Part shown: positions 1 through 64,000 of the stretch, piece after piece
How the letters are laid out: each line of letters starts with the position of its first letter
How positions within the stretch are numbered: the stretch's first letter is position 1
From: Candidatus Angelobacter sp. Gp1-AA117
GTDB lineage: Bacteria; Acidobacteriota; Terriglobia; Terriglobales; Acidobacteriaceae
DNA: 64,000 nt
Reading direction: 5' to 3'
NCBI GenBank assembly: GCA_003223515.1
Contig: QHVI01000076.1
Location: forward strand, 1 to 64,000
The notes under the pieces: generated by a model
Told to the model about the DNA's origin: nothing
The model's input: the letters and a program-made list of their open reading frames with translations, nothing else
Database searches by the model: none
Position numbers and translations under genes: made by a program

Positions 1-908
1 ATAATGGGCCAGGTCAACTGGATCATGTAGGTATTGAAGGCGATGAACTGGCCGACAGTCATCCGGTGCAGGATCACCTCGCGACCGCCCAGCCACAGCA
101 CAAGAATCACGGCCAATCCAAGCATGGCTTCAAGGCTGGGCCAGAGCATGCCCATGAGACGCGCCAGGGGCAGGCTGCGGGCCACGTATTCCTGATTGGA
201 TTTTTCGAAAAGCGCAATCTCCGGCTCTTCCTGAACGTAAGCGCGGATGACGCGGGCACCGGAGAAATTCTCCTGGGCGCGGGCGGAGATCTCAGAAAAC
301 TGGGCCTGAATACGCTCGAAGCGCTCGTGAATCTTACGGCCGAAATACTGGATAGTGATGCTGGCCAGCGGCAGAGGCACAACCGCATACAGAGTGAGCT
401 TGTGACTGGTGCGCCACATGAAGAAGAGTGCCGCGGCGGTAAAGACGATGGTGTTAGCCGAGTACATGATGGCCGGCCCGAGCAGCATGCGCACGGCGTT
501 GAGGTCATTGGTCATGCGCGCCATGATGTCGCCGGTGCGCGTCTTCTGGTAGAAGGAGTAGGAAAGCGATTCCAGGTGGCGAAAGAGATCGTTGCGCAGG
601 TCGTATTCAATCTCGCGGGAGATGCCGATCACCAGCCAGCGCGTGAGGAACTGGAAAATGCCCTTGGTAAACGCCACTGCCAGCAGCAGCAGACAATAAA
701 TAAGAAGCTGGCGGCGGGCCGCGCTGGTCATCAGGCCATTGATGCCCTGATGCGAGGTGGTATGGTCAAGAAAATCAGTTGCCCGCCGGATGACCTGCGG
801 AAACAGCACCCAAATGCCGTTAGTGAGCACTACGGTGACCGCTCCGAAGAGCAGCGTGCCCTTATAGTTCCACAGATACGGGTAGAGCGGCCTGAGGTTT
901 TTGTGCAT
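1..908 (-). CDS. ABC exporter (MsbA/lipid-type), membrane domain, 3' part cut by window edge
   Basis: The minus-strand frame from an ATG at 908 stays open to base 1, giving about 302 residues that begin MHKNLRPLYPYLWNYKG. The visible part is a type-1 ABC exporter membrane domain. It has hydrophobic segments near residues 15-40, 65-85, 140-160 and 245-265, the intracellular-loop signature SYSFYQKTRTGDIMARMTND, and a final TVGQFIAFNTYM stretch that normally precedes the ATPase domain. The ATP-binding half (Walker A, signature, Walker B) would lie to the left of the window. Such proteins work as dimers and pump lipids, drugs or peptides out of the cytoplasm. The substrate cannot be told from this part. 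It lies downstream of pgl on the same strand, separated by a repeat, so it may not share the sugar operon's function. Confidence 0.9.
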   Translation of the reverse strand, partial: MHKNLRPLYPYLWNYKGTLLFGAVTVVLTNGIWVLFPQVIRRATDFLDHTTSHQGINGLMTSAARRQLLIYCLLLLAVAFTKGIFQFLTRWLVIGISREIEYDLRNDLFRHLESLSYSFYQKTRTGDIMARMTNDLNAVRMLLGPAIMYSANTIVFTAAALFFMWRTSHKLTLYAVVPLPLASITIQYFGRKIHERFERIQAQFSEISARAQENFSGARVIRAYVQEEPEIALFEKSNQEYVARSLPLARLMGMLWPSLEAMLGLAVILVLWLGGREVILHRMTVGQFIAFNTYMIQLTWPI

Positions 909-956
909 GAAGTCTAATAGATGATTTTACATGCTGATGGGACGCAGCATTGCGGA

Positions 957-1033
957 TTTACCGCTATGGGTGCAAAGGGCGCAAAAGTCAAAATCTTACC
1001 GCTGATGACGCTGATCTGGCTGATTTGCGCTGA
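957..1033. repeat. Dispersed intergenic repeat ('cgctgatgacgctgat' type)
   Basis: The gap between the ABC exporter and pgl contains 'accgctgatgacgctgat' and a 'gcaaagggcgcaaaag' stretch. Closely similar wording occurs at 14816-15051, 17045-17128, 31655-31863 and 53508-53553. It abuts the pgl stop codon. No coding potential is seen. Confidence 0.7.
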
Positions 1034-1771
1034 TTACTTGAGATCGTTCAGGAGGCGGGCTGCGCCTTTTTCTATTACCCAGAGCATTTTTCCATTTACG
1101 GGCTGCACTCGCTGGGTGGGGTAGAGGTTTTTGTCCGGATTCTCCAGCACGTCTTTTAACACCTGGGCTTTGTCGTCTCCATTGACGAGATAGAGGATTT
1201 CGGTGGCGTGATTGATCAGCGGGAAGGTGAAGGTAATCCGCCATGTCTTGAGCTTTTCCACCCGGTTGGCTACGACCCAGCGGGAGTTTTCATTTAAGGC
1301 TGCGGTGCCGGGAAACAGGGAAGCGGTGTGGCCGTCAGGGCCCATGCCCAGCATGATTAGATCTAAGCGGGGCCACTCTCCAGCGGGAAGCTGGAAGAAC
1401 GTATTCAGTTCTTGCTCATACTGCTGCGCTGCCTCCTGTGCATCGAGTTCTGTTTTGATGCGGTGCACGTTTTCAGGAGGAATATTGATCTTCGAAAGCA
1501 GTGATTCTCTGGCGGCGCGGTAGTTGCTGTCTTTATCGTCGGGGGGGACGTGCCGGTCGTCGCCAAAGAAGATGTGGACTTTGTTCCAGGGCAAATCTTT
1601 GTACTCTGCCAGCAATGCGTGAGCGCCCTGGGGCGTTGAGCCTCCGGAGAGGGCGATGGTAAATCCTCCGCGCGCGGCGATGCTCTCTTTGGCGCAACGT
1701 ACGACTTCATCGGCACCCATGCGGGACAGGGCTGTGATATCTGGGGCGATATTTATTTCACGGGTAGACAT
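1034..1771 (-). CDS. pgl: 6-phosphogluconolactonase
   Basis: 245 residues, the usual size for the DevB/Pgl family. It hydrolyses 6-phosphoglucono-1,5-lactone to 6-phosphogluconate, step two of the oxidative pentose phosphate pathway, in the cytoplasm. Visible family motifs are LSGGSTP (41-47, phosphate loop), FFGDDRHVP (68-76) and LGMGPDGHTASLFP (141-154, containing the catalytic His region). It is the last sugar gene in the run tkt-rpiB-tal/pgi-gnd-zwf-glk-pgl. A 150-base gap rich in GTAAAT repeats separates it from glk, so it may be less tightly coupled to the others. Assignment is secure from motifs and context. Confidence 0.95.
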   Translation of the reverse strand: MSTREINIAPDITALSRMGADEVVRCAKESIAARGGFTIALSGGSTPQGAHALLAEYKDLPWNKVHIFFGDDRHVPPDDKDSNYRAARESLLSKINIPPENVHRIKTELDAQEAAQQYEQELNTFFQLPAGEWPRLDLIMLGMGPDGHTASLFPGTAALNENSRWVVANRVEKLKTWRITFTFPLINHATEILYLVNGDDKAQVLKDVLENPDKNLYPTQRVQPVNGKMLWVIEKGAARLLNDLK

Positions 1772-1772
1772 A

Positions 1773-1919
1773 AAACCTTTTTACCGCAGAGGCCGCGGAG
1801 AACGCGGAGGAAATTAGTAAATGAGTAAATTGGTAAATGGGTAAATTGAAGAAGCTGGTTTCATTTACTCATTTACCAATTTAACCATTTACCCATTCCC
1901 TCTGCGCTTGAAGCCTTTC
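1773..1919. repeat. Intergenic inverted repeat of GTAAAT units plus 'accgcagaggccgcgg' arm
   Basis: Between pgl and glk. The segment near 1818-1850 (agtaaatgagtaaattggt...) is the inverted complement of 1862-1893 (catttactcatttaccaat...), so transcripts could fold into a long AU-rich hairpin. The outer arms carry the 'ccgcagagg...cgcggag' and 'ccctctgcgc' words of the commonest repeat family in this window. Confidence 0.75.
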
Positions 1920-1921
1920 CT

Positions 1922-2932
1922 TTATCCCCACGGGATCGTTGTGGCCGTGGCTTTGCTGGCCTGGAGCACGGCGTAGCGGGCTGCGCCTATTAATCCTACC
2001 TGGTCGTTGACGATCACGCGCACGGGGATGGTTTCCATGAGCGGCTGGAGACGTCCTTTGGAGACAAAAGCCTGCAAGAACGCCGGGCCGGTGAGTTTGG
2101 GCATGATTTTGGCGGCGATGCCTCCGCTTATGAAGATTCCGCCTACGGCCATCATCTTCAATGCCAGATTGCCGGCTTCTGCGCCATAGATGCTCACGAA
2201 CATGTCCAAGGCACGTTCGCAGATGGCGGCTTTGCCTTCGATCCCGTATTGTGAGATCACGGCCACCGGATCGGCTGCGTGTGCCAGTTCATCTTTCAGC
2301 CAGTCCGGTTGCTGCTCTGCTCCAGTCTCATGCAGGAACTCGTAAATGTTCCGGAGGCCGGGGCCGGAGAGGACGCGCTCATAGCTGACACGACCGAACT
2401 TCTTCGATAGATACTGAAAGAGCGCGATTTCCTGATCGTTGCGGGGAGCGAAATCACAGTGTCCGCCTTCGCAGGGAAAGGGCCAGCGGCGCGTGCCATC
2501 CCAATAAAGACCTGCTTCACCCAGGCCGGTCCCGGCAGCGATCAAGGCCGCATTGCCGCCGGCGGTTTCCAGTTTATTGAGCAGGATGAAGTCAGCCGTT
2601 TCAAGATCATCCACGCCGGAAGCATGCGCCTGAAGGTCATTGATCACCCAAACGGCGTCAATGCCCAGCAATTTTGTAAGCTGAATTGCATCCACAACCC
2701 AGGCCAGGTTGGGAGTAGAGACGCGGCCATGCAGCACCGGGCCGGCAATACCGAAGCAGGCAACTTTCACCTTCACACTTTCATTGCTGATGAAGAGGCT
2801 TACGATCTCATCGAGGCTCTTATGCTCGCGGCTGGGATAGACCCGCTCCAGCACCAGTTTCAACTTGCCGCCTTCTTCGTTGAAGAGCGCGATTCTGGTG
2901 TGGGTGCCTCCAATGTCCCCGGCCAGAATCAT
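1922..2932 (-). CDS. glk: Glucokinase (Glk family, non-ROK)
   Basis: 336 residues. It phosphorylates glucose with ATP to glucose-6-phosphate, feeding zwf directly upstream. The N-terminus [17 protein letters not shown] holds the ATPase-fold phosphate-1 motif. VINDLQAHA (about 97-105), AAGTGLGEAGL (about 132-142), EGGHCDFAP (about 156-164) and SGGIAAKI (about 274-281) match the bacterial Glk family (E. coli Glk type) rather than ROK kinases. The ATG start shares one base with the zwf stop (TAATG), so translation is probably coupled to zwf. The protein is slightly longer than E. coli Glk, mainly at the C-terminus. Confidence 0.95.
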   Translation of the reverse strand: MILAGDIGGTHTRIALFNEEGGKLKLVLERVYPSREHKSLDEIVSLFISNESVKVKVACFGIAGPVLHGRVSTPNLAWVVDAIQLTKLLGIDAVWVINDLQAHASGVDDLETADFILLNKLETAGGNAALIAAGTGLGEAGLYWDGTRRWPFPCEGGHCDFAPRNDQEIALFQYLSKKFGRVSYERVLSGPGLRNIYEFLHETGAEQQPDWLKDELAHAADPVAVISQYGIEGKAAICERALDMFVSIYGAEAGNLALKMMAVGGIFISGGIAAKIMPKLTGPAFLQAFVSKGRLQPLMETIPVRVIVNDQVGLIGAARYAVLQASKATATTIPWG

Positions 2933-4482
2933 TACTGGATCTTCCTCCAGTAATTGCCATCGCGGTTGATGATGTCATCCGCTTCCTTCGGTCCCCATGC
3001 CCCGGCGGGATAATTGGGGAAGATGCGCGGCGGCAGGGCCTTCCAGACATCAAGAATCGGATCGACCACGGTCCAGCCGGCTTCCACCATGTCGGCGCGC
3101 TGGAAGAGCGTCTGGTCTCCCGTGATGCCGTCATAGAGCAGAATCTCATAGCCGGTGTTGGGAGTGGTGCCAAAGTAATCGGAATAATTGAAGTCCATCT
3201 CGACGGAGCCCACGCGCACTTGAGCGCCGGGCCGCTTCGCGCCGAAACGCAAAGAGATGCCTTCATCAGGAGCGATATGGATCACCAGTTGGTTCGGCTT
3301 CAGGCTGTTGACCGGGGTATCACGGAACAGCACAAATGGAGCGCGCTTGAACTGAATCGCGACTTCTGTGGCGCGCCTGGCCAGGCGCTTGCCGGTACGC
3401 AGATAAAAGGGCACACCTGCCCAGCGCCAGTTATCAATGACCAGCCGCATGGCCACGAAGGTCTCAGTCTTTGAATCAGGAGGAACGCCCGGCTCGCTGC
3501 GGTAGGCAGGCAGGCGCTCGCCGTTGATCTCACCTTCGCCATACTGGCCGCGCACCGCGCAGTGCAGCACATCTTCAGCGCTAAGCGGCTGGACGGCATG
3601 GAGGATCTTGGCCTGCTCGTCATGCACGGCATCTGAGCTGAACGAAATGGGCGGCTCCATGGTGGTGAGAGAAAGGAGTTGGAAGAGGTGATTCGGCACC
3701 ATGTCGCGCAGCGTGCCGGCCATGTCAAAGTACCCGCCGCGTTTTTCCACGCCTACGGTTTCGGCTACCGTGATCTGGACGTGGTCAATAAACCGGTGAT
3801 TCCATATGGGCTCAAAAATACCGTTGCTGAAGCGGAAGACCAGTATGTTCTGGACGGTCTCTTTGCCGAGGTAATGATCAATGCGGAAGATCTGGTGCTC
3901 GCTAAGGGTCTTCTTGATCTGCTCGTTCAAATGCCGGGCGGATTCCAGATCATTGCCAAAGGGTTTTTCAAAGACGATGCGGCGCCATTGTCCATCTTTC
4001 TCTACCGCAAGCCCAGTGCTGCCGAGCAGGTCAACGATATCGGCAAAGAACACCGGGCTGGTGGCCAGATAAAAGAAGTAATTTCCGTGAGTGTTGTGGT
4101 TCTTATCAACCTCGGCAAGGGTCTGCGCCAGGCGCTGGTACGACTCGCGATCGGTGAATGATCCGGAAACGTAGTACAGCCGCTTCAGCAGCCATTCTTT
4201 CAGATCAGGATCAACTTTTTCAGTAGCGAAGTTGTCAAGATTCTGGCCCATGAGCTTGCGAAACTCGTCGGTGCTGTACTCGTTCTTGGCAAAACCCACC
4301 ACCGCGAACTCACGGGAAAGCATGTTGCTTTTGGCGAGATTGTAGAGTGCAGGGAAAAGCTTGCGGGCGGTGAGATCACCGGTTGCGCCGAAAATGACCA
4401 TGACGCAAGGGCCGGTCTGCCGCGGCGGACCCGCGGATTGGTCTGTTTGTATCTCTTCAAGTTCTTTTGTGAGTGGTGGCAT
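2932..4482 (-). CDS. zwf: Glucose-6-phosphate 1-dehydrogenase
   Basis: 516 residues. It oxidises glucose-6-phosphate to 6-phosphogluconolactone with NADP+ and opens the oxidative pentose phosphate branch. The nucleotide-binding motif [18 protein letters not shown] lies near residues 33-50, EKPFGND near 173-179 and the active-site signature RIDHYLGKE near 200-208. Full length is typical. The gene starts 16 bases after the gnd stop and its own stop overlaps the glk start by one base, so gnd-zwf-glk form one translationally linked block. Confidence 0.97.
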
Positions 4483-4498
4483 AGTCTCTTTCCCGGAA

Positions 4499-5497
4499 TC
4501 AGGATGCGCTTTCTTTTTTCTTCTGGGTCAACTCAATGTGTCCGCCAAACTTCTGGCGCATGGCGCTCAGAAGTTTCTCGGCAAAGGTGTGCTCCTGGCG
4601 CGAACGGAAGCGGGTATAAAGCGCGGCTGAGAGCACATCAACGGGCACAGCCGAATCGAGGGCCGCCTGGATGGTCCAGCGGCCTTCGCCGGAGTCCTGC
4701 ACGAAGCCCACATACTCCGACAAGGTTGGATTTTCCGCCAGCGCCATAGCGGTGAGGTCCAGCAGCCAGGATGCAACCACGCTGCCGCGCCGCCATACTT
4801 CGGCAATATCGGCCACGTTCAAGTCATAGCGGTATTCGGGCGACAACTGCTCAGAGCCGGCGTTGCGGAAAATGTCAAAGCCTTCGGCATAGGCCTGCAT
4901 CAGGCCGTACTCGATGCCGTTGTGGACCATTTTGACGAAGTGCCCGGCTCCGGAAGGGCCACAGTAGAGATAACCCAGTTCTGATGTGCCGCCCAGTTTG
5001 TCGCGTCCGGGAGTGCGCGGGATGTCGCCGATACCGGGAGCAAGCGTTCGAAAGATAGGATCAAGGTGTTCGACGGCTTCTTTAGGACCGCCCAGCATCA
5101 TGCAGTAACCGCGATCCAATCCCCAGACACCGCCGCTGGTGCCTACATCAATGTAATGGATGCCATGCTCTTTCAGCTTTTGCGAACGGCGCACGTCGTC
5201 TTTGAAATACGAGTTACCGCCGTCTATGATAATGTCACCCGGTTCAAACTTCTGTCCCAGCGCCATCACGGTCTGCTCAGTGGGATTTCCGGCAGGAACC
5301 ATGACCCAGGCGGCGCGGGGCTTCTTGAGCTTGCTGACAAAGTCATCGAGCGAAGAAGAGCCGGATGCGCCTTCTTTGCTCAACTCCGCTACGTTCTGCG
5401 GGTTCAGGTCTGAGACTACGCACTCATGACCATTACGCATCAGGCGGCGCACCATGTTGCCGCCCATACGTCCCAAACCAATCATTCCTAGTTGCAT
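4499..5497 (-). CDS. gnd: 6-phosphogluconate dehydrogenase, decarboxylating, short form
   Basis: 332 residues, the short GndA/YqeC-like form (the classical enzyme is about 470). It converts 6-phosphogluconate to ribulose-5-phosphate and CO2. The Rossmann motif [13 protein letters not shown]-like stretch is at residues 5-17 ([16 protein letters not shown]). GGNSYFKDD (about 91-99), [10 protein letters not shown] (about 115-124) and [10 protein letters not shown] (about 187-196) are substrate-binding motifs. Short forms in other bacteria often prefer NAD+, but cofactor choice cannot be settled here. It sits between the Tal-Pgi fusion and zwf. The gap to tal-pgi (about 335 bases) is filled with repeats and hairpins. 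Confidence 0.95.
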
Positions 5498-5511
5498 GTG
5501 ATAGCTCCTGG

Positions 5512-5820
5512 GTACTAGCTTCTAGCTACTAGCTACTAGCTACTAGCTACTAGCTTTTAGCTGCTAGCTCGTTATGCCGCCCGCTTCGCGGGCTCTTTCA
5601 TCCATCTTCTTCGCTTTGACCCACAGCTTGCGCTGTGGGCTAGAAGAATAGCGCCAGCTTCGCTGGCTTAGATTCCTGGGCTGCTAAAGCTTTAATCATT
5701 CGGATTGCTAAGGCTTTAATCCTTCCGGATTGCTAAGGCTTTAGTCCTTCGGCTGCTATGACTTCATTGACCAACAAACTTATGTTTCTCTGCGTACTCT
5801 GCGCCCTCTGCGGTTAAAGC
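5512..5820. repeat. Composite repeat tract: TAGCTAC tandem, three stem-loops, 'GCTAAGGCTTTAATCC' repeats
   Basis: Fills the tal-pgi/gnd gap inside the operon. It starts with a tandem of TAGCTAC units (about 5516-5566). Three compact hairpins follow: cccgc-ttc-gcggg near 5580, cccacagc-ttgc-gctgtggg near 5620-5640, and gccagc-ttcg-ctggc near 5653. Then come three degenerate copies of a roughly 28-base unit 'ggattgctaaggctttaatc' (about 5670-5750) and finally 'ctctgcgtactctgcg' (about 5790). There is no open frame. It could act as a processing or attenuation region between the two halves of the operon. Confidence 0.8.
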
Positions 5821-5833
5821 TATTTGCTTTTTC

Positions 5834-8734
5834 TCACGCTAATGCTTCGTTGATGAGTTTCTGCAGCTTTTGCAATCCGGCTTTTATATCGCCGCTTAGA
5901 TGGACGCGCAGGGCGCGGCGCTGACGCTCTGCCAGCACCTGGAAATCTCCGCGTGCCTGCGCTGCCTTGACTATGCCGAAAGTATATTTCTGCTCGGGAA
6001 CGGGCAGCTCAACGGCATCATCGCAGGTGATTTGCAGAAACACTCCTGAGTTGGGGCCGCCTTTGTACGCCTGTCCGGTGGAATGGAGAAAGCGCGGCCC
6101 GAAGCCCAGGCAGGTGGCTACGCGCTTCTTATCGCGGACAGCATGGCGCATAGCTTGCAGGCTCTCTTCATGCCCGGCATTCATCTGGATGAAACCCAGC
6201 ACTGCGAAATAGTCTCCAGTGGAGATGCGGTTGAGATGCGCCTTGAGATAAGCCGCGAGTGAATTCTGATTGCCTGCGGCTTTGCGCAAGGCCTCGGCAT
6301 TGCGGCCGTCAGTAAACAACTTGATGCCATCTTCTTCCAGAATGGGTTTCTCTTCCGGGAGCCTGCCGGTTTTCTCATACTCGGTGGTCAATTGGCGGGT
6401 CACGATCTTGCTGGCTTCCACATCCGGCTGGTTGAAGGCGTTGATGCCGATGACCGAGCCAGCCACTGCGGTGGCAATTTCCCAGCGGAAAAATTCCTGG
6501 CCAATGTCGTAGATATCGGCCATATCAATGCGCACCACCGGATGCCCGGCTTTGCGCAATGCATCTACCTTGGAATCCTGCTGCTGGTCTGCAGCGTTGC
6601 GCAGGCGCAGGTAAACAAAAACGCGGTCGTTTCCGTAAACCTCAGGCGCGTCCAGTTTCTCGCGGTCTACGGGAATCAAACCTTTGCCTTGCTTGCCGGT
6701 GCTTTCGGCCAGCAACTGCTCCAGCCACGCGCCTACGTCCCAGATTCCCGGTGAGGTAATCAGCGTGACCTTGTCGCGTCCATGGTTGGCGAGCGTACCC
6801 AGAATTGCCCCCAGCACTGCTCCGGGATTTTGTGCCACTGGTACGGTAGCGGCACAAGCCTGGACCATCTCTTCGGTGCGGTCAATGAAGCGCCGCAGAT
6901 CCAATCCCATAACTGCGGCGGGGACCATGCCAAAGTTGGAAAGCGCGGAGTAGCGTCCACCAATGCCAGGCACTCCAAAGAAGATGTGGCGGAAACGGTC
7001 TTTCTCCGCGACCTGCTGCATCTTCGATCCGGGGTCGGTGATGGCTACAAACTGACTGCCTATTTTGTCATTACCTGCTATCTGTTGCGCGCGATTGTAG
7101 AAGTATTGCTTGAAGATGTTGGGCTCCAGCGTGCTGCCTGATTTACTGGCCACGATGAAGAGAGTTTTGGCAATATCGATTTGCTGCTCAATGGCTTTGA
7201 TCTGCGCCGGGTCAGTGGAATCGAGGACGTGCAATTCGGGATGGCCTTGCTGCCTGCCAAAGGTCATCTTGAGCACTTCAGGACAGAGACTCGATCCTCC
7301 CATTCCCAGGAGCAGGATGTGCTGGAATCCGGCTTTGGCAACTTCATCAGCGAATGCAGTCAGTTCCTGAAGATGAGCGGCGCGGTCTTCGACAATATGC
7401 AGCCAGCCCAGCCATTTATCTTCATCGTCGTTGGTCCACAGCGACTTGTCGCCTTTCCAGAGGCGATTCATCTTGTCATTGGCTTGCCAGTCTTGGAGCG
7501 TGGCTTCCACCGCCTGCTTCAGCGGGGCAGGCAGAGCGTAGTCCAGCAACTGGATTTTGGGCCTGGCTTCTACAGATTCAGTTTTTTTTTCCTCGACGGC
7601 TGCAAGCAGCTTGTCAAAAGCGTCGTCGAACAGCTTGATGGCTTCTTCCAGCAGCTTGTCTGTGACAGCTTTCATGGAGATGCCGGCCTTTTCCAGATCA
7701 GACATGGTTTTGTCTGCGGCGGCTACATCTGCATCCAGCGTGCGGACCACGCGACCGTGATTGCGGAAGGCATCAATGGTAGCCGGAGGAACAGTGTTGA
7801 CCGTATCCGGGCCGATGAGTTCTTCCAGGTACATCACATCTCTGTAGGCGGGATTTTTGGTGCTGGTGCTGGCCCACAGCAGGCGCTGGGTCTGCGCGTC
7901 ACGATTGCCCAGAGCTTTCCAGCGGGGGGTGGCAATCATCTGCTGGTAGTGGTGGTAGGCCTGCTTGGCATTGGCAATGGCCACTTTGCCCAGCAGCGAG
8001 CGGAGCAACTGCTGTTGCTGTGGATCGGAAGTGTTCTTCAGCTTTTCGTTGATGCGATTGTCCACCTCGGTATCAATGCGGCTGACAAAGAAGCTGGCCA
8101 CGCTGGCAATCCCTGCCAGATCATCTCCTTTGTACGCTTCGAGGCCAGCCATGTAGGCTTCAGCCACTTTGAGGTACGCATCCTGGGAGAAGAGCAGGGT
8201 AATGTTGATGTTGATGCCTTCGCTGGTCAGTTGCTTCACCGCAGGGGCACCCTCATCAGTGCCGGGCACCTTGATCATGATGTTCCTGCGGTCCACGGCC
8301 TTCCACAGGCGGCGGGCCTCTTCAATGGTTTGCTGGGTGGAGCGGGCCAGTTTGGGCGAGACCTCCAGGCTTACGTATCCATCGCGGCGATTGGTGGCCT
8401 TGTAGACAGGCAAGAGCAGGTCGGCGGCATCCTGAATGTCGCGGATGGCAAGCTGCTCGTAAATCTCTCCGGCACTTCGGCGCCGGGCATGCAGCTGCTC
8501 CAGCAGATCAGCATAGTCGGTGCTTCCGGCAATGGCCTTCTCGAAGATGGAAGGATTGGAAGTCATGCCGCGCAGCCCGTCTTCATCAATCAGGCGCTGG
8601 AGTTCGCCGCTGGTAATCAGGTTGCGGCGGATGTAATCGAGCCAGATGGACTGTCCGGTTTTCTGGAGCGCCAGCAACGGATTTGCTTGTGCGGCTGAGG
8701 TCTTGTTTTCTTCAAGCGAGCTGATGGGATTCAT
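5834..8734 (-). CDS. Bifunctional transaldolase / glucose-6-phosphate isomerase fusion
   Basis: 966 residues joining two enzymes. The N-terminal transaldolase (about 1-380) shows MTSNPSIFEKAI (about 56-67), the Schiff-base lysine region IMIKVPGTDEG (about 151-161) and ASTSTKNPAYRD (about 288-299). It exchanges three-carbon units between sedoheptulose-7-P and glyceraldehyde-3-P. The C-terminal isomerase (about 430-960) shows LLLGMGGSSLCPEV (about 473-486), ASKSGSTLEPN (about 528-538) and GFGPRFLHSTGQAYKGG (about 886-902). It interconverts glucose-6-P and fructose-6-P. The linker near 380-415 is charged. Tal-Pgi fusions are known in several bacterial lineages. Here the fusion links the end product of the non-oxidative branch (fructose-6-P) to the substrate of zwf, allowing cyclic operation. 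The start overlaps the rpiB stop by ATGA. Confidence 0.95.
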   Translation of the reverse strand: MNPISSLEENKTSAAQANPLLALQKTGQSIWLDYIRRNLITSGELQRLIDEDGLRGMTSNPSIFEKAIAGSTDYADLLEQLHARRRSAGEIYEQLAIRDIQDAADLLLPVYKATNRRDGYVSLEVSPKLARSTQQTIEEARRLWKAVDRRNIMIKVPGTDEGAPAVKQLTSEGININITLLFSQDAYLKVAEAYMAGLEAYKGDDLAGIASVASFFVSRIDTEVDNRINEKLKNTSDPQQQQLLRSLLGKVAIANAKQAYHHYQQMIATPRWKALGNRDAQTQRLLWASTSTKNPAYRDVMYLEELIGPDTVNTVPPATIDAFRNHGRVVRTLDADVAAADKTMSDLEKAGISMKAVTDKLLEEAIKLFDDAFDKLLAAVEEKKTESVEARPKIQLLDYALPAPLKQAVEATLQDWQANDKMNRLWKGDKSLWTNDDEDKWLGWLHIVEDRAAHLQELTAFADEVAKAGFQHILLLGMGGSSLCPEVLKMTFGRQQGHPELHVLDSTDPAQIKAIEQQIDIAKTLFIVASKSGSTLEPNIFKQYFYNRAQQIAGNDKIGSQFVAITDPGSKMQQVAEKDRFRHIFFGVPGIGGRYSALSNFGMVPAAVMGLDLRRFIDRTEEMVQACAATVPVAQNPGAVLGAILGTLANHGRDKVTLITSPGIWDVGAWLEQLLAESTGKQGKGLIPVDREKLDAPEVYGNDRVFVYLRLRNAADQQQDSKVDALRKAGHPVVRIDMADIYDIGQEFFRWEIATAVAGSVIGINAFNQPDVEASKIVTRQLTTEYEKTGRLPEEKPILEEDGIKLFTDGRNAEALRKAAGNQNSLAAYLKAHLNRISTGDYFAVLGFIQMNAGHEESLQAMRHAVRDKKRVATCLGFGPRFLHSTGQAYKGGPNSGVFLQITCDDAVELPVPEQKYTFGIVKAAQARGDFQVLAERQRRALRVHLSGDIKAGLQKLQKLINEALA

Positions 8735-9207
8735 GAAATCTTCTCCTTGGACTGAGGGGCGGCGTACCGCTTTTCAATATCAACGATCTTGGCCAGCCTG
8801 CGGCGGTGACGTTCTTCATCGGTATAGCGGGCATTCAGGAAAGTGAGGGACAAATCTTTGGCCAGTTCCGTTCCAATAATACGCGCACCCAGGACCAGTA
8901 CGTTGACATCATCATGTTCCACGCCCTGGTGGGCGGAATAACCGTCATGACAGAGTCCGGCGCGAATGCCCGGTATCTTGTTGGCAGCCACGGATGCGCC
9001 TACGCCGCTGCCGCAGATCAGGATGCCGCGCTCGGATTCGCCATGCAGCAGGGTCCTGGCAATGGCCTCGGCATAGTCAGGATAGTCCACGGGGTCGGTG
9101 GAGTTCGTGCCGACGTCAGTGACCTGATGCCCGTTTTGCTCCAGATGCCGGCTCAGGATCTTTTTCAGTTCAAAGCCGGCATGGTCGGAGCCGAGTGTGA
9201 TACGCAT
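8731..9207 (-). CDS. rpiB: Ribose-5-phosphate isomerase B
   Basis: 158 residues from the chosen ATG at 9207 (MRITLGSDHAGFELK). The frame also allows an ATG at 9222 that would add MLNRA. The later start matches the family's usual N-terminus, although neither has an ideally spaced Shine-Dalgarno. RpiB interconverts ribulose-5-P and ribose-5-P. Visible are the GSDHAG motif, DYPDYAE, and the catalytic-cysteine stretch ILICGSGVGASVAANK (about residues 68-83). The tail after residue 145 is slightly longer than E. coli RpiB. The stop overlaps the tal-pgi start (ATGA), indicating coupled translation. The gap of about 95 bases to tkt contains a palindromic repeat (gcgcagccgagggcggc). Confidence 0.93.
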   Translation of the reverse strand: MRITLGSDHAGFELKKILSRHLEQNGHQVTDVGTNSTDPVDYPDYAEAIARTLLHGESERGILICGSGVGASVAANKIPGIRAGLCHDGYSAHQGVEHDDVNVLVLGARIIGTELAKDLSLTFLNARYTDEERHRRRLAKIVDIEKRYAAPQSKEKIS

Positions 9208-9303
9208 TGCTCTATTCAACATCCTTCAGCGCAGCCGAGGGCGGCTACGGTCCATTCAGGTCATTTTTGTTATTACAACATCCAACACTTCAGATCATCG
9301 CGG

Positions 9304-11379
9304 TTATAGGGATCCCTCGCTACGCGAGGGATTTACAGATAGTAGTTTCCGGGCGGCGGCGATTACTGCGTCCGGAGTGAAGCCGAACTTCTTCTGCAAT
9401 TCCTTCAGCGGGGCTGATGCTCCGAAGGTCTTCATACCGATTGTAATGCCATCCAGACCCACATATTGCGACCAACCCAGAGTAGAAGCCTGCTCCACGG
9501 AGATGCGCGCTCTTACGTCCGGGGGAATTACGCTGTGGCGGTACTCCGGAGTTTGCTGCTCAAAGATTTCCCAGGAGGGCATGCTGACCACGCGCACTCT
9601 GCGTCCTTCCGCCGTGAGCTGCTCATAAGCCGAGATGCACAACGATACCTCGCTGCCGGTGGCCATCAGAATCAACTCCGGCTTGCCATCTTTGGCGTCT
9701 GCCAGCACATACGCGCCTCTGGCAAGGCCTGCGGCGGAGGCATATTTCGCGCGGTCGAGAGTAGGCAGCGGCTGGCGCGACAGAATGAGAGCTACCGGCT
9801 CATGCTTCAGTTGCATGATGACTCGCCACGCCTCAGTGACTTCGTTGGCATCGGCGGGCCGCATTACGATGAATCCGGGTATGGCGCGCAAGGCGGCAAG
9901 CTGCTCTACCGGTTGATGGGTAGGGCCGTCTTCACCCACGCCGATGGAATCGTGGGTAAAGATGTAGATCACCGGAATTTCCATGATGGAAGCCAGCCGC
10001 ATGGGCGCGCGCGAGTAGTCGCTGAAGATCAGGAACCCTGAGCCGAATGGACGAATCTTGCTCAGCGACATGCCATTCAGGGCCGAGCACATGGCGTGCT
10101 CGCGGATGCCAAAGTGCAGGTTTCGTCCGCCGTACTGGCCAGCTTCAAAATCACCTGCGCCTTCAAAGGTGAGCCGCGTTTTTGTGGAGGGGGCCAGGTC
10201 GGCCGCGCCTCCCATCAGCCACGGGACATTTCTGGCCACCACATTCAGCACCTTGGCTGAAGACTCGCGGCTGGCAATGCCTTTGGCATCGGCAGGGAAG
10301 GCGGGCAGATCTTTGTCCCAGCCATCCGGCAGTTCGCGCCGCTGCATGCGGTGAAGCTGATCGGCCAACTGCGGAAACTCTTTCTTGTAGCGTTCGAAAA
10401 GTTGTTCCCACTCCGTTCGCAACTCTTTGCCGCGCTTGCCGATTCCATTGCGGAAGTTCTCGATCACACTATCAGGAATCAGGAATTTGGCGTCCTCCGG
10501 CCAGCCGTAAGCACGCTTGGCAAGTCGAATCTCTTCTTCGCCGAGAGGCTCGCCGTGAGCGGCCTCGGTGTCCTGTTTGTGAGGAGCGCCGTAAGCGATG
10601 TGGCTGTCAACGATGATGAAGGTGGGGCGGTCGCTCTTGAGAAAGGTGTCCAGGGCCCGGCGCAGCATGGTGAGATCGTTGGCATCGCCCACGCGGGTCA
10701 CATTCCATCCATAGCCCATGAAGCGCGCAGCAATGTCTTCACTGAAGGCCAGCGCGGTGTGTCCCTCGATGGTGATGTGATTGTTGTCATAGATCCAGCA
10801 GAGATTTGAGAGCTTGAGGTGTCCGGCGAGCGAGGCGGCTTCACCGGAAAGACCTTCCATCATGTCGCCATCGCCGCACAGGGCGTAGACGTTGTAATTG
10901 AACAGTTCGTAACCGGGCTGGTTGTAGTGAGCAGCCAGCCAGCGCTCGGCCATGGCCATGCCCACCGAGGTAGCCACGCCCTGGCCCAATGGGCCGGTGG
11001 TGGTTTCCACGCCGGAGGTCCAGCGGTACTCAGGATGGCCGGGACACTTGCTGTCCAACTGGCGGAAACGCTTTATATCGTCGAGCTTGACCGAGAGTTC
11101 GCCCAGGGTCTCATAGTTCGGATCGACGGCCTTCACTCCGGTGAGGTGCAGCAGGGAGTAGAGCAGCATGGAGGCGTGCCCGGCGGAGAGCACGAAGCGA
11201 TCACGGTTGGGCCAGATGGGGTCTTCAGGATCGAAGCGCAGCAACTGCTGCCACAGGCAATACACAACCGGGGCCATGGCCATGGGCGTGCCGGGATGGC
11301 CTGAGTTGGCCTGCTGCACGGCATCCATGGCAAGAGTTCTGATGGTATTGATACTGAGCTGATCAATGTTGTCGTTCAT
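9304..11379 (-). CDS. tkt: Transketolase
   Basis: 691 residues. This thiamine-diphosphate enzyme moves two-carbon units between ketose and aldose phosphates. Motifs are SGHPGTPMAMAP (26-37), the ThDP-binding GDGDMMEGLSGEAASLAGH (about 158-176) with DNNHITIEG, and EDGPTHQPVEQLAALR (about 473-488) in the pyrimidine domain. It is the first gene of the sugar-phosphate operon, and no other gene precedes it closely on this strand. The C-terminus is odd. The last residues (NPSRSEGSL) are encoded by a perfect 9-bp palindrome, atccctcgc-tac-gcgagggat on the plus strand, that runs to the stop, so a palindromic element seems to have supplied the final codons. Confidence 0.97.
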   Translation of the reverse strand: MNDNIDQLSINTIRTLAMDAVQQANSGHPGTPMAMAPVVYCLWQQLLRFDPEDPIWPNRDRFVLSAGHASMLLYSLLHLTGVKAVDPNYETLGELSVKLDDIKRFRQLDSKCPGHPEYRWTSGVETTTGPLGQGVATSVGMAMAERWLAAHYNQPGYELFNYNVYALCGDGDMMEGLSGEAASLAGHLKLSNLCWIYDNNHITIEGHTALAFSEDIAARFMGYGWNVTRVGDANDLTMLRRALDTFLKSDRPTFIIVDSHIAYGAPHKQDTEAAHGEPLGEEEIRLAKRAYGWPEDAKFLIPDSVIENFRNGIGKRGKELRTEWEQLFERYKKEFPQLADQLHRMQRRELPDGWDKDLPAFPADAKGIASRESSAKVLNVVARNVPWLMGGAADLAPSTKTRLTFEGAGDFEAGQYGGRNLHFGIREHAMCSALNGMSLSKIRPFGSGFLIFSDYSRAPMRLASIMEIPVIYIFTHDSIGVGEDGPTHQPVEQLAALRAIPGFIVMRPADANEVTEAWRVIMQLKHEPVALILSRQPLPTLDRAKYASAAGLARGAYVLADAKDGKPELILMATGSEVSLCISAYEQLTAEGRRVRVVSMPSWEIFEQQTPEYRHSVIPPDVRARISVEQASTLGWSQYVGLDGITIGMKTFGASAPLKELQKKFGFTPDAVIAAARKLLSVNPSRSEGSL

Positions 11380-11529
11380 CTATCGGTTGCCTCGGGCTGA
11401 GCAATTACGGCAGGTGAAGCGGCTGCGCACAATATGAACAGTTCGGACGTAGAATTCCTGGGATGAAGCAATGGCAGTTGCCATCTATAGTAATTCTACA
11501 AGAAGGGTATTGGATTCTGGAATGAAGAG

Positions 11530-11940
11530 ACCGTTTAAAAACAAAATGAGACGGCGCCCACCACCGTCTCATGAGATACATCGAATTTCCTTCCACAGAA
11601 CTTAGGACATTCAAGGCCGGCAATGACATCTTCCCTCAGCAAGGTTTCTGGATATCGCGCCGGCCTTTGGCGTTGCCACTCCGTTCGTTCTGATGAGTAG
11701 TGCAGGATGAAGCTGGATCGTTACAGGAAAAATTCGTGCTGGTTAACTGACAGAGTGACGGTAGGGGATTCCTCCCTTTCCCCTTCACTGTGTTCAGAGT
11801 CAGGGTCGGAACAAACCACAAAATTAGGACGGGACTGATGGCACTCCCCCTAGCAAATCAATGCTTGAATGCCATCGGCCCCATCCTGTGCCTCAGACGT
11901 TCTTTGTTGATTAGTGCGTAGAAAGGCGGAAACGTTACAA
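11530..11940 (-). ncRNA. Candidate structured RNA, family not recognised
   Basis: A stretch of over 400 bases upstream of tkt with no convincing ORF but several strong stems on the minus strand. These are GATGGCA/TGCCATC (about 11834-11877, enclosing AGCA-ttgatt-TGCT), a GTGA + AGGGGA / TCCCCT + TCAC hairpin (about 11754-11792), AAGGCCGGC/GCCGGCCTT (about 11613-11669), and an intrinsic terminator at 11534-11571. The minus-strand upstream region (11941-11960) is AT-rich. I looked for hallmark words of RNase P RNA, tmRNA, 6S RNA, SRP RNA and cobalamin/c-di-GMP riboswitches and found none. It could be an independent small RNA or the long leader of tkt, although the terminator lies before tkt. 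Purely structural inference. Confidence 0.35.
11534..11571 (-). terminator. Rho-independent terminator
   Basis: On the minus strand an 8-bp stem TGAGACGG...CCGTCTCA is followed by ATTTTGTTTTT. It ends whatever is transcribed from about 11.6-11.95 kb and insulates or attenuates transcription into tkt. Confidence 0.65.
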
Positions 11941-11956
11941 AATAATTTATTATTTT

Positions 11957-12244
11957 TTGGCCGCTACTCCCCCCATGATTCATAAATTAAGAGATACTCA
12001 GCTTAGATTAAGAAAATCCTCAGTGTCCGAAGAACCGTTTCTCCTGGGTAATGCCACTCATCCGTTCGCCGGCTTTCGTGTAACCGCGGCCATTCATGGG
12101 CGGCAAATAGTGCAAAGTTCGCAATTGACCCTGGTACACGGCTTTCTTATGTCTTTCACAATCACCGGGGATTCCGACCAGGACCTTTCCGAGGCCCTGC
12201 GCTCACTCCAAGCAAGTCTGGCTTGGACAGCCGCCGGACCGTAA
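11957..12244 (+). CDS. Small hypothetical protein or gene remnant
   Basis: A 95-codon frame whose second half (residues about 45-90: RQIVQSSQLTLVHGFLMSF, then a TITGDSDQDLSEALRSL helix) reads like the C-terminal strand-helix end of a secreted domain of the type 'gyllsFtf..psee.l..ll.sl'. There is no signal peptide and no clear Shine-Dalgarno (upstream is a T/A run). It may be the tail of a decayed larger gene. It converges on the S9 peptidase gene. No family named with confidence. Confidence 0.3.
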   Translation: MAATPPMIHKLRDTQLRLRKSSVSEEPFLLGNATHPFAGFRVTAAIHGRQIVQSSQLTLVHGFLMSFTITGDSDQDLSEALRSLQASLAWTAAGP

Positions 12245-12274
12245 GCATATACCGGCCCGCGGCTGGCCCGTCTC

Positions 12275-14734
12275 TTACTTGGCATCCCCTGCTTTGGCGG
12301 TGCTGGTGGCATTGGCGGGCGGTGCATTCTTCACCCATTTATCAAACCAGCTCACCATCTCATAAAGGGTATGCTCCACGGATTCGCGTCCCAGATACCC
12401 GTGCGCCTCATAAGGCAGTTGCACGTAGCGGACGATTCCTCCATTACCCTTGATTGCCTGGTACATGCGTTCGCTCTGGATGGGGAAGGTGCCGGAATTG
12501 TCGTCAGCCATGCCGTGGATCAGCAGAATAGGATGCCTGATCTTATCGGCATACATGAAGGGCGAAATCTTCAGGTACATCTCCGGAGCTTCCCACAGGG
12601 TGCGTCGCTCGCTCTGGAAGCCGAATGGTGTCAGCGTGCGGTTGTAAGCACCGCTGCGAGCCACTCCAGCGCGGAACAGGTCAGAGTGGGCCAGCAGGTT
12701 GGCCGTCATGAATGCGCCATAGCTGTGTCCGCCGACTCCTACCCGGTTCGGATCGGTCACGCCCATCTCCACCGCCTTATCAATCGCAGCCTTGGCGCTG
12801 GAGACCACCTGCTCGACGTAGGTGTTGTTCATGGTATCCGGGTCGCCAACCACCGGCATGGTGGCGTTATCCAAGACGGCATAGCCCTGGGTGAGCAGGA
12901 ACAAGTGGGAGATGCCGGAGATGGTGGTGAAGCGGTTGGTTGTTCCAGCTACCTGTCCGGCGGTATCGGCATCATTGAATTCCAGCGGATACGCCCAGAC
13001 GATCGTAGGCAGCCGTTCGCCCTGCTTGTAATTGGCGGGCAGGTACAGGGTGAAAGAGAGGGGGACGCCATCCGCCCGCTTATACGTCACAAGCTGCTTG
13101 GTGATGCCGCGCAACTGCGGTTGAGGATCAGGGAAGTGAGTCAGGACTTTCTTATCATTGGAGCCGGTGGTGCGCAGAAAATAGTTGGGCGGGTTCTCGG
13201 GGCTTTCAAATCTGGTGATGACGCGGGAAGCATCGTCGGCGGCCAGCGCAACTACCTCTTCAAAAGTGCCATCTGCGGAATGGAAGAGCCGCTCGGATTT
13301 CAACGTCTGCAGGTTAAAGCGGTCCAGGAACGGGTATTCTCCTTTGGGTGAAGCTCCCTGGCCAACGAGGAAGATGGAATCACCGTTTTGCCAGATCACT
13401 CGCTGCCCATTGGCAAGGTGGCGCATGACAGGATTGCCGGGATCACGATAACGATCACGGATAGAACGCTCAAAGAGCAGCTTGGGTGTGTGCCCCGGCT
13501 CACTGGCATTCACGATGAAGGTGCGTACCCAGCGGCGGCTGCGGTCAAAGTCGCGCACCAGGCCCATGCCCTTTTCACCCCAGGTCATTCCTGAGAAGCG
13601 ATACTCGGTCTTTGCCAGCTCGACTGGCTGTGATTTGAAGGGGCTGCTGAGAGTGAGCAGGTGGTCGTGATAGGGAACTTTGGCGCGGGTGTCGCCACCA
13701 TCGAGAGCTTCAGCCCAGGCCAGAGTGGCTGGTTCGCTGGGAATCCACTGGTAATCGCGTGCTCCGGTCATTACTCCTTCAATGGGTACATGCTCAGCCA
13801 ACGGCAGGCTGGCCAGCTTGAATTCCAGTTTTCCGGTTGCATCCCATACTTCAACTTCCTTAGGGAAATCATTGAAAGGCAAGAGATAAGAGTAAGGCCG
13901 ATGAAGCCTTACCGACAGGATGTGCTTGCCATCCGGCGAGGTGTCGACGCGAGTGTAGAGCCCAGGCTTGCCTACCTGGACTGTCTTGCCACCTTCGACC
14001 AGCAACAACTGGGAGGCTGAGTAGTAGTCGAACAGGTCTTCGTCATGTGAGCTTTGCAGCAGGTCTTCATAGGTTGCTGCGGGCGATTTCTTACCATCGC
14101 TTTCCTGAATAATGGGGCCATCGGGGGCCTGGGCTTCTGCCGGAGGATTGCCGCGTCCCTGCGGGACAGACTTGACCAGCAGGGCCTTGCTGTCAGGCAT
14201 CCACTGCACGGCTTCCAGCAGAATCGGATTGACCTTTATGCCAAGGATGCGGTGGGCGCTCGCGCTAGCTACATCGCCGACCCAGAGTTCGATACCGTTG
14301 CTGGTGGTGTTGGTGAAGGCGAAATGCTGGCCATCGCCGGACCATTCAGGAGCGCTGAGATAGGCATTCTGCGGGAGCTGGATGGTCTGCTCTTTTCCAT
14401 CCTGAACGCGGATCAGGTGTAAGGCGTTCAGGCGCGGAGGATGGTGCCTGCCATTGGTGATGGGATTGATGCGTATTCCCGCCAGCCGCAGCATGGGCTG
14501 GGCCAGATCAGCAATGGGAGGATTCGCCATGCGGTCAGCAACCAGAAGATAGTCAGATTTGGGACTGGGAATTACTGCCGGCGTGGGGGCAGCGTCCAGA
14601 AGCTCAGGAATCGGCTTGGGTGGCTTCTGGTAACCGTGGGCCACGGCCTGCTGCGCCTGTGCGAGCGCCAGCTGCGTGCACAGAAGGGCGGCAATCACGA
14701 GAATGAGTGAACGGAAACTCTGTTGTTTGCGCAT
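12275..14734 (-). CDS. Secreted S9-family prolyl-oligopeptidase-like peptidase
   Basis: 819 residues from an ATG at 14734 preceded by GAGG at good spacing. A longer frame to 14815 exists but starts inside a repeat. A signal peptide is visible (MRKQQSFRSLILVIAALLCT, then ALAQA cleavage region). The N-terminal half is a beta-propeller-like region (residues about 60-520). The C-terminal alpha/beta-hydrolase carries the serine nucleophile in GGHSYGAF, Asp in HGMADDNSG and His in EAHGYLGRES. The segment SGAYNRTLTPFGFQSE with following TLWEA closely resembles the glutamyl-endopeptidase (CGEP-like) branch of S9. It probably degrades peptides in the periplasm or outside. It stands alone between two repeat-rich gaps. 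Confidence 0.9.
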   Translation of the reverse strand: MRKQQSFRSLILVIAALLCTQLALAQAQQAVAHGYQKPPKPIPELLDAAPTPAVIPSPKSDYLLVADRMANPPIADLAQPMLRLAGIRINPITNGRHHPPRLNALHLIRVQDGKEQTIQLPQNAYLSAPEWSGDGQHFAFTNTTSNGIELWVGDVASASAHRILGIKVNPILLEAVQWMPDSKALLVKSVPQGRGNPPAEAQAPDGPIIQESDGKKSPAATYEDLLQSSHDEDLFDYYSASQLLLVEGGKTVQVGKPGLYTRVDTSPDGKHILSVRLHRPYSYLLPFNDFPKEVEVWDATGKLEFKLASLPLAEHVPIEGVMTGARDYQWIPSEPATLAWAEALDGGDTRAKVPYHDHLLTLSSPFKSQPVELAKTEYRFSGMTWGEKGMGLVRDFDRSRRWVRTFIVNASEPGHTPKLLFERSIRDRYRDPGNPVMRHLANGQRVIWQNGDSIFLVGQGASPKGEYPFLDRFNLQTLKSERLFHSADGTFEEVVALAADDASRVITRFESPENPPNYFLRTTGSNDKKVLTHFPDPQPQLRGITKQLVTYKRADGVPLSFTLYLPANYKQGERLPTIVWAYPLEFNDADTAGQVAGTTNRFTTISGISHLFLLTQGYAVLDNATMPVVGDPDTMNNTYVEQVVSSAKAAIDKAVEMGVTDPNRVGVGGHSYGAFMTANLLAHSDLFRAGVARSGAYNRTLTPFGFQSERRTLWEAPEMYLKISPFMYADKIRHPILLIHGMADDNSGTFPIQSERMYQAIKGNGGIVRYVQLPYEAHGYLGRESVEHTLYEMVSWFDKWVKNAPPANATSTAKAGDAK

Positions 14735-14815
14735 GGAAGCCTCAGGTGGAGAGAATTGAACGGGAAAGTTTAGCACGGCAAACCACCATGGAGACACACA
14801 GGCACGGAGGAACAC

Positions 14816-15051
14816 AGATCAGAATTTTTGCCGCTGATGAACGCTGAAAAACCAAAACTTCACCACAGATCAACACTGATCAACACAGATTGGATGAGAT
14901 CAGAGGAATGGGTAATTGCTCTTGGCTCTTGGCTTTTTGGTCTTTGAGCTCGCAATCTTATCTGTGTGAATCAGTCCAATCTGTGTCATCTGTGTTGAGG
15001 TTTTATCAGCGTCAATCAGTCTCATAAGTGTGATCAGCGATAGGTTTTTGC
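14816..15051. repeat. Large imperfect inverted repeat ('cacagatcaacacagat / gctgatgaacgctga' family)
   Basis: The left arm (14829-14895: ccgctgatgaacgctga...cacagatcaacactgatcaacacagat) and the right arm (14957-15050: tctgtgtgaatcagtcc...ctgtgtcatctgtgttgag...cagcgtcaatcagtc) are inverted complements with mismatches, flanking a central 'gctcttggctcttggc' part. The same design recurs at 31655-31863. It lies between uvrB and the peptidase gene. No ORF. Confidence 0.8.
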
Positions 15052-17040
15052 CTATGTCAGCAATACTTCTTTGGAGCGCAGTTCGCGCACCAGGTCACGC
15101 AGCTTGGCGGCTTTTTCGAATTCGAAGCGCTTGGCGGCTTCGCGCATGTCGTTTTCAAGTTTGCCGATGTAGGCATCCAGCTCTTCCTGTGATTTGAAGT
15201 CGGGCATGCCTTCCACAGCGGCGGTCTCGTCCACGTAATCGGCTTCGGCAATACCAGCCAGCGACATGCTCAATGGACGAATAATCGTCTGCGGAATAAT
15301 GCCATGCTCCTGGTTATAAGCCTCCTGGATGGCACGGCGGCGGTCGGTCTCGTCCATGGCACGCCGCATGGAGTCAGTCATGCGGTCGGCATACAGAATG
15401 GCGCGGCCGTTGACATTGCGGGCGCAGCGTCCAATGGTCTGAATAAGCGAGCCGCTGGAGCGCAGGAAGCCTTCTTTATCGGCATCAAGAATGGCCACCA
15501 GCGAAACCTCAGGTAAATCGAGTCCTTCGCGCAGAAGGTTGATGCCGATCAGCACGTCATATTCACCCTTGCGCAAATCGCGCAGCAGCTTGATGCGTTC
15601 CAGCGTCTCGATTTCAGAGTGCATGTAGCGGCAGCGGACGCCCACTTCGGCGTAGTACTCTGCCAGATCTTCGGCCATGCGTTTGGTCAGGGTGGTCACC
15701 AGCACGCGCTCACCTTTGCTCACGCGGTCGCGTATCTCGTGCAGCAGATCGTCAATCTGCCCCTTTACCGGACGCACCTCTACCTGCGGATCAACCAGTC
15801 CTGTAGGCCGGATGATTTGCTCAATCACTACCCCGGCAGCTTTGGTCAGCTCATAAGGTCCGGGTGTGGCGGACACATAGACCACCTGATTCGCCCGGCC
15901 CTCAAATTCCTCAAACTTCAACGGGCGGTTATCGAGCGCCGAAGGCAGGCGGAAGCCGTATTGAATGAGGTTTTCCTTGCGCGAGCGGTCGCCGTGCCAC
16001 ATGCCATGCAACTGGGGAACCGTCTGGTGCGATTCATCAATGAACATGATGAAATCGCGCTGGAAATAATCGAGCAGCGTGGGTGGCGGCTCTCCCGGCT
16101 GGCGTCCGGAGAAATGGCGCGAATAGTTTTCAATGCCGTGGCAGTAACCGACAGACTTGATCATCTCCAGGTCAAAGCGGGTGCGCTGATGCACGCGCTG
16201 TGATTCCACCAGCCGGCCTTCTTTCTCCAGCTCTTTTTCCCACCACGCCAATTCTTCGAGAATGGTTTCCATGGCGCGGCTCTTCTGGGGCGCCGACATC
16301 ACGTAGTGGCTCTTGGGATAGATGGGCAGGCGGGTGTACTTCTGCTTCACGGTGCCAAAGAGCGGGTCAATCTGGGAGAGCGAATCCACTTCGTCGCCAA
16401 ACAACTCGATACGATAGGCGTTGTCGTCGTAGGTAGGAAAGACCTCGATCACATCACCACGGACGCGGAAGGTGCCGCGCTTGAAATCGACATCATTGCG
16501 TTCGTAGAGGATTTCCACCAGCTTGCTGAAGATGTCATTGCGGCGGATCTTTTGTCCTTTTTCCAGGAAGAGCAGCATGCCGTAATAAGCTTCCGGCGAT
16601 CCCAAGCCGTAGATGCAGCTCACTGAAGCGACAATGATGCAATCACGGCGCTCGAATAACGACCGGGTGGCGGAAAGGCGCAGCTTGTCCAGTTCATCAT
16701 TGATGGTGGCTTCCTTCTCAATGTAGACGTCACCGGCGGGAATGTAGGCCTCAGGCTGGTAGTAGTCGTAATAAGAGACGAAGTACTCGACGGCATTATT
16801 GGGGAAGAACTGCTTGAACTCGTGATAAAGCTGGGCCGCCAGGGTCTTGTTATGAGCAAGAATCAGCGCAGGGCGGTTCAACTGCTCGATGACCTTGGCC
16901 ATGGTGTAGGTCTTGCCCGAACCGGTCACGCCCAGCAGTACCTGGTGCTTTTCTCCGGCGTAGATGCCCCGGTTAAGCTCGTCGATGGCATGTACCTGGT
17001 CGCCCTTGGGCTTGTACTCGCTGACTAGACGAAAATCCAT
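15052..17040 (-). CDS. uvrB: Excinuclease ABC subunit B
   Basis: 662 residues, standard UvrB length. It is the DNA-damage verification helicase of nucleotide excision repair, acting with UvrA and UvrC in the cytoplasm. Walker A is [11 protein letters not shown] (38-48). The beta-hairpin [12 protein letters not shown] (about 91-102), DESH box in [12 protein letters not shown] (about 335-346), helicase motif [12 protein letters not shown] and QTIGRCARN (about 540) are all present. It ends with a UVR domain ([21 protein letters not shown]) for UvrC contact. Monocistronic by context, with repeat-rich gaps on both sides. Confidence 0.98.
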
Positions 17041-17044
17041 TCTC

Positions 17045-17128
17045 TAGACCTTTTTTGCCGCTGATGAACGCTGATAACGCTGAAACCCCAAAATCACCAC
17101 AGATGACACAGATCAAGCCTCTCTGGTG
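17045..17128. repeat. Dispersed intergenic repeat upstream of uvrB
   Basis: Contains 'gccgctgatgaacgctgataacgctgaaa' style wording and 'caccacagatgacacagatcaag', matching the arms of the larger inverted repeat at 14816-15051. Only a half-element (no opposite arm). Confidence 0.7.
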
Positions 17129-17196
17129 ACGAGTTTGAGTGGTGCAAATCTCTTTATTATAACGTGAGTTGGATGGCTGATGGGTGGTGCGAGACA

Positions 17197-17364
17197 TCAC
17201 TTCGGGGAACGGCGCTTGAGCAACTCTTCTTCCCGTTTGCGCAAATTCTCAAAGAATTCGTCTCCACCGATAGGTATCATGCGGCCGCTTTAGTATCGTC
17301 GTACCGCCTATCAAGCATTTTGCGAATTGCGATTTACTTCTTCGTCATATTCTGTTTGCGACAT
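17197..17364 (-). pseudogene. Frameshifted remnant of a small gene (antitoxin-like)
   Basis: Three protein-like pieces on the minus strand lie end to end but in different frames: MSQTEYDEE (from ATG at 17364), then IAIRKMLDRRYDDTKA in the next frame, then GRMIPIGGDEFFENLRKREE and ELLKRRSPK to a TGA at 17197-17199. Two single-base changes (one near 17335, one base lost in the AAAGCGGCCGC stretch near 17280) would restore one continuous protein of about 50 residues. The composition (charged helix, DEFFENLRKREEELL) resembles small addiction-module antitoxins. That family assignment is a guess. No matching toxin is seen beside it. Confidence 0.45.
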
Positions 17365-17397
17365 AGAGAATCTATAGAAACGGTGTATCTCAAAAAG

Positions 17398-17433
17398 CAA
17401 GAGCTAAAAGCCAGGAGCCAGTAGCTAGGAGCT
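17398..17433. repeat. Short 'agctaaaagccaggagcc' repeat
   Basis: Reads caagagctaaaagccaggagccagtagctaggagctt. Related wording occurs at 23893-23920 (gagctaagagccaaaagcc), at 14931-14950 (gctcttggctcttggc) and at the TAGCTAC tract at 5516. Part of the window-wide repeat system; it runs into the 3' end of the LprI-like gene. Confidence 0.55.
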
Positions 17434-18420
17434 TGGTTTTACAAACCACTCCAGCATCGGGATGCGCTGCTGGGTGATCCAGGCTTTCCAGCTTTCGGGA
17501 GTGACTTTGGGATATTTTTTCTTGCCAAATTGCACCCAGGCATCGCGATAAGGAAGCCATGCCTGTTGCGTCTGCCTGATGCCCTCAACCGTGACTGTTC
17601 CCCATTCCTTTGTGCTTCCATTCACAACGGCGGAGTAGGCGGCGTTCATATCGGCGTCAGCTTTGCGGGCGGCTTCTGGGGAGAAGTCGGGCAACTCGCC
17701 TCGTTCCAGAGTTTCCAGCATCTCGATGAATTGCCGCTCCATGAAAGCCTGCTCATGAACCAGAACGGTCCCATTCAAATCTCTTTCTTTGCCGGCATGC
17801 AGTTGAAAGAACTTTTCGGCAACCTGCTGCAGGGATTGAAATGCCTTCTGGTCTGCGGCGCTCCATTTAGAGGTGATTGCTTCGATTTTCTTCCGGCGCG
17901 CAAGACTGTCAAACCTGTCATCGAGAATGGCGCATTGTTCATACATGAAGCGCGCGGCGCTGTGATCGCAGACGGTGAAGCTATTTCCCGTCCAGTGGGC
18001 CTGCTTGTAGCGGGCAAGCTGACGGATGGTTCCGGCAAGATCGTCCGGCGCACCATTCAGTTCACAGGCCAGCTTGATCGCGACATCGAGGTTACGGTTG
18101 GCGCCTTTGCCGTTGGCATAAACCATGGTCAATATGGCCTTGCCGCTGAACGTCCTGGTTTCGCCTCTGTCCATCTCGGCATAAGCGCATTTGCGGGCGG
18201 TGACGGGATCGGCGGGACGTCCGAATCCAAAATACAAGTCTTCGGATACACAGTTGGCAAGGGCCTTGCTTTCATCGGGAGTAGGACGATCTTCCGCAGG
18301 CAATTCAGTGTTTTTAGCCTCAGCACAAAGCCGCTGGCTCATGGGGTCGGTAATCTTCGATTGAGCCATGAGAATTGGCACAGCCATGCATACGAATAGG
18401 ATAAGTTTGAGGATGTGCAT
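17425..18420 (-). CDS. Secreted protein with LprI-like (DUF1311) domain
   Basis: 331 residues with a signal peptide (MHILKLILFVCMAVPILMAQ). The middle carries a Sel1-like helical pair (ARKCAYAEMDRGE... ILTMVYANGKGANRNLDVAIKLACEL). The C-terminal third (DADMNAAYSAVVNG, then GIRQTQQAWLPYRDAW) matches the lysozyme-inhibitor LprI / DUF1311 fold, whose four-helix hairpin is usually secreted. Several cysteines (CAEAK, NCVSE, KCAYAE, ACELNG, CDHSA, EQCAIL) could form disulfides outside the cytoplasm. The role as a lysozyme inhibitor is by family analogy only. The last codons overlap a short repeat. Confidence 0.75.
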   Translation of the reverse strand: MHILKLILFVCMAVPILMAQSKITDPMSQRLCAEAKNTELPAEDRPTPDESKALANCVSEDLYFGFGRPADPVTARKCAYAEMDRGETRTFSGKAILTMVYANGKGANRNLDVAIKLACELNGAPDDLAGTIRQLARYKQAHWTGNSFTVCDHSAARFMYEQCAILDDRFDSLARRKKIEAITSKWSAADQKAFQSLQQVAEKFFQLHAGKERDLNGTVLVHEQAFMERQFIEMLETLERGELPDFSPEAARKADADMNAAYSAVVNGSTKEWGTVTVEGIRQTQQAWLPYRDAWVQFGKKKYPKVTPESWKAWITQQRIPMLEWFVKPSS

Positions 18421-18449
18421 GAGGTGCTGACATTGTGACGGATTTCAAG

Positions 18450-18633
18450 ATTAACCGCAAAGGGCACAACGCAGCAGGGCCGCAACCAGAGCAAGCCTCG
18501 CAGAATTGCCAAAATTGCCATAAATTGTAATCGCCCAGAATTGAAAAACCCTGCCAGCGTCAAAATGAGCTTAGAAATTTCCGCGAAAAAGCACGATTTC
18601 AAGGTTCTTGGGGAACTAAGGACGCAAAGGTAA
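18450..18633. repeat. Repeat-containing gap ('ttaaccgcaaagggc', 'aaggacgcaaaggtaac')
   Basis: The gap between the HAD phosphatase and the LprI-like gene carries two pieces of the commonest repeat family, at 18453-18488 and 18612-18636. The second ends directly at the HAD gene's stop codon. Between them is AT-rich sequence with nothing I can name. Confidence 0.6.
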
Positions 18634-19326
18634 CTAAGCCCCGAACACCTTTGCCAGTTCGTGCGATTCGTCGATCAAGATGTCTGGCTGGGCCTCGACG
18701 AATGTATGAGGGGCGAAACCGTAATTTACGCCGACGCTGTAGGCGCCGGCATTCGACGCGGTAACCACATCGATATAAGAATCGCCGATGATTGCGGTTT
18801 GCTCCGGTTGTGCGCCGGCTTCAGCCAGCAGGACCTGCACTCCGGCGGGATCGGGTTTCTTGGTATGGAAGCTGTTACCGCCATAGACCTGAAAGAAATA
18901 ATCCCCAAGATCCAGCGCCTGGACAATGGCGCGCGAGGGAACAACCGGCTTATTGCTCAGCACAGCCATCTTTACCGGGTCGCCGTTGCGGCTGGCGCGA
19001 ATAGCATCGAGTGCTTCCTTGATTCCGGCATACACATAAGTGTTGTCGAGCTTGTGTTCGCGGTAATAGAGAAGGAAGAATTCCAGCGCCTGTTGAACGT
19101 AGCTTTCGTCGTCAGGATCGCCCAGGGAGCGACGCACCAGCATAGGTGCGCCGTCGCCGATATAGCTGGCGATCACTTCATTAGGCAGAAGCGGCTTGCC
19201 AAAGTGGCGCAACATGGCGTTGACGGAATTTGCCAGGTCCAGGCGCGAATCCACCAGTGTGCCATCAAGATCGAAAATAAGGAGTTTAATCTGGTCTTTA
19301 GGGATAGGGCGGTTGGTGCGGATCAT
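18634..19326 (-). CDS. HAD-superfamily phosphatase, phosphoglycolate-phosphatase-like
   Basis: 230 residues. HAD motif I is LIFDLDGTLVDS (residues 16-27), motif II is AVLSNKP (about 122-128), the motif III lysine lies in HTKKPDP (about 157-163) and motif IV is IIGDSYIDV (about 179-187). The cap sits between motifs I and II (residues about 30-105), as in Gph/PGMB-type enzymes. The likely role is removal of phosphate from 2-phosphoglycolate or another small sugar phosphate. Substrate cannot be read from sequence, so no gene symbol is given. It is divergent from the E1 gene at 19428; the shared upstream region is about 100 bases. Confidence 0.88.
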   Translation of the reverse strand: MIRTNRPIPKDQIKLLIFDLDGTLVDSRLDLANSVNAMLRHFGKPLLPNEVIASYIGDGAPMLVRRSLGDPDDESYVQQALEFFLLYYREHKLDNTYVYAGIKEALDAIRASRNGDPVKMAVLSNKPVVPSRAIVQALDLGDYFFQVYGGNSFHTKKPDPAGVQVLLAEAGAQPEQTAIIGDSYIDVVTASNAGAYSVGVNYGFAPHTFVEAQPDILIDESHELAKVFGA

Positions 19327-19427
19327 TCTTTTTCAGTATATCCCGGCAAAGACCTTAGAGTTAAAATAGAGAGTACACCGCACTATGCCCGACCTTTCGA
19401 AACCAACAGGATTTACAAAGGAGACCC

Positions 19428-21617
19428 ATGGCTGTCAGCAAGGCTGATTCGAAGAAGAACGCCACCGCGGTAGCAGAACCTCCTGCCAAGCCAGAGAAAA
19501 CATACGAGGGCCTTACCCGCCAGCAGCTAATCGAGATTTACCGGCTGATGTATCTCTCGCGCCGGATCGATGACCGTGAAATCCTCATGAAGCGCCAGCA
19601 GAAGATCTTTTTCCAGATATCGAGCGCTGGGCATGAGGCGATCACGACGGTTGCCGCATTGGCAATGAAGCCCGGATATGACTGGTTCTACGGCTACTAT
19701 CGCGATCGGGCGCTTTGCCTGGCGCTGGGCATGACTCCTTACGAGCAGTTGCTGGAAGCAGTGGGAGCAATCGATGGCCCCAGTTCCGGCGGACGGCAGA
19801 TGCCTTCACACTGGGGACATAAGAAGCTCAACATTGTGACCAAATCTTCTCCCACCGGAACGCAGTTCCTCCAGGCTGTGGGTTGTGCCGAGGCCGGACG
19901 TTATTTCAGCCGGCATCCTGAGGCAGCAGAAAAGCACGAAGGCGACTATCGCCAGTTCAAAGATGTGATTTTCCACGGCGATGAAGTCGTCTACTGCTCG
20001 GCCGGTGACGGAACCACCAGTGAAGGCGAGTTCTGGGAGGCCATGAATAGCGCCTGCAATCTGAAGCTGCCCGTCATCTTTATGGTGGAGGACAACCAAT
20101 ATGCAATCTCTGTACCGGTGGAGGTGCAGACTGCGGGTGGAAGTGTTTCTAAGCTGCTCAGCGGTTTCCCGAATCTGCTGATTGAAGAATGCGATGGCAC
20201 GAATCCGGTGGAAAGCTATGCCACCATGAAGAAGGCAGTAGAGTATTGCCGCTCCGGCAAGGGCCCCGCGCTGGTTCATGCGCATGTGATTCGTCCGTAT
20301 TCCCATTCTCTTTCTGATGACGAGAAGCTGTACCGTCCCGATACCGAGCGGGATCAGGATGCCAAGCGTGACCCGATCACTCGCATGCAGATGTTTCTCA
20401 TCCGGGAGAACATCCTGAATGAAGAACAGATCAACAAGCTGGAAAAATTGGTCGATGATGAAGTTGCCGATGCCGCCGAACGTGCCACCAAGGCAGCGAT
20501 TCCCTCAACCGATTCCATCTACACTAATCTGTATTCACCCCATCTTGATTCCCGGCAGATGTCCTCTGAGCCGCAGCGGCAAGGCACAGACAAGACCATG
20601 GCCGATCTCATCAATGCCTGCCTGAAAGATGAAATGCGGCGCGATGAGCGCATCGTGGTGTTTGGTGAAGACGTGGCTGACTGCAGCCGCGAAGAGTATC
20701 TGAAGCAGAAGCAGATCAAGGGCAAAGGCGGAGTATTCAAACTCACTGCCGGGTTACAGATGGAGTTTGGCAGTGACCGGGTCTTCAACTCTCCCCTGGC
20801 GGAAGCCAATATTGTGGGACGCGCTGTGGGCATGGCCGAACGCGGGCTGAAGCCGGTGGTTGAGATTCAGTTCTTTGATTACATCTGGCCTGCCATGCAG
20901 CAGCTTCGCAATGAGATCACGACGGTCCGCTGGCGCTCGGACGGAAATTTCTCCTGCCCTGCGGTAGTGCGCGTGGCCATCGGCGGATACCTCACCGGGG
21001 GCGCCATCTACCATTCCCAGTGCGGCGAGGTCCTCTTCACGCATACACCGGGCATGGTGGTATGCTTCCCCTCCAATGCGCTGGATGCCAATGGACTTCT
21101 GCGCACGGCGATACGCTGCGATGATCCAGTGATGTTCCTGGAGCACAAGCGGCTCTATCGCGAAACCTTTGGGCGCGCACCCTATCCGGGGCCGGACTAC
21201 ATGGTCCCCTTCGGCAAGGCAAAGACAGTGAAGGAAGGGAAGGACCTCACGGTAGTTACTTACGGTGCGGTTGTCCCACGCGCTTTGCAGGCCGCGCAGA
21301 AAATTGAGCGGGAGCAGGGAATCAGCGCGGAGATCATTGACCTGCGCACCCTGAATCCGTATGACTGGGAGGCAATCGCCACCTCGGTGCGCAAGACCAG
21401 CAGGGTGATCGTTGCCCACGAGGATACGCTGAGTTGGGGCTACGGAGCGGAGATCGCTGCGCGGATTGCCGACGAACTGTTCGAAGACCTCGATGCTCCA
21501 GTAAAACGCATTGCGGCTAAAGACACATTTGTGGCCTACCAGCCGGTTTTGGAAGACGTGATCCTGCCGCAATCCGAGGATGTATATAAGGCGATGGAAC
21601 AGTTAGCCAAGTTCTAA
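19428..21617 (+). CDS. 2-oxoacid dehydrogenase E1, alpha and beta subunits fused
   Basis: 729 residues. The N-terminal E1-alpha domain (about 30-370) has [14 protein letters not shown] and the ThDP motif [15 protein letters not shown] (about 194-208) with [10 protein letters not shown]. The C-terminal E1-beta domain (about 385-729) has [27 protein letters not shown] and [10 protein letters not shown]. Such proteins decarboxylate pyruvate or branched-chain 2-oxoacids and pass the acyl group to an E2 lipoyl domain. Fused E1 is known for branched-chain/2-oxoisovalerate-type enzymes in several phyla. A perfect ribosome site (AAGGAG, 5 bases before ATG) supports the start. No E2 or E3 gene is adjacent, so partners are encoded elsewhere. 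The N-terminal 27 residues are Ala/Lys-rich and probably disordered. Confidence 0.92.
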
Positions 21618-21766
21618 GTAACCACATCAGCAGCGTTTTGGTTGCGGATCTGCCGGGCTGTATCCTTTGTGTTCTTCTCTGCTTGCGACGGATTCTCCCG
21701 CGCGGCGAAGGATGGGTGCGGTCCATAGGGAGCAACACACCGCCAAATTCAATACACATCAACTAC

Positions 21767-21837
21767 TTTTGTTACCTTTGCGTCCTCTGCGTCCTCTGCG
21801 GTAAAAGGTTTTGGTTGTGGCTCGCCAACGCTGTGGT
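21767..21837. repeat. Dispersed repeat ('cctttgcgtcctctgcgtcctctgcg' then 'ggttgtggctcgcc')
   Basis: Downstream of the E1 gene. Contains the CTCTGCG triple unit followed by aaaggttttggttgtggctcgccaacgctgtggttta. The same order of both parts appears at 48855-48920 (ctctgcggttaagccgtttggttatggctcaccacgctgtgg), so this is a longer composite element present at least twice. Confidence 0.75.
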
Positions 21838-23571
21838 TTATTGAACTTTAGTTGTTGTCGTTGCCGTGCCGATCAGGCCGGTGCGGTTGTCGATTACTCC
21901 CAGGCGCAGGATGTAATTTCCCGCAGGCAAATCGACAGATTGCCGGCACGGGAAAAATGAATTGTTGATCTTCTCAAAATTTTCCGACGTCAACTCGGCA
22001 TGGACGATGGTGGACTCCCTCTTCAGCGAGGTATTTTCATCTTTATAGACCTGCACTACGCAGTCTACTGACGCGGACTGCATGCCCGAATCATTTTTCT
22101 CAAAGCTGAGCATGTGCGGATCAATCGCGAAGTTCACTGTAATCTTGTGCGGCGTATCGGCAGGAGTAAGTACCTTTGCCTTGAACGGCAGCCCGGTTGA
22201 GACGGGAGAGTTCAGGCTGAGCGCCTGGTTCAGAGCGGTTTCATGCTGCAGGGCGCTGTCTTTCGTGTAGGGTGCAGGATTCATGGCGTAATAACCTTGG
22301 CGATAATGCAGATTCAACCCAGGCCGGTTGGTCTTTACCTGAATTTTGCGAAACTTGCCGTCCCAGTTTTTGTCCGCAGGATAGTAGCCGATCGTGTAGT
22401 AGGTAGCGCCATCATCAATGCCCTCGCGCACCAGTTCATCAAGATCATTCTTGTAGTAAAAAGCCTTGCCGCCGGTGCTCTCCGCCAATTGGTTCATGAT
22501 TGTGTGGTTGGAGAGATTGTCTCCGAAATCACGGGCCATGAGAGCGGTGCTGGCCGGGCCATAGTTTGCTTCCAGCGGCCGGCCACCAACCGCATCGCGG
22601 GGATCGCCGGTGCCGATATCCTGAAACGGAGAAGCGGCGAGTCCGTGAGCATCTACGGGGTAGACGTGCACCTGTGACTCCATTAACGCGTTGGTAGACT
22701 GGGAGGCAGCATATTCGAAATTGCGGGGATCACGGTACGCTCCATCTCTCAGCGTGAGTTGTGTATCGATATAGAGAGGAAATGTATCTGAGACCCAGAT
22801 GAGGTTCTTTCTCCCCGGAAATCCGGCTACGTACCGGGCAATGGAATTCAAAGCGCTCAAGGTGGTTTCCACACGGTTCTCGGTTGTTGCCACCGTTGAT
22901 TCCTGCTCGAATTCATCTATGTTTGCTTTTATGGCAGCAGGTAATTGAGCGGCGAAGACGCCCGGCAGAGTCAATGCGGGGCCGCCGGAAGGGCTTTGCA
23001 TGGTATTGGATAGATTGTTGTGCAGATTATTGACAACTTTTTTCAAAGTTTCATGATTATCGGTAAAGTCCTGTATCAGGCGCAGGTTCTGGCCCAGTGT
23101 ATAGATGGCTATAGGCACATCATCCGGAAGCTTTTCCAGGAGGGCAATCATGCGTTCACGCATGAAAGTCTGTCTGGGTGAGGCGGTGTTCAGGCCATCG
23201 AGCAAAATGATGTTGAGAGCGCCATTGGTGTGGTACTTGGGGATATTGGTTACGACATCCGAAACAGGCGCCTCAACAGGCTGCGCGGCTTTGATTGCAG
23301 CATTGGTGCGGCTCTGGAAATTGAACACCTTCACCTGCTGCGGCCTTCCATTTTCCAGTACCGTGAAATCTTCGCTCTTGAGATCGGCTACCGGCTGGCC
23401 TTTGGAGTTCTTTGCTACCACATTGACCACCACCAGGCGTGTTGTGGTTCTGATGACCGTTGTTGCTTCGGGTGATTCGGGTTTCTGCTGTGCCGGTGGA
23501 TTTTGCGGGAGGGCGAAGCTGGTAGAAACTGCGAGCAATGAGACGAAAAGCGCTTTGGCGACATTGTGCAT
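21838..23571 (-). CDS. VWFA-related secreted protein (Acidobacteria-typical family)
   Basis: 577 residues from an ATG at 23571, which has AGGAG eight bases upstream and opens a signal peptide (MHNVAKALFVSLLAVSTSFA). An upstream in-frame ATG at 23796 would add 75 repeat-coded residues and is rejected. After a linker rich in P/Q comes an N-terminal domain VVNVVAKNSKGQPVADLKSEDF (about 45-65), then a von Willebrand A-like domain: IILLDGLNTASPRQTFMRE (about 120), IAIYTLGQNLRLIQDFT, and NLIWVSDTFP. The arrangement fits the VWFA-related Acidobacterial domain family (TIGR03436 type), common in this phylum and of unknown function, presumably in adhesion or protein contact outside the cytoplasm. The C-terminal 200 residues form a beta-rich domain. 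Confidence 0.85.
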   Translation of the reverse strand: MHNVAKALFVSLLAVSTSFALPQNPPAQQKPESPEATTVIRTTTRLVVVNVVAKNSKGQPVADLKSEDFTVLENGRPQQVKVFNFQSRTNAAIKAAQPVEAPVSDVVTNIPKYHTNGALNIILLDGLNTASPRQTFMRERMIALLEKLPDDVPIAIYTLGQNLRLIQDFTDNHETLKKVVNNLHNNLSNTMQSPSGGPALTLPGVFAAQLPAAIKANIDEFEQESTVATTENRVETTLSALNSIARYVAGFPGRKNLIWVSDTFPLYIDTQLTLRDGAYRDPRNFEYAASQSTNALMESQVHVYPVDAHGLAASPFQDIGTGDPRDAVGGRPLEANYGPASTALMARDFGDNLSNHTIMNQLAESTGGKAFYYKNDLDELVREGIDDGATYYTIGYYPADKNWDGKFRKIQVKTNRPGLNLHYRQGYYAMNPAPYTKDSALQHETALNQALSLNSPVSTGLPFKAKVLTPADTPHKITVNFAIDPHMLSFEKNDSGMQSASVDCVVQVYKDENTSLKRESTIVHAELTSENFEKINNSFFPCRQSVDLPAGNYILRLGVIDNRTGLIGTATTTTKVQ

Positions 23572-23770
23572 GAAGTAGCTCCTGGAGACAATCCGGCTAT
23601 CTTTAAGCACACGCTGTTCCAATGTCAAAGTACTTTGTTTTATGAAAGTTGCAGGCGGACAGCCAGCAGCCGGATTGGTGGATTTGGACCAGATGTGGTG
23701 GAAAAGAAGCAACCGGGCTATTGGCCTTGTCAAAGAGACCAGCGTAACGAGAGCACAAACAATCCGGATT

Positions 23771-23920
23771 AACCGCAAAGGGCGTGAAGGACGCAAAGGT
23801 AGCCAAGCAAGAAATTTGGAATCTTGGTTTTTGAGAGCTTATCTCCTCGACATTCTGCCCCGGATGACCTAAAAGTGGAATGGCAGCCGAGAGCTAAGAG
23901 CCAAAAGCCAAAAGCTGCTG
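23771..23920. repeat. Repeat pair: 'ttaaccgcaaagggcgtgaaggacgcaaagg' and 'gagctaagagccaaaagccaaaagc'
   Basis: Two different repeat families lie in the gap downstream of the EamA remnant, at 23769-23810 and 23891-23920. The second begins at the remnant's last codons. Nothing coding. Confidence 0.6.
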
Positions 23921-24134
23921 TTATTGCGTCAACAACACCACACCCACACACACCAGCAGAGCGGAGATCCAGCGGCGGCTGTCTACATTTGCCAATCACC
24001 ACCAGCAGGCCTCGACGGGCACGCAGTTCTCCCAGATCGCCAATGCGTTTCATGGCGCTCGAGAGCAGCACGTCACCGGCGCTGGAGGCCAGCACGATCA
24101 AGGCAATCGCGCCCCAGAGTTCAAGCGATTTCAT
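23921..24134 (-). pseudogene. Remnant of an EamA-like membrane transporter (internal deletion)
   Basis: From an ATG at 24134, 14 bases inside the end of the preceding EamA gene, the frame reads MKSLELWGAIALIVLASSAG, then DVLLSSAMKRIGDLGELRARRGLLVVIG, a proper first helix and start of this family. It then breaks. The last helix, SRRWISALLVCVGVVLLTQ, is found in a different frame and ends with TAA at 23921-23923. About 70-80 residues normally between these parts are missing. The paralogue directly upstream is intact (141 residues, four helices). This looks like the second half of a two-gene small transporter that has been lost by deletion. Confidence 0.7.
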
Positions 24135-24546
24135 GCTGTCCTCCGGGGGCGGGCAGAGGTTCTTTCTTGGTTTCAGTAAGAGCGGGGCCGCGGGTGACCC
24201 AGCCTACGCCGCAACTGATGATCAGGACTCCAGCCCAGCGCATGGGGGAGACGGTTTCTCCAAGAAAATATTTTGAAAGCAGGGCAACAACCACATAGCC
24301 CATGGCCGTAGCGGGTAGCACGTAACTCAGGTCCGCCCAGGAAAGAGCCGTCAGATAGGAAGCAAAAAATCCGGTGAGACAGACAATTCCAAGCAACACC
24401 CAGGGATTACCCAGTGCGTAGAGTAATGTCTGCGGGTGATGCAGTTGAATCGGCCCGATAGATTTCATTCCCCGAGCCAGCAGAACGTCGCCTGTGCCGC
24501 CAAAACACATCACGGCCAGCAGGACAAGATACTTGCGAAGGTTCAC
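24121..24546 (-). CDS. EamA-like small multidrug/metabolite-type membrane protein
   Basis: 141 residues starting with GTG. Four hydrophobic helices lie near 7-25, 45-66, 73-92 and 95-125, with the EamA-type ending SPMRWAGVLIISCGVGWV. Single-domain EamA proteins of this size act as pairs, and the downstream partner (23921-24134) is broken. The start lies 3 bases after the hpnJ stop, so it belongs to the hpnJ transcript. The role may be export or flipping of a lipid-linked intermediate by analogy with ArnE/ArnF-like pairs, but there is no direct evidence. Confidence 0.8.
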   Translation of the reverse strand: MNLRKYLVLLAVMCFGGTGDVLLARGMKSIGPIQLHHPQTLLYALGNPWVLLGIVCLTGFFASYLTALSWADLSYVLPATAMGYVVVALLSKYFLGETVSPMRWAGVLIISCGVGWVTRGPALTETKKEPLPAPGGQHEIA

Positions 24547-24549
24547 CTG

Positions 24550-26055
24550 CTAGTCTCCGGAAGATACAGAAGACGCCTGGGCTGCCACGGATTCTGATCC
24601 AGGCTTCGCGCCGTTGCTGCGCATCTCTTTGGCAATGCGGTTGCGCTGCGCCCGCAGCTTCAGGAATGACTTGGCTTCTTTGTAAAGCCGCTTGCGTTCC
24701 ATGGAGTTAAAGACCGCCTTCTTCACAATGCGGAAGACCGCCTTGGGGCGGAAATAGTATTCATCGTAAAACTTGTGTACCATTTCCAGTACGTACTCGC
24801 GGGGCAGGCCGGGATATTCGATCTGGGCTAATTGATGGCCACCATCGTCCACCATGCGTTCGGTGCCTACGATGAATCCATTCTTTTTGGCGAAATCGTA
24901 AAGCTCAGTGCCGGGATAGGCGTGAGCAAGCGAAACCTGAATGGTCTCGACATCCAGTTCTTTGGCGAAATCAATGGTGTTGCGGATGCTCTCACGGCTC
25001 TCGCCAGGCAGACCAAGGATGAAGTCGCCGTGCACGATGAGGCCGAGCTTTTTGGTGTCCTTGGTGAACTGGCGGGCGCGCTCCACGGTTGCGCCTTTCT
25101 TGATGTTCTTGAGAATCTGCTGATCGCCCGATTCATAGCCCACGATGAGCAGGCGGCATCCAGCTTCACGCTGCGCTTTCAAAGTTTCGTAGTCGGTGGT
25201 TACGCGTGAGGTGCAGGACCACGTGAGCCCGAGCGGCTTCAGCTTGGAGCACAGCTCCACCGTGCGCGCCTTCTGGATGTTGAAGGTGTCATCATCAAAG
25301 AAAAATTCCTTCACCCAGGGCCAGTATTCTTTGGCCTGCGCCATCTCGCGCGCCACGGCATCGGCAGAGCGCTTGCGCCATGGATGTCCGCTGAGCGTCT
25401 GCGGCCACAGGCAGAAGGTGCATTGCGCCGGGCAGCCGCGCGTCGTGTAAAGCGAGACAAACGGGTAAAGCAGGAAAGGCACGTTGTAACGGCGCACGTC
25501 CAGATCGCGGTAATAAACGTCTGTGACGTTGGGCAGCGCGTCGAGATCCTGTACATCAGGCCGGTCAGGATTATGCACGACCTTGCCGCTGGCATCACGA
25601 TAGGAAATGCCCAGAATCTCTGAAAGCGGCCTGCCGTTGGCGAACTCCACCGTCGCATAGTCGAATTCGCGGCGGCAGATAAAATCAATCGCCGAACACT
25701 CCTGCAATGACCGCTCCGGCAGGGTGGTCACATGGGGGCCAACAAAGGCAATCTTGAGCTTGGGATTGGCTTCCTTCATCCGGGTAACCAGGCGAATGTC
25801 GCCGGGGAAGCCGGGGGTGCTGGTAAAAAGCACCAGAAATTCGTACTGCTTGCCTAATTCGATGGTCTCCTCGGCGGAAACATGGTGCGGAGGCGCATCA
25901 AGCAGGCGCGAGCCTTCCAGCATTCCAGCCGGGTAGGCCAGCCAAACCGGGTACCAGTACGACTCGATCTCACGGGTGGCAGGCCAGCGCGAACTGGCGC
26001 CTCCGTCAAAGTTCTCAAAAGACGGTGGATTCAGGAATAACGTTTTTAAAGGCAT
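24550..26055 (-). CDS. hpnJ: Hopanoid-biosynthesis B12-binding radical SAM protein HpnJ
   Basis: 501 residues. The N-terminal part (about 1-150) is a B12-binding-type Rossmann fold (FLNPPSFENFDGG; AFVGPHVTTLPE). The radical SAM core follows, with the cluster motif RGCPAQCTFC (CxxxCxxC, about residues 206-215), FFFDDDTFN and YESGDQQIL. The whole, including the family-typical FENFDGGASSRWPATREIES-like opening, matches HpnJ, which forms the cyclitol ether of bacteriohopanetetrol in membrane hopanoid maturation. No other hopanoid genes are in the window. Downstream it is followed at 3 bases by an EamA-type membrane gene. The C-terminal 60 residues are basic. Confidence 0.88.
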   Translation of the reverse strand: MPLKTLFLNPPSFENFDGGASSRWPATREIESYWYPVWLAYPAGMLEGSRLLDAPPHHVSAEETIELGKQYEFLVLFTSTPGFPGDIRLVTRMKEANPKLKIAFVGPHVTTLPERSLQECSAIDFICRREFDYATVEFANGRPLSEILGISYRDASGKVVHNPDRPDVQDLDALPNVTDVYYRDLDVRRYNVPFLLYPFVSLYTTRGCPAQCTFCLWPQTLSGHPWRKRSADAVAREMAQAKEYWPWVKEFFFDDDTFNIQKARTVELCSKLKPLGLTWSCTSRVTTDYETLKAQREAGCRLLIVGYESGDQQILKNIKKGATVERARQFTKDTKKLGLIVHGDFILGLPGESRESIRNTIDFAKELDVETIQVSLAHAYPGTELYDFAKKNGFIVGTERMVDDGGHQLAQIEYPGLPREYVLEMVHKFYDEYYFRPKAVFRIVKKAVFNSMERKRLYKEAKSFLKLRAQRNRIAKEMRSNGAKPGSESVAAQASSVSSGD

Positions 26056-26217
26056 GGCTAAGTAAGCTCTATACTACCATCGTTTGCAGGCGCGTAAGGG
26101 GTAAAGAATCCAAGCGGTTACAGGCGGACACTGAGTGGTAAGGAGGTGCAGTGAACCGCGCCGAAGGACCTTATGGAACGGGCTACAAAATTGCCGGGTT
26201 CGAGAGCAATTCGTCCA

Positions 26218-26613
26218 TCACCAGGTTACTTGCTCGCGCGCTTGAATCAGCAAACCATTGATAACACGCTTGGTCTCAGTAGACGAAAACACAATTTTCA
26301 ACCACTCGATAAATTCAGCTTCAGTTGTGCACTCGATCTTCTGGTTTAAAAAGCTACAGTGCACTGGATATAGTGCTACAGGCTCATGCCAGACGGCGAA
26401 CAGCTCATATGAATAGTTTAGCGTGGGAGCAACTAACCTGAAGGAATACCAGAAATCTCCCTCATCGTCCGTTCTACGGGAAACCGCGCCTTCAATCAAC
26501 CCTTCGGTCTTTCCTGCGAGAGTCGCTGCTTGCTGTTTCAAAATGGTGAAAGGCGTGATGCTAGATTCTGTTTCGACGATCTGTTTTGGCCACAGGTCAG
26601 GGATCTCTGTCAC
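26218..26613 (-). CDS. Hypothetical protein
   Basis: 131 residues, soluble, no signal peptide. It reads like a real protein (balanced hydrophobics, aromatic-rich centre WYSFRLVAPTLNYSYELFAVWHE) but matches no family I recognise. It begins 11 bases after the nuclease-like gene stop, so the two are likely one transcript. Both are clearly more A/T-rich in codon use than the flanking housekeeping genes, which suggests an accessory, horizontally acquired pair. Confidence 0.6.
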   Translation of the reverse strand: MTEIPDLWPKQIVETESSITPFTILKQQAATLAGKTEGLIEGAVSRRTDDEGDFWYSFRLVAPTLNYSYELFAVWHEPVALYPVHCSFLNQKIECTTEAEFIEWLKIVFSSTETKRVINGLLIQAREQVTW

Positions 26614-26624
26614 GTTACCCTCCG

Positions 26625-27437
26625 CTAAAATTCTAACTCAAGTAATATTGGAAGATGGTCAGAACCAACTTTGGAATCTGGTCTGCCGTTAGGCAATAAA
26701 AGAGACGTCTTCCCTATTCTGCTCACGATTTTCAAGTCTTCTGGTTTAAACCTCACTGCCAACTCGGGTCTCAGCAATACTTGGTCAAAGATATTCCAAA
26801 AATAGATTAAATGCTCGGATTTTTCATAATAGTATGTGCCGGCTGGGGCACCGTTATGACCGTCACCAAAGTGACTCCACATCGGATTATAGAAGTAGGA
26901 GTATTTTTCGCCTTGAATTGTTCGAGGCGGACGCATAGCCGTTTCTTTAGTCATAACTGCGTGGAATGCATTGGCTAAGATCATGCCGTCCTCAAACGGG
27001 TTGACATTCAGATCCCCTATGAACAGGGTGCGCTGATGTCCAACAGCTTTCTCTGCAACTTGAATTTTATAAGCTAAGCGAGCACATTCTTGCGCTTGGC
27101 TGGAAGCGGTGAATTCCCGTTTACTTGGCAAGTGAGCAGAAACGAGTAGTATCTCTGCTCTCGCAGGAAGTTTGAGCCTGCTGATTGAATACCGCTCACT
27201 CTCATCCACTAAACGCAAAAACTCTGAATTGAATCTGACATACAACTGGATTCGTGGACAAAAGTTGCGGATAAAGAAGTATTGTGTCTTGATGTGGTTT
27301 AAACGGATAAGCAGTCCGGCTGGATCTACCGTGGACTCAGCGAGCACCAAAACATCAACGTCAAGTTCAAGTGCCGCGGTCACGATCAAATCGCCTAAAG
27401 GCTTACGGTTTACATTCCAGAATAGAAAGTTGGGCAT
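26625..27437 (-). CDS. Endonuclease/exonuclease/phosphatase-family protein
   Basis: 270 residues. The four metal-binding blocks of the EEP fold are visible: FWNVNRKP (6-13), VLVLAEST (about 31-38), SAHLPSKRE (about 95-103), and GDLNVNPFE (about 143-151) with the final GSDHLPILLEL (about 258-268). Enzymes of this fold cut DNA/RNA phosphodiesters or phospholipid or inositol phosphates. There is no signal peptide, so it is cytoplasmic. The following small gene of unknown function may be its partner. A defence or repair role is possible but unproven. Confidence 0.82.
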   Translation of the reverse strand: MPNFLFWNVNRKPLGDLIVTAALELDVDVLVLAESTVDPAGLLIRLNHIKTQYFFIRNFCPRIQLYVRFNSEFLRLVDESERYSISRLKLPARAEILLVSAHLPSKREFTASSQAQECARLAYKIQVAEKAVGHQRTLFIGDLNVNPFEDGMILANAFHAVMTKETAMRPPRTIQGEKYSYFYNPMWSHFGDGHNGAPAGTYYYEKSEHLIYFWNIFDQVLLRPELAVRFKPEDLKIVSRIGKTSLLLPNGRPDSKVGSDHLPILLELEF

Positions 27438-27510
27438 TACCGGGAGAATTCTCGGTGCATTCTAACAAAAACTAACACGCAATCGGAGGAGACTCTCAAG
27501 CATCATTCAA

Positions 27511-28821
27511 TTACTGCTTTGCCGGTCCCAATGCCCAGCCTTCTAAATCACCGGTCTGTCGCAGAAGCTGCACCTGGGCTTTGTCGAGGTCGAAGCTTGA
27601 GCTCAGGAATGCGGTATAGCGCTGGTGTTCGGTGATACGGGCGTTCTGTTCGTCCTTGAGGGTTGCGCCGCCAGCCTGAATTTTTTCATGGGCAGCGTCG
27701 ATATCCGCCTGGGAGAGTTGGTGCTCCAGTCGCGAGACGTCGCGGGCTGCAGCTAATTGCGCGACGGAACGTTGCAACCGCAGAGTCTCGGAGCTGACCT
27801 GGTCCTTTATGTTTTGTGCTTCTTTCTGGGCCTTGAGCGCGTCGGCTTCGGCTGCTTTAGCCACATCACGCTGCGGCGAATTGAAAAAAGGGAATCGAAT
27901 GAGAGCGCCGACTGTTATGTTGTGCCGTTGGAACTTGCGGAAGAATTCATCGTAGTTGTTGTAACGGGCCAACACTGCATACTGGCCTACAATGTCGAGT
28001 GCCGGATAGAGTTGCTTCGACTCCCCCAAGGCACGAAAAGATTTAGCCGTGGCGGTTTCCTGGGCGATCTTCACCAGAGGATTTTTCTCAACAGCCTGAG
28101 CGGCGAGGTCCGTGTCCTGTGAAACGTCAGGCAGCTTAGGGATGGTCTCAGTCGAGGTGCGGATGGAGTTCGCTGGCAATCCGGTGAGTTGGGAAAGACG
28201 CAGGCGCAACTGGTCTACTGCTGCCCGGATTTCGGCAATTTGTGCGCGAGTGCGAGCGCCTGTCAATTGGGCACGTGTTATCTCTAAATTGGAATCGAGA
28301 CCGGCCTGGACGCGCTGGTTCACAATGTCCTCGTACCGCGCGGCAAATTCCTGCTGCTCTTTTTCGACATTCAATGAAGATTGCAGAAGATCGAGCTGGA
28401 TATACGCGAGGGCGGTTTCCATAATTACGTCATTGCGGCGGTCGGCATTCTGTGCCTCTGTAGTCCTGACCTCGCCCCTGGCTGCCTTGATGAACTCCCG
28501 TTGCGCAGCGTTGAAGAGAAATGACTGGGTATTCACATTGAAAATAGAAGGGGCAGCGCCTTCAATGCTCAGCGGAAATCCATTGGAGTAGGCCAGCCCC
28601 GAGCCAAACGTCACCTGAGGCACAAAGAGGTCGCGCGACTGCAGGTAATTGGCGCGGGCGCGTTGCAGATCAGCGCGGGCAATGGCGCTGGTGGCGCTGT
28701 TTTTCAGCGCCAGTTCAATCGCAGTGCGGAAGGGAAGTGGATTGTCCTGAGCATGGGTGAGAATTGAGAAGGGACACAGAACACAAATGAGGATAAGGAT
28801 TGCACGAAAGCTGAATTTCAT
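27511..28821 (-). CDS. TolC-family outer-membrane efflux protein
   Basis: 436 residues with a signal peptide (MKFSFRAILILICVLC, cleavage near HAQDN). Two repeats of the outer-membrane efflux protein domain are seen: long heptad-rich helices (ATSAIARADLQRARANYLQS; QEFAARYEDIVNQRVQAGL) and NPLVKIAQETATAKSFRALGE, with beta-strand spans between. It forms a trimeric channel across the outer membrane. It follows the TPR and HlyD-type genes on one transcript (37-base gap). No inner-membrane pump lies in this operon. Confidence 0.88.
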   Translation of the reverse strand: MKFSFRAILILICVLCPFSILTHAQDNPLPFRTAIELALKNSATSAIARADLQRARANYLQSRDLFVPQVTFGSGLAYSNGFPLSIEGAAPSIFNVNTQSFLFNAAQREFIKAARGEVRTTEAQNADRRNDVIMETALAYIQLDLLQSSLNVEKEQQEFAARYEDIVNQRVQAGLDSNLEITRAQLTGARTRAQIAEIRAAVDQLRLRLSQLTGLPANSIRTSTETIPKLPDVSQDTDLAAQAVEKNPLVKIAQETATAKSFRALGESKQLYPALDIVGQYAVLARYNNYDEFFRKFQRHNITVGALIRFPFFNSPQRDVAKAAEADALKAQKEAQNIKDQVSSETLRLQRSVAQLAAARDVSRLEHQLSQADIDAAHEKIQAGGATLKDEQNARITEHQRYTAFLSSSFDLDKAQVQLLRQTGDLEGWALGPAKQ

Positions 28822-28858
28822 GATTCACCTGTTCGGAGATCAGGAGTGAAACGTGATT

Positions 28859-29839
28859 CTAACGGGAAAGTTTCGCAAGCGCATCCTGAGCGGGCTGAAA
28901 CTGAGAGGCCAATGCCAGCGCAGCGCGATATTCCTGAGCGGCCGCCTGCGTATCACCCTGCTTTTCCAGGAGCTGTCCGAGAAAGTAATGAGCCTGGAAC
29001 ACCGGACCATCTTCCGCCGGATTATCAGAGGCAATGTATTTGCGGAAAAGTTGTATCGCTTCGGGATAGTTGCGTCCACCCTGTAGCAGCAGAGAGGCTG
29101 CATCGAAATAGGAAACACTGCCCTGGTGTTTGGCGTTGAGCGACTGGTTGACCGCATCCTCTATTTCCTGCAACCTGCCCGCCCGCCGGTAGAAGGAACC
29201 CAGTGCTACCCAGTAACGCGAAAGATTTCCGCTGATCTGAATGGCGGTTTTGTACTCCTGCTCAGCTTTGCCTTTTGAGTTTGTCTGTTCTTCAATACGG
29301 CCATACATGTAATGGGCCAGAGCGGGATCATATTTCAAAACATAATCAGCCAGTTGCCGCGCCTTGGTTTTATCTCCGCCCATGATCGTGGGCGCCTCGG
29401 TATAAAACTCGCTCAGGTCGGCGCGTGCCTCGAGATTCTTTCCGGTGGAATCCGTGGACACTGCTTTTTCCAACTCAGCTTTGGTTTTGCGTACCAGGCT
29501 GATGGCCGATAAAGGATGCAGGCGTCCGAGGCTGTCAGCCTTTTCGCCATAAGCGCGGCCCAGCCACTGGTGATATTCACTGTTCTGGGACTGCAGCGCG
29601 ACTGATTTTTCGGCGGCGCGGATGGAATCGTCCCAGCGTTCAAGCTGGAAATAAATGCGGGCCAGCAGGTTGTAGGCTTCCGCATCATTGGGATTCTGCT
29701 GAATCCGGGCGTTAAAGGTACGGATGGCTTCATCGGCTCTGCCGGATTCCAGCAGGGACATGCTGCTGGATTGCGCCAGCGCCGCAGCACTGAGCAGAAA
29801 AAGCAGCAAAACTGCCTTCAGGGGCCGCTTCACGCTCAA
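28859..29839 (-). CDS. Periplasmic tetratricopeptide-repeat protein
   Basis: 326 residues with a signal peptide (MSVKRPLKAVLLLFLLSAAA, cleavage after LAQ). At least five TPR units follow: ADEAIRTFNARIQQNPNDAE, then YNLLARIYFQLERWDDSI, AEQEYKTAIQISGNLSRYWV, PEAIQLFRKYIASDN, and TQAAAQEYRAALALASQF. TPRs make a protein-binding superhelix. Its start overlaps the adaptor's stop by four bases, so it is probably made in step with the efflux parts and may assist their assembly. Confidence 0.85.
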   Translation of the reverse strand: MSVKRPLKAVLLLFLLSAAALAQSSSMSLLESGRADEAIRTFNARIQQNPNDAEAYNLLARIYFQLERWDDSIRAAEKSVALQSQNSEYHQWLGRAYGEKADSLGRLHPLSAISLVRKTKAELEKAVSTDSTGKNLEARADLSEFYTEAPTIMGGDKTKARQLADYVLKYDPALAHYMYGRIEEQTNSKGKAEQEYKTAIQISGNLSRYWVALGSFYRRAGRLQEIEDAVNQSLNAKHQGSVSYFDAASLLLQGGRNYPEAIQLFRKYIASDNPAEDGPVFQAHYFLGQLLEKQGDTQAAAQEYRAALALASQFQPAQDALAKLSR

Positions 29840-31086
29840 CGCTGGACCACCTTTACTTCCATTCCATCGTGGAGGGCCTGAGCGTTCACGGCTCCCAGCG
29901 CGATCTCTGTGCCTTCCCGGATTCCATTTTTAATTTCTACACGGGTCAAGTTGGATGCGCCGGTTTCAACTTCGTGCGCCTTGATCTTATTTCCGGCAAT
30001 TTCATAGACCACGCGCTTGCCCTCAAAATCATGGACGGCCTCACGCGAGACCGTAAGCACATTGTCATGGCGATCGAGGACAATATTTACATTCACATTC
30101 ACGTTGGGCAGTAACTTGTGATCGTTGTTGGGAATCTCGCAGGTGATCTCCCCCACGGAACGAGTTCCAACCATGGTGACCGTGGTCGGGACGCGGGTGA
30201 CAATCCCTTCCCAGGCGCGGCCCGGAAGAGCGTCCCAACTGATATCTACTTTTTGTCCTTTGGCCAGCTTGCCGATGTCCGGCTCATCGACAAAAGCGCG
30301 CACCTGAATGGTGTTGAGGGTGGCCATCTGCATAATCAGATCGCCGGTATTGACGTATGAACCTGCCTTTACCGGCAACTGGTAGACGATGCCTGCGAAG
30401 GGCGCGCGGATATTGGAGTTCTTGAGCAATTCCTGCGCGGCCTCATAAGCGGCTCGTGCTTCGCTCGCGTTTGCTTCGACCCGTGTTACGTCCTGACTCG
30501 AGAAACGTCCGGTCTGCTTGGATTGCAGGAGCTGCAAATCGGCATCAGCCTTCTTCAGCCGGTTGCGGGCCTCTTCAACTTCCGCCGGAGAAGCCGCCCC
30601 GTTCTGCTGTAATCGCTGGACAGCCGCAAGGTTGCGCTGCGCCGCATCACGTTCTGTCTCAGCCTTAGCCAGCTCAGACCTGTTGGTGAGGACTTCCTCC
30701 TGAGTGCCTCCGGAGTGTACTGCTTGCAGCTCGGCTTCAGCAGTGCGCAGTTGCGCCAGGGCTTTGGCCGCCTGGGCGCGAGCGTCGGCATCTTCAAGCT
30801 GCACGAGAAGCTGGCCGGTTTTTACTGTATCGCCATTGTTGACCAGCACGCGTTTCACAATCGAAGCAGCCAGCGCGTGTGCCTCAAAATTCTGAACCGG
30901 CTCAACTTTTCCATTGGTGGAGATGGAGCTGGAAATCTGCTGCCGCGTTACCCTCTCTGCGCGGACGGATACCACGCCACGGCGCATCTCCCAGCCGGAG
31001 AAGACCAGCAGCGCGATAATGGCCGCCGCCACAATCAGCACCAGGTTGTAGCGTTCGAGAAAACTGGCTTTTTCTTTTCTTACCAT
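29836..31086 (-). CDS. HlyD/RND-type periplasmic adaptor (membrane fusion protein)
   Basis: 416 residues. One N-terminal membrane segment (YNLVLIVAAAIIALLVFSGW, 14-33) anchors it in the inner membrane. A biotinyl-lipoyl half (GKVEPVQNFEAHALAASIVK), a long helical hairpin (about 105-215, rich in A/E/R/Q) and a second lipoyl half with beta-barrel (NIRAPFAGIVYQLPVKAGSY) follow in the usual order. It links an inner-membrane pump to TolC. This operon carries adaptor, TPR protein and TolC but no pump, so it presumably works with a transporter encoded elsewhere. Divergent from queF. Confidence 0.88.
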   Translation of the reverse strand: MVRKEKASFLERYNLVLIVAAAIIALLVFSGWEMRRGVVSVRAERVTRQQISSSISTNGKVEPVQNFEAHALAASIVKRVLVNNGDTVKTGQLLVQLEDADARAQAAKALAQLRTAEAELQAVHSGGTQEEVLTNRSELAKAETERDAAQRNLAAVQRLQQNGAASPAEVEEARNRLKKADADLQLLQSKQTGRFSSQDVTRVEANASEARAAYEAAQELLKNSNIRAPFAGIVYQLPVKAGSYVNTGDLIMQMATLNTIQVRAFVDEPDIGKLAKGQKVDISWDALPGRAWEGIVTRVPTTVTMVGTRSVGEITCEIPNNDHKLLPNVNVNVNIVLDRHDNVLTVSREAVHDFEGKRVVYEIAGNKIKAHEVETGASNLTRVEIKNGIREGTEIALGAVNAQALHDGMEVKVVQR

Positions 31087-31253
31087 CGGGGAAACGTTTC
31101 AGTATAAATAACCGGCTTCAACGAGCGCACAAATTCCTGCTCATGTCCTGTCAAAGAAGGCACTCCCAGGCAGATGTGAGCTGCAAGTCTGGTATTAGAT
31201 GCATGCGGCTGGTGTTCCGTTACTGAATCGAGCCTGTTGCTACAATTGAATCA

Positions 31254-31652
31254 ATGGCAAATCGCACCGGCTATACCGAACAGCACGCGAAAGCGGGTTT
31301 GGACCACAACTTTCCTGAAATAGACACCTGGCCTAATCAGTTTCCCGCCTATGAGATTCTGGTAGACGTGCCGGAGTTCACCTCCGTGTGCCCGAAGACC
31401 GGCTTGCCGGATTTCGGCGTGCTGGAGATTCGCTACATGCCGGATAAGCTCTGCCTGGAATTGAAATCATTGAAAGAATACCTGCTGCATTACCGCAATC
31501 TGGGAATCTTTCAGGAGAACATTGTGAACCAGGTGCTGGAGGACGTGGTGCGTGCCGCTAAACCAAAATGGGTAGTGCTGAAAGGCGTGTTCCGTCCGCG
31601 TGGAGGCATCGGCACCACAGTAGAAGTGCGCTGGCCCCGGCCGAAGAAATAA
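31254..31652 (+). CDS. queF: NADPH-dependent 7-cyano-7-deazaguanine reductase
   Basis: 132 residues, the short (unimodular) QueF type. It reduces preQ0 to preQ1 in queuosine tRNA modification. The catalytic cysteine is in FTSVCPKTGLPDFG (about residues 43-56). The QueF motif ELKSLKEYL (about 66-74) and the conserved FxEN-type stretch GIFQENIVNQ (about 82-91) are present. No preQ1 riboswitch is apparent in the 167 bases upstream. It stands alone between the divergent adaptor gene and a large repeat. Confidence 0.95.
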   Translation: MANRTGYTEQHAKAGLDHNFPEIDTWPNQFPAYEILVDVPEFTSVCPKTGLPDFGVLEIRYMPDKLCLELKSLKEYLLHYRNLGIFQENIVNQVLEDVVRAAKPKWVVLKGVFRPRGGIGTTVEVRWPRPKK

Positions 31653-31654
31653 AT

Positions 31655-31863
31655 CTTTAGCCGCTGATAAACGCTGAAAACCAAGAAACTTACCACAGAT
31701 CAACACTCATAAACACAGATCGGATTTTAGAGAATTCAAGTTCCTTCAGCCAGTGATTCAATCAAATTATTTGAATAGCTGTATCTGTGTTAATCAGTTC
31801 TATCTGTGTCATCTGTGGTCAGGTTTTGACTTTTCAGCGTCATCAGCGTTTATCAGCGGCTAA
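31655..31863. repeat. Large imperfect inverted repeat ('cgctgataaacgctgaaa ... cacagatcaacactcat')
   Basis: Left arm 31660-31727 (agccgctgataaacgctgaaa...ccacagatcaacactcataaacacagat). Right arm 31780-31863 (atctgtgttaatcagttctatctgtgtcatctgtgg...cagcgtcatcagcgtttatcagcggct). The ends are perfect inverted copies (agccgctgataaacgctga / tcagcgtttatcagcggct). Central part unique and AT-rich. Same element type as 14816-15051. Confidence 0.85.
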
Positions 31864-31884
31864 AGATATAATTGCCTGGCTCGA

Positions 31885-33114
31885 ATGCAGCCCAAACTCT
31901 ATCCCCGCCTCATGCTTGCGCTGCTTACCGGACTTAACATCCTCAATTACATTGACCGCTCGGTCTTGTTCGCGGTTCAGCCGCTGATCAAAAGCGAGTT
32001 CCACGTCACGGATGCAGAGATTGGCTGGCTCACCAGCATGTTTCTTTACTGCTACATGATTGCCGGGCCATTTGTGGGCTGGATGGGGGACCGTTTCCCG
32101 CGCAAGTACATCGTTTCCATCGGGATCATGGTCTGGAGCGGCTTCACGCTGCTTACCTGGATCACGCACACCTATCACGAGTTGTTGTTCCGGCACGCTA
32201 TCGTCGGTATTGGAGAGGCAAGCTACGCCACGATTGCTCCCACTTTGATCGCCGATCTTTTCCCGCTGGAGCGGCGTGGACGAATGCTCTCTATCTTCTA
32301 TCTTGGGCTGCCATTCGGCACGGCTGTAGGCTATCTCATAGGTGGTTCTCTGGGAGAACACTTCGGATGGCGTTTGCCCTTCATGGTGGCTGGTCTTCCT
32401 GGATTTGTGTTGGCGATCCTGTTGCTGACGCTTCCAGAGCCTCGCCGGGGTGAAACTGAGGAACAGGATAAGTCGGCTGTGCGCTCTACACTTACCGGTC
32501 TGTTCAAAAACGGCGCCTTCATTACAGTGAGCCTGGGCATTGCAATGTACAGCTTTGCCGTGGGTGGACTTCAGGTTTGGATTCCGACCTTCCTTGAACG
32601 CATGCGCGGTTTGTCCTTGGGGAGAGCCAACCTTATTTTCGGCGGTATTGCTGCGGTCAATGGAATTTTTGCCACCTTGCTTGGTGGCTGGATCGGTGAT
32701 CGCCTGATGAAGCGTTATAACGGGGCTTACTATACTTTCTCCGGCATAGCCATGTTCATTGCCGTGCCTTTCATGGTCATCTCCATCTATGTGGCAGGCC
32801 CTATGATGTTTCCTCTCATGTTTATGGCAGTTTTCTTTCTGCTGATAGGGACTGCGCCAAGCAATGCTGCGCTGGTCAACTCCGTCAGTGCAGGGATACG
32901 GGCTACGGCGATGGCAGTGAACCTGGTGATTATCCATCTACTCGGTGACGCTTTTTCTCCAATTCTGATTGGCAAGATTTCCGACAGGAGTTCACTGCAA
33001 ACAGGCTTCCTGGCCACATACGTGGCGGCAGGACTCTCAGGCGTGCTGTTCATCTACGGAGCGCGCTTTGCGCCACGGCTCCATGGACAAACATCTTCCA
33101 AGGCAGAAGCGTAG
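31885..33114 (+). CDS. Major facilitator superfamily transporter (Spinster-like)
   Basis: 409 residues with about twelve hydrophobic segments. The N-terminal NYIDRSVLFAVQPLIKSEF (about 22-40) is typical of the Spinster/hexuronate-like MFS group. The loop 2-3 motif GPFVGWMGDRFPRKYI (about 61-76) is the MFS signature, repeated in weaker form in the second half (LLGGWIGDRLMKRY). It is a secondary carrier in the inner membrane for a small organic solute. Substrate unknown. It is preceded by the inverted repeat and converges with the usher-like operon. Confidence 0.87.
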   Translation: MQPKLYPRLMLALLTGLNILNYIDRSVLFAVQPLIKSEFHVTDAEIGWLTSMFLYCYMIAGPFVGWMGDRFPRKYIVSIGIMVWSGFTLLTWITHTYHELLFRHAIVGIGEASYATIAPTLIADLFPLERRGRMLSIFYLGLPFGTAVGYLIGGSLGEHFGWRLPFMVAGLPGFVLAILLLTLPEPRRGETEEQDKSAVRSTLTGLFKNGAFITVSLGIAMYSFAVGGLQVWIPTFLERMRGLSLGRANLIFGGIAAVNGIFATLLGGWIGDRLMKRYNGAYYTFSGIAMFIAVPFMVISIYVAGPMMFPLMFMAVFFLLIGTAPSNAALVNSVSAGIRATAMAVNLVIIHLLGDAFSPILIGKISDRSSLQTGFLATYVAAGLSGVLFIYGARFAPRLHGQTSSKAEA

Positions 33115-33224
33115 AGCCGCGAACAGAGTTGTGGCGTTCAGACGATGGCTGCAGCCCTTCCACCGTCTGGGCCGTGCTCTTGCACATCTCAACCACATCG
33201 TTGTTTCTCAGGGCGCCAGAAGTT

Positions 33225-35834
33225 TCACCGTCCTACAGCGGCGCTCCTGGCCTGGGCCAGTGGGTCTGCCGTACACACCTCGAAATCAATACCATTCAGG
33301 CTGACCGGGTCAGCCGCAAGTTCGACCCGGCGGGTAAGATGCGTGCTGCCGTAGGTAATCGTCAAGTCGTGCGGGCCACTGGAAAGATTGCTGATCTTAT
33401 ATTTCCCATCACCATCAACAATTACGACGGAAGCCCCGATGTCTATACGAAGGTCTACCTTGCTGTTGTCGAGTTGCGCTCCCGTGCATGTCACCGTGCC
33501 GTGAATGCTGCGGAACGCGCGCACCACAAAATCCACCCGCGCAGGTTCATTCACCTCTACATGTGCTGTTTGCGGTGTAAATGAATTGAAATCATAGGAT
33601 GGCGGAAGCGACTGAGCGTCCAGTGTGACCGTGTATGTACCGCCATTGGTGAGATTGAAGCGGAAAGAACCATTGTCGGTGGTGCGTATCTGCTCCTGCT
33701 TCACACCTGTGATATGAATGACGGCCTTGCTGAGAGGCAGGCCGCCGTCATTACGTACACTGCCGAAAAGCAGGGCCTTGCGCGTGCTGATGCCAAAATT
33801 AACGACCGTATTCTCATCGGTCTCAACATGAGGGGCCGTAGTGAAGATATACGAACCGGCGCTCTGGTATTCGACGTCCACGGAATGTTTACCTTCCATA
33901 ACAGAATGAAAGTAGTAGACGCCGGACTTATCTGTGTGGGTGCGCCGCACACCATCAAGGACAACAGTGACGCCTTCCATGCCTCCCGCAGTGTGCCCAT
34001 CTTCATCCACAAATACTTCACCGCGTATCCAGCCAAGTTGCTGGAAATAGTTGAGGAAGCCGGGCACGCTGCCCAGTTGCCGGCGAAGCCCAATCGCAAG
34101 CAACGGAGTCCGCAGAACGCTGCCCGGGGCCTGTGTTTCAAGCAGTGATCCAGTAACGTCGAGCGTGGTCGTAGGCGTGAGATGTACTGAGAGACTTCCG
34201 CTGCCCAGCCTGGAAGTGACGCGCCCGATGATTCTCTGGTCATCAACTTCTCTGTATCCGAAGTCCAGTGACAGCAGATTTCGCCGCACCGTCCAGTTAA
34301 AAGTGCCGCCGTACTCATTGCGGACCGGCGCGAGGTTCAGGTTCAGGTTGGTGATCAATCCGCCGCCAATCAGGTCGGCATGAGCGCGGATGAAATCGAG
34401 GATGTCTTCCGGGGTGGTGGCGGTGACGCCCGCTTCAAGCAATGCCTGCCGCAGGCCCGGAACATTGCCGACCACGTAATCCAGGGTCGGTGCCTGGGTC
34501 TGGCGCGAGCCATAGAAAGTGAACCTTACCGGCCCGGAGTTGATGCGCATTGAATCGCGCACCAGATAAGAACCGAGGTCCGCAGCGTCATTGCGCCGGT
34601 ATTGGTACTGGATGCTGTTGCCGAAATGCTGGGTATCGAAGGCAAGGCCAACGGGGACAGCATTGGAGACAATAGCCTCCGCATTGCGCCGTGACAGCTC
34701 TGCATGATCAAAGCCCCCGCTGAGAGTGAAATGGCCGAGCCGCCATTGCATCCGTGCAGCGGCAGAAGTGTTTGCCTGAGTGGTGCCGTCCAGCAGACGG
34801 TATGTGTCCCGTGTTCCGGAGAAATCCACGCCCAGAGTGCCGGTCAACTGATGCGTCCAGTTGCCACTGCCCTGGAAGCCTCGCGCAGGGGCGGCCGAAA
34901 GCCCGGGAAAATGGAGCGGGGTTGAACGCACCCGAACCTGCATCCGGTCCTTTGACCCGAAAAAGTCAAACAAACCTGCACCGGCCGCTCCTTCACTCAT
35001 ACCCAACTCCAGTTGCAAGCGAAGCCGCTCTGGATTCAGGTAGTCATACATCAACGAGCCGATGACGCCCGAGCGTCCGGAAGCGTAGGACGGCGAAGCA
35101 TGGACCCACTGTGTACTGGCGATGAGACCGCTGTGCCGTGTGAGTCCGAAGCGGTAGCCCGCATCAATGGTGCGGTCAGGGTCAGGATCGAACATTCTCT
35201 GCCGGAAATTAGTGAGAGAGGCAATTCCGGCGTGCAGGAACCACGGGCCACTTTGGATGTGCAGGCCGCGCAAATCCGTTCCGGAGAGCGTGAGCGGCGA
35301 TTGCTCCACAAAGCTATCCAGCAAAGTCACCGTGGTGGATGAACTGGCAAAACGAAGTGAGGCAAGCGGCAGAGCCGTCTGCCGCTTCTCCGGCGAAAAA
35401 GAGTGACCATTGGCAACTGAGACAGCGACGCTGGCTGTATGACCGCCCTGAGTGCGGGACATGTTTAACGTGGTTTCCACCTGGCCGGGATCGCTGGAAT
35501 ACATGGTCGAGATGTAGCCGGATTCCTGCATTCCTTGTTCGTGCATTCTGGCTGCCTTGATCCGCTCGAGTTGCTCCGGGCGAGGCGAGACAAAAACTTC
35601 ATGCTCAATCGTGGTTCCATCGGCCAGGGTGACTACATGGGTTGTGCAGGGACGCTTGCCGCTAATGATGACCACGCCACCATCCACTTCTACCTCTGCG
35701 CAATCATTGTCAATGCTGTAAGCAGCAGTGGCATTGGTTCCAGTGACGCGGAGTTGGGCGCCGGCGGAAACGTGGATGGCATCTGCGGCAAAGGCTGCTG
35801 TGCCAAGGCATAGAATCGTTGTGATGATCTTCAT
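33225..35834 (-). CDS. Putative outer-membrane beta-barrel, usher-like, with C-terminal regulatory-like domains
   Basis: 869 residues with a signal peptide (MKIITTILCLGTAAFAADA). Residues about 20-90 form an N-terminal beta domain with a cysteine pair (NDCAEVE; RPCTTH). Residues about 120-560 alternate polar and hydrophobic positions as in a large beta-barrel (TLGVDFSGTRDTYRLL; FGNSIQYQYRRND). Residues about 575-860 hold three or four carboxypeptidase-regulatory-like/prealbumin domains (GEVFVDEDGHTAGG; LFGSVRNDGGLPLSKAV; IHGTVTCTGAQLDNSKV). Size and place after a chaperone-like gene suggest a fimbrial-usher role, but it is not a classical PapC-type usher. The start overlaps the chaperone stop (ATGA). 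Function is inferred from the operon. Confidence 0.6.
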   Translation of the reverse strand: MKIITTILCLGTAAFAADAIHVSAGAQLRVTGTNATAAYSIDNDCAEVEVDGGVVIISGKRPCTTHVVTLADGTTIEHEVFVSPRPEQLERIKAARMHEQGMQESGYISTMYSSDPGQVETTLNMSRTQGGHTASVAVSVANGHSFSPEKRQTALPLASLRFASSSTTVTLLDSFVEQSPLTLSGTDLRGLHIQSGPWFLHAGIASLTNFRQRMFDPDPDRTIDAGYRFGLTRHSGLIASTQWVHASPSYASGRSGVIGSLMYDYLNPERLRLQLELGMSEGAAGAGLFDFFGSKDRMQVRVRSTPLHFPGLSAAPARGFQGSGNWTHQLTGTLGVDFSGTRDTYRLLDGTTQANTSAAARMQWRLGHFTLSGGFDHAELSRRNAEAIVSNAVPVGLAFDTQHFGNSIQYQYRRNDAADLGSYLVRDSMRINSGPVRFTFYGSRQTQAPTLDYVVGNVPGLRQALLEAGVTATTPEDILDFIRAHADLIGGGLITNLNLNLAPVRNEYGGTFNWTVRRNLLSLDFGYREVDDQRIIGRVTSRLGSGSLSVHLTPTTTLDVTGSLLETQAPGSVLRTPLLAIGLRRQLGSVPGFLNYFQQLGWIRGEVFVDEDGHTAGGMEGVTVVLDGVRRTHTDKSGVYYFHSVMEGKHSVDVEYQSAGSYIFTTAPHVETDENTVVNFGISTRKALLFGSVRNDGGLPLSKAVIHITGVKQEQIRTTDNGSFRFNLTNGGTYTVTLDAQSLPPSYDFNSFTPQTAHVEVNEPARVDFVVRAFRSIHGTVTCTGAQLDNSKVDLRIDIGASVVIVDGDGKYKISNLSSGPHDLTITYGSTHLTRRVELAADPVSLNGIDFEVCTADPLAQARSAAVGR

Positions 35835-36598
35835 GGGACGCTGAACTCTGTGGTGCGGGTGACGGCCTTTCCCGCATATTCAAGTGAACACAGCACCCGA
35901 TATTTGCCCGGGGGAAGTGTGCCGGCATAATTAGCATGTAATGAGTTGCGCTCTCCGGGGAGCAATCTCTTTTGCTCAAAGACTGCTCTTCCCACCAGTT
36001 TTCCCGGCTGATTCACAATGGCGGCCACGCCGCGCACGATCACCGGTTCCGGCCCGATGTTGGCCAATTCCTGAGTCACAGTGGTATTAGTGGTAGCAGT
36101 CGGCGGGGCAACCTGAGGCGTCACGATATCAAGTTTCACATTGTCAGAGGTGGAAAAATCCACGACCGTGCCCAGGTTCAACTGCACTCTGGGGCCCTGG
36201 GGTGATTGCGCCGGTTGTCCACGAAAGAAAACAGCCACAGCGCGGATATCCGTTTCTACGGGCAGCACAAAGATTACGGGTACTACCGTTGCCTGTCCTG
36301 GCTGCAGCTCCACATGATTCACGGGCACCACTGCAAGAGCCGCGATGCTGCCGGAAGTCTGGCCTGCGGTAATGAAAGTGCGCTTCCCGTTTTCCACCAG
36401 AACATCAGTCACCTCAACTTTGAAAACATAAACCGAGTCAGTGAGGTTTGAGACCTTGAAATTCTGAGTGCTGGTTTGGCCGGCGCGTCCCTTCAGGCTG
36501 AGAGATGCCGGTGAAACGCTAATGAGGCTTTGTGCCGAAGCATCACGGCCGCCGAGGCAATAAAAAGTTAAGAGTAAAGCAAGAAAGGTTTTTTTCAT
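35831..36598 (-). CDS. Periplasmic chaperone-like protein (fimbrial chaperone type)
   Basis: 255 residues from ATG 36598, which has a strong GGAGGAG upstream and overlaps the previous gene's TGA (ATGA). Signal peptide MKKTFLALLLTFYCLGG. The mature part has two immunoglobulin-like beta domains. The first (LISVSPASLSLKGRAGQTST; FKVSNLTDSVYVFKVEVTDV; VELQPGQATVVPVIFVLP) has the layout of pilus chaperones (PapD/CooB-like) and the second (about 150-255) ends PGKYRVLCSLEYAGKAV. It probably caps subunits in the periplasm before handing them to the neighbouring barrel protein. Homology to pilus chaperones is by pattern only. Confidence 0.6.
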   Translation of the reverse strand: MKKTFLALLLTFYCLGGRDASAQSLISVSPASLSLKGRAGQTSTQNFKVSNLTDSVYVFKVEVTDVLVENGKRTFITAGQTSGSIAALAVVPVNHVELQPGQATVVPVIFVLPVETDIRAVAVFFRGQPAQSPQGPRVQLNLGTVVDFSTSDNVKLDIVTPQVAPPTATTNTTVTQELANIGPEPVIVRGVAAIVNQPGKLVGRAVFEQKRLLPGERNSLHANYAGTLPPGKYRVLCSLEYAGKAVTRTTEFSVP

Positions 36599-37107
36599 CT
36601 CTCCTCCACCTGCCAGCAAATTTCTGCGTCCACCGCTCCGGCCGGCATTGATGCAGGAATCTCAATTTCGAGGCGATGGTCGCTCGTCTCATTCAGTTGA
36701 GTGCGCAGCATCACTACCGTCGGGCCGGATTTCAGTTCAATGCCGTCCAGCCGCAACTTGCAGGGATAGCAACTGTGAAGCAGATAAGCGCTTACCATCA
36801 CGATTCCTGCAGCGTTGTTTCGGCGCGCCACGCGCACCCGAATATGACGCACGATACTGAATGACTTGGATTCTTTGGCGCCGCCATGTCTTTGCGACTC
36901 AGTTCCGTTATAAGAGACCCTGCCCAGATCGATATCTGTGTCGCCCGGCAAAGCGGGCCGGTGATCGTCCGTGACTACTGCGACCGTGAATTCATCTGCA
37001 GTCTGTAATGGCCGTGGGGACTGCGCTATAGCGGCCGGGAGGAGACCACAGAGAAGCGCTGCCAGAACAGCGCTTCTCCAGGCGGTTTTGGTGGTTGCTC
37101 GCAACAT
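36595..37107 (-). CDS. Secreted beta-rich protein of unknown function in the chaperone-usher-like operon
   Basis: 170 residues with a signal peptide (MLRATTKTAWRSAVLAALLC, cleavage near AAIAQ). The mature protein is beta-rich (FTVAVVTDDHRP; SIVRHIRVRVARRN; GIVMVSAYLLHSCYPCKLRL) with a CxxC-like SCYPC pair that may form a disulfide. It lies between the putative fibre subunit and the chaperone-like gene and overlaps the latter by four bases. It may be a minor (tip or adaptor) subunit. No family recognised. Confidence 0.6.
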   Translation of the reverse strand: MLRATTKTAWRSAVLAALLCGLLPAAIAQSPRPLQTADEFTVAVVTDDHRPALPGDTDIDLGRVSYNGTESQRHGGAKESKSFSIVRHIRVRVARRNNAAGIVMVSAYLLHSCYPCKLRLDGIELKSGPTVVMLRTQLNETSDHRLEIEIPASMPAGAVDAEICWQVEER

Positions 37108-37139
37108 AATTAAGTCCAGAAAGAGTTATTCAAGTCCGA

Positions 37140-37670
37140 TTAGTTCGCGGTAGCAGTGAAATTGATGGTGTTATCGATTGCCGCTGCTGACGCTGAGTCC
37201 GCAACCACGATGTCCCAGCTATAGCTGCCGGTTGATGCAAAGGTCCCGGTGCTGGTAAGCGTGGTGGCGGCGGAATCAGAAAGCGTGGAGCCATTCAGCT
37301 TCCAGGTCACGCCGCTTGCGGGAGCGCTGCCAAGCTGTGCAGTCAGCGTGTAATCGGTGCTGGTCAGATTGGCCTTATCGACTTCCACGCCCACGGTTGA
37401 TGAAAGCGTCCAATTGCTGGCCCCACGGGCAAGAGTGAAACCGGTTGGCGCAGAGCCAAATTTCGAAATGTTGCCCAGGGCGCTGGTAGCTGCGGCAGTG
37501 CCGGTACCGGAAGTGGTGCCGCCTGCGTTCTGCACTAGCAAAGTAAGAGAGCTGCTGATGGTCCCTGTGACGGTCAGTGTTCCTGAGGCGGTCTGTGCAA
37601 ATGCATTTTGAGCGCACATACAAATTGCAAGTACGGCTGCCAGGCTCGCCATCTTCAATGTGGTCTTCAT
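37140..37670 (-). CDS. Putative fibre subunit (secreted, pilin-like beta protein)
   Basis: 176 residues from ATG 37670 (MKTTLKMASLAAVLAICMCA, cleavage near NAFAQT). An upstream ATG at 37682 sits too close to its AGGAG, and the longer frame to 37748 is unlikely. The mature protein is rich in Thr/Ser/Ala/Gly with alternating strands: SGTLTVTGTISSSLTLLVQ at the start and NTINFTATAN at the end. I recognise this as a subunit type found in acidobacterial genomes. Such N- and C-terminal strands would suit donor-strand exchange. It is the first gene of the four-gene operon, as major subunits usually are. Confidence 0.6.
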   Translation of the reverse strand: MKTTLKMASLAAVLAICMCAQNAFAQTASGTLTVTGTISSSLTLLVQNAGGTTSGTGTAAATSALGNISKFGSAPTGFTLARGASNWTLSSTVGVEVDKANLTSTDYTLTAQLGSAPASGVTWKLNGSTLSDSAATTLTSTGTFASTGSYSWDIVVADSASAAAIDNTINFTATAN

Positions 37671-37929
37671 GTGTTGGTCCATTCTCCTAGTGATTTGAGT
37701 GCCGGTTGGCACACAGCAGCAGATAATGCATTTGCTCTGCCAATGCATCTTGCAGGATGAAAGGAACTCTAGCTTGTTGATTTCATTGGCTGGAATCGTG
37801 CTATAGAGCTTCGCTGTGAAAACCTCGGATTACGACGTTTTTGTCCAGATTCTGGAAACTGTCCAAATCAGAGACAAACCTTTAGCTGCCTGAGGAGGAA
37901 ATAGACGCTAACCTGAGCTGCGGGAGTGA

Positions 37930-38172
37930 CTACTTTTGTTTCTGCGGTGGGGGGCTGTTTGATTTGAGACCTTCACGGATACCTTCTGAAACGGCCTTGC
38001 CTTGTTCGCGCGCCTTTTCAGCGCCCTGCTTGATCTCCTTGGCCGCTTCTTTGCTTTCCTGTTTGACCTGGGATGCCGCCTTTGCGGCGTCTTCTCGGGT
38101 CTTGGCGGTGTCCTGATTGCAGCCCAAAGCAAAGGCAAACGTGAGGAGCAGAATGAGAGAGAGCAGTTTCAT
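37930..38172 (-). CDS. Small Ala/Lys/Glu-rich lipoprotein
   Basis: 80 residues. The leader MKLLSLILLLTFAFALGCNQ has a lipobox (ALGC) with the lipidated cysteine at residue 18. The rest is one long charged helix (DAAKAASQVKQESKEAAKEI) and a proline-rich tail (SPPPQKQK). Repeats of an 11-like period (AAKAASQVKQESK / AAKEIKQGAEKAR) recall LEA-like or Lpp-like coiled helices. Possible envelope stress or cell-wall-linked role. The preceding 37671-37929 gap shows no gene. Confidence 0.7.
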   Translation of the reverse strand: MKLLSLILLLTFAFALGCNQDTAKTREDAAKAASQVKQESKEAAKEIKQGAEKAREQGKAVSEGIREGLKSNSPPPQKQK

Positions 38173-38225
38173 GATTCGTAGCCTGTGCTTACTTGGAGGG
38201 ATGAAGCGTATTGGAAGTTGGCTGT

Positions 38226-38270
38226 CTGGCGAATTTACCGCAAAGGGCGCTAAGGACGCAAAGGAAACAA
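38226..38270. repeat. Dispersed repeat ('ttaccgcaaagggcgctaaggacgcaaagg')
   Basis: A single copy of the commonest intergenic family just downstream of the AhpD-like gene. Nearly the same words occur at 18453, 18612 and 23771. Confidence 0.7.
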
Positions 38271-38277
38271 CACCAAT

Positions 38278-38802
38278 TCATTTGGTGGGCTCCATCTGCA
38301 GGGCGTCGTTGAAGCGATTGAAATAATTGAACAGTCCGATAGAAGCCAGCAACTCGATGACTTCGCCTTCATCGAAGTGCTTGCGCAGCTCGGCAAAAAG
38401 CGCGTCGTCAATAGTATGAGAATCGCTGGTCATGCGTTCGGCCAGGCGCAGAGCCGCTTTTTCTTTGTCAGTGAAATCGGTACGGCTTTCGAAGTGATGC
38501 AGGTTGTTGATCTGATCTTCTGACCAGCCCAGCCGTCTTGCCAAGACGGTGTGAGAGGCCAGTCAATACTCGCAACGGTTGATCTGTGATGTCCTGACGA
38601 TCACCAGTTCCTTCAGCCTGGCAGGAACGGTGCCGGTTTCCATGACGGCACGGAAATGGGCAATCATGGTCTTCAGGATTTCAGGCCGGTGGGCCACGGT
38701 GCGGAACATGTTGGGAATGTTGCCGCGCTGCTTCATGAAGTGGTCATAGATCGCGCCGACTTCAGGATCAACGGAAGAACGATCAAGACGTGAGATTCTC
38801 AT
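38278..38802 (-). CDS. AhpD-like alkylhydroperoxidase, candidate selenoprotein (C-x-x-U)
   Basis: Reading through one in-frame TGA (38563-38565) gives a complete 174-residue carboxymuconolactone-decarboxylase/AhpD-family protein. Before it: MRISRLDRSSVDPEVGAIYD...LVIVRTSQINRCEY. After it: LASHTVLARRLGWSEDQINN to the C-terminus MEPTK. The TGA is residue 80, exactly the second cysteine of the catalytic CxxC (C77-E-Y-U80) with the proton-relay His at 84. AhpD-like proteins with Sec at this site are among the known bacterial selenoprotein families. Directly behind the TGA is a SECIS-like hairpin (38521-38565). The alternative is a nonsense mutation that split the gene, but both halves are otherwise intact and in frame. 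The likely role is peroxide or thiol redox chemistry. It starts 7 bases after the upstream unknown gene. Confidence 0.8.
38521..38565 (-). promoter_or_regulatory. Candidate bacterial SECIS element
   Basis: On the mRNA strand a two-part hairpin begins at the UGA itself. The lower stem is 9 bp, UGACUGGCC (38565-38557) with GGCUGGUCA (38529-38521), including two G-U pairs. An asymmetric internal loop follows (UCUCACA against GUC read 3' side). The upper stem CCGUCUU/AAGACGG is 7 bp and perfect, closing a GGC loop (or 6 bp with loop UGGCA). Twenty bases separate the UGA from the loop guanines. Bacterial SECIS elements need a stem-loop with a G early in the apical loop about 16-37 bases after UGA. 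This fits. Confidence 0.7.
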
Positions 38803-38809
38803 AATATTG

Positions 38810-39205
38810 CTACAGGTTCTTCAACTGGTCTATGACTTTTTCGACCTCACCTTTCGCAGCGTTATTAACAATGTCAAACAGGCGTTCTACCGCCGTCTCC
38901 AAGCGTGACTTCGTTACATTCTCCACTTGGGGAAATGGAAAAGAGCTGGTTTGCTCAATTTTGAGAACATCATTGCCGTTTGGCTGTCGAACCACAAAAT
39001 GGGCCCAAGTCTTCGTTTTGACGAACGGTAGAAAAGAATTAGACAGAGCAAATATCAGTTCGACACGATTAGGAAGGGTTGCTTCATAGGTGGTAGTCGA
39101 CTTATTCCAAAGCAGTTTGCCTTGAAGAGTCTTTTCCGTAACAGTATTTACTAACTCAATCTGCTTAGGGTCGTCCTCAAAAAAAGTCAGAAAAGCATTT
39201 GCCAT
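38810..39205 (-). CDS. Hypothetical protein
   Basis: 131 residues, no signal peptide. It has an alternating strand-rich first part (YEATLPNRVELIFALSNSFL; WAHFVVRQPNGNDVLKIEQT) and a helical C-terminus (RLETAVERLFDIVNNAAKGEVE). Four bases separate it from the upstream unknown gene and seven from the AhpD-like gene, so all are likely co-transcribed. Codon use is more A/T-rich than the STAS/RsbW pair. No family recognised. Confidence 0.55.
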   Translation of the reverse strand: MANAFLTFFEDDPKQIELVNTVTEKTLQGKLLWNKSTTTYEATLPNRVELIFALSNSFLPFVKTKTWAHFVVRQPNGNDVLKIEQTSSFPFPQVENVTKSRLETAVERLFDIVNNAAKGEVEKVIDQLKNL

Positions 39206-39209
39206 TGGA

Positions 39210-39719
39210 TCAGCTCCGGAATCGCAGTCGTCCGCTCACTTTGCCCATTAATTGGCTTACAAAATCCAGGGTTTCCGATACACGCCGTACCTTCTCATTA
39301 TCTACCAAGGTATCATCACGGAGGAATACCAGAATTCGTTTTAATTGTCTCGTTATAACAGCAATCTCTCCATGCTGTAATTCACGTAATTCCACCCAAG
39401 ATGTTTCCGCCGCTGATAAGTCAATACTTAGTTCACCAGCAATACGCAAGACCGTTATAAGGTCTTGCGTTTCGTTGGCTTCTCGCAGTGATTGCAGCCG
39501 TCGAATAAATTGAGTGATTTCTTCGGCGGCGATCCTAATCAGCAACTCTTTCCTTGCTGCCGCAGCAGCCTGAAGGGCAGTAAAAGCCACCCGTTTAGCA
39601 CTTCTCGCATATAGAATACTGATCACAACTCCGATTGATGAAATTAGAATTCCAATCAGAGAAAGAACATTGCCGATTTCGAATACCCAGTGCCACTCTA
39701 TTTCGGCGAATAGTTGCAC
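39210..39719 (-). CDS. Hypothetical single-span membrane protein
   Basis: 169 residues from a GTG at 39719 with GGGAG six bases upstream. The frame extends to an ATG at 39803, but that would overlap the STAS gene by 50 bases, so the GTG is preferred. One clear membrane helix follows the start (IGNVLSLIGILISSIGVVIS, about 14-33), then a long amphipathic region (AAAAARKELLIRIAAEEITQF; LRIAGELSIDLSAAETSW) likely helical and cytoplasmic. It may be a signalling or scaffold protein. No family recognised. It is 34 bases downstream of the STAS gene. Confidence 0.5.
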   Translation of the reverse strand: MQLFAEIEWHWVFEIGNVLSLIGILISSIGVVISILYARSAKRVAFTALQAAAAARKELLIRIAAEEITQFIRRLQSLREANETQDLITVLRIAGELSIDLSAAETSWVELRELQHGEIAVITRQLKRILVFLRDDTLVDNEKVRRVSETLDFVSQLMGKVSGRLRFRS

Positions 39720-39753
39720 GAATGTCTCCCAAGGCGCTGCAAGAGTCCATCGG

Positions 39754-40101
39754 TTACTTGGTAAACGCCTGGATAGCGGCTGCTTCGTCATCCTTAATAT
39801 CAAACACGGTATAGAGCTTGGTGATCTGCAGCAGGTCGTGGACTTTCTTGGTGAGCTTGAGCAGCTTCAGTTCGCCGCCTTTGTTGCGGACGGTGGTGAA
39901 GGCGCTGACCAGCTCTCCAATTCCGGAGCTGTCAATATAAGTGACATTTTCCAGGTTGAGCAGGATTTTGGTGTTTCCCTTGCTGACCAGGTCCTGAACT
40001 GTGTCCCGCAATACAACGCTGCCCTCGCCGAGGGTAATACGACCGCTCAGGTCAACAATGGTGACGTCACCTACCTGCCGGTTGCTAGCTTTCATTGTCA
40101 C
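39754..40101 (-). CDS. STAS-domain anti-sigma-factor antagonist
   Basis: 115 residues, one STAS domain of the SpoIIAA/RsbV type. The phosphorylation-site motif is NVTYIDSSGIGELV, with serine in the DSSG core (about residues 58-61). Unphosphorylated, such proteins bind the RsbW/SpoIIAB kinase and free its sigma factor. The gene overlaps the RsbW-type gene by four bases, its expected partner. No sigma factor gene is adjacent. Confidence 0.9.
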   Translation of the reverse strand: MTMKASNRQVGDVTIVDLSGRITLGEGSVVLRDTVQDLVSKGNTKILLNLENVTYIDSSGIGELVSAFTTVRNKGGELKLLKLTKKVHDLLQITKLYTVFDIKDDEAAAIQAFTK

Positions 40102-40553
40102 TTTAATTCCTCCTTGGCATTCGCGGCCTCCCGGCCTGTATGTTTCACTAATGTAATCTCGGTTCCCGGATGCAAATTCCTGATCGTGACCTCATCCATA
40201 AAGGAGCGGATAAGGAATATTCCCCGGCCTGACTGCTTCATCAGGTTCTCCGGCGCCAGCGGATCAGGAAGGCTCGCCTCATCCAGCCCTTTCCCCTGAT
40301 CGGTGATGGTGATCACCAGCGCCTGCGGGGTTATCTCATAGGCTACAAAGAACTTCTTATGGGGATCATAGGCATTGCCGTGCAGTACGGCATTTACTGC
40401 GGCTTCCCTGACCGCCATGGCAATGTGGTGCTGCTGGTCTTCCCCAAACCCCCCGTGAGCAGCGATCTCAAAGGCCTTGCGTTCGGCCATGTTGACGCTT
40501 TCCAGCGTTGAGTCCAGCGAATACGTCACCCGGTTTGTCGCGCGACTGTTCAC
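40098..40553 (-). CDS. RsbW/SpoIIAB-type ATP-binding anti-sigma or serine kinase
   Basis: 151 residues with the GHKL-type ATPase core. The N box is MAVREAAVNAVLHGNAYD (about 46-63), the G1 box is ITDQGKGLD (about 82-90) and the G2-like box is SGRGIFLIRSFMDEV (about 106-120). Family members phosphorylate STAS partners and bind sigma factors. It pairs with the overlapping STAS gene. A PP2C-type phosphatase that could complete the switch occurs at 48931-49920, though not adjacent. An IS1-like transposon sits about 87 bases upstream of this start and may change its promoter. Confidence 0.88.
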   Translation of the reverse strand: MNSRATNRVTYSLDSTLESVNMAERKAFEIAAHGGFGEDQQHHIAMAVREAAVNAVLHGNAYDPHKKFFVAYEITPQALVITITDQGKGLDEASLPDPLAPENLMKQSGRGIFLIRSFMDEVTIRNLHPGTEITLVKHTGREAANAKEELK

Positions 40554-40639
40554 AATGGGCCAGAGAGACTTGCGCCGACACCTGCGTAAAGGGCAAATCG
40601 GTAGTTTGCCTAGGGGAATGGGGAGTTGTCAAACGCCCT

Positions 40640-40669
40640 TGAAAACCGGTAGTGTCCTAAACTTGCGTT
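40640..40669. repeat. Left transposon end: target duplication plus inverted repeat
   Basis: TGAAAACC (40640-40647) is the target duplication. The 22-bp terminal repeat (40648-40669) begins GGTAGTGTCC and is identical to the complement of 44388-44409. Confidence 0.9.
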
Positions 40670-40784
40670 AACGGCTATAAACGGCAGACCCTCTCACTTC
40701 TGCGTGTTACAAAGCGAATACGGACTGCACAGGTGGTATGAACACCCATGCAGCCCTAACCAAACCCGCACACGGAGGTGCAGA

Positions 40785-41063
40785 TTGGCTGACAATAAGG
40801 GTAACAACCCACAACGTATATTCTCAAGCCTGAGAGAACTCGCAGACTTCCCCGAAGTCAAAGATAAGATCATCAACAGCATCGAACTCTCTTCCGATCT
40901 GGAGTTTTTTGAAATCACCGTCACGTTCCAAGACAAGACCAGACTCACTTTCATCATTGAGCCGTGCCTTGTCGCGTTCCCTGTTTTGGCTGATTGGACA
41001 GGTGGCGAAGAGAAAATCATCAAGCGGTATAAGCAGGTGCGCAGCAAGATTCCGCGAACTTAA
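40785..41063 (+). CDS. Small hypothetical passenger protein
   Basis: 92 residues from a TTG at 40785 that has GGAGG six to seven bases upstream. The frame extends further up, but without a ribosome site. The protein starts MADNKGNNPQRIFSSLRELA (TTG read as Met) and is an alpha/beta sequence (KDKIINSIELSSDLEFFEIT; DKTRLTFIIEP). No known family. It is followed by a good terminator at 41083, so it is an independent unit transcribed towards the transposase gene. Confidence 0.55.
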   Translation: MADNKGNNPQRIFSSLRELADFPEVKDKIINSIELSSDLEFFEITVTFQDKTRLTFIIEPCLVAFPVLADWTGGEEKIIKRYKQVRSKIPRT

Positions 41064-41082
41064 CAGCTTCACAACACACACT

Positions 41083-41110
41083 CAGCCCACCTGTGAGGTG
41101 GGCTGTTTTA
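41083..41110 (+). terminator. Rho-independent terminator
   Basis: Perfect 9-bp stem CAGCCCACC-tgtga-GGTGGGCTG followed by TTTTA on the plus strand. It ends the passenger gene at 40785-41063 and separates it from the convergent transposase gene. Confidence 0.85.
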
Positions 41111-42058
41111 TGCACCTATCAGCAATTCCCGCAGAGTCCATATACGGCTTTCCAGTCCTGCTTCCATCGCTGGCGTAACCCTCAATGATCTGTGAACACG
41201 GCAGAAGTTGTAATAAGCGAAGTGCAGAGCGCAGGCCAGTTTCAGATTATCCAGCTTCTTTGAGAATGCGTTTGTGAGTCTGGTAAATCTCCTGATGGCC
41301 ATCCTCATCGTGAGATTTTGCCGCTCAACATAACTGGTGGAAATATGCCGTGGGTCTGGCCTGCCGTCACGAATTTTTACTATTGCCTCTATCATCGGTG
41401 AAGGCGAATAGCGTCCGGCAGCGTCATGCTGGCCATGATCGCCGTATATCTTTACGAGTTGCGCGAAATCAGCACGACCAGCAAACACGTTTTCTACTCC
41501 GCGCTCATAAAAGTGGAAACCGTCTGTTGTGAGTTGAAACCGATGCTCAAGGGCAAGGCATGAATCAAGATTCTCTAAAAATCCGTAAGTTGTGGCGCGG
41601 TCACGCTTGCCTACTGTGAAAGCAGGAATCAATTTTGTGTCAGCATCAATCGCCACAAAAACCCATGCATCACCAAATTCTGTTGGGTCATCGGGCTGTA
41701 AATGACGTGCTTTTTTAGCTACGAAAGTCCAAATCTCATCGGCCTGGATTTTCTGGCAGCGCAGATCGCGCATCTTGGAATCCATCAACTTCACGCACCT
41801 TTCACCAGCGACAACCAACAGGCGAATGATTGTGTCCCGGTGCAGGCCAGTAATGCGCTCTGTGCTGCGAATGCTGGTTCCTTCGAGCAGGAGTTGAATT
41901 GCCAGCAGAGCTTTATCTTCGGGAACGGTCATTCTGCCAAACAAGCGCTCATGTTCTTCAGTGTAGGTTTTTCCGCATTGAGGGCAGCGAAACCGTTTCA
42001 GGCCATTGCGGTGCTTTCCAAAACTCCGACATTCGATGCTGCATGTCTGGCAATTCAT
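41108..42058 (-). CDS. IS1-family-like transposase
   Basis: 316 residues from ATG 42058 (MNCQTCSIECRSFGKHRNG). The N-terminal zinc ribbon has two Cys pairs (CQTC and CPQC at about 33-36), then a helix-turn-helix (STERITGLHRDTIIRLL). The DDE-like core shows ADEIWTFVAKK, FVAIDADTKLIPAF, LTTDGFHFY and the conserved C-terminal block YVERQNLTMRMAIRRFTRLT followed by LHFAYYNFCRVHRSL. This is the IS1-type transposase found fused with a zinc ribbon in many soil bacteria. It is expressed from a -35/-10 promoter that carries a palindrome (42066-42094), which suggests repression. Confidence 0.9.
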   Translation of the reverse strand: MNCQTCSIECRSFGKHRNGLKRFRCPQCGKTYTEEHERLFGRMTVPEDKALLAIQLLLEGTSIRSTERITGLHRDTIIRLLVVAGERCVKLMDSKMRDLRCQKIQADEIWTFVAKKARHLQPDDPTEFGDAWVFVAIDADTKLIPAFTVGKRDRATTYGFLENLDSCLALEHRFQLTTDGFHFYERGVENVFAGRADFAQLVKIYGDHGQHDAAGRYSPSPMIEAIVKIRDGRPDPRHISTSYVERQNLTMRMAIRRFTRLTNAFSKKLDNLKLACALHFAYYNFCRVHRSLRVTPAMEAGLESRIWTLRELLIGA

Positions 42059-42065
42059 GAGTAAA

Positions 42066-42094
42066 GAATAACAGCAAGCGCTTGCTGTTGTCAA
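42066..42094 (-). promoter_or_regulatory. Transposase promoter with palindromic operator
   Basis: On the minus strand TTGACA (42094-42089) is followed after 17 or 18 bases by TTATTC/TATTCT (near 42066-42071), about 10 bases before the transposase ATG. The spacer is the perfect 18-bp palindrome ACAGCAAGCGCTTGCTGT (42071-42088). A bound repressor would block RNA polymerase. A second copy of the core lies at 44361-44372. Confidence 0.65.
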
Positions 42095-42123
42095 GAGAAG
42101 AACTTGACAAGTGTGGTGTAATC

Positions 42124-42155
42124 ATAAAAAGCAAAACCCCGATGCCAGTCGGGGT
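42124..42155 (-). terminator. Rho-independent terminator
   Basis: Minus-strand stem ACCCCGA-ctggca-TCGGGGT followed by TTTGCTTTTT. It would stop transcripts from the tRNA and passenger gene side before they reach the transposase. Confidence 0.8.
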
Positions 42156-42209
42156 ATGCGCACAACGGTGAGGCTGCCTGAATCTCACGGTAATGGAGTT
42201 GTGTGCCAA

Positions 42210-42653
42210 ATGCAAACGCAAAATCACCAGCAATCCCGCGAGCATCAAAAGTGTACCTATTGCCCAAGCAGAACTCCTCTCCGGCCAGACCCGGATGCGT
42301 TACAGCGCGGCCAGCAGTTGCAGTTCGAGCCGCCGTTAGATGAGGGGATTCGAGACATAGTGCTCGCGCTTATCGCCGGGGGTGTGGAGACATTTGAATC
42401 CTGCGAAGGCGGCTCAGGCCATAGCTTTCCCGAACCAACGGTACGGTTTGAGGGAGCAGCTTCAGAGGGGTTGCGCGCTATGTCCGTCGCCTTAGCGAAC
42501 GGGCTGCCAGTTTTCCGGTTGAGGCGAGTCTGGGGGATCATTGACGGTGCAATTCATGGCCCGTGGTGGGAAATGACGTTTGATCCCCCGAAGGACTCGC
42601 CGCTATGGGTTGAGAGAAACACGGCGGCGCGGTGCGCCGCCGTGACTGATTAA
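42210..42653 (+). CDS. Hypothetical passenger protein
   Basis: 147 residues from ATG 42210. Upstream in-frame starts are possible and the ribosome site (GGAG at 42195) is not well spaced for any. The conserved-looking core is LDEGIRDIVLALIAGGVETF, then ESCEGGSGHSFPEPTVRF and RRVWGIIDGAIHGPWWEMTF. I recall this type in phage and mobile elements, function unknown. The first 45 codons overlap another small plus-strand frame (42193-42339) beginning MELCAKCKRKITSNPASIK, which resembles a small zinc-binding protein. The two may represent overlapping genes or an old frameshift. It overlaps the next, opposite gene by four bases at the stops. Confidence 0.6.
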   Translation: MQTQNHQQSREHQKCTYCPSRTPLRPDPDALQRGQQLQFEPPLDEGIRDIVLALIAGGVETFESCEGGSGHSFPEPTVRFEGAASEGLRAMSVALANGLPVFRLRRVWGIIDGAIHGPWWEMTFDPPKDSPLWVERNTAARCAAVTD

Positions 42654-42832
42654 CGACCCTCGCGGGTCATACGCTGACAGTCTTCACACAGCCGATAACC
42701 GCCAGTGCCAGGTTTGCGCTCCCACGACGGGATATCACGACCCGGCGGGCAGGCGTCATTATTGTGGTGGACACGATTCTGCGCTGGTTTCAGCGCTTCG
42801 TTCACCGAATAAAAAGCAGTCACTAAAGTCAT
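42650..42832 (-). CDS. Small zinc-ribbon-like passenger protein
   Basis: 60 residues from ATG 42832 with AGGAG seven bases upstream. The sequence HHNNDACPPGRDIPSWERKP and GYRLCEDCQRM has a His/Cys set that could bind zinc. Proteins of this wording occur in phages and integrated elements. It is directly downstream of the tRNA gene on the same strand, 49 bases away, and may be co-transcribed with it. Confidence 0.65.
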   Translation of the reverse strand: MTLVTAFYSVNEALKPAQNRVHHNNDACPPGRDIPSWERKPGTGGYRLCEDCQRMTREGR

Positions 42833-42881
42833 TTTTGTACTCCTGTTGCCACTAGGGCAAACGGTTGATATTGCGTTAAAA

Positions 42882-42989
42882 TGGCGGAGACGGTAGGATT
42901 CAAACCCACGGACCGGGTGTTTCCTTGGACGGTGAGACCCGATCAGCAGGGTATAAGCCTGCCGCATTAAACCCCTCTGCCACGTCTCC
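42882..42989 (-). tRNA. Serine-type tRNA with anticodon UAU, transposon-borne
   Basis: 108 bases including encoded CCA. Acceptor GGAGACG/CGTCTCC is 7 bp and perfect. D arm GCA-gaggggtttaa-TGC, anticodon arm GCAGG-CTTATAC-CCTGC, T arm GTGGG-tttgaat-CCTAC. Discriminator base is G. The long variable arm (8-bp stem GATCGGGT/ACCCGGTC with an 18-base loop) and the overall wording match bacterial tRNA-Ser. The anticodon (42953-42955 on the plus strand) is UAU, which pairs with isoleucine AUA. The T loop has T instead of C at its third position. If charged with serine it would insert Ser at AUA. It might instead be an inactive or special-purpose tRNA. Confidence 0.8.
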
Positions 42990-43143
42990 GCGTGGATAGA
43001 TGAGTGCCCATCACGGCCTGCTCCTAGTTCAGTCCAAGACACACTGGAGTAGGCCTGTTATGGCCTTCGCTACGGATGAGCGTTTAGCGTTGGCTAATCA
43101 GGGTATTTTCATTCGAGTGCTCCTCTTGCAAACTTGTGCGCGA

Positions 43144-43638
43144 TTACAACAGTCCTATTCCTCGCCTAAATTTCAACGTGGTTCGGATGTGCTCAATGGC
43201 CTCTATGCCGTTGTCGGTCAATTCCCATCGACCATCGGGCAACTGTTGTACTTCGTTGTGCTTTGTCATTGTTGTGCTCAACACAGCAGAGACATTGTTC
43301 GCAAAGTTTGCTGCTTTACTCTGGACTCCTGCCGACTTTAATGCATCGGCCAACGCTGCGGTCGTCATTGGCTGAGAATCGTGCAAGGTGTCCAGGATCG
43401 CCCAACGGACGCTGATGTTTGCGTATTTCAAATGATGTGGGCGTGTAGAAGCAGAGGAGTATCGGAAGGATTGGTTTTCAGGATGTAGGCTTTTCTGGAG
43501 AGTGGCAATGCTATTGTGAAGCTCTTTCAGTCGAGCTTGTCCAGCAATCACTTGCTGCAACGTTTGGTGGCGCTCGGATTCGAGGTGCTCTAAAACAGCC
43601 TCGTAGTGCGTCTTTAGTTCATCAGTGAGCAGCGGCAT
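43144..43638 (-). CDS. Coiled-coil plus winged-helix-like passenger protein
   Basis: 164 residues from ATG 43638 with AAGGA six bases upstream. Residues 1-55 form a coiled coil (LKTHYEAVLEHLESERHQTL, then QQVIAGQARLKELHNSIATL). Residues about 75-160 look like a winged helix (SVRWAILDTLHDSQPMTTAA; LADALKSAGVQSKAANFANN; LPDGRWELTDNGIEAI). It could be the element's DNA-binding regulator and bind the palindromes at 42071 or 44361, or the TTCCATATGGAA palindrome just upstream of its own start (43652-43663). No named family. Confidence 0.55.
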   Translation of the reverse strand: MPLLTDELKTHYEAVLEHLESERHQTLQQVIAGQARLKELHNSIATLQKSLHPENQSFRYSSASTRPHHLKYANISVRWAILDTLHDSQPMTTAALADALKSAGVQSKAANFANNVSAVLSTTMTKHNEVQQLPDGRWELTDNGIEAIEHIRTTLKFRRGIGLL

Positions 43639-43792
43639 TGCGAGTCCTTCTATTCCATATGGAAAGCCTTGCGCTGCCTGAGGGTGCTATGTATACTATG
43701 AATGCGACAAGGACGGCGAATACTAAGGCCGCACCTCTCGCGGGGAACGCACCCCACAGACCTGCGCTATACAGCATCTACTTACCATCCTT

Positions 43793-43851
43793 CCAATTCC
43801 TTCTTGTGAAAAGAATTGGTCTCGGGGCCGGGACTTTAGTTCTGGCCCCGA
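43793..43851. other. Two adjacent hairpins in a gene-free part of the transposon (43639-44044)
   Basis: Hairpin one CCAATTC...GAATTGG (43793-43819) is followed at once by a longer one, TCGGGGCC-g-GGAC-ttta-GTTC-t-GGCCCCGA (43822-43851). The surrounding 400 bases hold no ORF I accept. It may be a small RNA, an origin-like or a regulatory site. Confidence 0.4.
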
Positions 43852-44044
43852 TGCAAATCAGATTACATCATGCCAAAGCAAATTGCAACTCAGTGCCAAC
43901 GCTGATTGGATATCCACAACCATGTGCATTTTCAACGAGATATGTGGAAAACTTGCGGAAAAGCTATTGGACAAAAAAGCACATCCTGTTGCAGAGCAGT
44001 GGAAGGCAGGCCCAATATGTGGTAGGGCTTTTGTAAAGTTTGAT

Positions 44045-44329
44045 TTAGTTAGCTTTTTCTTTTGATGGCGGTCTGCCACCTTTTTTGTGCTTTCTCTTCG
44101 CGGCGATTTCCCTGAAATACTCAGAACCACGTTTAGCAGTAGTGTTACCGCCTTTCCTTCCGAGTACAGCGGCAGGTGACACTTCTAGCAGGTGGTCGGC
44201 TAAGAACACAGCAGACGCCAGCAACTCTCTTAATCTTTGTGAGCGTCCTTCGGGCAGCTCTGTTGTGTCAATAATCTGCTTTGCCTCAGTAATCAGGTTC
44301 CGCAGTGCGCGAAGGTCTTTTTTAGCCAT
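44045..44329 (-). CDS. Small basic passenger protein
   Basis: 94 residues: MAKKDLRALRNLITEAKQII, helical to about residue 55, then a very basic tail (AAKRKHKKGGRPPSKEKAN) with GRKGGNTTAKRGSEYF in the middle, resembling DNA-binding tails. The gene begins about 60 bases inside the right transposon end and has the GCAAGCGCTTGC palindrome 32 bases before its start, so it is likely regulated with the transposase. Family unknown. Confidence 0.55.
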   Translation of the reverse strand: MAKKDLRALRNLITEAKQIIDTTELPEGRSQRLRELLASAVFLADHLLEVSPAAVLGRKGGNTTAKRGSEYFREIAAKRKHKKGGRPPSKEKAN

Positions 44330-44356
44330 GTCGAAACCGTAACATTAACGGGTTTA

Positions 44357-44376
44357 CAGGGCAAGCGCTTGCTGTT
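44357..44376 (-). promoter_or_regulatory. Second copy of the palindromic operator core
   Basis: GCAAGCGCTTGC (44361-44372), flanked by GG and TG, matches the core of the perfect palindrome in the transposase promoter (42071-42088). It sits upstream of the small basic gene. Confidence 0.5.
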
Positions 44377-44387
44377 TTCTTTTCTGC

Positions 44388-44417
44388 AACGCAAGTTTAG
44401 GACACTACCTGAAAACC
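44388..44417. repeat. Right transposon end: inverted repeat plus target duplication
   Basis: The terminal repeat (44388-44409) ends ...TTAGGACACTACC and is followed by TGAAAACC (44410-44417), identical to the left duplication. Confidence 0.9.
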
Positions 44418-44739
44418 TGTGCCGTGCCACAATGGAAAATCTCTCCTGTTCGCGACATTAAAATTGTCCCCGGAATCCACGACACTCAAAAGAATTGCCA
44501 ATGTGTCTTAGAGCATTTTAATCGAGCTTGCCAATTGCCCCCTGGATGTATCTCATTGCGAGAAATTCAGTTCCAAAATGGAACTGCGTATAAAAATTTA
44601 ACAGTCAAAACATGGATTTTTGATTTGTCCAGCAGGTACTCTGGTTCCTCTCGCTTCAGAGTTCGTCAACCTACTCCGTTCAACCAACCTGCTAGATCAC
44701 TTAAGTGCCTCAAACACACTCAGAGAAAGGCAAATTGCC
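44418..44739. other. Gene-free region upstream of the di-heme oxidoreductase
   Basis: AT-rich sequence without a supported ORF or stem-loop. It probably contains the promoter of the 44740 gene. The transposon has moved in directly upstream of it. Nothing else seen. Confidence 0.5.
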
Positions 44740-46467
44740 ATGTGCTGTAAGAAGACTCTTCTGCAAGCCTTCTGTTGCGGGCTATTCACATGCATCTTCC
44801 TGGGCACTGCGCTCCAGGCGCAAATCACAACTACTCCCTCCGATCCCGGTCCCCGTCCGGTAGGCAACAATAACCCCTTCTGCCCAATACCCTCGGCCAA
44901 GTTTCCCAACGCTCCGCCCTGCATTGACACGGTGCAGCCAGCCGACAACAACGGCAACGGTGGGGCCGGCAATGTTGTCCCCGGCAGCAATCTGACCGGC
45001 TTCTGGTTCCAGGCGCTCACAGTCTTTGAAGTGAAAGCTGTGGTCGGGCCGGGGCCGCAAACAGGCGGCTCCACAATCCCCGGCCTGGGACCTTCGTTCA
45101 ATGCCGTGAGCTGTTTCGAGTGCCATTCACAGCCCACGGTTGGCGGCAGCAGCCCCAATAAAGCCACGCCTGGTTTTCCTAATGGAAACCCACAAGTTGC
45201 GGACGCGCCCACGGCAGCACAGCTCCAGGCAGTAAATTCGTTTATCAGTGCTACCGGTCCGGTCCGTGAAGCCCGGTTCCCGAATGGATCGCCCGGGGAT
45301 GACACCATCCATCGTGATCCGGTAGCGGCAGGTTCTGTGGCCGAACTTTTTGTGATCCAGGGCCGCCCTGACGTTCCTGCTACCTGCACAATCGCACAGG
45401 AGGATTTCCCCACTCAGGTGACCAACCACAACATCATTTTCCGCATTCCCATCCCAACTTTTGGCGAAGGTTTTGTGGAAAATACGCCGGATGAGAATTT
45501 AGCGGGAAACCTGGCGACAGAAGACGCGATTGCCAACAACCCTAACTTCTTCAATCCGATCCTGGCAATCAAGGGAGCATTCAACACCAGCGGCAACGAT
45601 CAGACCATCTCCCGGTTCGGATGGAAAGCGCAAAACAAGTCAATGCTCATTTTCGCGGGCGAAGCTTCCAACGTGGAAATGGGATTGACCAACGAAAACT
45701 TCACTAACGAAAGGACCAAGGGAAACGGTCAATGCTCTCCCAATCCTGAGCCGGAAGACCAGGTGATCGTGCCTCCTGATCCAACGGACCCGGCGAACCG
45801 TAACATCCCCACGATTTTCAGCAGCTTCGGAAAAGATGGCGTGGCTTCTGATATATCGAGCGACATCGAAAATTTCGCGGTGTTCATGCGCCTGAACGCT
45901 TCACCCAGCCAATGCAATTTCAACAGCGGCCTGGATCCAAACGGCAGGGCTCTGTGCAATCCGCTGGATGCTTCCTCGCAGCGGGGGGCCAAGATCTTCG
46001 GCAGTCTTGATCCCGGACTTGCCGGTTCTCTCACCAGCAGCAGTCCTGACACAAACCCGAATACCTCTACCATCCATACAATTGGTTGCGTCCTCTGCCA
46101 TTCCAATTTCCTGAGGACCACCACTTCAGCCACTCCTGCCCTGAACAACGCAGCCTTCCACCCATTCTCTGATTTTGCGCTGCATACGATGGGTACGAAC
46201 CTGGCTGACGGTGTGACCCAGGGCGCTGCCGGTTCAACTCAATTCAGGACCGCGCCGCTGTGGGGACTCGGACAAAGGCTGTTTTTCCTGCATGATGGCC
46301 GCGCTGACAACCTGCTGAGCGCCATCACGGCACACGTCCCCGTTAACGTCAGCAGCCCTGCTAATTGCACTCCGGACATGGGCGAGGCCTGCCAGGTGAT
46401 TGTGCTGTTCAACAACCTGCCCGCTGGACAGAAGCAGGACCTTCTCAACTTCCTGCGCTCACTGTAA
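44740..46467 (+). CDS. Secreted di-heme oxidoreductase-like protein (DHOR family)
   Basis: 575 residues from ATG 44740, with AAAGG nine bases upstream. The longer frame to 44620 lacks a signal sequence at its start. Signal peptide MCCKKTLLQAFCCGLFTCIF, cleavage near LQAQI. Two CxxCH heme sites are visible: VSCFECHSQP (near residue 126) and IGCVLCHSNF (near 452). A third heme ligand site is not evident. Layout and the closing FLHDGRADNLLSAITAH match the di-heme oxidoreductase (thiol oxidoreductase-like) family, periplasmic redox proteins. No partner gene is adjacent. The protein is Pro/Asn-rich between the hemes. Confidence 0.85.
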   Translation: MCCKKTLLQAFCCGLFTCIFLGTALQAQITTTPSDPGPRPVGNNNPFCPIPSAKFPNAPPCIDTVQPADNNGNGGAGNVVPGSNLTGFWFQALTVFEVKAVVGPGPQTGGSTIPGLGPSFNAVSCFECHSQPTVGGSSPNKATPGFPNGNPQVADAPTAAQLQAVNSFISATGPVREARFPNGSPGDDTIHRDPVAAGSVAELFVIQGRPDVPATCTIAQEDFPTQVTNHNIIFRIPIPTFGEGFVENTPDENLAGNLATEDAIANNPNFFNPILAIKGAFNTSGNDQTISRFGWKAQNKSMLIFAGEASNVEMGLTNENFTNERTKGNGQCSPNPEPEDQVIVPPDPTDPANRNIPTIFSSFGKDGVASDISSDIENFAVFMRLNASPSQCNFNSGLDPNGRALCNPLDASSQRGAKIFGSLDPGLAGSLTSSSPDTNPNTSTIHTIGCVLCHSNFLRTTTSATPALNNAAFHPFSDFALHTMGTNLADGVTQGAAGSTQFRTAPLWGLGQRLFFLHDGRADNLLSAITAHVPVNVSSPANCTPDMGEACQVIVLFNNLPAGQKQDLLNFLRSL

Positions 46468-46503
46468 CCTCAAGCCGATGCGGCGGTCCTCACGGGCCGC
46501 CGC

Positions 46504-47508
46504 TCATTTTAATGCTGGGGCCACGGGTGCTTTGGGCGGCTCAGTTTCAGTGCCGAAATATTCGTGATTGAATTCAGCCGGAACGGCGTCAAGGACGGCT
46601 TTCATCGCCTCCCTGAATTTCTGCTGGTAGATGGCGCGCGAGATTTCGGCCTTGACTTCTTCCAGCGGAACTATATCTTTGTTTACTATTTTGTAAACTA
46701 CATAGTTTTTAGGTTCGCTTTCTACCTGTGTGATCTCGCCCGGTTTCAGCGAGAATACGTCCTTTGCTTCTTCGGGAAGCATGTCGGCCCGCCTGCGGTT
46801 TCCTAAGTCCACTGGCAAGGGCTCAACCAGCCCCAGGATCGTGTAGACATCCTGCTGAATGTTTGTAGGAGCGTCCCCCTTCACGGCGCGCGCCTGCGCT
46901 TCTTTAGCCACTTGCAGGGCCTTCTGGTCGAATTCATGTGTTTTGACCGAAGCACTTTCGCGGGGAACAAGAATGCGCGCCAGCTTCACTCGCTCATAAT
47001 CAGTCTGGTGCTCATGGTAATAGGCTTCTATCTCTCCCGTTGCCGGATTCTTGTATTTTTCCTGAAGAGAGCGGCGATAGTAATCGGTGATGGCGCGCAA
47101 CCGCGTCCATTCCAGAAACTCGCGCAGCTCAGGGGTGTTTTCCATGCCCGCTCTTTGGACAGCCGTTTCCACGGCAAGATAATCGGCGTAAGTTTTGGCC
47201 AGGTTGCGACGGGCATTCTCCGGCAGGGCTCGTCCATCAGGACTCAATGCGCTCATCAGAGCTTCAAATTGCTCCCGCGTCATTGATTTGGATCCGCTGC
47301 ATGTTTTTTGCTGTCCGGTATTGGACGAATTATCACAGAGGCCGCGAACCGTAAGGACGGGTTGCGTTGTCGCAACTGCAGGTGTTGTATCGCCAGATTT
47401 ACTGGATAGAGATTCAACCGAATTTTGCGCTTGGGCAGCCGGCGATGAGTCCTGCAATGGAGAGAAGCCCAGGCCGGCAAATACAAACAGGCAGGTAACC
47501 GTCCACAT
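46504..47508 (-). CDS. Periplasmic peptidyl-prolyl isomerase (SurA/PpiC-like)
   Basis: 334 residues with a signal peptide (MWTVTCLFVFAGLGFSPLQ). An N-terminal SurA-like helical region (MTREQFEALMSAL near 75; LAKTYADYLAVETAVQRAG) leads to a parvulin domain (about 180-300): ARILVPRES, YTILGLVEPLPVDLGNRRRA, DVFSLKPGEITQVESEPKNY. Such proteins fold outer-membrane or secreted proteins. C-terminus Pro/Ala-rich. It follows the next gene on the same strand after 69 bases. Confidence 0.8.
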   Translation of the reverse strand: MWTVTCLFVFAGLGFSPLQDSSPAAQAQNSVESLSSKSGDTTPAVATTQPVLTVRGLCDNSSNTGQQKTCSGSKSMTREQFEALMSALSPDGRALPENARRNLAKTYADYLAVETAVQRAGMENTPELREFLEWTRLRAITDYYRRSLQEKYKNPATGEIEAYYHEHQTDYERVKLARILVPRESASVKTHEFDQKALQVAKEAQARAVKGDAPTNIQQDVYTILGLVEPLPVDLGNRRRADMLPEEAKDVFSLKPGEITQVESEPKNYVVYKIVNKDIVPLEEVKAEISRAIYQQKFREAMKAVLDAVPAEFNHEYFGTETEPPKAPVAPALK

Positions 47509-47577
47509 AAAAATTCCTTGTCAATAAAAATATAAGTTTTGAGTTGAGTGGGAGTTCCATCCATTTGAATTCCGCAT

Positions 47578-48621
47578 TTATTGTTGTCCCTGCGCAGCAC
47601 GAGCTCTTCTCCTGGTGCGCAGGACCATACCCACGATAAGCATGGCCATAATGGTGATTCCCGGAAGCATGATCCAGATTTCCTGTCTGGATGGTGCTGC
47701 GGGCGGACTGACTGGCTTTGGCGTCTCGCGAGTCTGGTGGGCCACCGGAGCAGGCGCCGCTGAAACAGCGGGTGTTCCGGGCTCTGTCACGCCGACTCCG
47801 GAGATTTGAAATGCAGGCAGTTCACCGGTGACGAGTTTGGCGGTGGCCTGCTCAATGGCAAGTCCGTTGACGATTCCCGCATTCATGAAGCCTGAGGGTT
47901 TGGAAGATTTGAACGATAGAGATGCAGGGTGCGCGACGGCGAATTTTTCGATTGGATAAGGCACTCTCACGTGCAACGTAACTGCGTCCTGGTAAGGCAT
48001 ATGATAAGCAAACTTAAACAGGGTATCGCCAGGACGAATCGGAAAATCAACCGTGTACTGCCCGTTATGGCCTTGAACAGGGGAAGCCGGAAACTTTTCG
48101 AATGACGGGTCTGACGGTCCTCTGAGTTCAACTGAATCCAGTATTGCCTGGCCGGGTAATGTGATTTCAAAATTGTGGGAACTGGCCTGCGTCACTGGAG
48201 GAGTTGAAGCATTGGTAACGGAATACATTTCTCTTACGGTGACTGTTTTGCCGTCGGAGCCAACCTGGGCGATGCCCATCTTACCTTTCAGGCCCGGAAT
48301 CTTCGCAACTGCATCAAATAACCGAATTTGAAGCTGGGCAGGGTTGCGGACTGCCTGGTCATACGCGACTCCCTGGTGCAGTACCCGTATTACATAATGG
48401 GATTGGTTGGAGGTCGCCGGCAGGACGAACGATCCCTCGCTGTCCGTAGTGGTTCGTGCCTCTTCCTTTATTCCTTCACCCAGAAGCATGACTTGGTCCC
48501 CTGCGGCAGGGTGGCCGGTAGTTTGATTCAGCACTTTGCCCTTGATCGGCTCTTCTGCATATAAAAAGAGCGGACCCGCACAAGTAAGGAACAGGATTGC
48601 AACCCGTAAACAGAAGTTCAT
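47578..48621 (-). CDS. Secreted carboxypeptidase-regulatory-like protein with C-terminal membrane anchor
   Basis: 347 residues. Signal peptide MNFCLRVAILFLTCAGPLFL, cleavage near YAEEP. First domain (about 25-100) is a prealbumin/carboxypeptidase-regulatory-like fold (IKGKVLNQTTGHPAAGDQVM; DSEGSFVLPATS). The middle (about 130-250) is another beta domain. A Pro/Ala linker leads to one membrane helix (IWIMLPGITIMAMLIVGMVL, about 315-334) and a basic tail. So it is inner-membrane anchored with a periplasmic body. Function unknown. Confidence 0.7.
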   Translation of the reverse strand: MNFCLRVAILFLTCAGPLFLYAEEPIKGKVLNQTTGHPAAGDQVMLLGEGIKEEARTTTDSEGSFVLPATSNQSHYVIRVLHQGVAYDQAVRNPAQLQIRLFDAVAKIPGLKGKMGIAQVGSDGKTVTVREMYSVTNASTPPVTQASSHNFEITLPGQAILDSVELRGPSDPSFEKFPASPVQGHNGQYTVDFPIRPGDTLFKFAYHMPYQDAVTLHVRVPYPIEKFAVAHPASLSFKSSKPSGFMNAGIVNGLAIEQATAKLVTGELPAFQISGVGVTEPGTPAVSAAPAPVAHQTRETPKPVSPPAAPSRQEIWIMLPGITIMAMLIVGMVLRTRRRARAAQGQQ

Positions 48622-48724
48622 GGAAATACCCTCAAAGCCATGAAAACAGTGGCCTCAAGAGTACCAGAGGACAGACCGGACGCTTAGCGGGGAATAACAA
48701 ATTTCCAGAATCACTACAGCAAAT

Positions 48725-48920
48725 AATTCTCTGCGTCCTTTGCGTCCTCTGCATTGCTAAAAATCAAATTCGTCTCAAGGTGCGAAGAATTATTAGCGAA
48801 ACTTGCACGTAAAAAATTCGTGAAATTCGCGTCCTTCGCGGCTTACTTGCCTTCCTCTGCGCTCTCTGCGTTCTCTGCGGTTAAGCCGTTTGGTTATGGC
48901 TCACCACGCTGTGGTTAATT
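48725..48920. repeat. Composite dispersed repeat ('ctctgcgtcctttgcgtcctctgc ... ctctgcggttaagccg')
   Basis: Two runs of CTCTGCG-type units (48730-48760 and 48852-48885) with 'gtgaaattcgcgtccttcgcgg' (48820-48842) between, then 'ttggttatggctcaccacgctgtgg' as at 21800-21837. It fills most of the gap before the SpoIIE gene. No gene. Confidence 0.8.
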
Positions 48921-48930
48921 TAAGGATGCG

Positions 48931-49920
48931 TTAAACCAATGAAGGTGAAAACCGCAGGACCATCAGCGTCTGGTCGTCCACCCTGGCTGAGCCTGCTCGG
49001 AACTTCAGCAGATCCTGGATGCAGGTGTTGACCAGTTCATCGGAATTCAATGCCAGACAGTCACCCAGTAACTGGGTGAAACTCGATTCCCCATACTGGC
49101 GCCCCCCAGCGTCTTCGGCTTCCGAGACTCCATCGGTATAGAGCACCAGCGCGTCACCGGGGGCAAGATGAAGCTGCATGGAAGAGAACTTCTGGTCGCA
49201 AAACAGGCCGACTGGAACGGCTGCCGACGGTAAGGAACGCACCCCATGAGCGCTGACCAGGTAGGGCGGAACATGCCCGGCGTTACAGATTTCTATAGAA
49301 CCGAACCCGTCGGCCTTGCCGGAGATCAGCGTGGCATATTGAGTGGGCAGGGTGCTTTCGCTGAAGATACGGTTGGCCCGTTCTACCAATTGTTCCAGTG
49401 GCAGCCCAGTCGGAATCAATGCCCGGAACATGGCATGCAGGTTAGCCATGAGCATGGAGGCGGCAATGCCTTTGCCGGAAACGTCGCCCATCATAAAGTA
49501 AAGATCCTGGCCGTGGGGAATCAGGTCAAGGTAATCACCGCTAACCACGCCGGCAGGTTCGTAGTGGTAAGAGACCTTCCAACTCGCAGGAACTTTCTCG
49601 ATACAGGGCAGCAGGCCCGATTGGAGGCGGGCAGCCAGTTCCAGGTCATCTTCCAGGGCCCGCTGTTCGTCAGGACGGAGGCAGCCCAGGCACACCTTCG
49701 CTAATGGGTCGGCGAGCAGGCGCTGGCTTTCCACCGTGCCGTCGCAGACCTCACAAATACCATAAGAACCGATGTCCACCCGTTCCAGAGCGCGGTCCAC
49801 TGCATCAAGCAACTGCACCAGGTTAGCGGTTTGGGACTTCGCCATTGCGGTTTCCAGCTTCTCACGGCGGAGCAGCAACTGATCGCGGAGCAGATGAAGA
49901 TCGGTGACCTGAATACCCAT
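48931..49920 (-). CDS. PP2C-type SpoIIE phosphatase with N-terminal DksA/TraR-like zinc finger
   Basis: 329 residues. Residues 1-85 form a helical hairpin (LHLLRDQLLLRREKLETAMA; LLDAVDRALERVDIGSYGI) and a zinc finger (CEVC at about 57-60, CLGC at about 77-80), the layout of DksA/TraR proteins. The SpoIIE/RsbU domain (about 110-329) has YFMMGDVSGKGIAASMLMAN, AGHVPPYLV, LVLYTDGVSEAED and ARVDDQTLMV. Such phosphatases act on STAS proteins to switch sigma factors. A DksA-like sensor on RsbU is unusual. A STAS/RsbW pair occurs at 39754-40553. The ATG is supported by GGAG upstream. Confidence 0.88.
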   Translation of the reverse strand: MGIQVTDLHLLRDQLLLRREKLETAMAKSQTANLVQLLDAVDRALERVDIGSYGICEVCDGTVESQRLLADPLAKVCLGCLRPDEQRALEDDLELAARLQSGLLPCIEKVPASWKVSYHYEPAGVVSGDYLDLIPHGQDLYFMMGDVSGKGIAASMLMANLHAMFRALIPTGLPLEQLVERANRIFSESTLPTQYATLISGKADGFGSIEICNAGHVPPYLVSAHGVRSLPSAAVPVGLFCDQKFSSMQLHLAPGDALVLYTDGVSEAEDAGGRQYGESSFTQLLGDCLALNSDELVNTCIQDLLKFRAGSARVDDQTLMVLRFSPSLV

Positions 49921-50138
49921 TGGGTTTCTCCTCTAGTAACAGAATCACGGGCCGGGCGGGACGATTCAATTTTTTGCCGTATTCGGCCCGCCAGTATCAA
50001 GTTAGCAGCCTTCGTTATGTGAGCACTATCCGATTATTGCGGTTGAATTCGAAGCTGAATGGGCAACCAGGGCAGATTTCAGCAGCTCTTATGATTTCTC
50101 TCTTGGAACGACAGAGATCATCCGTTATTCTGCAAAGC

Positions 50139-51395
50139 ATGGTTGAGAACGTGGCAGAAGTCGCACTTTCCGCGATGATCGGCGCCCCCGTCTATGATGG
50201 CTCGGGGAAGCTCGCCGGATACGTGCGTGAAGTCGCGATTTCACCCCGGGAAGACTCCTCCCGAGTCTCTGATCTGGTGGTAAAGACCTCGGATGGCGAC
50301 CGCCTGCTTTCCACAAAGCTGCTGTCCGGAGTAGGCGAAAGATCGATACGCGCCCTGGGTAAGTCCGATGAATGGCCTCCACTGGTCAGCTCTGAAGGAA
50401 TGCTGCTGCTGGAACGTGACCTGCTCGACCAGCAGATCATCGACATCAATGGCCGCAAGGTAGTGCGGGTCAATGATGTTGAGCTGCGTCCCGAGCCCGT
50501 CAACGGCACCCTGAAGTTGAGAATCAGCCAGGTGGATGTCGGCCTGCGCGGCGCAGTTCGGCGTCTCCTGAAAGGACTGGCCCCGCCCAAAGCCATTGAG
50601 GTGCTGGCCAGCCGCATGCCCGAGCGTGCCATCCCCTGGGAAGCGGTTGACCTGATCGAGACCGACCCTGCCCGCCGGGTCCATCTCAAGCTTGAATATG
50701 AGCGCCTCTCCAGGCTGCATCCGGCGGATATTGCGGACATCCTGGAAGAACTTGCTCCGGCCGAGCGCGAAGCCGTATTTGGCTCACTGAATGAAGAAAT
50801 AGCCGCCGAAGCGCTGGAGGAGATCGATCCCAGGCTGCAGGTCGAACTGATGAGCTCTATCGAATCAGACAAGGCTGCGGACATAGTGGAAGAGATGGAC
50901 CCCGACGCCGCTGCCGACCTGCTAGGCGACCTGCCGGAGCATACCTCGGACGAAATCCTCGAAGAAATGGAGCCCGAGGAACGGCAGGAAGTGGCCGAAC
51001 TGCTGGCTTTCCAGGAAAACACCGCTGCCGGACGCATGACCACCGAGTATCTGGCCCTGCATCCAGAGGCCACGATAGGCGATGCCATTGATAAGCTGCG
51101 GCAGTTTGAAGGAGAGAGCGAAACCATCAGCACCATCTTCCTGGTAGATGCCAATGAGGTATTGGTTGGAGCCGTGCCTCTGATTTCGCTGGTGCTGGCT
51201 CCGGCGAGTACCCGCCTTTCAACTTTGACTCCGGAGCACATTATTTACTGCGAAGCTGGAACCGGCGAACGAGAAGTGGCCGAGATGTTTGATAAATACA
51301 ACCTGCTCAGCCTCCCGGTCGTAGACGAACAACAGCACCTGACCGGCGTGATCACAGCCGATGACATTATCAGCCTGTTGCGCAGCCATATCTAA
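50139..51395 (+). CDS. MgtE-N/CBS-domain protein, putative cytosolic magnesium sensor
   Basis: 418 residues from the chosen ATG at 50139 (MVENVAEVALSAMIGAPVYD). The frame is open further upstream to 49920 with no better ribosome site, so the start is uncertain. Residues about 10-95 resemble a PRC-barrel domain (GKLAGYVREVAISPRED). Then follows the MgtE-N helical solenoid (PADIADILEELAPAEREAVF; DKAADIVEEMDPDAAADLLG; TSDEILEEMEPEERQEVAEL) and two CBS halves (MTTEYLALHPEATIGDAIDK; HLTGVITADDIISLLRS). The five membrane helices of true MgtE are absent. MgtE-N and CBS bind Mg2+ in the cytoplasm. It is followed by an Nramp-type transporter, which it probably controls. Confidence 0.85.
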   Translation: MVENVAEVALSAMIGAPVYDGSGKLAGYVREVAISPREDSSRVSDLVVKTSDGDRLLSTKLLSGVGERSIRALGKSDEWPPLVSSEGMLLLERDLLDQQIIDINGRKVVRVNDVELRPEPVNGTLKLRISQVDVGLRGAVRRLLKGLAPPKAIEVLASRMPERAIPWEAVDLIETDPARRVHLKLEYERLSRLHPADIADILEELAPAEREAVFGSLNEEIAAEALEEIDPRLQVELMSSIESDKAADIVEEMDPDAAADLLGDLPEHTSDEILEEMEPEERQEVAELLAFQENTAAGRMTTEYLALHPEATIGDAIDKLRQFEGESETISTIFLVDANEVLVGAVPLISLVLAPASTRLSTLTPEHIIYCEAGTGEREVAEMFDKYNLLSLPVVDEQQHLTGVITADDIISLLRSHI

Positions 51396-51612
51396 TCCAT
51401 TGCCAGAATTAGTAATTGCCATAATTTAGCCCATCCTCAACATCGTCTTCCATCTCGCTTCTTTGCTTGTCCCGGATGCCGCAAAGTGCGAGAGGGTAAC
51501 CTTTCATCAAGAATGAACTGTCATCGTGAAATTTCTTTTGCGCTAGTGTTGTCGTTTTGTGAATGGAGGGTTTATTCTGCCAAAGTGGTTCAATTCTCTA
51601 TGAAATCGTCCG

Positions 51613-52860
51613 ATGAAATGGCTCAAGCACTGGAAGACCCGGACCCTGCTCCTGCTGGCCGTCATTGGGCCGGGCTTTATTACCGCAAACGTTGACAATG
51701 ATGCCGGCGGCATCTGGGTGTACTCGTCTGTCGGCGCCCAGTTCGGATACAAACTTCTCTGGAGCCTCATTCCTATCACCATCGCCCTGGTCGTCATCCA
51801 GGAGATGTGCGCGCGCATGGGTGCGGTCACCGGCAAAGGCCTCAGTGACCTGATCAGGGAAGAGTACGGCCTGCGGACCACCTTCCTGATGATGTCCACG
51901 CTGGTAGTGTTGAATTTCACCAACGTGATCGCCGAATTCGCTGGCATCGCCGAAAGCCTGCAACTCTTCCACGTTTCCAAGTACATCAGCGTGCCCATTT
52001 GCGCGGCCATTGTCTGGCTGCTGGTCACCAGAGGCAATTACAAACGCGTAGAGAAGATCTTTCTCATCGCTTCATTCTTTTATTTCAGTTACATCATCGC
52101 CGGGGTCATCGCCAAGCCCGATTGGACACACGCCCTCACCTCCACCGTTGTTCCCCCCTCGCGTCACGACCCGGAAGCCTGGAACAAGCCGTATCTCTAT
52201 ATGCTGGTGGGCACCATTGGCACGACCATCGCGCCCTGGATGCAGTTCTACCTGCAAGCCTCCATTGTGGAAAAGGGCATTACAGCGCGGCAGTACCGCG
52301 CCTCACGCTGGGACGTGATCTTAGGCTGCCTGTTTACTGATGTCGTGGCATGGTTCATCATTGTGGCCTGCGCTGCCACTCTGTATGCCGCAAATATTCG
52401 CGACATCGGCAGTGCTGGCCAGGCCGCCCAGGCCCTTCATCCGCTCGCAGGAAAATATGCCTCTCTTTTATTTGGCGCTGGACTGTTCAACGCATCGTTG
52501 TTTGCCGCATCCATTCTGCCTCTTTCTACCGCCTATACAGTTTGTGAAGGGCTGGGGTTCGAGTCAGGGCTGGACAAGAAATTCAGCGAGGCGTCCGTTT
52601 TTTACTGGCTCTACACCATCCTGGTAGTGGCCGGGGCCGCCGTGATTCTCATTCCCGGCCTGCCCCTGATCAAAGTTTCAGTGCTTTCGCAGGTGCTCAA
52701 CGGCCTCTTGCTGCCGCCGGTATTGATTTACATGCTGCTTCTGATTAACAAACGCAGCCTGATGGGCAAATATGTGAATTCCAGAACATTTAATGCGATT
52801 GCCTGGGCCACCACAGCTATTGTGATCGCGCTGAGCGTTTTTTACGCCTTCAGCGGCTAA
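51613..52860 (+). CDS. Nramp-family divalent-metal transporter, non-canonical metal site (NRMT-like)
   Basis: 415 residues with about eleven hydrophobic segments. The canonical Nramp helix-1 motif DPGN is replaced by TANVDNDAGGI (about 24-34). The helix-6 motif, normally containing MPH, reads GTTIAPWMQFYLQAS (about 202-216), so the methionine that selects transition metals is missing. Loss of that residue is typical of the Nramp-related magnesium transporter branch. The MgtE-N/CBS gene directly upstream fits magnesium as substrate. The 217-base gap between them shows no certain riboswitch. The end overlaps the convergent NUDIX gene by eleven bases. Confidence 0.85.
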   Translation: MKWLKHWKTRTLLLLAVIGPGFITANVDNDAGGIWVYSSVGAQFGYKLLWSLIPITIALVVIQEMCARMGAVTGKGLSDLIREEYGLRTTFLMMSTLVVLNFTNVIAEFAGIAESLQLFHVSKYISVPICAAIVWLLVTRGNYKRVEKIFLIASFFYFSYIIAGVIAKPDWTHALTSTVVPPSRHDPEAWNKPYLYMLVGTIGTTIAPWMQFYLQASIVEKGITARQYRASRWDVILGCLFTDVVAWFIIVACAATLYAANIRDIGSAGQAAQALHPLAGKYASLLFGAGLFNASLFAASILPLSTAYTVCEGLGFESGLDKKFSEASVFYWLYTILVVAGAAVILIPGLPLIKVSVLSQVLNGLLLPPVLIYMLLLINKRSLMGKYVNSRTFNAIAWATTAIVIALSVFYAFSG

Positions 52861-53257
52861 CAGGCAGTTCAAGCCTGCCACTGGCAATGTCATTCACCAT
52901 GGCCACGTCGGCTTCCAGAAAATCAAATGCTGGCAGTTCTTTGCGAGTGGCCCAGCGGATGTCGCGAAAGATGCGGTTCTGCAATTCTCCCTGATATTCC
53001 TCTACAAGGTAGAAGTGCAGCTCCACGGCATTGTTTGCGCCATAGTTATGCTGGATGGTGGTGACTTTGCGTCCGATGCTGGCCCTGATGCCAAGCTCCT
53101 CTTCTAACTCACGGGCGAGCGCCGCCACAGGCTCTTCATGGGGTTCAATCTTGCCGCCGGGAAACTCCCATTTCAGGGGATGCGGCTGATTTTCTGTCCG
53201 CTGGCAGATCAGAATCTTGTCTTCTTTAAGAAGGAGCGCTGCCACTACCTGCTTCAC
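52850..53257 (-). CDS. NUDIX hydrolase (MutT-like)
   Basis: 135 residues. NUDIX box GGKIEPHEEPVAALARELEE followed by ELGI (about 34-57) matches Gx5Ex7REUxEExGU. The start MKQVVAALLLKEDKILICQR and PHPLKWEFPGG are typical of MutT/8-oxo-dGTP diphosphatases and CTP pyrophosphohydrolases. It cleans oxidised nucleotides or similar diphosphates. The next small gene upstream overlaps its start by four bases. Confidence 0.9.
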   Translation of the reverse strand: MKQVVAALLLKEDKILICQRTENQPHPLKWEFPGGKIEPHEEPVAALARELEEELGIRASIGRKVTTIQHNYGANNAVELHFYLVEEYQGELQNRIFRDIRWATRKELPAFDFLEADVAMVNDIASGRLELPVSR

Positions 53258-53478
53258 GAGGCAGCCTCAGAGAATTCAGGATCAACACAGCGCGGCACGC
53301 CGTAACTAAAACGAAAATCTTTATGGAGCGCAGCCACCCTCGGCTGCGGGGGATCAATCTTTCGCGAGTCGAGAAGAATTTGACGAATAGCAGTACCGGC
53401 AGGAAAGGTGAAGGCAAACAGCGCTACTTCCGGCTGGCGGCTGATCAGCTCCAGCGTATGCGTACCGAAACTCTTCAT
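53254..53478 (-). CDS. Small hypothetical protein with repeat-coded C-terminus
   Basis: 74 residues. The first 40 (MKSFGTHTLELISRQPEVAL, then FAFTFPAGTAIRQILLDSRK) look like a folded domain. The segment after that (PPQPRVAALHKDF) is coded by the dispersed CGCAGCC...GGCTGCG palindrome (53328-53352), so the reading frame seems to have run into a repeat. It overlaps the NUDIX start by four bases, suggesting coupled translation. Possibly a truncated gene. No family recognised. Confidence 0.4.
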   Translation of the reverse strand: MKSFGTHTLELISRQPEVALFAFTFPAGTAIRQILLDSRKIDPPQPRVAALHKDFRFSYGVPRCVDPEFSEAAS

Positions 53479-53507
53479 TCTTCAAAACCTTATCACAAAC
53501 CGAAAAC

Positions 53508-53553
53508 CCTACCGCTGATGACGCTGATCGGACTGATAAACGCAGATAAGCCT
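53508..53553. repeat. Dispersed repeat ('ccgctgatgacgctgatcggactgataaacgcagat')
   Basis: One copy of the 'cgctgatgacgctgat' family upstream of the small hypothetical gene, same wording as 1000-1035. Confidence 0.7.
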
Positions 53554-53634
53554 TTGTGACCTCTCGCCGGTAAAAACGGTATTCTTGCAACTTTTTTACA
53601 AAGGCCGTGTTTCTGGAACCGGAGAGGCTCGGCT

Positions 53635-53973
53635 ATGCACAAAATTCAACTGATTCTCGCAGCCAATTTGCTGTTGGGCACCATGGCCTTCGCCCAGAAT
53701 TCCAGTCTGGGGAATGACATTCGGAATGATCAGCAGGACTTGAGACATGACCAGCAGGAACTCAGGCATTTGGAGTATCGCGTTGATCAGGACAAGCAGC
53801 GTCTCAACATGGATCGCCGGCGTCATGCCGGCCGGGGCGCAATCGAGGCAGACAGGGCCCAGCTTCGGCGCGATCAGGAGCAGGTAAAGCGGCTCAAGGC
53901 AGATATGCGCCGCGACCGGCAGGACCTGAAGCGCGACCGCCGCGAGGCAAGGCATCGTTATCGCCGTGGCTGA
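53635..53973 (+). CDS. Secreted Asp/Arg/Gln-rich coiled-coil protein
   Basis: 112 residues. Signal peptide MHKIQLILAANLLLGTMAFA, then a very charged coiled coil built from repeats of D-[RQ]-[QRD]-[DEK]-L such as NDQQDLRHDQQELRH, DQDKQRLNMDRRR and DRQDLKRDRREARH. No cysteines after the leader. A 'DxRxDxx' helix of this kind may be periplasmic and bind ions or cell wall. Family not recognised by name. Confidence 0.7.
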   Translation: MHKIQLILAANLLLGTMAFAQNSSLGNDIRNDQQDLRHDQQELRHLEYRVDQDKQRLNMDRRRHAGRGAIEADRAQLRRDQEQVKRLKADMRRDRQDLKRDRREARHRYRRG

Positions 53974-54035
53974 TACGCTCTCTTGCCTTTCCGCTGTGAA
54001 TTTCTGAAAATTTGTCTCATTGCTATACTTTCTGC

Positions 54036-54797
54036 ATGGCGCTTTATGTCGGCACTTCCGGCTGGTCCTATGCGAGCTGGAAGCCTGCTTTCTTTCCTGA
54101 AAAGCTGCCGCAGAAGAAATTTCTCGAGTACTACGCCACGCAATTGAACGCGGTGGAGTTGAATGCCACCTTTCGCCGCTTTGCTTCAGCCAATGCGCTC
54201 CAGGGCTGGATTGCCGGCACCCCGGCGCATTTTCGGTTTGCCGTCAAGGCGCACCAGTTGATCACTCATTTTCGGCGGCTCAAAGAGCCCGAGGGGCCAG
54301 TCAGAAGCTTTCTGGAAAGCATGGAGCCGATGCGGCAGTCAGGAAAGCTCGGGCCCATTCTCTTCCAGACGCCTCCGAATCTGCAGGCCGACCGAAAATT
54401 GCTGGAAGACTTTGTACAGGTGCTTCCATTTGCCTATCAGTTTGCCTTTGAATTTCGTCATGCGTCGTGGTTTGACGATGCCATCCTTGAGATTCTGAAG
54501 CAGAAGAACGTGGCGGTATGCTGGGCCGAGAGCGAGAAGATCACTGCTCCTCATGCAGCCACCGCGAATTTCCTCTATTACCGTTTCCGCCGCCCGGAAT
54601 ATTCCAAAGAACAACTGAAGCAGATTGCCGGTGAATTAAAGCGGGAATCAGAAGGCAGGGAAGTATTTGCCTTCTTTAAGCATGAAGAGAATCCCGAGAG
54701 TGCGCTGAATGCCACCATCGTAGCGCGGGCAATGGGCATTGAAGCCCTGTCGTATGTGTTGCCCGAGCGTACACGCAAGAAGACGGCGAAATCCTGA
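54036..54797 (+). CDS. DUF72-family protein
   Basis: 253 residues from ATG 54036 (MALYVGTSGWSYASWKPAFF); an ATG 24 bases earlier is less likely. DUF72 motifs: GTSGWSY (6-12), YATQLNAVELNATFRRF (about 31-47), RFAVKAHQLITH (about 66-77), QTPPNLQAD (about 111-119) and YYRFRRPEYS near 185. The fold is a TIM barrel related to sugar isomerases and nucleases. Biochemical role not established. Confidence 0.9.
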   Translation: MALYVGTSGWSYASWKPAFFPEKLPQKKFLEYYATQLNAVELNATFRRFASANALQGWIAGTPAHFRFAVKAHQLITHFRRLKEPEGPVRSFLESMEPMRQSGKLGPILFQTPPNLQADRKLLEDFVQVLPFAYQFAFEFRHASWFDDAILEILKQKNVAVCWAESEKITAPHAATANFLYYRFRRPEYSKEQLKQIAGELKRESEGREVFAFFKHEENPESALNATIVARAMGIEALSYVLPERTRKKTAKS

Positions 54798-54805
54798 GAA
54801 AAAGT

Positions 54806-54895
54806 CTTATGGACCGCAGCCGCCCCGGCTGCCCGGAATTATCGCTGCACCCAGAAGATGCAAAGGCGCAGACCGCCCCTGAGGACGGTCTGCTG
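54806..54895. repeat. Palindromic repeats after the DUF72 gene
   Basis: tatggaccgcagccgccccggctgc (54810-54834) belongs to the family seen at 9225-9262 and 53325-53352. A second stem, gcagaccg-cccctgagg-cggtctgc (54867-54892), follows. They lie between the convergent DUF72 and pentaheme cytochrome genes and could work as terminators in either direction, although there is no T-run. Confidence 0.6.
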
Positions 54896-54915
54896 CGGGT
54901 GCCTTCGCTGGGAAG

Positions 54916-57768
54916 CTACCGCATGGCACTTCCCAATCCGTTGGCGTGCTTGCTCCCATGAGTTGACGCCACGCTCGCTGGCGATGCTGGTTTTGCCGGT
55001 GATTGAGAAGGAAGCCGGAAGCCGGCAGGCACGCTGGTATCGCCGCTCCCTTTGCCCGCTTCCTTGCTTATCGTGAATTTCCAGACCACATCCTGGCCGG
55101 TGCAGCTTCCGGTGAGGTCGCAAACCCCGGCTTTGAGACGTGCGGTGTAGGTTTCGCCGCCCTTCAAGACCACCGGATTGGGGAAGAGTCCCCAGGCTCC
55201 ATCACCCACCTGGTCGATCCAGGCAGGCACCTGCGCGCCGTGAGAATCGGTCAGGGTGAAGCTGCGTGCATCAAGATTGCGGACAGGCCGCGAGAAGAAC
55301 ACTTTCGGTACTGCGTCCTGATAGACATCGCTTGCGCCCGGCAGCGGATAGGTCGCCACCTTCAATTGGCTCTTGTCTCCAGCCCCTCCGTTTACATTCA
55401 TGACCATGGTGCGCACCACCATGGGCACAGGAGGCGCTCCTTCGACCACGGCCGGTTCAGTGGAAGGCTTGCGTCCATCGCACAGGCCGCCGAGCACGCA
55501 TGGCTCCAGCACGAAATTGTTGTTGGTATCGGCCATGTTGCCCAGGAACTTCTGCGCCACGATGGCCTCAATCGACTGGTAGTAAATCGCAGCGGTCACC
55601 GCGATTGGCCCGCGCACGCCCACAGGAACTACAACGGAGTAGCGGTCTACCTTCTGCTGATACTCGGCGCGTCCACGAGGTTTCAGACGGGTATCACGCA
55701 GAAAGGAGTCGTCAAAGAAGTCGCCGTTGCCGTTTGTATCTTTGAACTGCGGCATGCCGGGATTGGAACGATCCACCACCTTGCCATCTCTATCGACAGG
55801 CATCCCCTGGCCATTGGTCACCAGGTTTAACGCCGTAGCATAGGGCAGATCAAGGGTGGGGCAGCCATCCCCCAGTGAAGCTACAGCTTTGAACTGCAAA
55901 GAGTAAGGATCAGCCGAGCCTGCCGGAATCTTCCAATTGCAGCCGGGGAAGTTAGGATCGATCATCTCTTCAGTGGTCAGATTGCCCACACCGATCGAGG
56001 TCCGGTTCCACACCTTGTCATGGATGGGCAACTCCGTTCCCGTGGCCAAATCATAGGCATGCAGTGAGAGCCATGCAGTGCGGCCCTCCGGGAAGCCCGT
56101 GGGGAAGTTATGCCCGCTGCCGGTATTGGCAACTGTTACAGCGATCGGTACGTCTCCGGATTGCGCTGTCGCCGGACCTTGCAGATCCATGCTGAGAACA
56201 TGGCGCAGACGGTCCCAGGCCAGCCGGGCCTGCTGTGCATAGGCTCCGCGCCGCTCGGTGTGTGTCCAGAATGCACGCGAGTAGGGACTGTGGTGATCGT
56301 CAGAGGAGAAGCTGAAGGCGGAAAGCTCAGGATAACCTTCAATGTTGCCACTCTTGTCTATGTCTTTGCCGATCAACGAAGTGATGTAGGCGTTGCCACC
56401 CACAAAGTGATGCGTGAAGAAAGGATGCGGCCCTCCGCCTTGATCCTGATTGGCCACGCGATCTACTTCCGGCGGAAGCGGCTTGCCATCCTTATATAGC
56501 GTATTGGCGGTGCCGGGCTGGCCGTAATCCTGCTGCATGTGGCAGCTCTGGCAATCACGCTTGAACCGCGGATCAAAATTCTTGTTGCCCGGACGGTCTG
56601 CATAAGCGCTGTTGGCCCACTCCGTGTAGGTGCGCTCAATCGGGAATCCACCTGCCCATTTTCCCAGTTTGTTCTTGATGGGCAGCGCATTGGTCACGTC
56701 ATGGCAGGCAGCGCACATCTCAGCGCGCACAAACATTGCCTGGTGGTATCCCTTGTGCTTGGAGGGATCCATCTTCTGGTAGTCAACGTTCTGCCCGAAG
56801 ATCTGGCTGGTGTAGGTGTCAGTGGAAGACGGCGGTTGAGCCGAAGCCAGCGGGCCAAATCTTTCCGGATAAACAATCGCATGCGGTGACAGGCGATAGG
56901 AGCCTGCGCCGATGCTGTAGCCGAGATTCTGCTTGGCGGGATCAGGTACGCCGAAGGTATCCTGCCTGGCCGAAGCTACAAGCTCATTACGCGACTGTTT
57001 GCCGGGCGCTGGAGTGTAAGCACTGTCACTGCGGGCATAGTTGTGGAATGGCGTGTCACGCGTTTCTGCATAGGTGTGGCAGACCGCGCAGATGATTCCA
57101 CTCTTGCCTGAAGTAGTGTTGCGGTACTGTGAGTCAAGCGTGGCAAAAGCGATGCCCGTGCCGTTGTCAGAGGTGGGGAAGAAACGAGGATCTCCCTGGG
57201 CGAACTCCAGGTTCGTCTTAGGGTCTATCGAGACATTCTTGATGGGAATGTTATCGATGTAATCCGTAGGCATGTGGCAGCGGGAGCAGAAGAAATCAAG
57301 CAGCGAGCCCGGTCGCGAAACCGTATATTTCTCCGTGCCTATATCAAAGGTCGAGGCACACTCATTTTCGTGGGCAAAGGGATTGTGTTTTGCCTTGGGC
57401 GTGCCATCGGGAGGGTTGGGTGTGTCGCATTCGCCATTGGCTGAAGTCGCGCGCGAGAGCAGCAGGTAGGCTGCGCGCCATGCCGGATCACGCCATGAGT
57501 TTGACATCATGGAGCCGTTCCACTCATCAAAGATTTTCTGGTGGCAGGTCTGGCATTGTCCTGGGCTATCCTCCTGCTCCCAGTGATCGTGATACGGCGG
57601 AGGCAGAGCCTTGGCCTCCGCCAGCACATAAGGTGCGCCCTCCGGCAGGCGATTGGGGATGTCGTTCAGCTTGCTCTGATCCGGCTGGTACACAACCGCG
57701 CTCACTCCTGCGGTGGTGGCCAGCAAAGCAATTAACTTTATAATTCGGCCGTTGCCGTTCAGCATCAT
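54916..57768 (-). CDS. Large secreted pentaheme c-type cytochrome
   Basis: 950 residues. N-terminal signal/anchor (IIKLIALLATTAGVSAVVY). Five CxxCH heme sites: CQTCH (about 73), CSRCH (about 167), CAVCH (about 229), CAACH (about 349) and CQSCH (about 408). After them lies a large beta region (about 530-830) with TVANTGSGHNFPTGFPEG, and near the C-terminus an Ig-like stretch (VFFSRPVRNLDARSFTLTDS; GGETYTARLKAGVCDLTGSC). The start overlaps the actF stop by four bases (ATGA), so it is co-transcribed with the respiratory complex. It probably moves electrons in the periplasm to or from that complex. This gene is not part of the standard act set. Confidence 0.85.
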   Translation of the reverse strand: MMLNGNGRIIKLIALLATTAGVSAVVYQPDQSKLNDIPNRLPEGAPYVLAEAKALPPPYHDHWEQEDSPGQCQTCHQKIFDEWNGSMMSNSWRDPAWRAAYLLLSRATSANGECDTPNPPDGTPKAKHNPFAHENECASTFDIGTEKYTVSRPGSLLDFFCSRCHMPTDYIDNIPIKNVSIDPKTNLEFAQGDPRFFPTSDNGTGIAFATLDSQYRNTTSGKSGIICAVCHTYAETRDTPFHNYARSDSAYTPAPGKQSRNELVASARQDTFGVPDPAKQNLGYSIGAGSYRLSPHAIVYPERFGPLASAQPPSSTDTYTSQIFGQNVDYQKMDPSKHKGYHQAMFVRAEMCAACHDVTNALPIKNKLGKWAGGFPIERTYTEWANSAYADRPGNKNFDPRFKRDCQSCHMQQDYGQPGTANTLYKDGKPLPPEVDRVANQDQGGGPHPFFTHHFVGGNAYITSLIGKDIDKSGNIEGYPELSAFSFSSDDHHSPYSRAFWTHTERRGAYAQQARLAWDRLRHVLSMDLQGPATAQSGDVPIAVTVANTGSGHNFPTGFPEGRTAWLSLHAYDLATGTELPIHDKVWNRTSIGVGNLTTEEMIDPNFPGCNWKIPAGSADPYSLQFKAVASLGDGCPTLDLPYATALNLVTNGQGMPVDRDGKVVDRSNPGMPQFKDTNGNGDFFDDSFLRDTRLKPRGRAEYQQKVDRYSVVVPVGVRGPIAVTAAIYYQSIEAIVAQKFLGNMADTNNNFVLEPCVLGGLCDGRKPSTEPAVVEGAPPVPMVVRTMVMNVNGGAGDKSQLKVATYPLPGASDVYQDAVPKVFFSRPVRNLDARSFTLTDSHGAQVPAWIDQVGDGAWGLFPNPVVLKGGETYTARLKAGVCDLTGSCTGQDVVWKFTISKEAGKGSGDTSVPAGFRLPSQSPAKPASPASVASTHGSKHANGLGSAMR

Positions 57769-58985
57769 GGCTCTACTCCGGAAAGTTCAGGCTGCATGTG
57801 TCTGCCTGGGGCATGTGGGTGCAGGCGTTCATAGGCCAGCACCGGATCGTTCAGCGGGGTTAACGGAGCCCGCGCCAGGTTATAAGTAAACAGCAGATAC
57901 AAAAGCGCAAAATAAGCCAGCGCGATAGGGATTTCAATCAGTCCAAACTTCGGCCCGCTCCATAGCGAGGGCGTGATCAGCAGATATAGATCAAGCCAGC
58001 GTCCCACCAATATCAGGCAGCAGATTGTCTTAAGCACCTTGTGGTTGCACTTGGCTCCCTTTGACAGCAGTACCAGGAAGGGAATTAGCCAGTTGACGAT
58101 GAAGTTGATGGCGAACAACACCAGCCATGGCCCATTGGTGCGCTTACCAAAGAAGGTGACTTCTTCGGGGATGTTGCCGTACCAGATCAGCAGGTATTGG
58201 CAGGTCCAGATGTAGGCCCAGAAGACGGTGAAGGCAAACAACAGCTTGCCCAGGTCGTGAATCTGATGCTCGCTTACGTGCTGGCGTAGCGGCCCGCGCT
58301 CTTTCAGCAAGACCACCGCCAGAGTAACCGCCGCGATGCCCTGCACGAATGTTCCGGCAAATACATAGACGGCGAACATGGTGCTGAACCACTCCGGCTC
58401 CAGCGAAATCAGCCAGTCAAAGGCCCCGGCAGTAAAGGTCAGCGCAAATGTCAGGATGAACAACACCGAATAAGCGGTAAGGCGCTGATGCAGCTTCAGG
58501 CTTAACTCCGGATGCCGGTCCTGCTGCAGGGAAGCCTTGCGGAAGAGCAGAGCGAAAACGATCCAGGTCACAACACAAAAAATCATTCTTGCGAATACCC
58601 ATCCGGGTTGCAGGTAGCGGATTTTGCCCGCAAAGGAAGGCGTGCTGGCGAAAATGCCGGGATGGGTCCAGGGAAAGAGGTATTGGCGGCCGAAGTACAA
58701 CAGCATCATCAGTACAGCGGCCACCGGCAGAGCCAGGGAAAAAGCTTCAGGAATGCGGCGCAGGCTGGCTGACCAGCGGGCATTGGTGGCGCGTTGCGTA
58801 GCCAGGAAAAACAATGCGGAGAGCGACAGGGAAATGAAGTAGAAGCCATTCAGCAGCAGGCTGGGCCAGGTGCGCGCCGGATCTGAGTACAGGCCATAAG
58901 CAGCCACCAGCACTCCAATCGCAATCAACACCACCGGCAGAGCTCTCTTCTGCGATGGCAGTTCGTATGTCACATGCTCACTCAT
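57765..58985 (-). CDS. actF: Alternative complex III subunit ActF (quinol-binding membrane subunit)
   Basis: 406 residues with ten hydrophobic segments, NrfD-like. SALFFLATQRATNARWSASL, GKIRYLQPGWVFARMIFCVV, FDWLISLEPEWFSTMFAVYV and YLLIWYGNIPEEVTFF are typical ActF stretches. It is one of two membrane subunits of the complex that oxidises quinol and passes electrons on to cytochrome c. It follows actE after about 80 bases and precedes the pentaheme gene with overlap. Confidence 0.9.
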   Translation of the reverse strand: MSEHVTYELPSQKRALPVVLIAIGVLVAAYGLYSDPARTWPSLLLNGFYFISLSLSALFFLATQRATNARWSASLRRIPEAFSLALPVAAVLMMLLYFGRQYLFPWTHPGIFASTPSFAGKIRYLQPGWVFARMIFCVVTWIVFALLFRKASLQQDRHPELSLKLHQRLTAYSVLFILTFALTFTAGAFDWLISLEPEWFSTMFAVYVFAGTFVQGIAAVTLAVVLLKERGPLRQHVSEHQIHDLGKLLFAFTVFWAYIWTCQYLLIWYGNIPEEVTFFGKRTNGPWLVLFAINFIVNWLIPFLVLLSKGAKCNHKVLKTICCLILVGRWLDLYLLITPSLWSGPKFGLIEIPIALAYFALLYLLFTYNLARAPLTPLNDPVLAYERLHPHAPGRHMQPELSGVEP

Positions 58986-59066
58986 TGCAATTCCTTTGCT
59001 CCCCTGAAGTTGTCTTGCCTTTCACGTCGCAGCTTCACTCGGGTCCGATCACCAGATCACCCGATC

Positions 59067-59672
59067 TCAATGTTTCAGTGCCTCTATGGCCGGTTTCACC
59101 TCGCCCGGATCACCCAGTCCCTGAAGCGACGCATGCACGTAAGTCACGATTTTCCAGCGCTCATCGGCGCTGAGCTGTGCGGCGTATGACGGCATCTTGC
59201 CCGCGCCCATGGTGACTACGTGGAAAATTCTTCCCGGCTGGAACGTGAGCAGCCGGTCAGAAACATACGAGGGCGGTGGAGGAATCTTGCTGGCAATCGG
59301 TCCATCCCCTTTCCCTTGCTGGCCATGGCAAACAATGCAGTAAGTGTTGTACAGCGCCTTGCCTTCCTCCAGGGTCCGCGGCGTGGCGTGATACGGGTCT
59401 TGAAGTTCACGTCCGGCCCGCTCCGCCTCCTGGTCTCCCGGGCCGAAATGAAAAGGCTGGTACCCGCGCGGAATGGTCCCGGAAACCGGACGCTGAAGCG
59501 TAAGACCGTCACGTGTAACCGGGTTCGGCGCAAACGCCTTGTATGCAGGCCCACGCGCCATATCCGGCATGTATTCATAAGCGCGGCTGTTTCCCGACGC
59601 TCCGCAACCCATAAAAACCGGCACCATCACCATCACCAGCCCCAACCCCATTGCTAAGAAACTGGCACGCAT
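59067..59672 (-). CDS. actE: Alternative complex III subunit ActE (monoheme cytochrome c lipoprotein)
   Basis: 201 residues from ATG 59672 (MRASFLAMGLGLVMVMVPVF, then lipobox FMGC). The frame runs on to 59732, giving an extra MKSFYRRGRRERR..., but that part is the translated dispersed repeat 59690-59725 and lacks a signal, so the later start with AGGG six bases upstream is preferred. One heme site CIVCHGQQGKGDG lies near residue 113, with Met ligand probably in GAGKMPSYAAQL (about 160). It relays electrons from ActB/ActA to the oxidase. Confidence 0.88.
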   Translation of the reverse strand: MRASFLAMGLGLVMVMVPVFMGCGASGNSRAYEYMPDMARGPAYKAFAPNPVTRDGLTLQRPVSGTIPRGYQPFHFGPGDQEAERAGRELQDPYHATPRTLEEGKALYNTYCIVCHGQQGKGDGPIASKIPPPPSYVSDRLLTFQPGRIFHVVTMGAGKMPSYAAQLSADERWKIVTYVHASLQGLGDPGEVKPAIEALKH

Positions 59673-59687
59673 TCTGACCCTGCCTTC

Positions 59688-59728
59688 ATTCACTCTGCGT
59701 TCTCTGCGCCCTCTGCGGTAAAAGCTTT
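59688..59728. repeat. Dispersed repeat ('cactctgcgttctctgcgccctctgcggtaaaagc') inside the act operon
   Basis: Lies between actD and actE and is read as coding by naive start calling. Same family as 5790-5818, 21770-21800 and 48852-48885. Confidence 0.8.
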
Positions 59729-60245
59729 TCATAACTCCGCCTCCCGCACTTTCACCTCATCCGCTCCGCTCTGTTCCAGCAATTCACGCGCATATTTCAT
59801 ATCGAAGGCGCTGTCTTTCTTCCGCAGGACCAGAGCGAACGTGTCATTGGTCACGCCCTCTGCCGCAAGCTGCTCTTTCTTGCCCGGATACAATCTGGCA
59901 CGCACCAGCAGCGCAAAGAAGATCGAGAGCCCGCCGAGCAGCACGGTCAACTCAAAGCAGATGGGGACCCATGCCAGGGTGGAGTTATCAGGCTTGCCGC
60001 CCACGTTCAAAGGCCAATCCAGCACCGAGGTATAGAACTGGAAGGTAAGAGCCAGCGTTGTGCCAAACGCGCCCACCAGCAGCGTTATCCAGGGCAGGCG
60101 GGTCCGCCGCAGGCCCATGGCCTCATCCAGGCCGTGTACCGGGTAGGGCGAATAGACGTCATAGACGGAAAAGTTGTAGCTCCTGACGGTCTCGACGGCC
60201 TTCACCAGCCTGTCTCCATCAGAGAAGGTGGCGATCAAAAAAGTT

Positions 60246-60253
<8 letters not shown>
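59729..60253 (-). CDS. actD: Alternative complex III subunit ActD (DUF3341)
   Basis: 174 residues from a TTG at 60253 preceded by GAGGAGG and overlapping the actC stop by eight bases. A longer frame to 60292 would overlap actC by 47 bases. The N-terminal part (RRTFLIATFSDGDRLVKAVE; VYDVYSPYPVHGLDEAMGLR) and two membrane helices (ITLLVGAFGTTLALTFQFY; CFELTVLLGGLSIFFALLV) are the DUF3341 layout. It is a membrane subunit of the complex. C-terminus cytoplasmic and acidic. Confidence 0.88.
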
Positions 60254-61697
<1,444 letters not shown>

Positions 61698-61706
61698 TGA
61701 GGCTCC

Positions 61707-64000
61707 TTAAATCTGCGTTGCCTTGCGGACTTTCTTCAGATAATCCACATTGGGCCGTGTTCCCAAATCTTCCAGCACCTGATACTGGCGCTGGCTGTGG
61801 CGCAGTTTGGAAACCCGGCTCTCCGGGTCTTTGAGATCGCCGAAAACAATGGCCTGCGTGGGACACGATTGCTGGCAGGCGGTCTGAATATCGCCATCCG
61901 CCAGTTCACGCTTGCCCTGTAAGGCTGTGTTCTTGGCCAACTGGATACGCTGCACGCACAGGCTGCATTTCTCCATCACGCCGCGCGAGCGAACTGCCAC
62001 GTCAGGATTCAGCACCAGCCGCCCGACGGGGTTGGCCATGTTGTAATCAAAGGCGTCGTTTTCGGTGTAGTTGTACCAGTTGAAGCGCCGCACCTTGTAC
62101 GGGCAATTGTTGGCGCAATAGCGCGTGCCGATGCAGCGGTTGTAGACCTGCTGGTTCAATCCTTCAGAACTGGTAGTAGTCGCCAGCACCGGACATACGG
62201 TTTCACACGGCGCATCCTGGCAGTGCTGGCACAGCATGGGCTGGTGCAGTGTTACCGGATTCTCTTCCGGCCCGCTGTAATAGCGGTCAATGCGAATCCA
62301 GTGCATGATGCGGATACGCTCGATCTGGTCCTTGCCCACCACCGGCACATTGTTCTCTGCCTGGCAGGCCACCACGCAGGCCGAGCATCCGGTGCAGGCA
62401 TTCATGTCAATGGCCATGCCCCACGCGTGTTCGCCATGTGGACGGTCAGCCCACAGCGTTGGCAATGTCTCGCCCTTCTCGCTTTCGCCCTTCTGCAGTT
62501 CCTCCAGGCTCATCTCCAGAACGATGGGACGGCCTTCCATGGAGAAGTGCGTCTGCGTGCTGGCCAGACTTTCCTGGCGGCCGGTTTTTTCGATTGAAAC
62601 GTTCGTCGCTGAGTAGCGGCGCTGCCCATCCCGCATCGCAGTCAGCGGAAAGACGTTGGTTCCAACATTCTTTCCAGCTTTTCCCACCTGCGTTCTGCCT
62701 TGGCCGAGCGCGATAGAGATGGTGCGGCCATCTTGTCCGGGTTGGATGAACGCCGGAATTTCGACTTTTCCGTTGCTGGTGTTAAGCCGCAGTACATCGC
62801 CATTGCTGATGCCCAGCCTGGTCGCCAGTGCAGGGGCTACAGCGGCATAGTTGCCCCAGGTAACTTTGCTGATCGGATCGGGCAGCTCCTGCAGCCAGGG
62901 ATTGTTGGCTTGCGAGCCATCGCGCAGCGCCACGCTTTCATAGAAGTGCAGTTCGTATTTGTCCGCGGCACTCTGTGCCTGTTTGCTTTCCTGAAGAATA
63001 GTTTGCGCCGCAGCTTTCCAATTTCCATGGAAGGCCGCTAGCTTTGCAATTTCCCTGGATGGAAGAATGACAACTCCATCCTGCAACGAGCGCTCCCAGA
63101 ACGCGGTGAAGTCCTGCACTTCCTTCTGGCGCGCAAACATGTTCTTTTGCCAGTAATCGCGCAGGTAGTTGTAGTAGCTTGGCTTTTCCTCTCCCGCCCA
63201 GCGCAGCAGGCTTTCCTGGGCGGCGCGGGTCTCGAACAGCGGAGCAATCAAAGGCTGGGCCAGGCTGAAATGCGACTCCACCGGCTCCGCATCACCCCAT
63301 GCTTCCAGGAAATGATGATCAGGGCAGACGGCGCTAACCTGTGAGCTGGTCTCATCCCGGCGGTCAGCGAACGAAACTGAAAGCGAAACTTTCTTCAATC
63401 CGTTGAGGAACTCATCCGAGGAAGGATAGTCGTACGCGGGGTTCACACCATAAAGCACCAGCGTGTGTACCTTCCCGTCGTTCATCTCCTTCACCAGGTC
63501 AGCCAGCGCGGCATCGTCGCCGGTGCGCTGCAGTGAAGGATGAACAAGATCAACAGTCTTGCTGATGTTGCCCAGGAAGCTGTTCAGTGCGTTGACGACG
63601 ATCTGTACCGATACATCATTCGAACCGCTCACAATCAGCGACTCACCACGATGCTTCCACAGTTCATCAGCTACTGCGTCCAGCCTTTTCGTCTCGATTG
63701 GGTCTTCGCCTTGTGGTGTTCCGGCGTTTCCGGCCTTCTGTGCGATGCGCCGCAGCAAGGCCACCGCGACGGCGCCCAGTTGCGACGGAGCAACAGGAAC
63801 ACGCACATCGGCATTGCTGCCGGTGACTGACATTCCTGATTCAAATTGAATGTGAAGAGCAGGAGTACCTTCCGGTTTGCGGTTGCTGGCATATTGGCGC
63901 GCAAACTCTACCGGCGAGAGCCAGGTGCCCAGGAAATCCGCCTCCAGGCCGACAATGACACGGGCTTTATCGAAGGAGTAATGAGGAATCGCGGCCTGCC
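61707..64000 (-). CDS. actB: Alternative complex III subunit ActB (iron-sulfur, molybdopterin-like), 5' part outside window
   Basis: The frame is open to the window's right end (about 764 residues visible); an internal ATG at 63833 is not the real start, since upstream codons continue the family sequence (FDKARVIVGLEADFLGTWLS). The visible N-terminal part is the molybdopterin-oxidoreductase-like domain without obvious cofactor residues. The C-terminal ferredoxin part has four cysteine sets: CTGCSACVVAC, CQHCQDAPCETVC, CIGTRYCANNC and CSLCVQRI with CQQSCP. It carries electrons from quinol to the cytochromes. In other act operons actA (pentaheme) lies upstream, which would be beyond 64000. Confidence 0.92.
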   Translation of the reverse strand, partial: QAAIPHYSFDKARVIVGLEADFLGTWLSPVEFARQYASNRKPEGTPALHIQFESGMSVTGSNADVRVPVAPSQLGAVAVALLRRIAQKAGNAGTPQGEDPIETKRLDAVADELWKHRGESLIVSGSNDVSVQIVVNALNSFLGNISKTVDLVHPSLQRTGDDAALADLVKEMNDGKVHTLVLYGVNPAYDYPSSDEFLNGLKKVSLSVSFADRRDETSSQVSAVCPDHHFLEAWGDAEPVESHFSLAQPLIAPLFETRAAQESLLRWAGEEKPSYYNYLRDYWQKNMFARQKEVQDFTAFWERSLQDGVVILPSREIAKLAAFHGNWKAAAQTILQESKQAQSAADKYELHFYESVALRDGSQANNPWLQELPDPISKVTWGNYAAVAPALATRLGISNGDVLRLNTSNGKVEIPAFIQPGQDGRTISIALGQGRTQVGKAGKNVGTNVFPLTAMRDGQRRYSATNVSIEKTGRQESLASTQTHFSMEGRPIVLEMSLEELQKGESEKGETLPTLWADRPHGEHAWGMAIDMNACTGCSACVVACQAENNVPVVGKDQIERIRIMHWIRIDRYYSGPEENPVTLHQPMLCQHCQDAPCETVCPVLATTTSSEGLNQQVYNRCIGTRYCANNCPYKVRRFNWYNYTENDAFDYNMANPVGRLVLNPDVAVRSRGVMEKCSLCVQRIQLAKNTALQGKRELADGDIQTACQQSCPTQAIVFGDLKDPESRVSKLRHSQRQYQVLEDLGTRPNVDYLKKVRKATQI

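Follow-up and report, generated by a model that had tools for sequence, protein, structure and literature searches.

An AhpD-like gene of the Acidobacteriota with a conserved in-frame UGA, a predicted selenoprotein gene near STAS and RsbW-like genes

AhpD-like selenoproteins with a CxxU motif (COG2128) have been on record since the 2006 survey of Zhang et al. (PMC1794560), which also gives four selenoproteins from three families for the Acidobacteriota. A total of 299 AhpD-like selenoprotein sequences were reported in the GOS (ocean) survey of 2008 (PMC2398784), and a review of 2026 includes CxxU selenoproteins of the TIGR01926 type (PMC13188914). The gene described below belongs to this kind of AhpD-like selenoprotein, known for about 20 years. 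It is located in a window of 64,000 nucleotides, the whole stretch of DNA that was analyzed. The genome measures 6.48 Mb, and the window is its contig C86; the named relatives are Acidobacteriota (Terriglobia, Acidobacteriaceae). Judged from the sequence and its relatives, the internal UGA is very probably read as selenocysteine. The features of the locus are summarized in Table 1.

A preliminary description of this DNA, which gave no strand, had reported two AhpD/CMD halves in the same frame, split by one TGA in place of the second cysteine of a CxxC motif and followed by a relay histidine. This arrangement was borne out in all positions. On the minus strand, a single frame of 174 codons runs from 38802 to 38278, with the TGA at codon 80 (38565-38563) as its sole interruption; the first half comprises 79 amino acids (38802-38563) and the second half ends at 38278. 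The predicted protein carries the motif C77-E-Y-U80, then H84. A plus-strand reading of 38278-38802 was rejected, as it is broken by three UGA codons, lacks a start and does not resemble the family.

Table 1. Features of the AhpD-like selenoprotein locus (positions within the window)
Feature	Position	Strand	Remarks
AhpD/CMD-family selenoprotein gene, predicted (TIGR01926, COG2128-type)	38278..38802	minus	174 codons + terminal TGA; Pfam CMD and TIGR01926 matches
TGA in frame at codon 80 (Sec predicted, CxxU motif)	38563..38565	minus	UGA in 25, Cys in 68 distinct relatives
Terminal TGA, codon 175 of the same gene	38278..38280	minus	alignments with nearly all homologues stop at residues 173-174
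Apical SECIS-like hairpin CCGTCTT-GGC-AAGACGG	38533..38549	minus	7 bp, GGC loop
Whole SECIS-like element including lower stem from UGA (partly conserved)	38521..38565	minus	folding and relatives
Small lipoprotein-like gene, downstream	37930-38172	minus	conserved in nearest loci
Pair of genes without Pfam match (131 and about 194-197 aa)	38810..39803	minus	between STAS and selenoprotein genes; also in the L111 relative
STAS-domain anti-sigma-factor antagonist-like gene	39754..40101	minus	conserved upstream of the gene in its UGA form
RsbW-like HATPase_c_2 serine kinase gene	40098..40553	minus	conserved upstream neighbour
IS1-type transposase gene near the locus	41108-42094	minus	

The read-through protein matches Pfam CMD with 69.6 bits (cut-off 23), the AhpD core domain TIGR00778 with 54.8 bits (cut-off 27.8) and the peroxidase-related enzyme model TIGR01926 with 96 bits (cut-off 81.8). 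All three matches span the TGA, and the COG2128-type assignment rests on the TIGR01926 score. Within the AhpD core, the CxxU pair C77/U80 is followed downstream by H84. An AlphaFold2 model (pLDDT 94.7) is all helical and places residue 80 near the start of the helix 78-90. Foldseek and profile searches led to the AhpD-like proteins PA0269, 2prr, 3c1l, 6k40 and Bmp8.

The earlier proposal of a selenoprotein had named two results that would speak against it: a genome without sel genes, or close relatives with a normal cysteine codon and relaxed selection on the second half. Neither was found, and the proposal is supported. The genome encodes a tRNA-Sec with UCA anticodon, G73 and CCA (71.9 bits), SelA (547 bits), SelB and SelD (372 bits). 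SelD is itself a predicted selenoprotein (L011 1402-2451, minus), with an in-frame UGA at its catalytic residue 17 (AAGUASKLSP).

Further tRNA-Sec-like and AhpD-like genes were observed in the family. A second UCA tRNA-Sec-like gene of the same genome (contig C190:14815-14909, minus; L002 1497-1595; 57.9 bits) has an unchanged acceptor stem and G73-CCA, but its T stem is mismatched and its variable arm has decayed, and it is probably a degenerating copy; where the family genomes gave a hit, a second UCA tRNA-Sec was otherwise seen in G072 alone. Three family genomes contain tRNA-Sec-like genes with the anticodon UAU (L156 1442-1526, L157 1558-1642 and L158 1412-1495), which resemble the allo-tRNAs of Acidobacteria (PMC7609411). 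An AhpD-like paralogue that is more distant (about 32-39% identity) and in some genomes contains a UGA is positioned tail to tail with selB, within about 1.4 kb on the same contig in 22 family genomes (e.g., G147:C39, G004:C9, G053:C8 and G090:C184); in the search of the family genomes it was not seen in the genome of the window.

Codon 80 was compared in 93 distinct relatives and is TGA in 25, TGC in 60 and TGT in 8, with no other codon. The close relatives carry UGA, and cysteine codons at exactly this position occur in more distant ones. C77 is kept in all UGA genes. Because position 77 is occupied by Thr in 48 Cys genes, residue 80 is the one of the pair that is never lost; E65, residue 80 and H84 do not vary in any of 44 sequences. 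In the UGA genes the pN/pS ratio is 0.33 for the part ahead of the UGA and 0.31 for the part past it, indicating purifying selection downstream; the values in the Cys genes are about the same. One UGA ortholog, at G078:C108:41398-41915, is split into two overlapping matches, possibly by a frameshift or an assembly error. In a sample of 150 genomes of the family, SelB or tRNA-Sec was found in all 23 genomes with a UGA ortholog and in 6 of 21 with a Cys ortholog (Fisher p = 2e-7, an optimistic value given that the genomes are related). In a tree calculated without column 80, a branch supported at 99% sets the 25 UGA genes and three Cys genes apart from the others, the three Cys genes being nested, with lower support, inside the UGA side; two changes between the UGA and Cys states are required. 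Most of the Cys genes may belong to a different orthologous lineage from the UGA genes, which colours comparisons between the two sets.

The 48 nt from codon 79 onward fold with a minimum free energy (MFE) of -21.1 kcal/mol (z = -3.26), and none of 200 shuffles was equally stable. The hairpin lies directly downstream of the UGA and carries G in its apical loop, as is asked of a SECIS element. The preliminary description had seen a two-part hairpin starting at the TGA. Its upper part stands: seven perfect base pairs enclose the GGC loop, with 20 nt from UGA to GG. The lower stem beginning at the UGA, given as 9 bp, has this length in the centroid structure and 10 bp in the MFE structure, but its outer pairs, including the UGA, are mostly unconserved. 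In an alignment of 24 UGA relatives, which omits L104, the sole UGA gene without the 7-bp stem, the upper stem is kept in 100% of the cells, four of its pairs showing compensatory changes on both sides, and the lower stem in only 69%. None of 500 shuffles reached the covariation score of the upper stem, nor did any slid version, and RNAalifold independently recovered the identical seven pairs. In the lower stem C7-G45, U8-G44 and C11-G41 are invariant, and the outer pairs, in which the UGA takes part, have mostly disappeared outside the window's own sequence. All seven upper pairs are formed in 24 of the 25 distinct UGA genes, and GGC stands at the loop position in 25 of 25; as the strongest control, the 68 distinct Cys genes reach at most five of the seven pairs. 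L104 lacks the 7-bp stem in the usual register and has a potential 5-bp stem, CTGCC/GGCAG. Synonymous codons beneath the hairpin are frozen in the UGA set only, with GCA at position 88 in 25 of 25 genes and TTG at position 87 in 22.

The gene is part of a conserved locus. Flanking DNA is long enough for 24 UGA genes, and in 20 of these a STAS antagonist gene is found on the same strand within 700 nt upstream; both STAS and RsbW-like genes are present in the locus for 23 of 25. The close STAS arrangement occurs in only 2 of 45 Cys genes, and a third has a STAS gene further away; these Cys genes (L031, L033 and L035) are the three nested in the UGA clade. Since the nested Cys genes share the RsbW-STAS locus and two of their genomes (G046 and G132) retain SelB and tRNA-Sec, a replacement of selenocysteine by cysteine at one locus fits these data, the direction of the change being inferred. 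For four of the neighbouring genes tested, the small lipoprotein-like gene among them, Pfam provided no match and no functional clue; the L017 homologue of the latter bears a C-terminal extension. Searches of open-licence papers for any connection between selenoproteins and partner switches, and for selenoproteins of Koribacter or Solibacter, returned nothing relevant among the papers listed, and no description of the RsbW-STAS locus was found there. The shared, conserved locus raises the idea that the Sec enzyme senses redox state or selenium as the input to an RsbW/STAS partner switch in the Acidobacteriota. The idea is quite improbable as it stands; if it were true, the supply of selenium or peroxide would set a stress-type regulatory output.

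A single stop that splits a gene may also signify a pseudogene or a sequencing error, in which case the UGA would be a nonsense mutation and the second half no longer functional. This explanation is hardly credible and was rejected: the UGA occupies the same codon in 25 distinct relatives from different assemblies, selection past the UGA equals that ahead of it, and the hairpin covaries. Decoding of UGA as another amino acid, by a change of the code or by a UCA tRNA charged with Cys or Ser, draws on the degenerate UCA tRNA-Sec-like gene of this genome and on the selC* tRNA-Cys(UCA) of other bacteria (PMC7609411), yet it is extremely unlikely. Because the gene itself terminates with UGA at codon 175, UGA is not reassigned throughout, and a code change was rejected; the evidence is for a codon with both meanings, selenocysteine and stop, inside one gene, and for recoding that is local and not genome-wide. 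The selC* type of decoding was rejected as well, since both UCA tRNAs have G73 in place of the U73 of selC* tRNA-Cys, and the genome holds the full set of SelA, SelB and SelD, the last with UGA at its own catalytic position.

The UGA and hairpin might instead act mainly as a selenium-dependent on/off switch, with a 79-aa peptide made without selenium and the choice of reading as the function. Recoding of UGA competes with termination in bacteria (PMC4513850), but the short product would lack residue 80 and H84, nothing suggests an activity of its own, and conservation falls on the full-length protein, which makes a switch very unlikely. The last alternative opposes the proposed chemistry only and leaves the Sec reading untouched: the selenoprotein could be another reductive enzyme of the AhpD fold and not a peroxidase, perhaps a reductive dehalogenase of the Bmp8 type. 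Both by structure and by sequence this debrominase is one of the best matches, but its identity to the window protein is only about 21-23% and the E65/C77/U80/H84 arrangement has AhpD spacing, so that a non-peroxidase is unlikely, with a small but appreciable chance.

Very probably, as far as sequence comparison can tell, the gene encodes one full-length AhpD-like selenoprotein, with UGA read as Sec; peroxidase chemistry of the AhpD type is likely for it. Its product would be an all-helical AhpD-like thiol/selenol oxidoreductase. SelB with Sec-tRNA-Sec(UCA) would bind the hairpin just past codon 80, and the UGA would then be decoded as selenocysteine to give C77-E-Y-U80. Homology with AhpD suggests that E65 and H84 form the proton relay. 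The U80 selenolate would be the nucleophile and attack a hydroperoxide or similar electrophile; C77 would resolve U80 as a selenenylsulfide, which an outside reductant would open.

With this reading, a gene prone to being split or called broken is corrected, and a clade of at least 25 predicted AhpD-like selenoproteins is documented in the Acidobacteriota. The paired Sec/Cys set, with three nested Cys forms at a shared locus, offers a test of what makes an enzyme retain or lose selenocysteine, and the RsbW-STAS neighbourhood is a testable lead on function.

The best-scoring curated NCBIfam (seleno)protein model is NF053654 (GroundWater_YciW). It is homologous to the window protein across nearly the full length, but the score of 89.5 bits is far below the equivalog cut-off of 310; membership among the YciW-related (seleno)proteins was therefore rejected and the protein is placed outside that curated subfamily. 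Because the best model reaches only this score, the earlier remark that ordinary annotation would split the gene or call it broken or a pseudogene is plausible. Membership in NF041238 (AhpD_rel_CFYUT) was also rejected (41.8 bits, cut-off 175). NF041047 (distant AhpD homologue / GSU3128 family) represents an AhpD-core CxxU selenoprotein like the one described here, but the model does not match the window protein and gives weak matches in only 2 of 44 relatives. AhpD of Mycobacterium tuberculosis (1gu9; 1lw1 is its H137F mutant) has E118/C130/C133/H137, the same spacing as E65/C77/U80/H84. Its Foldseek similarity to the window model is weak (E about 0.2, TM about 0.5), and its second CxxC residue is Cys where the window protein has the predicted Sec. 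From the published COG2128/TIGR01926 AhpD-like selenoproteins the gene differs in belonging to a subclade of the Acidobacteriota with a conserved RsbW-STAS locus, which is not described in the excerpts of those papers, and it shares with them the family model, the CxxU motif and the Cys homologues at the equal position.
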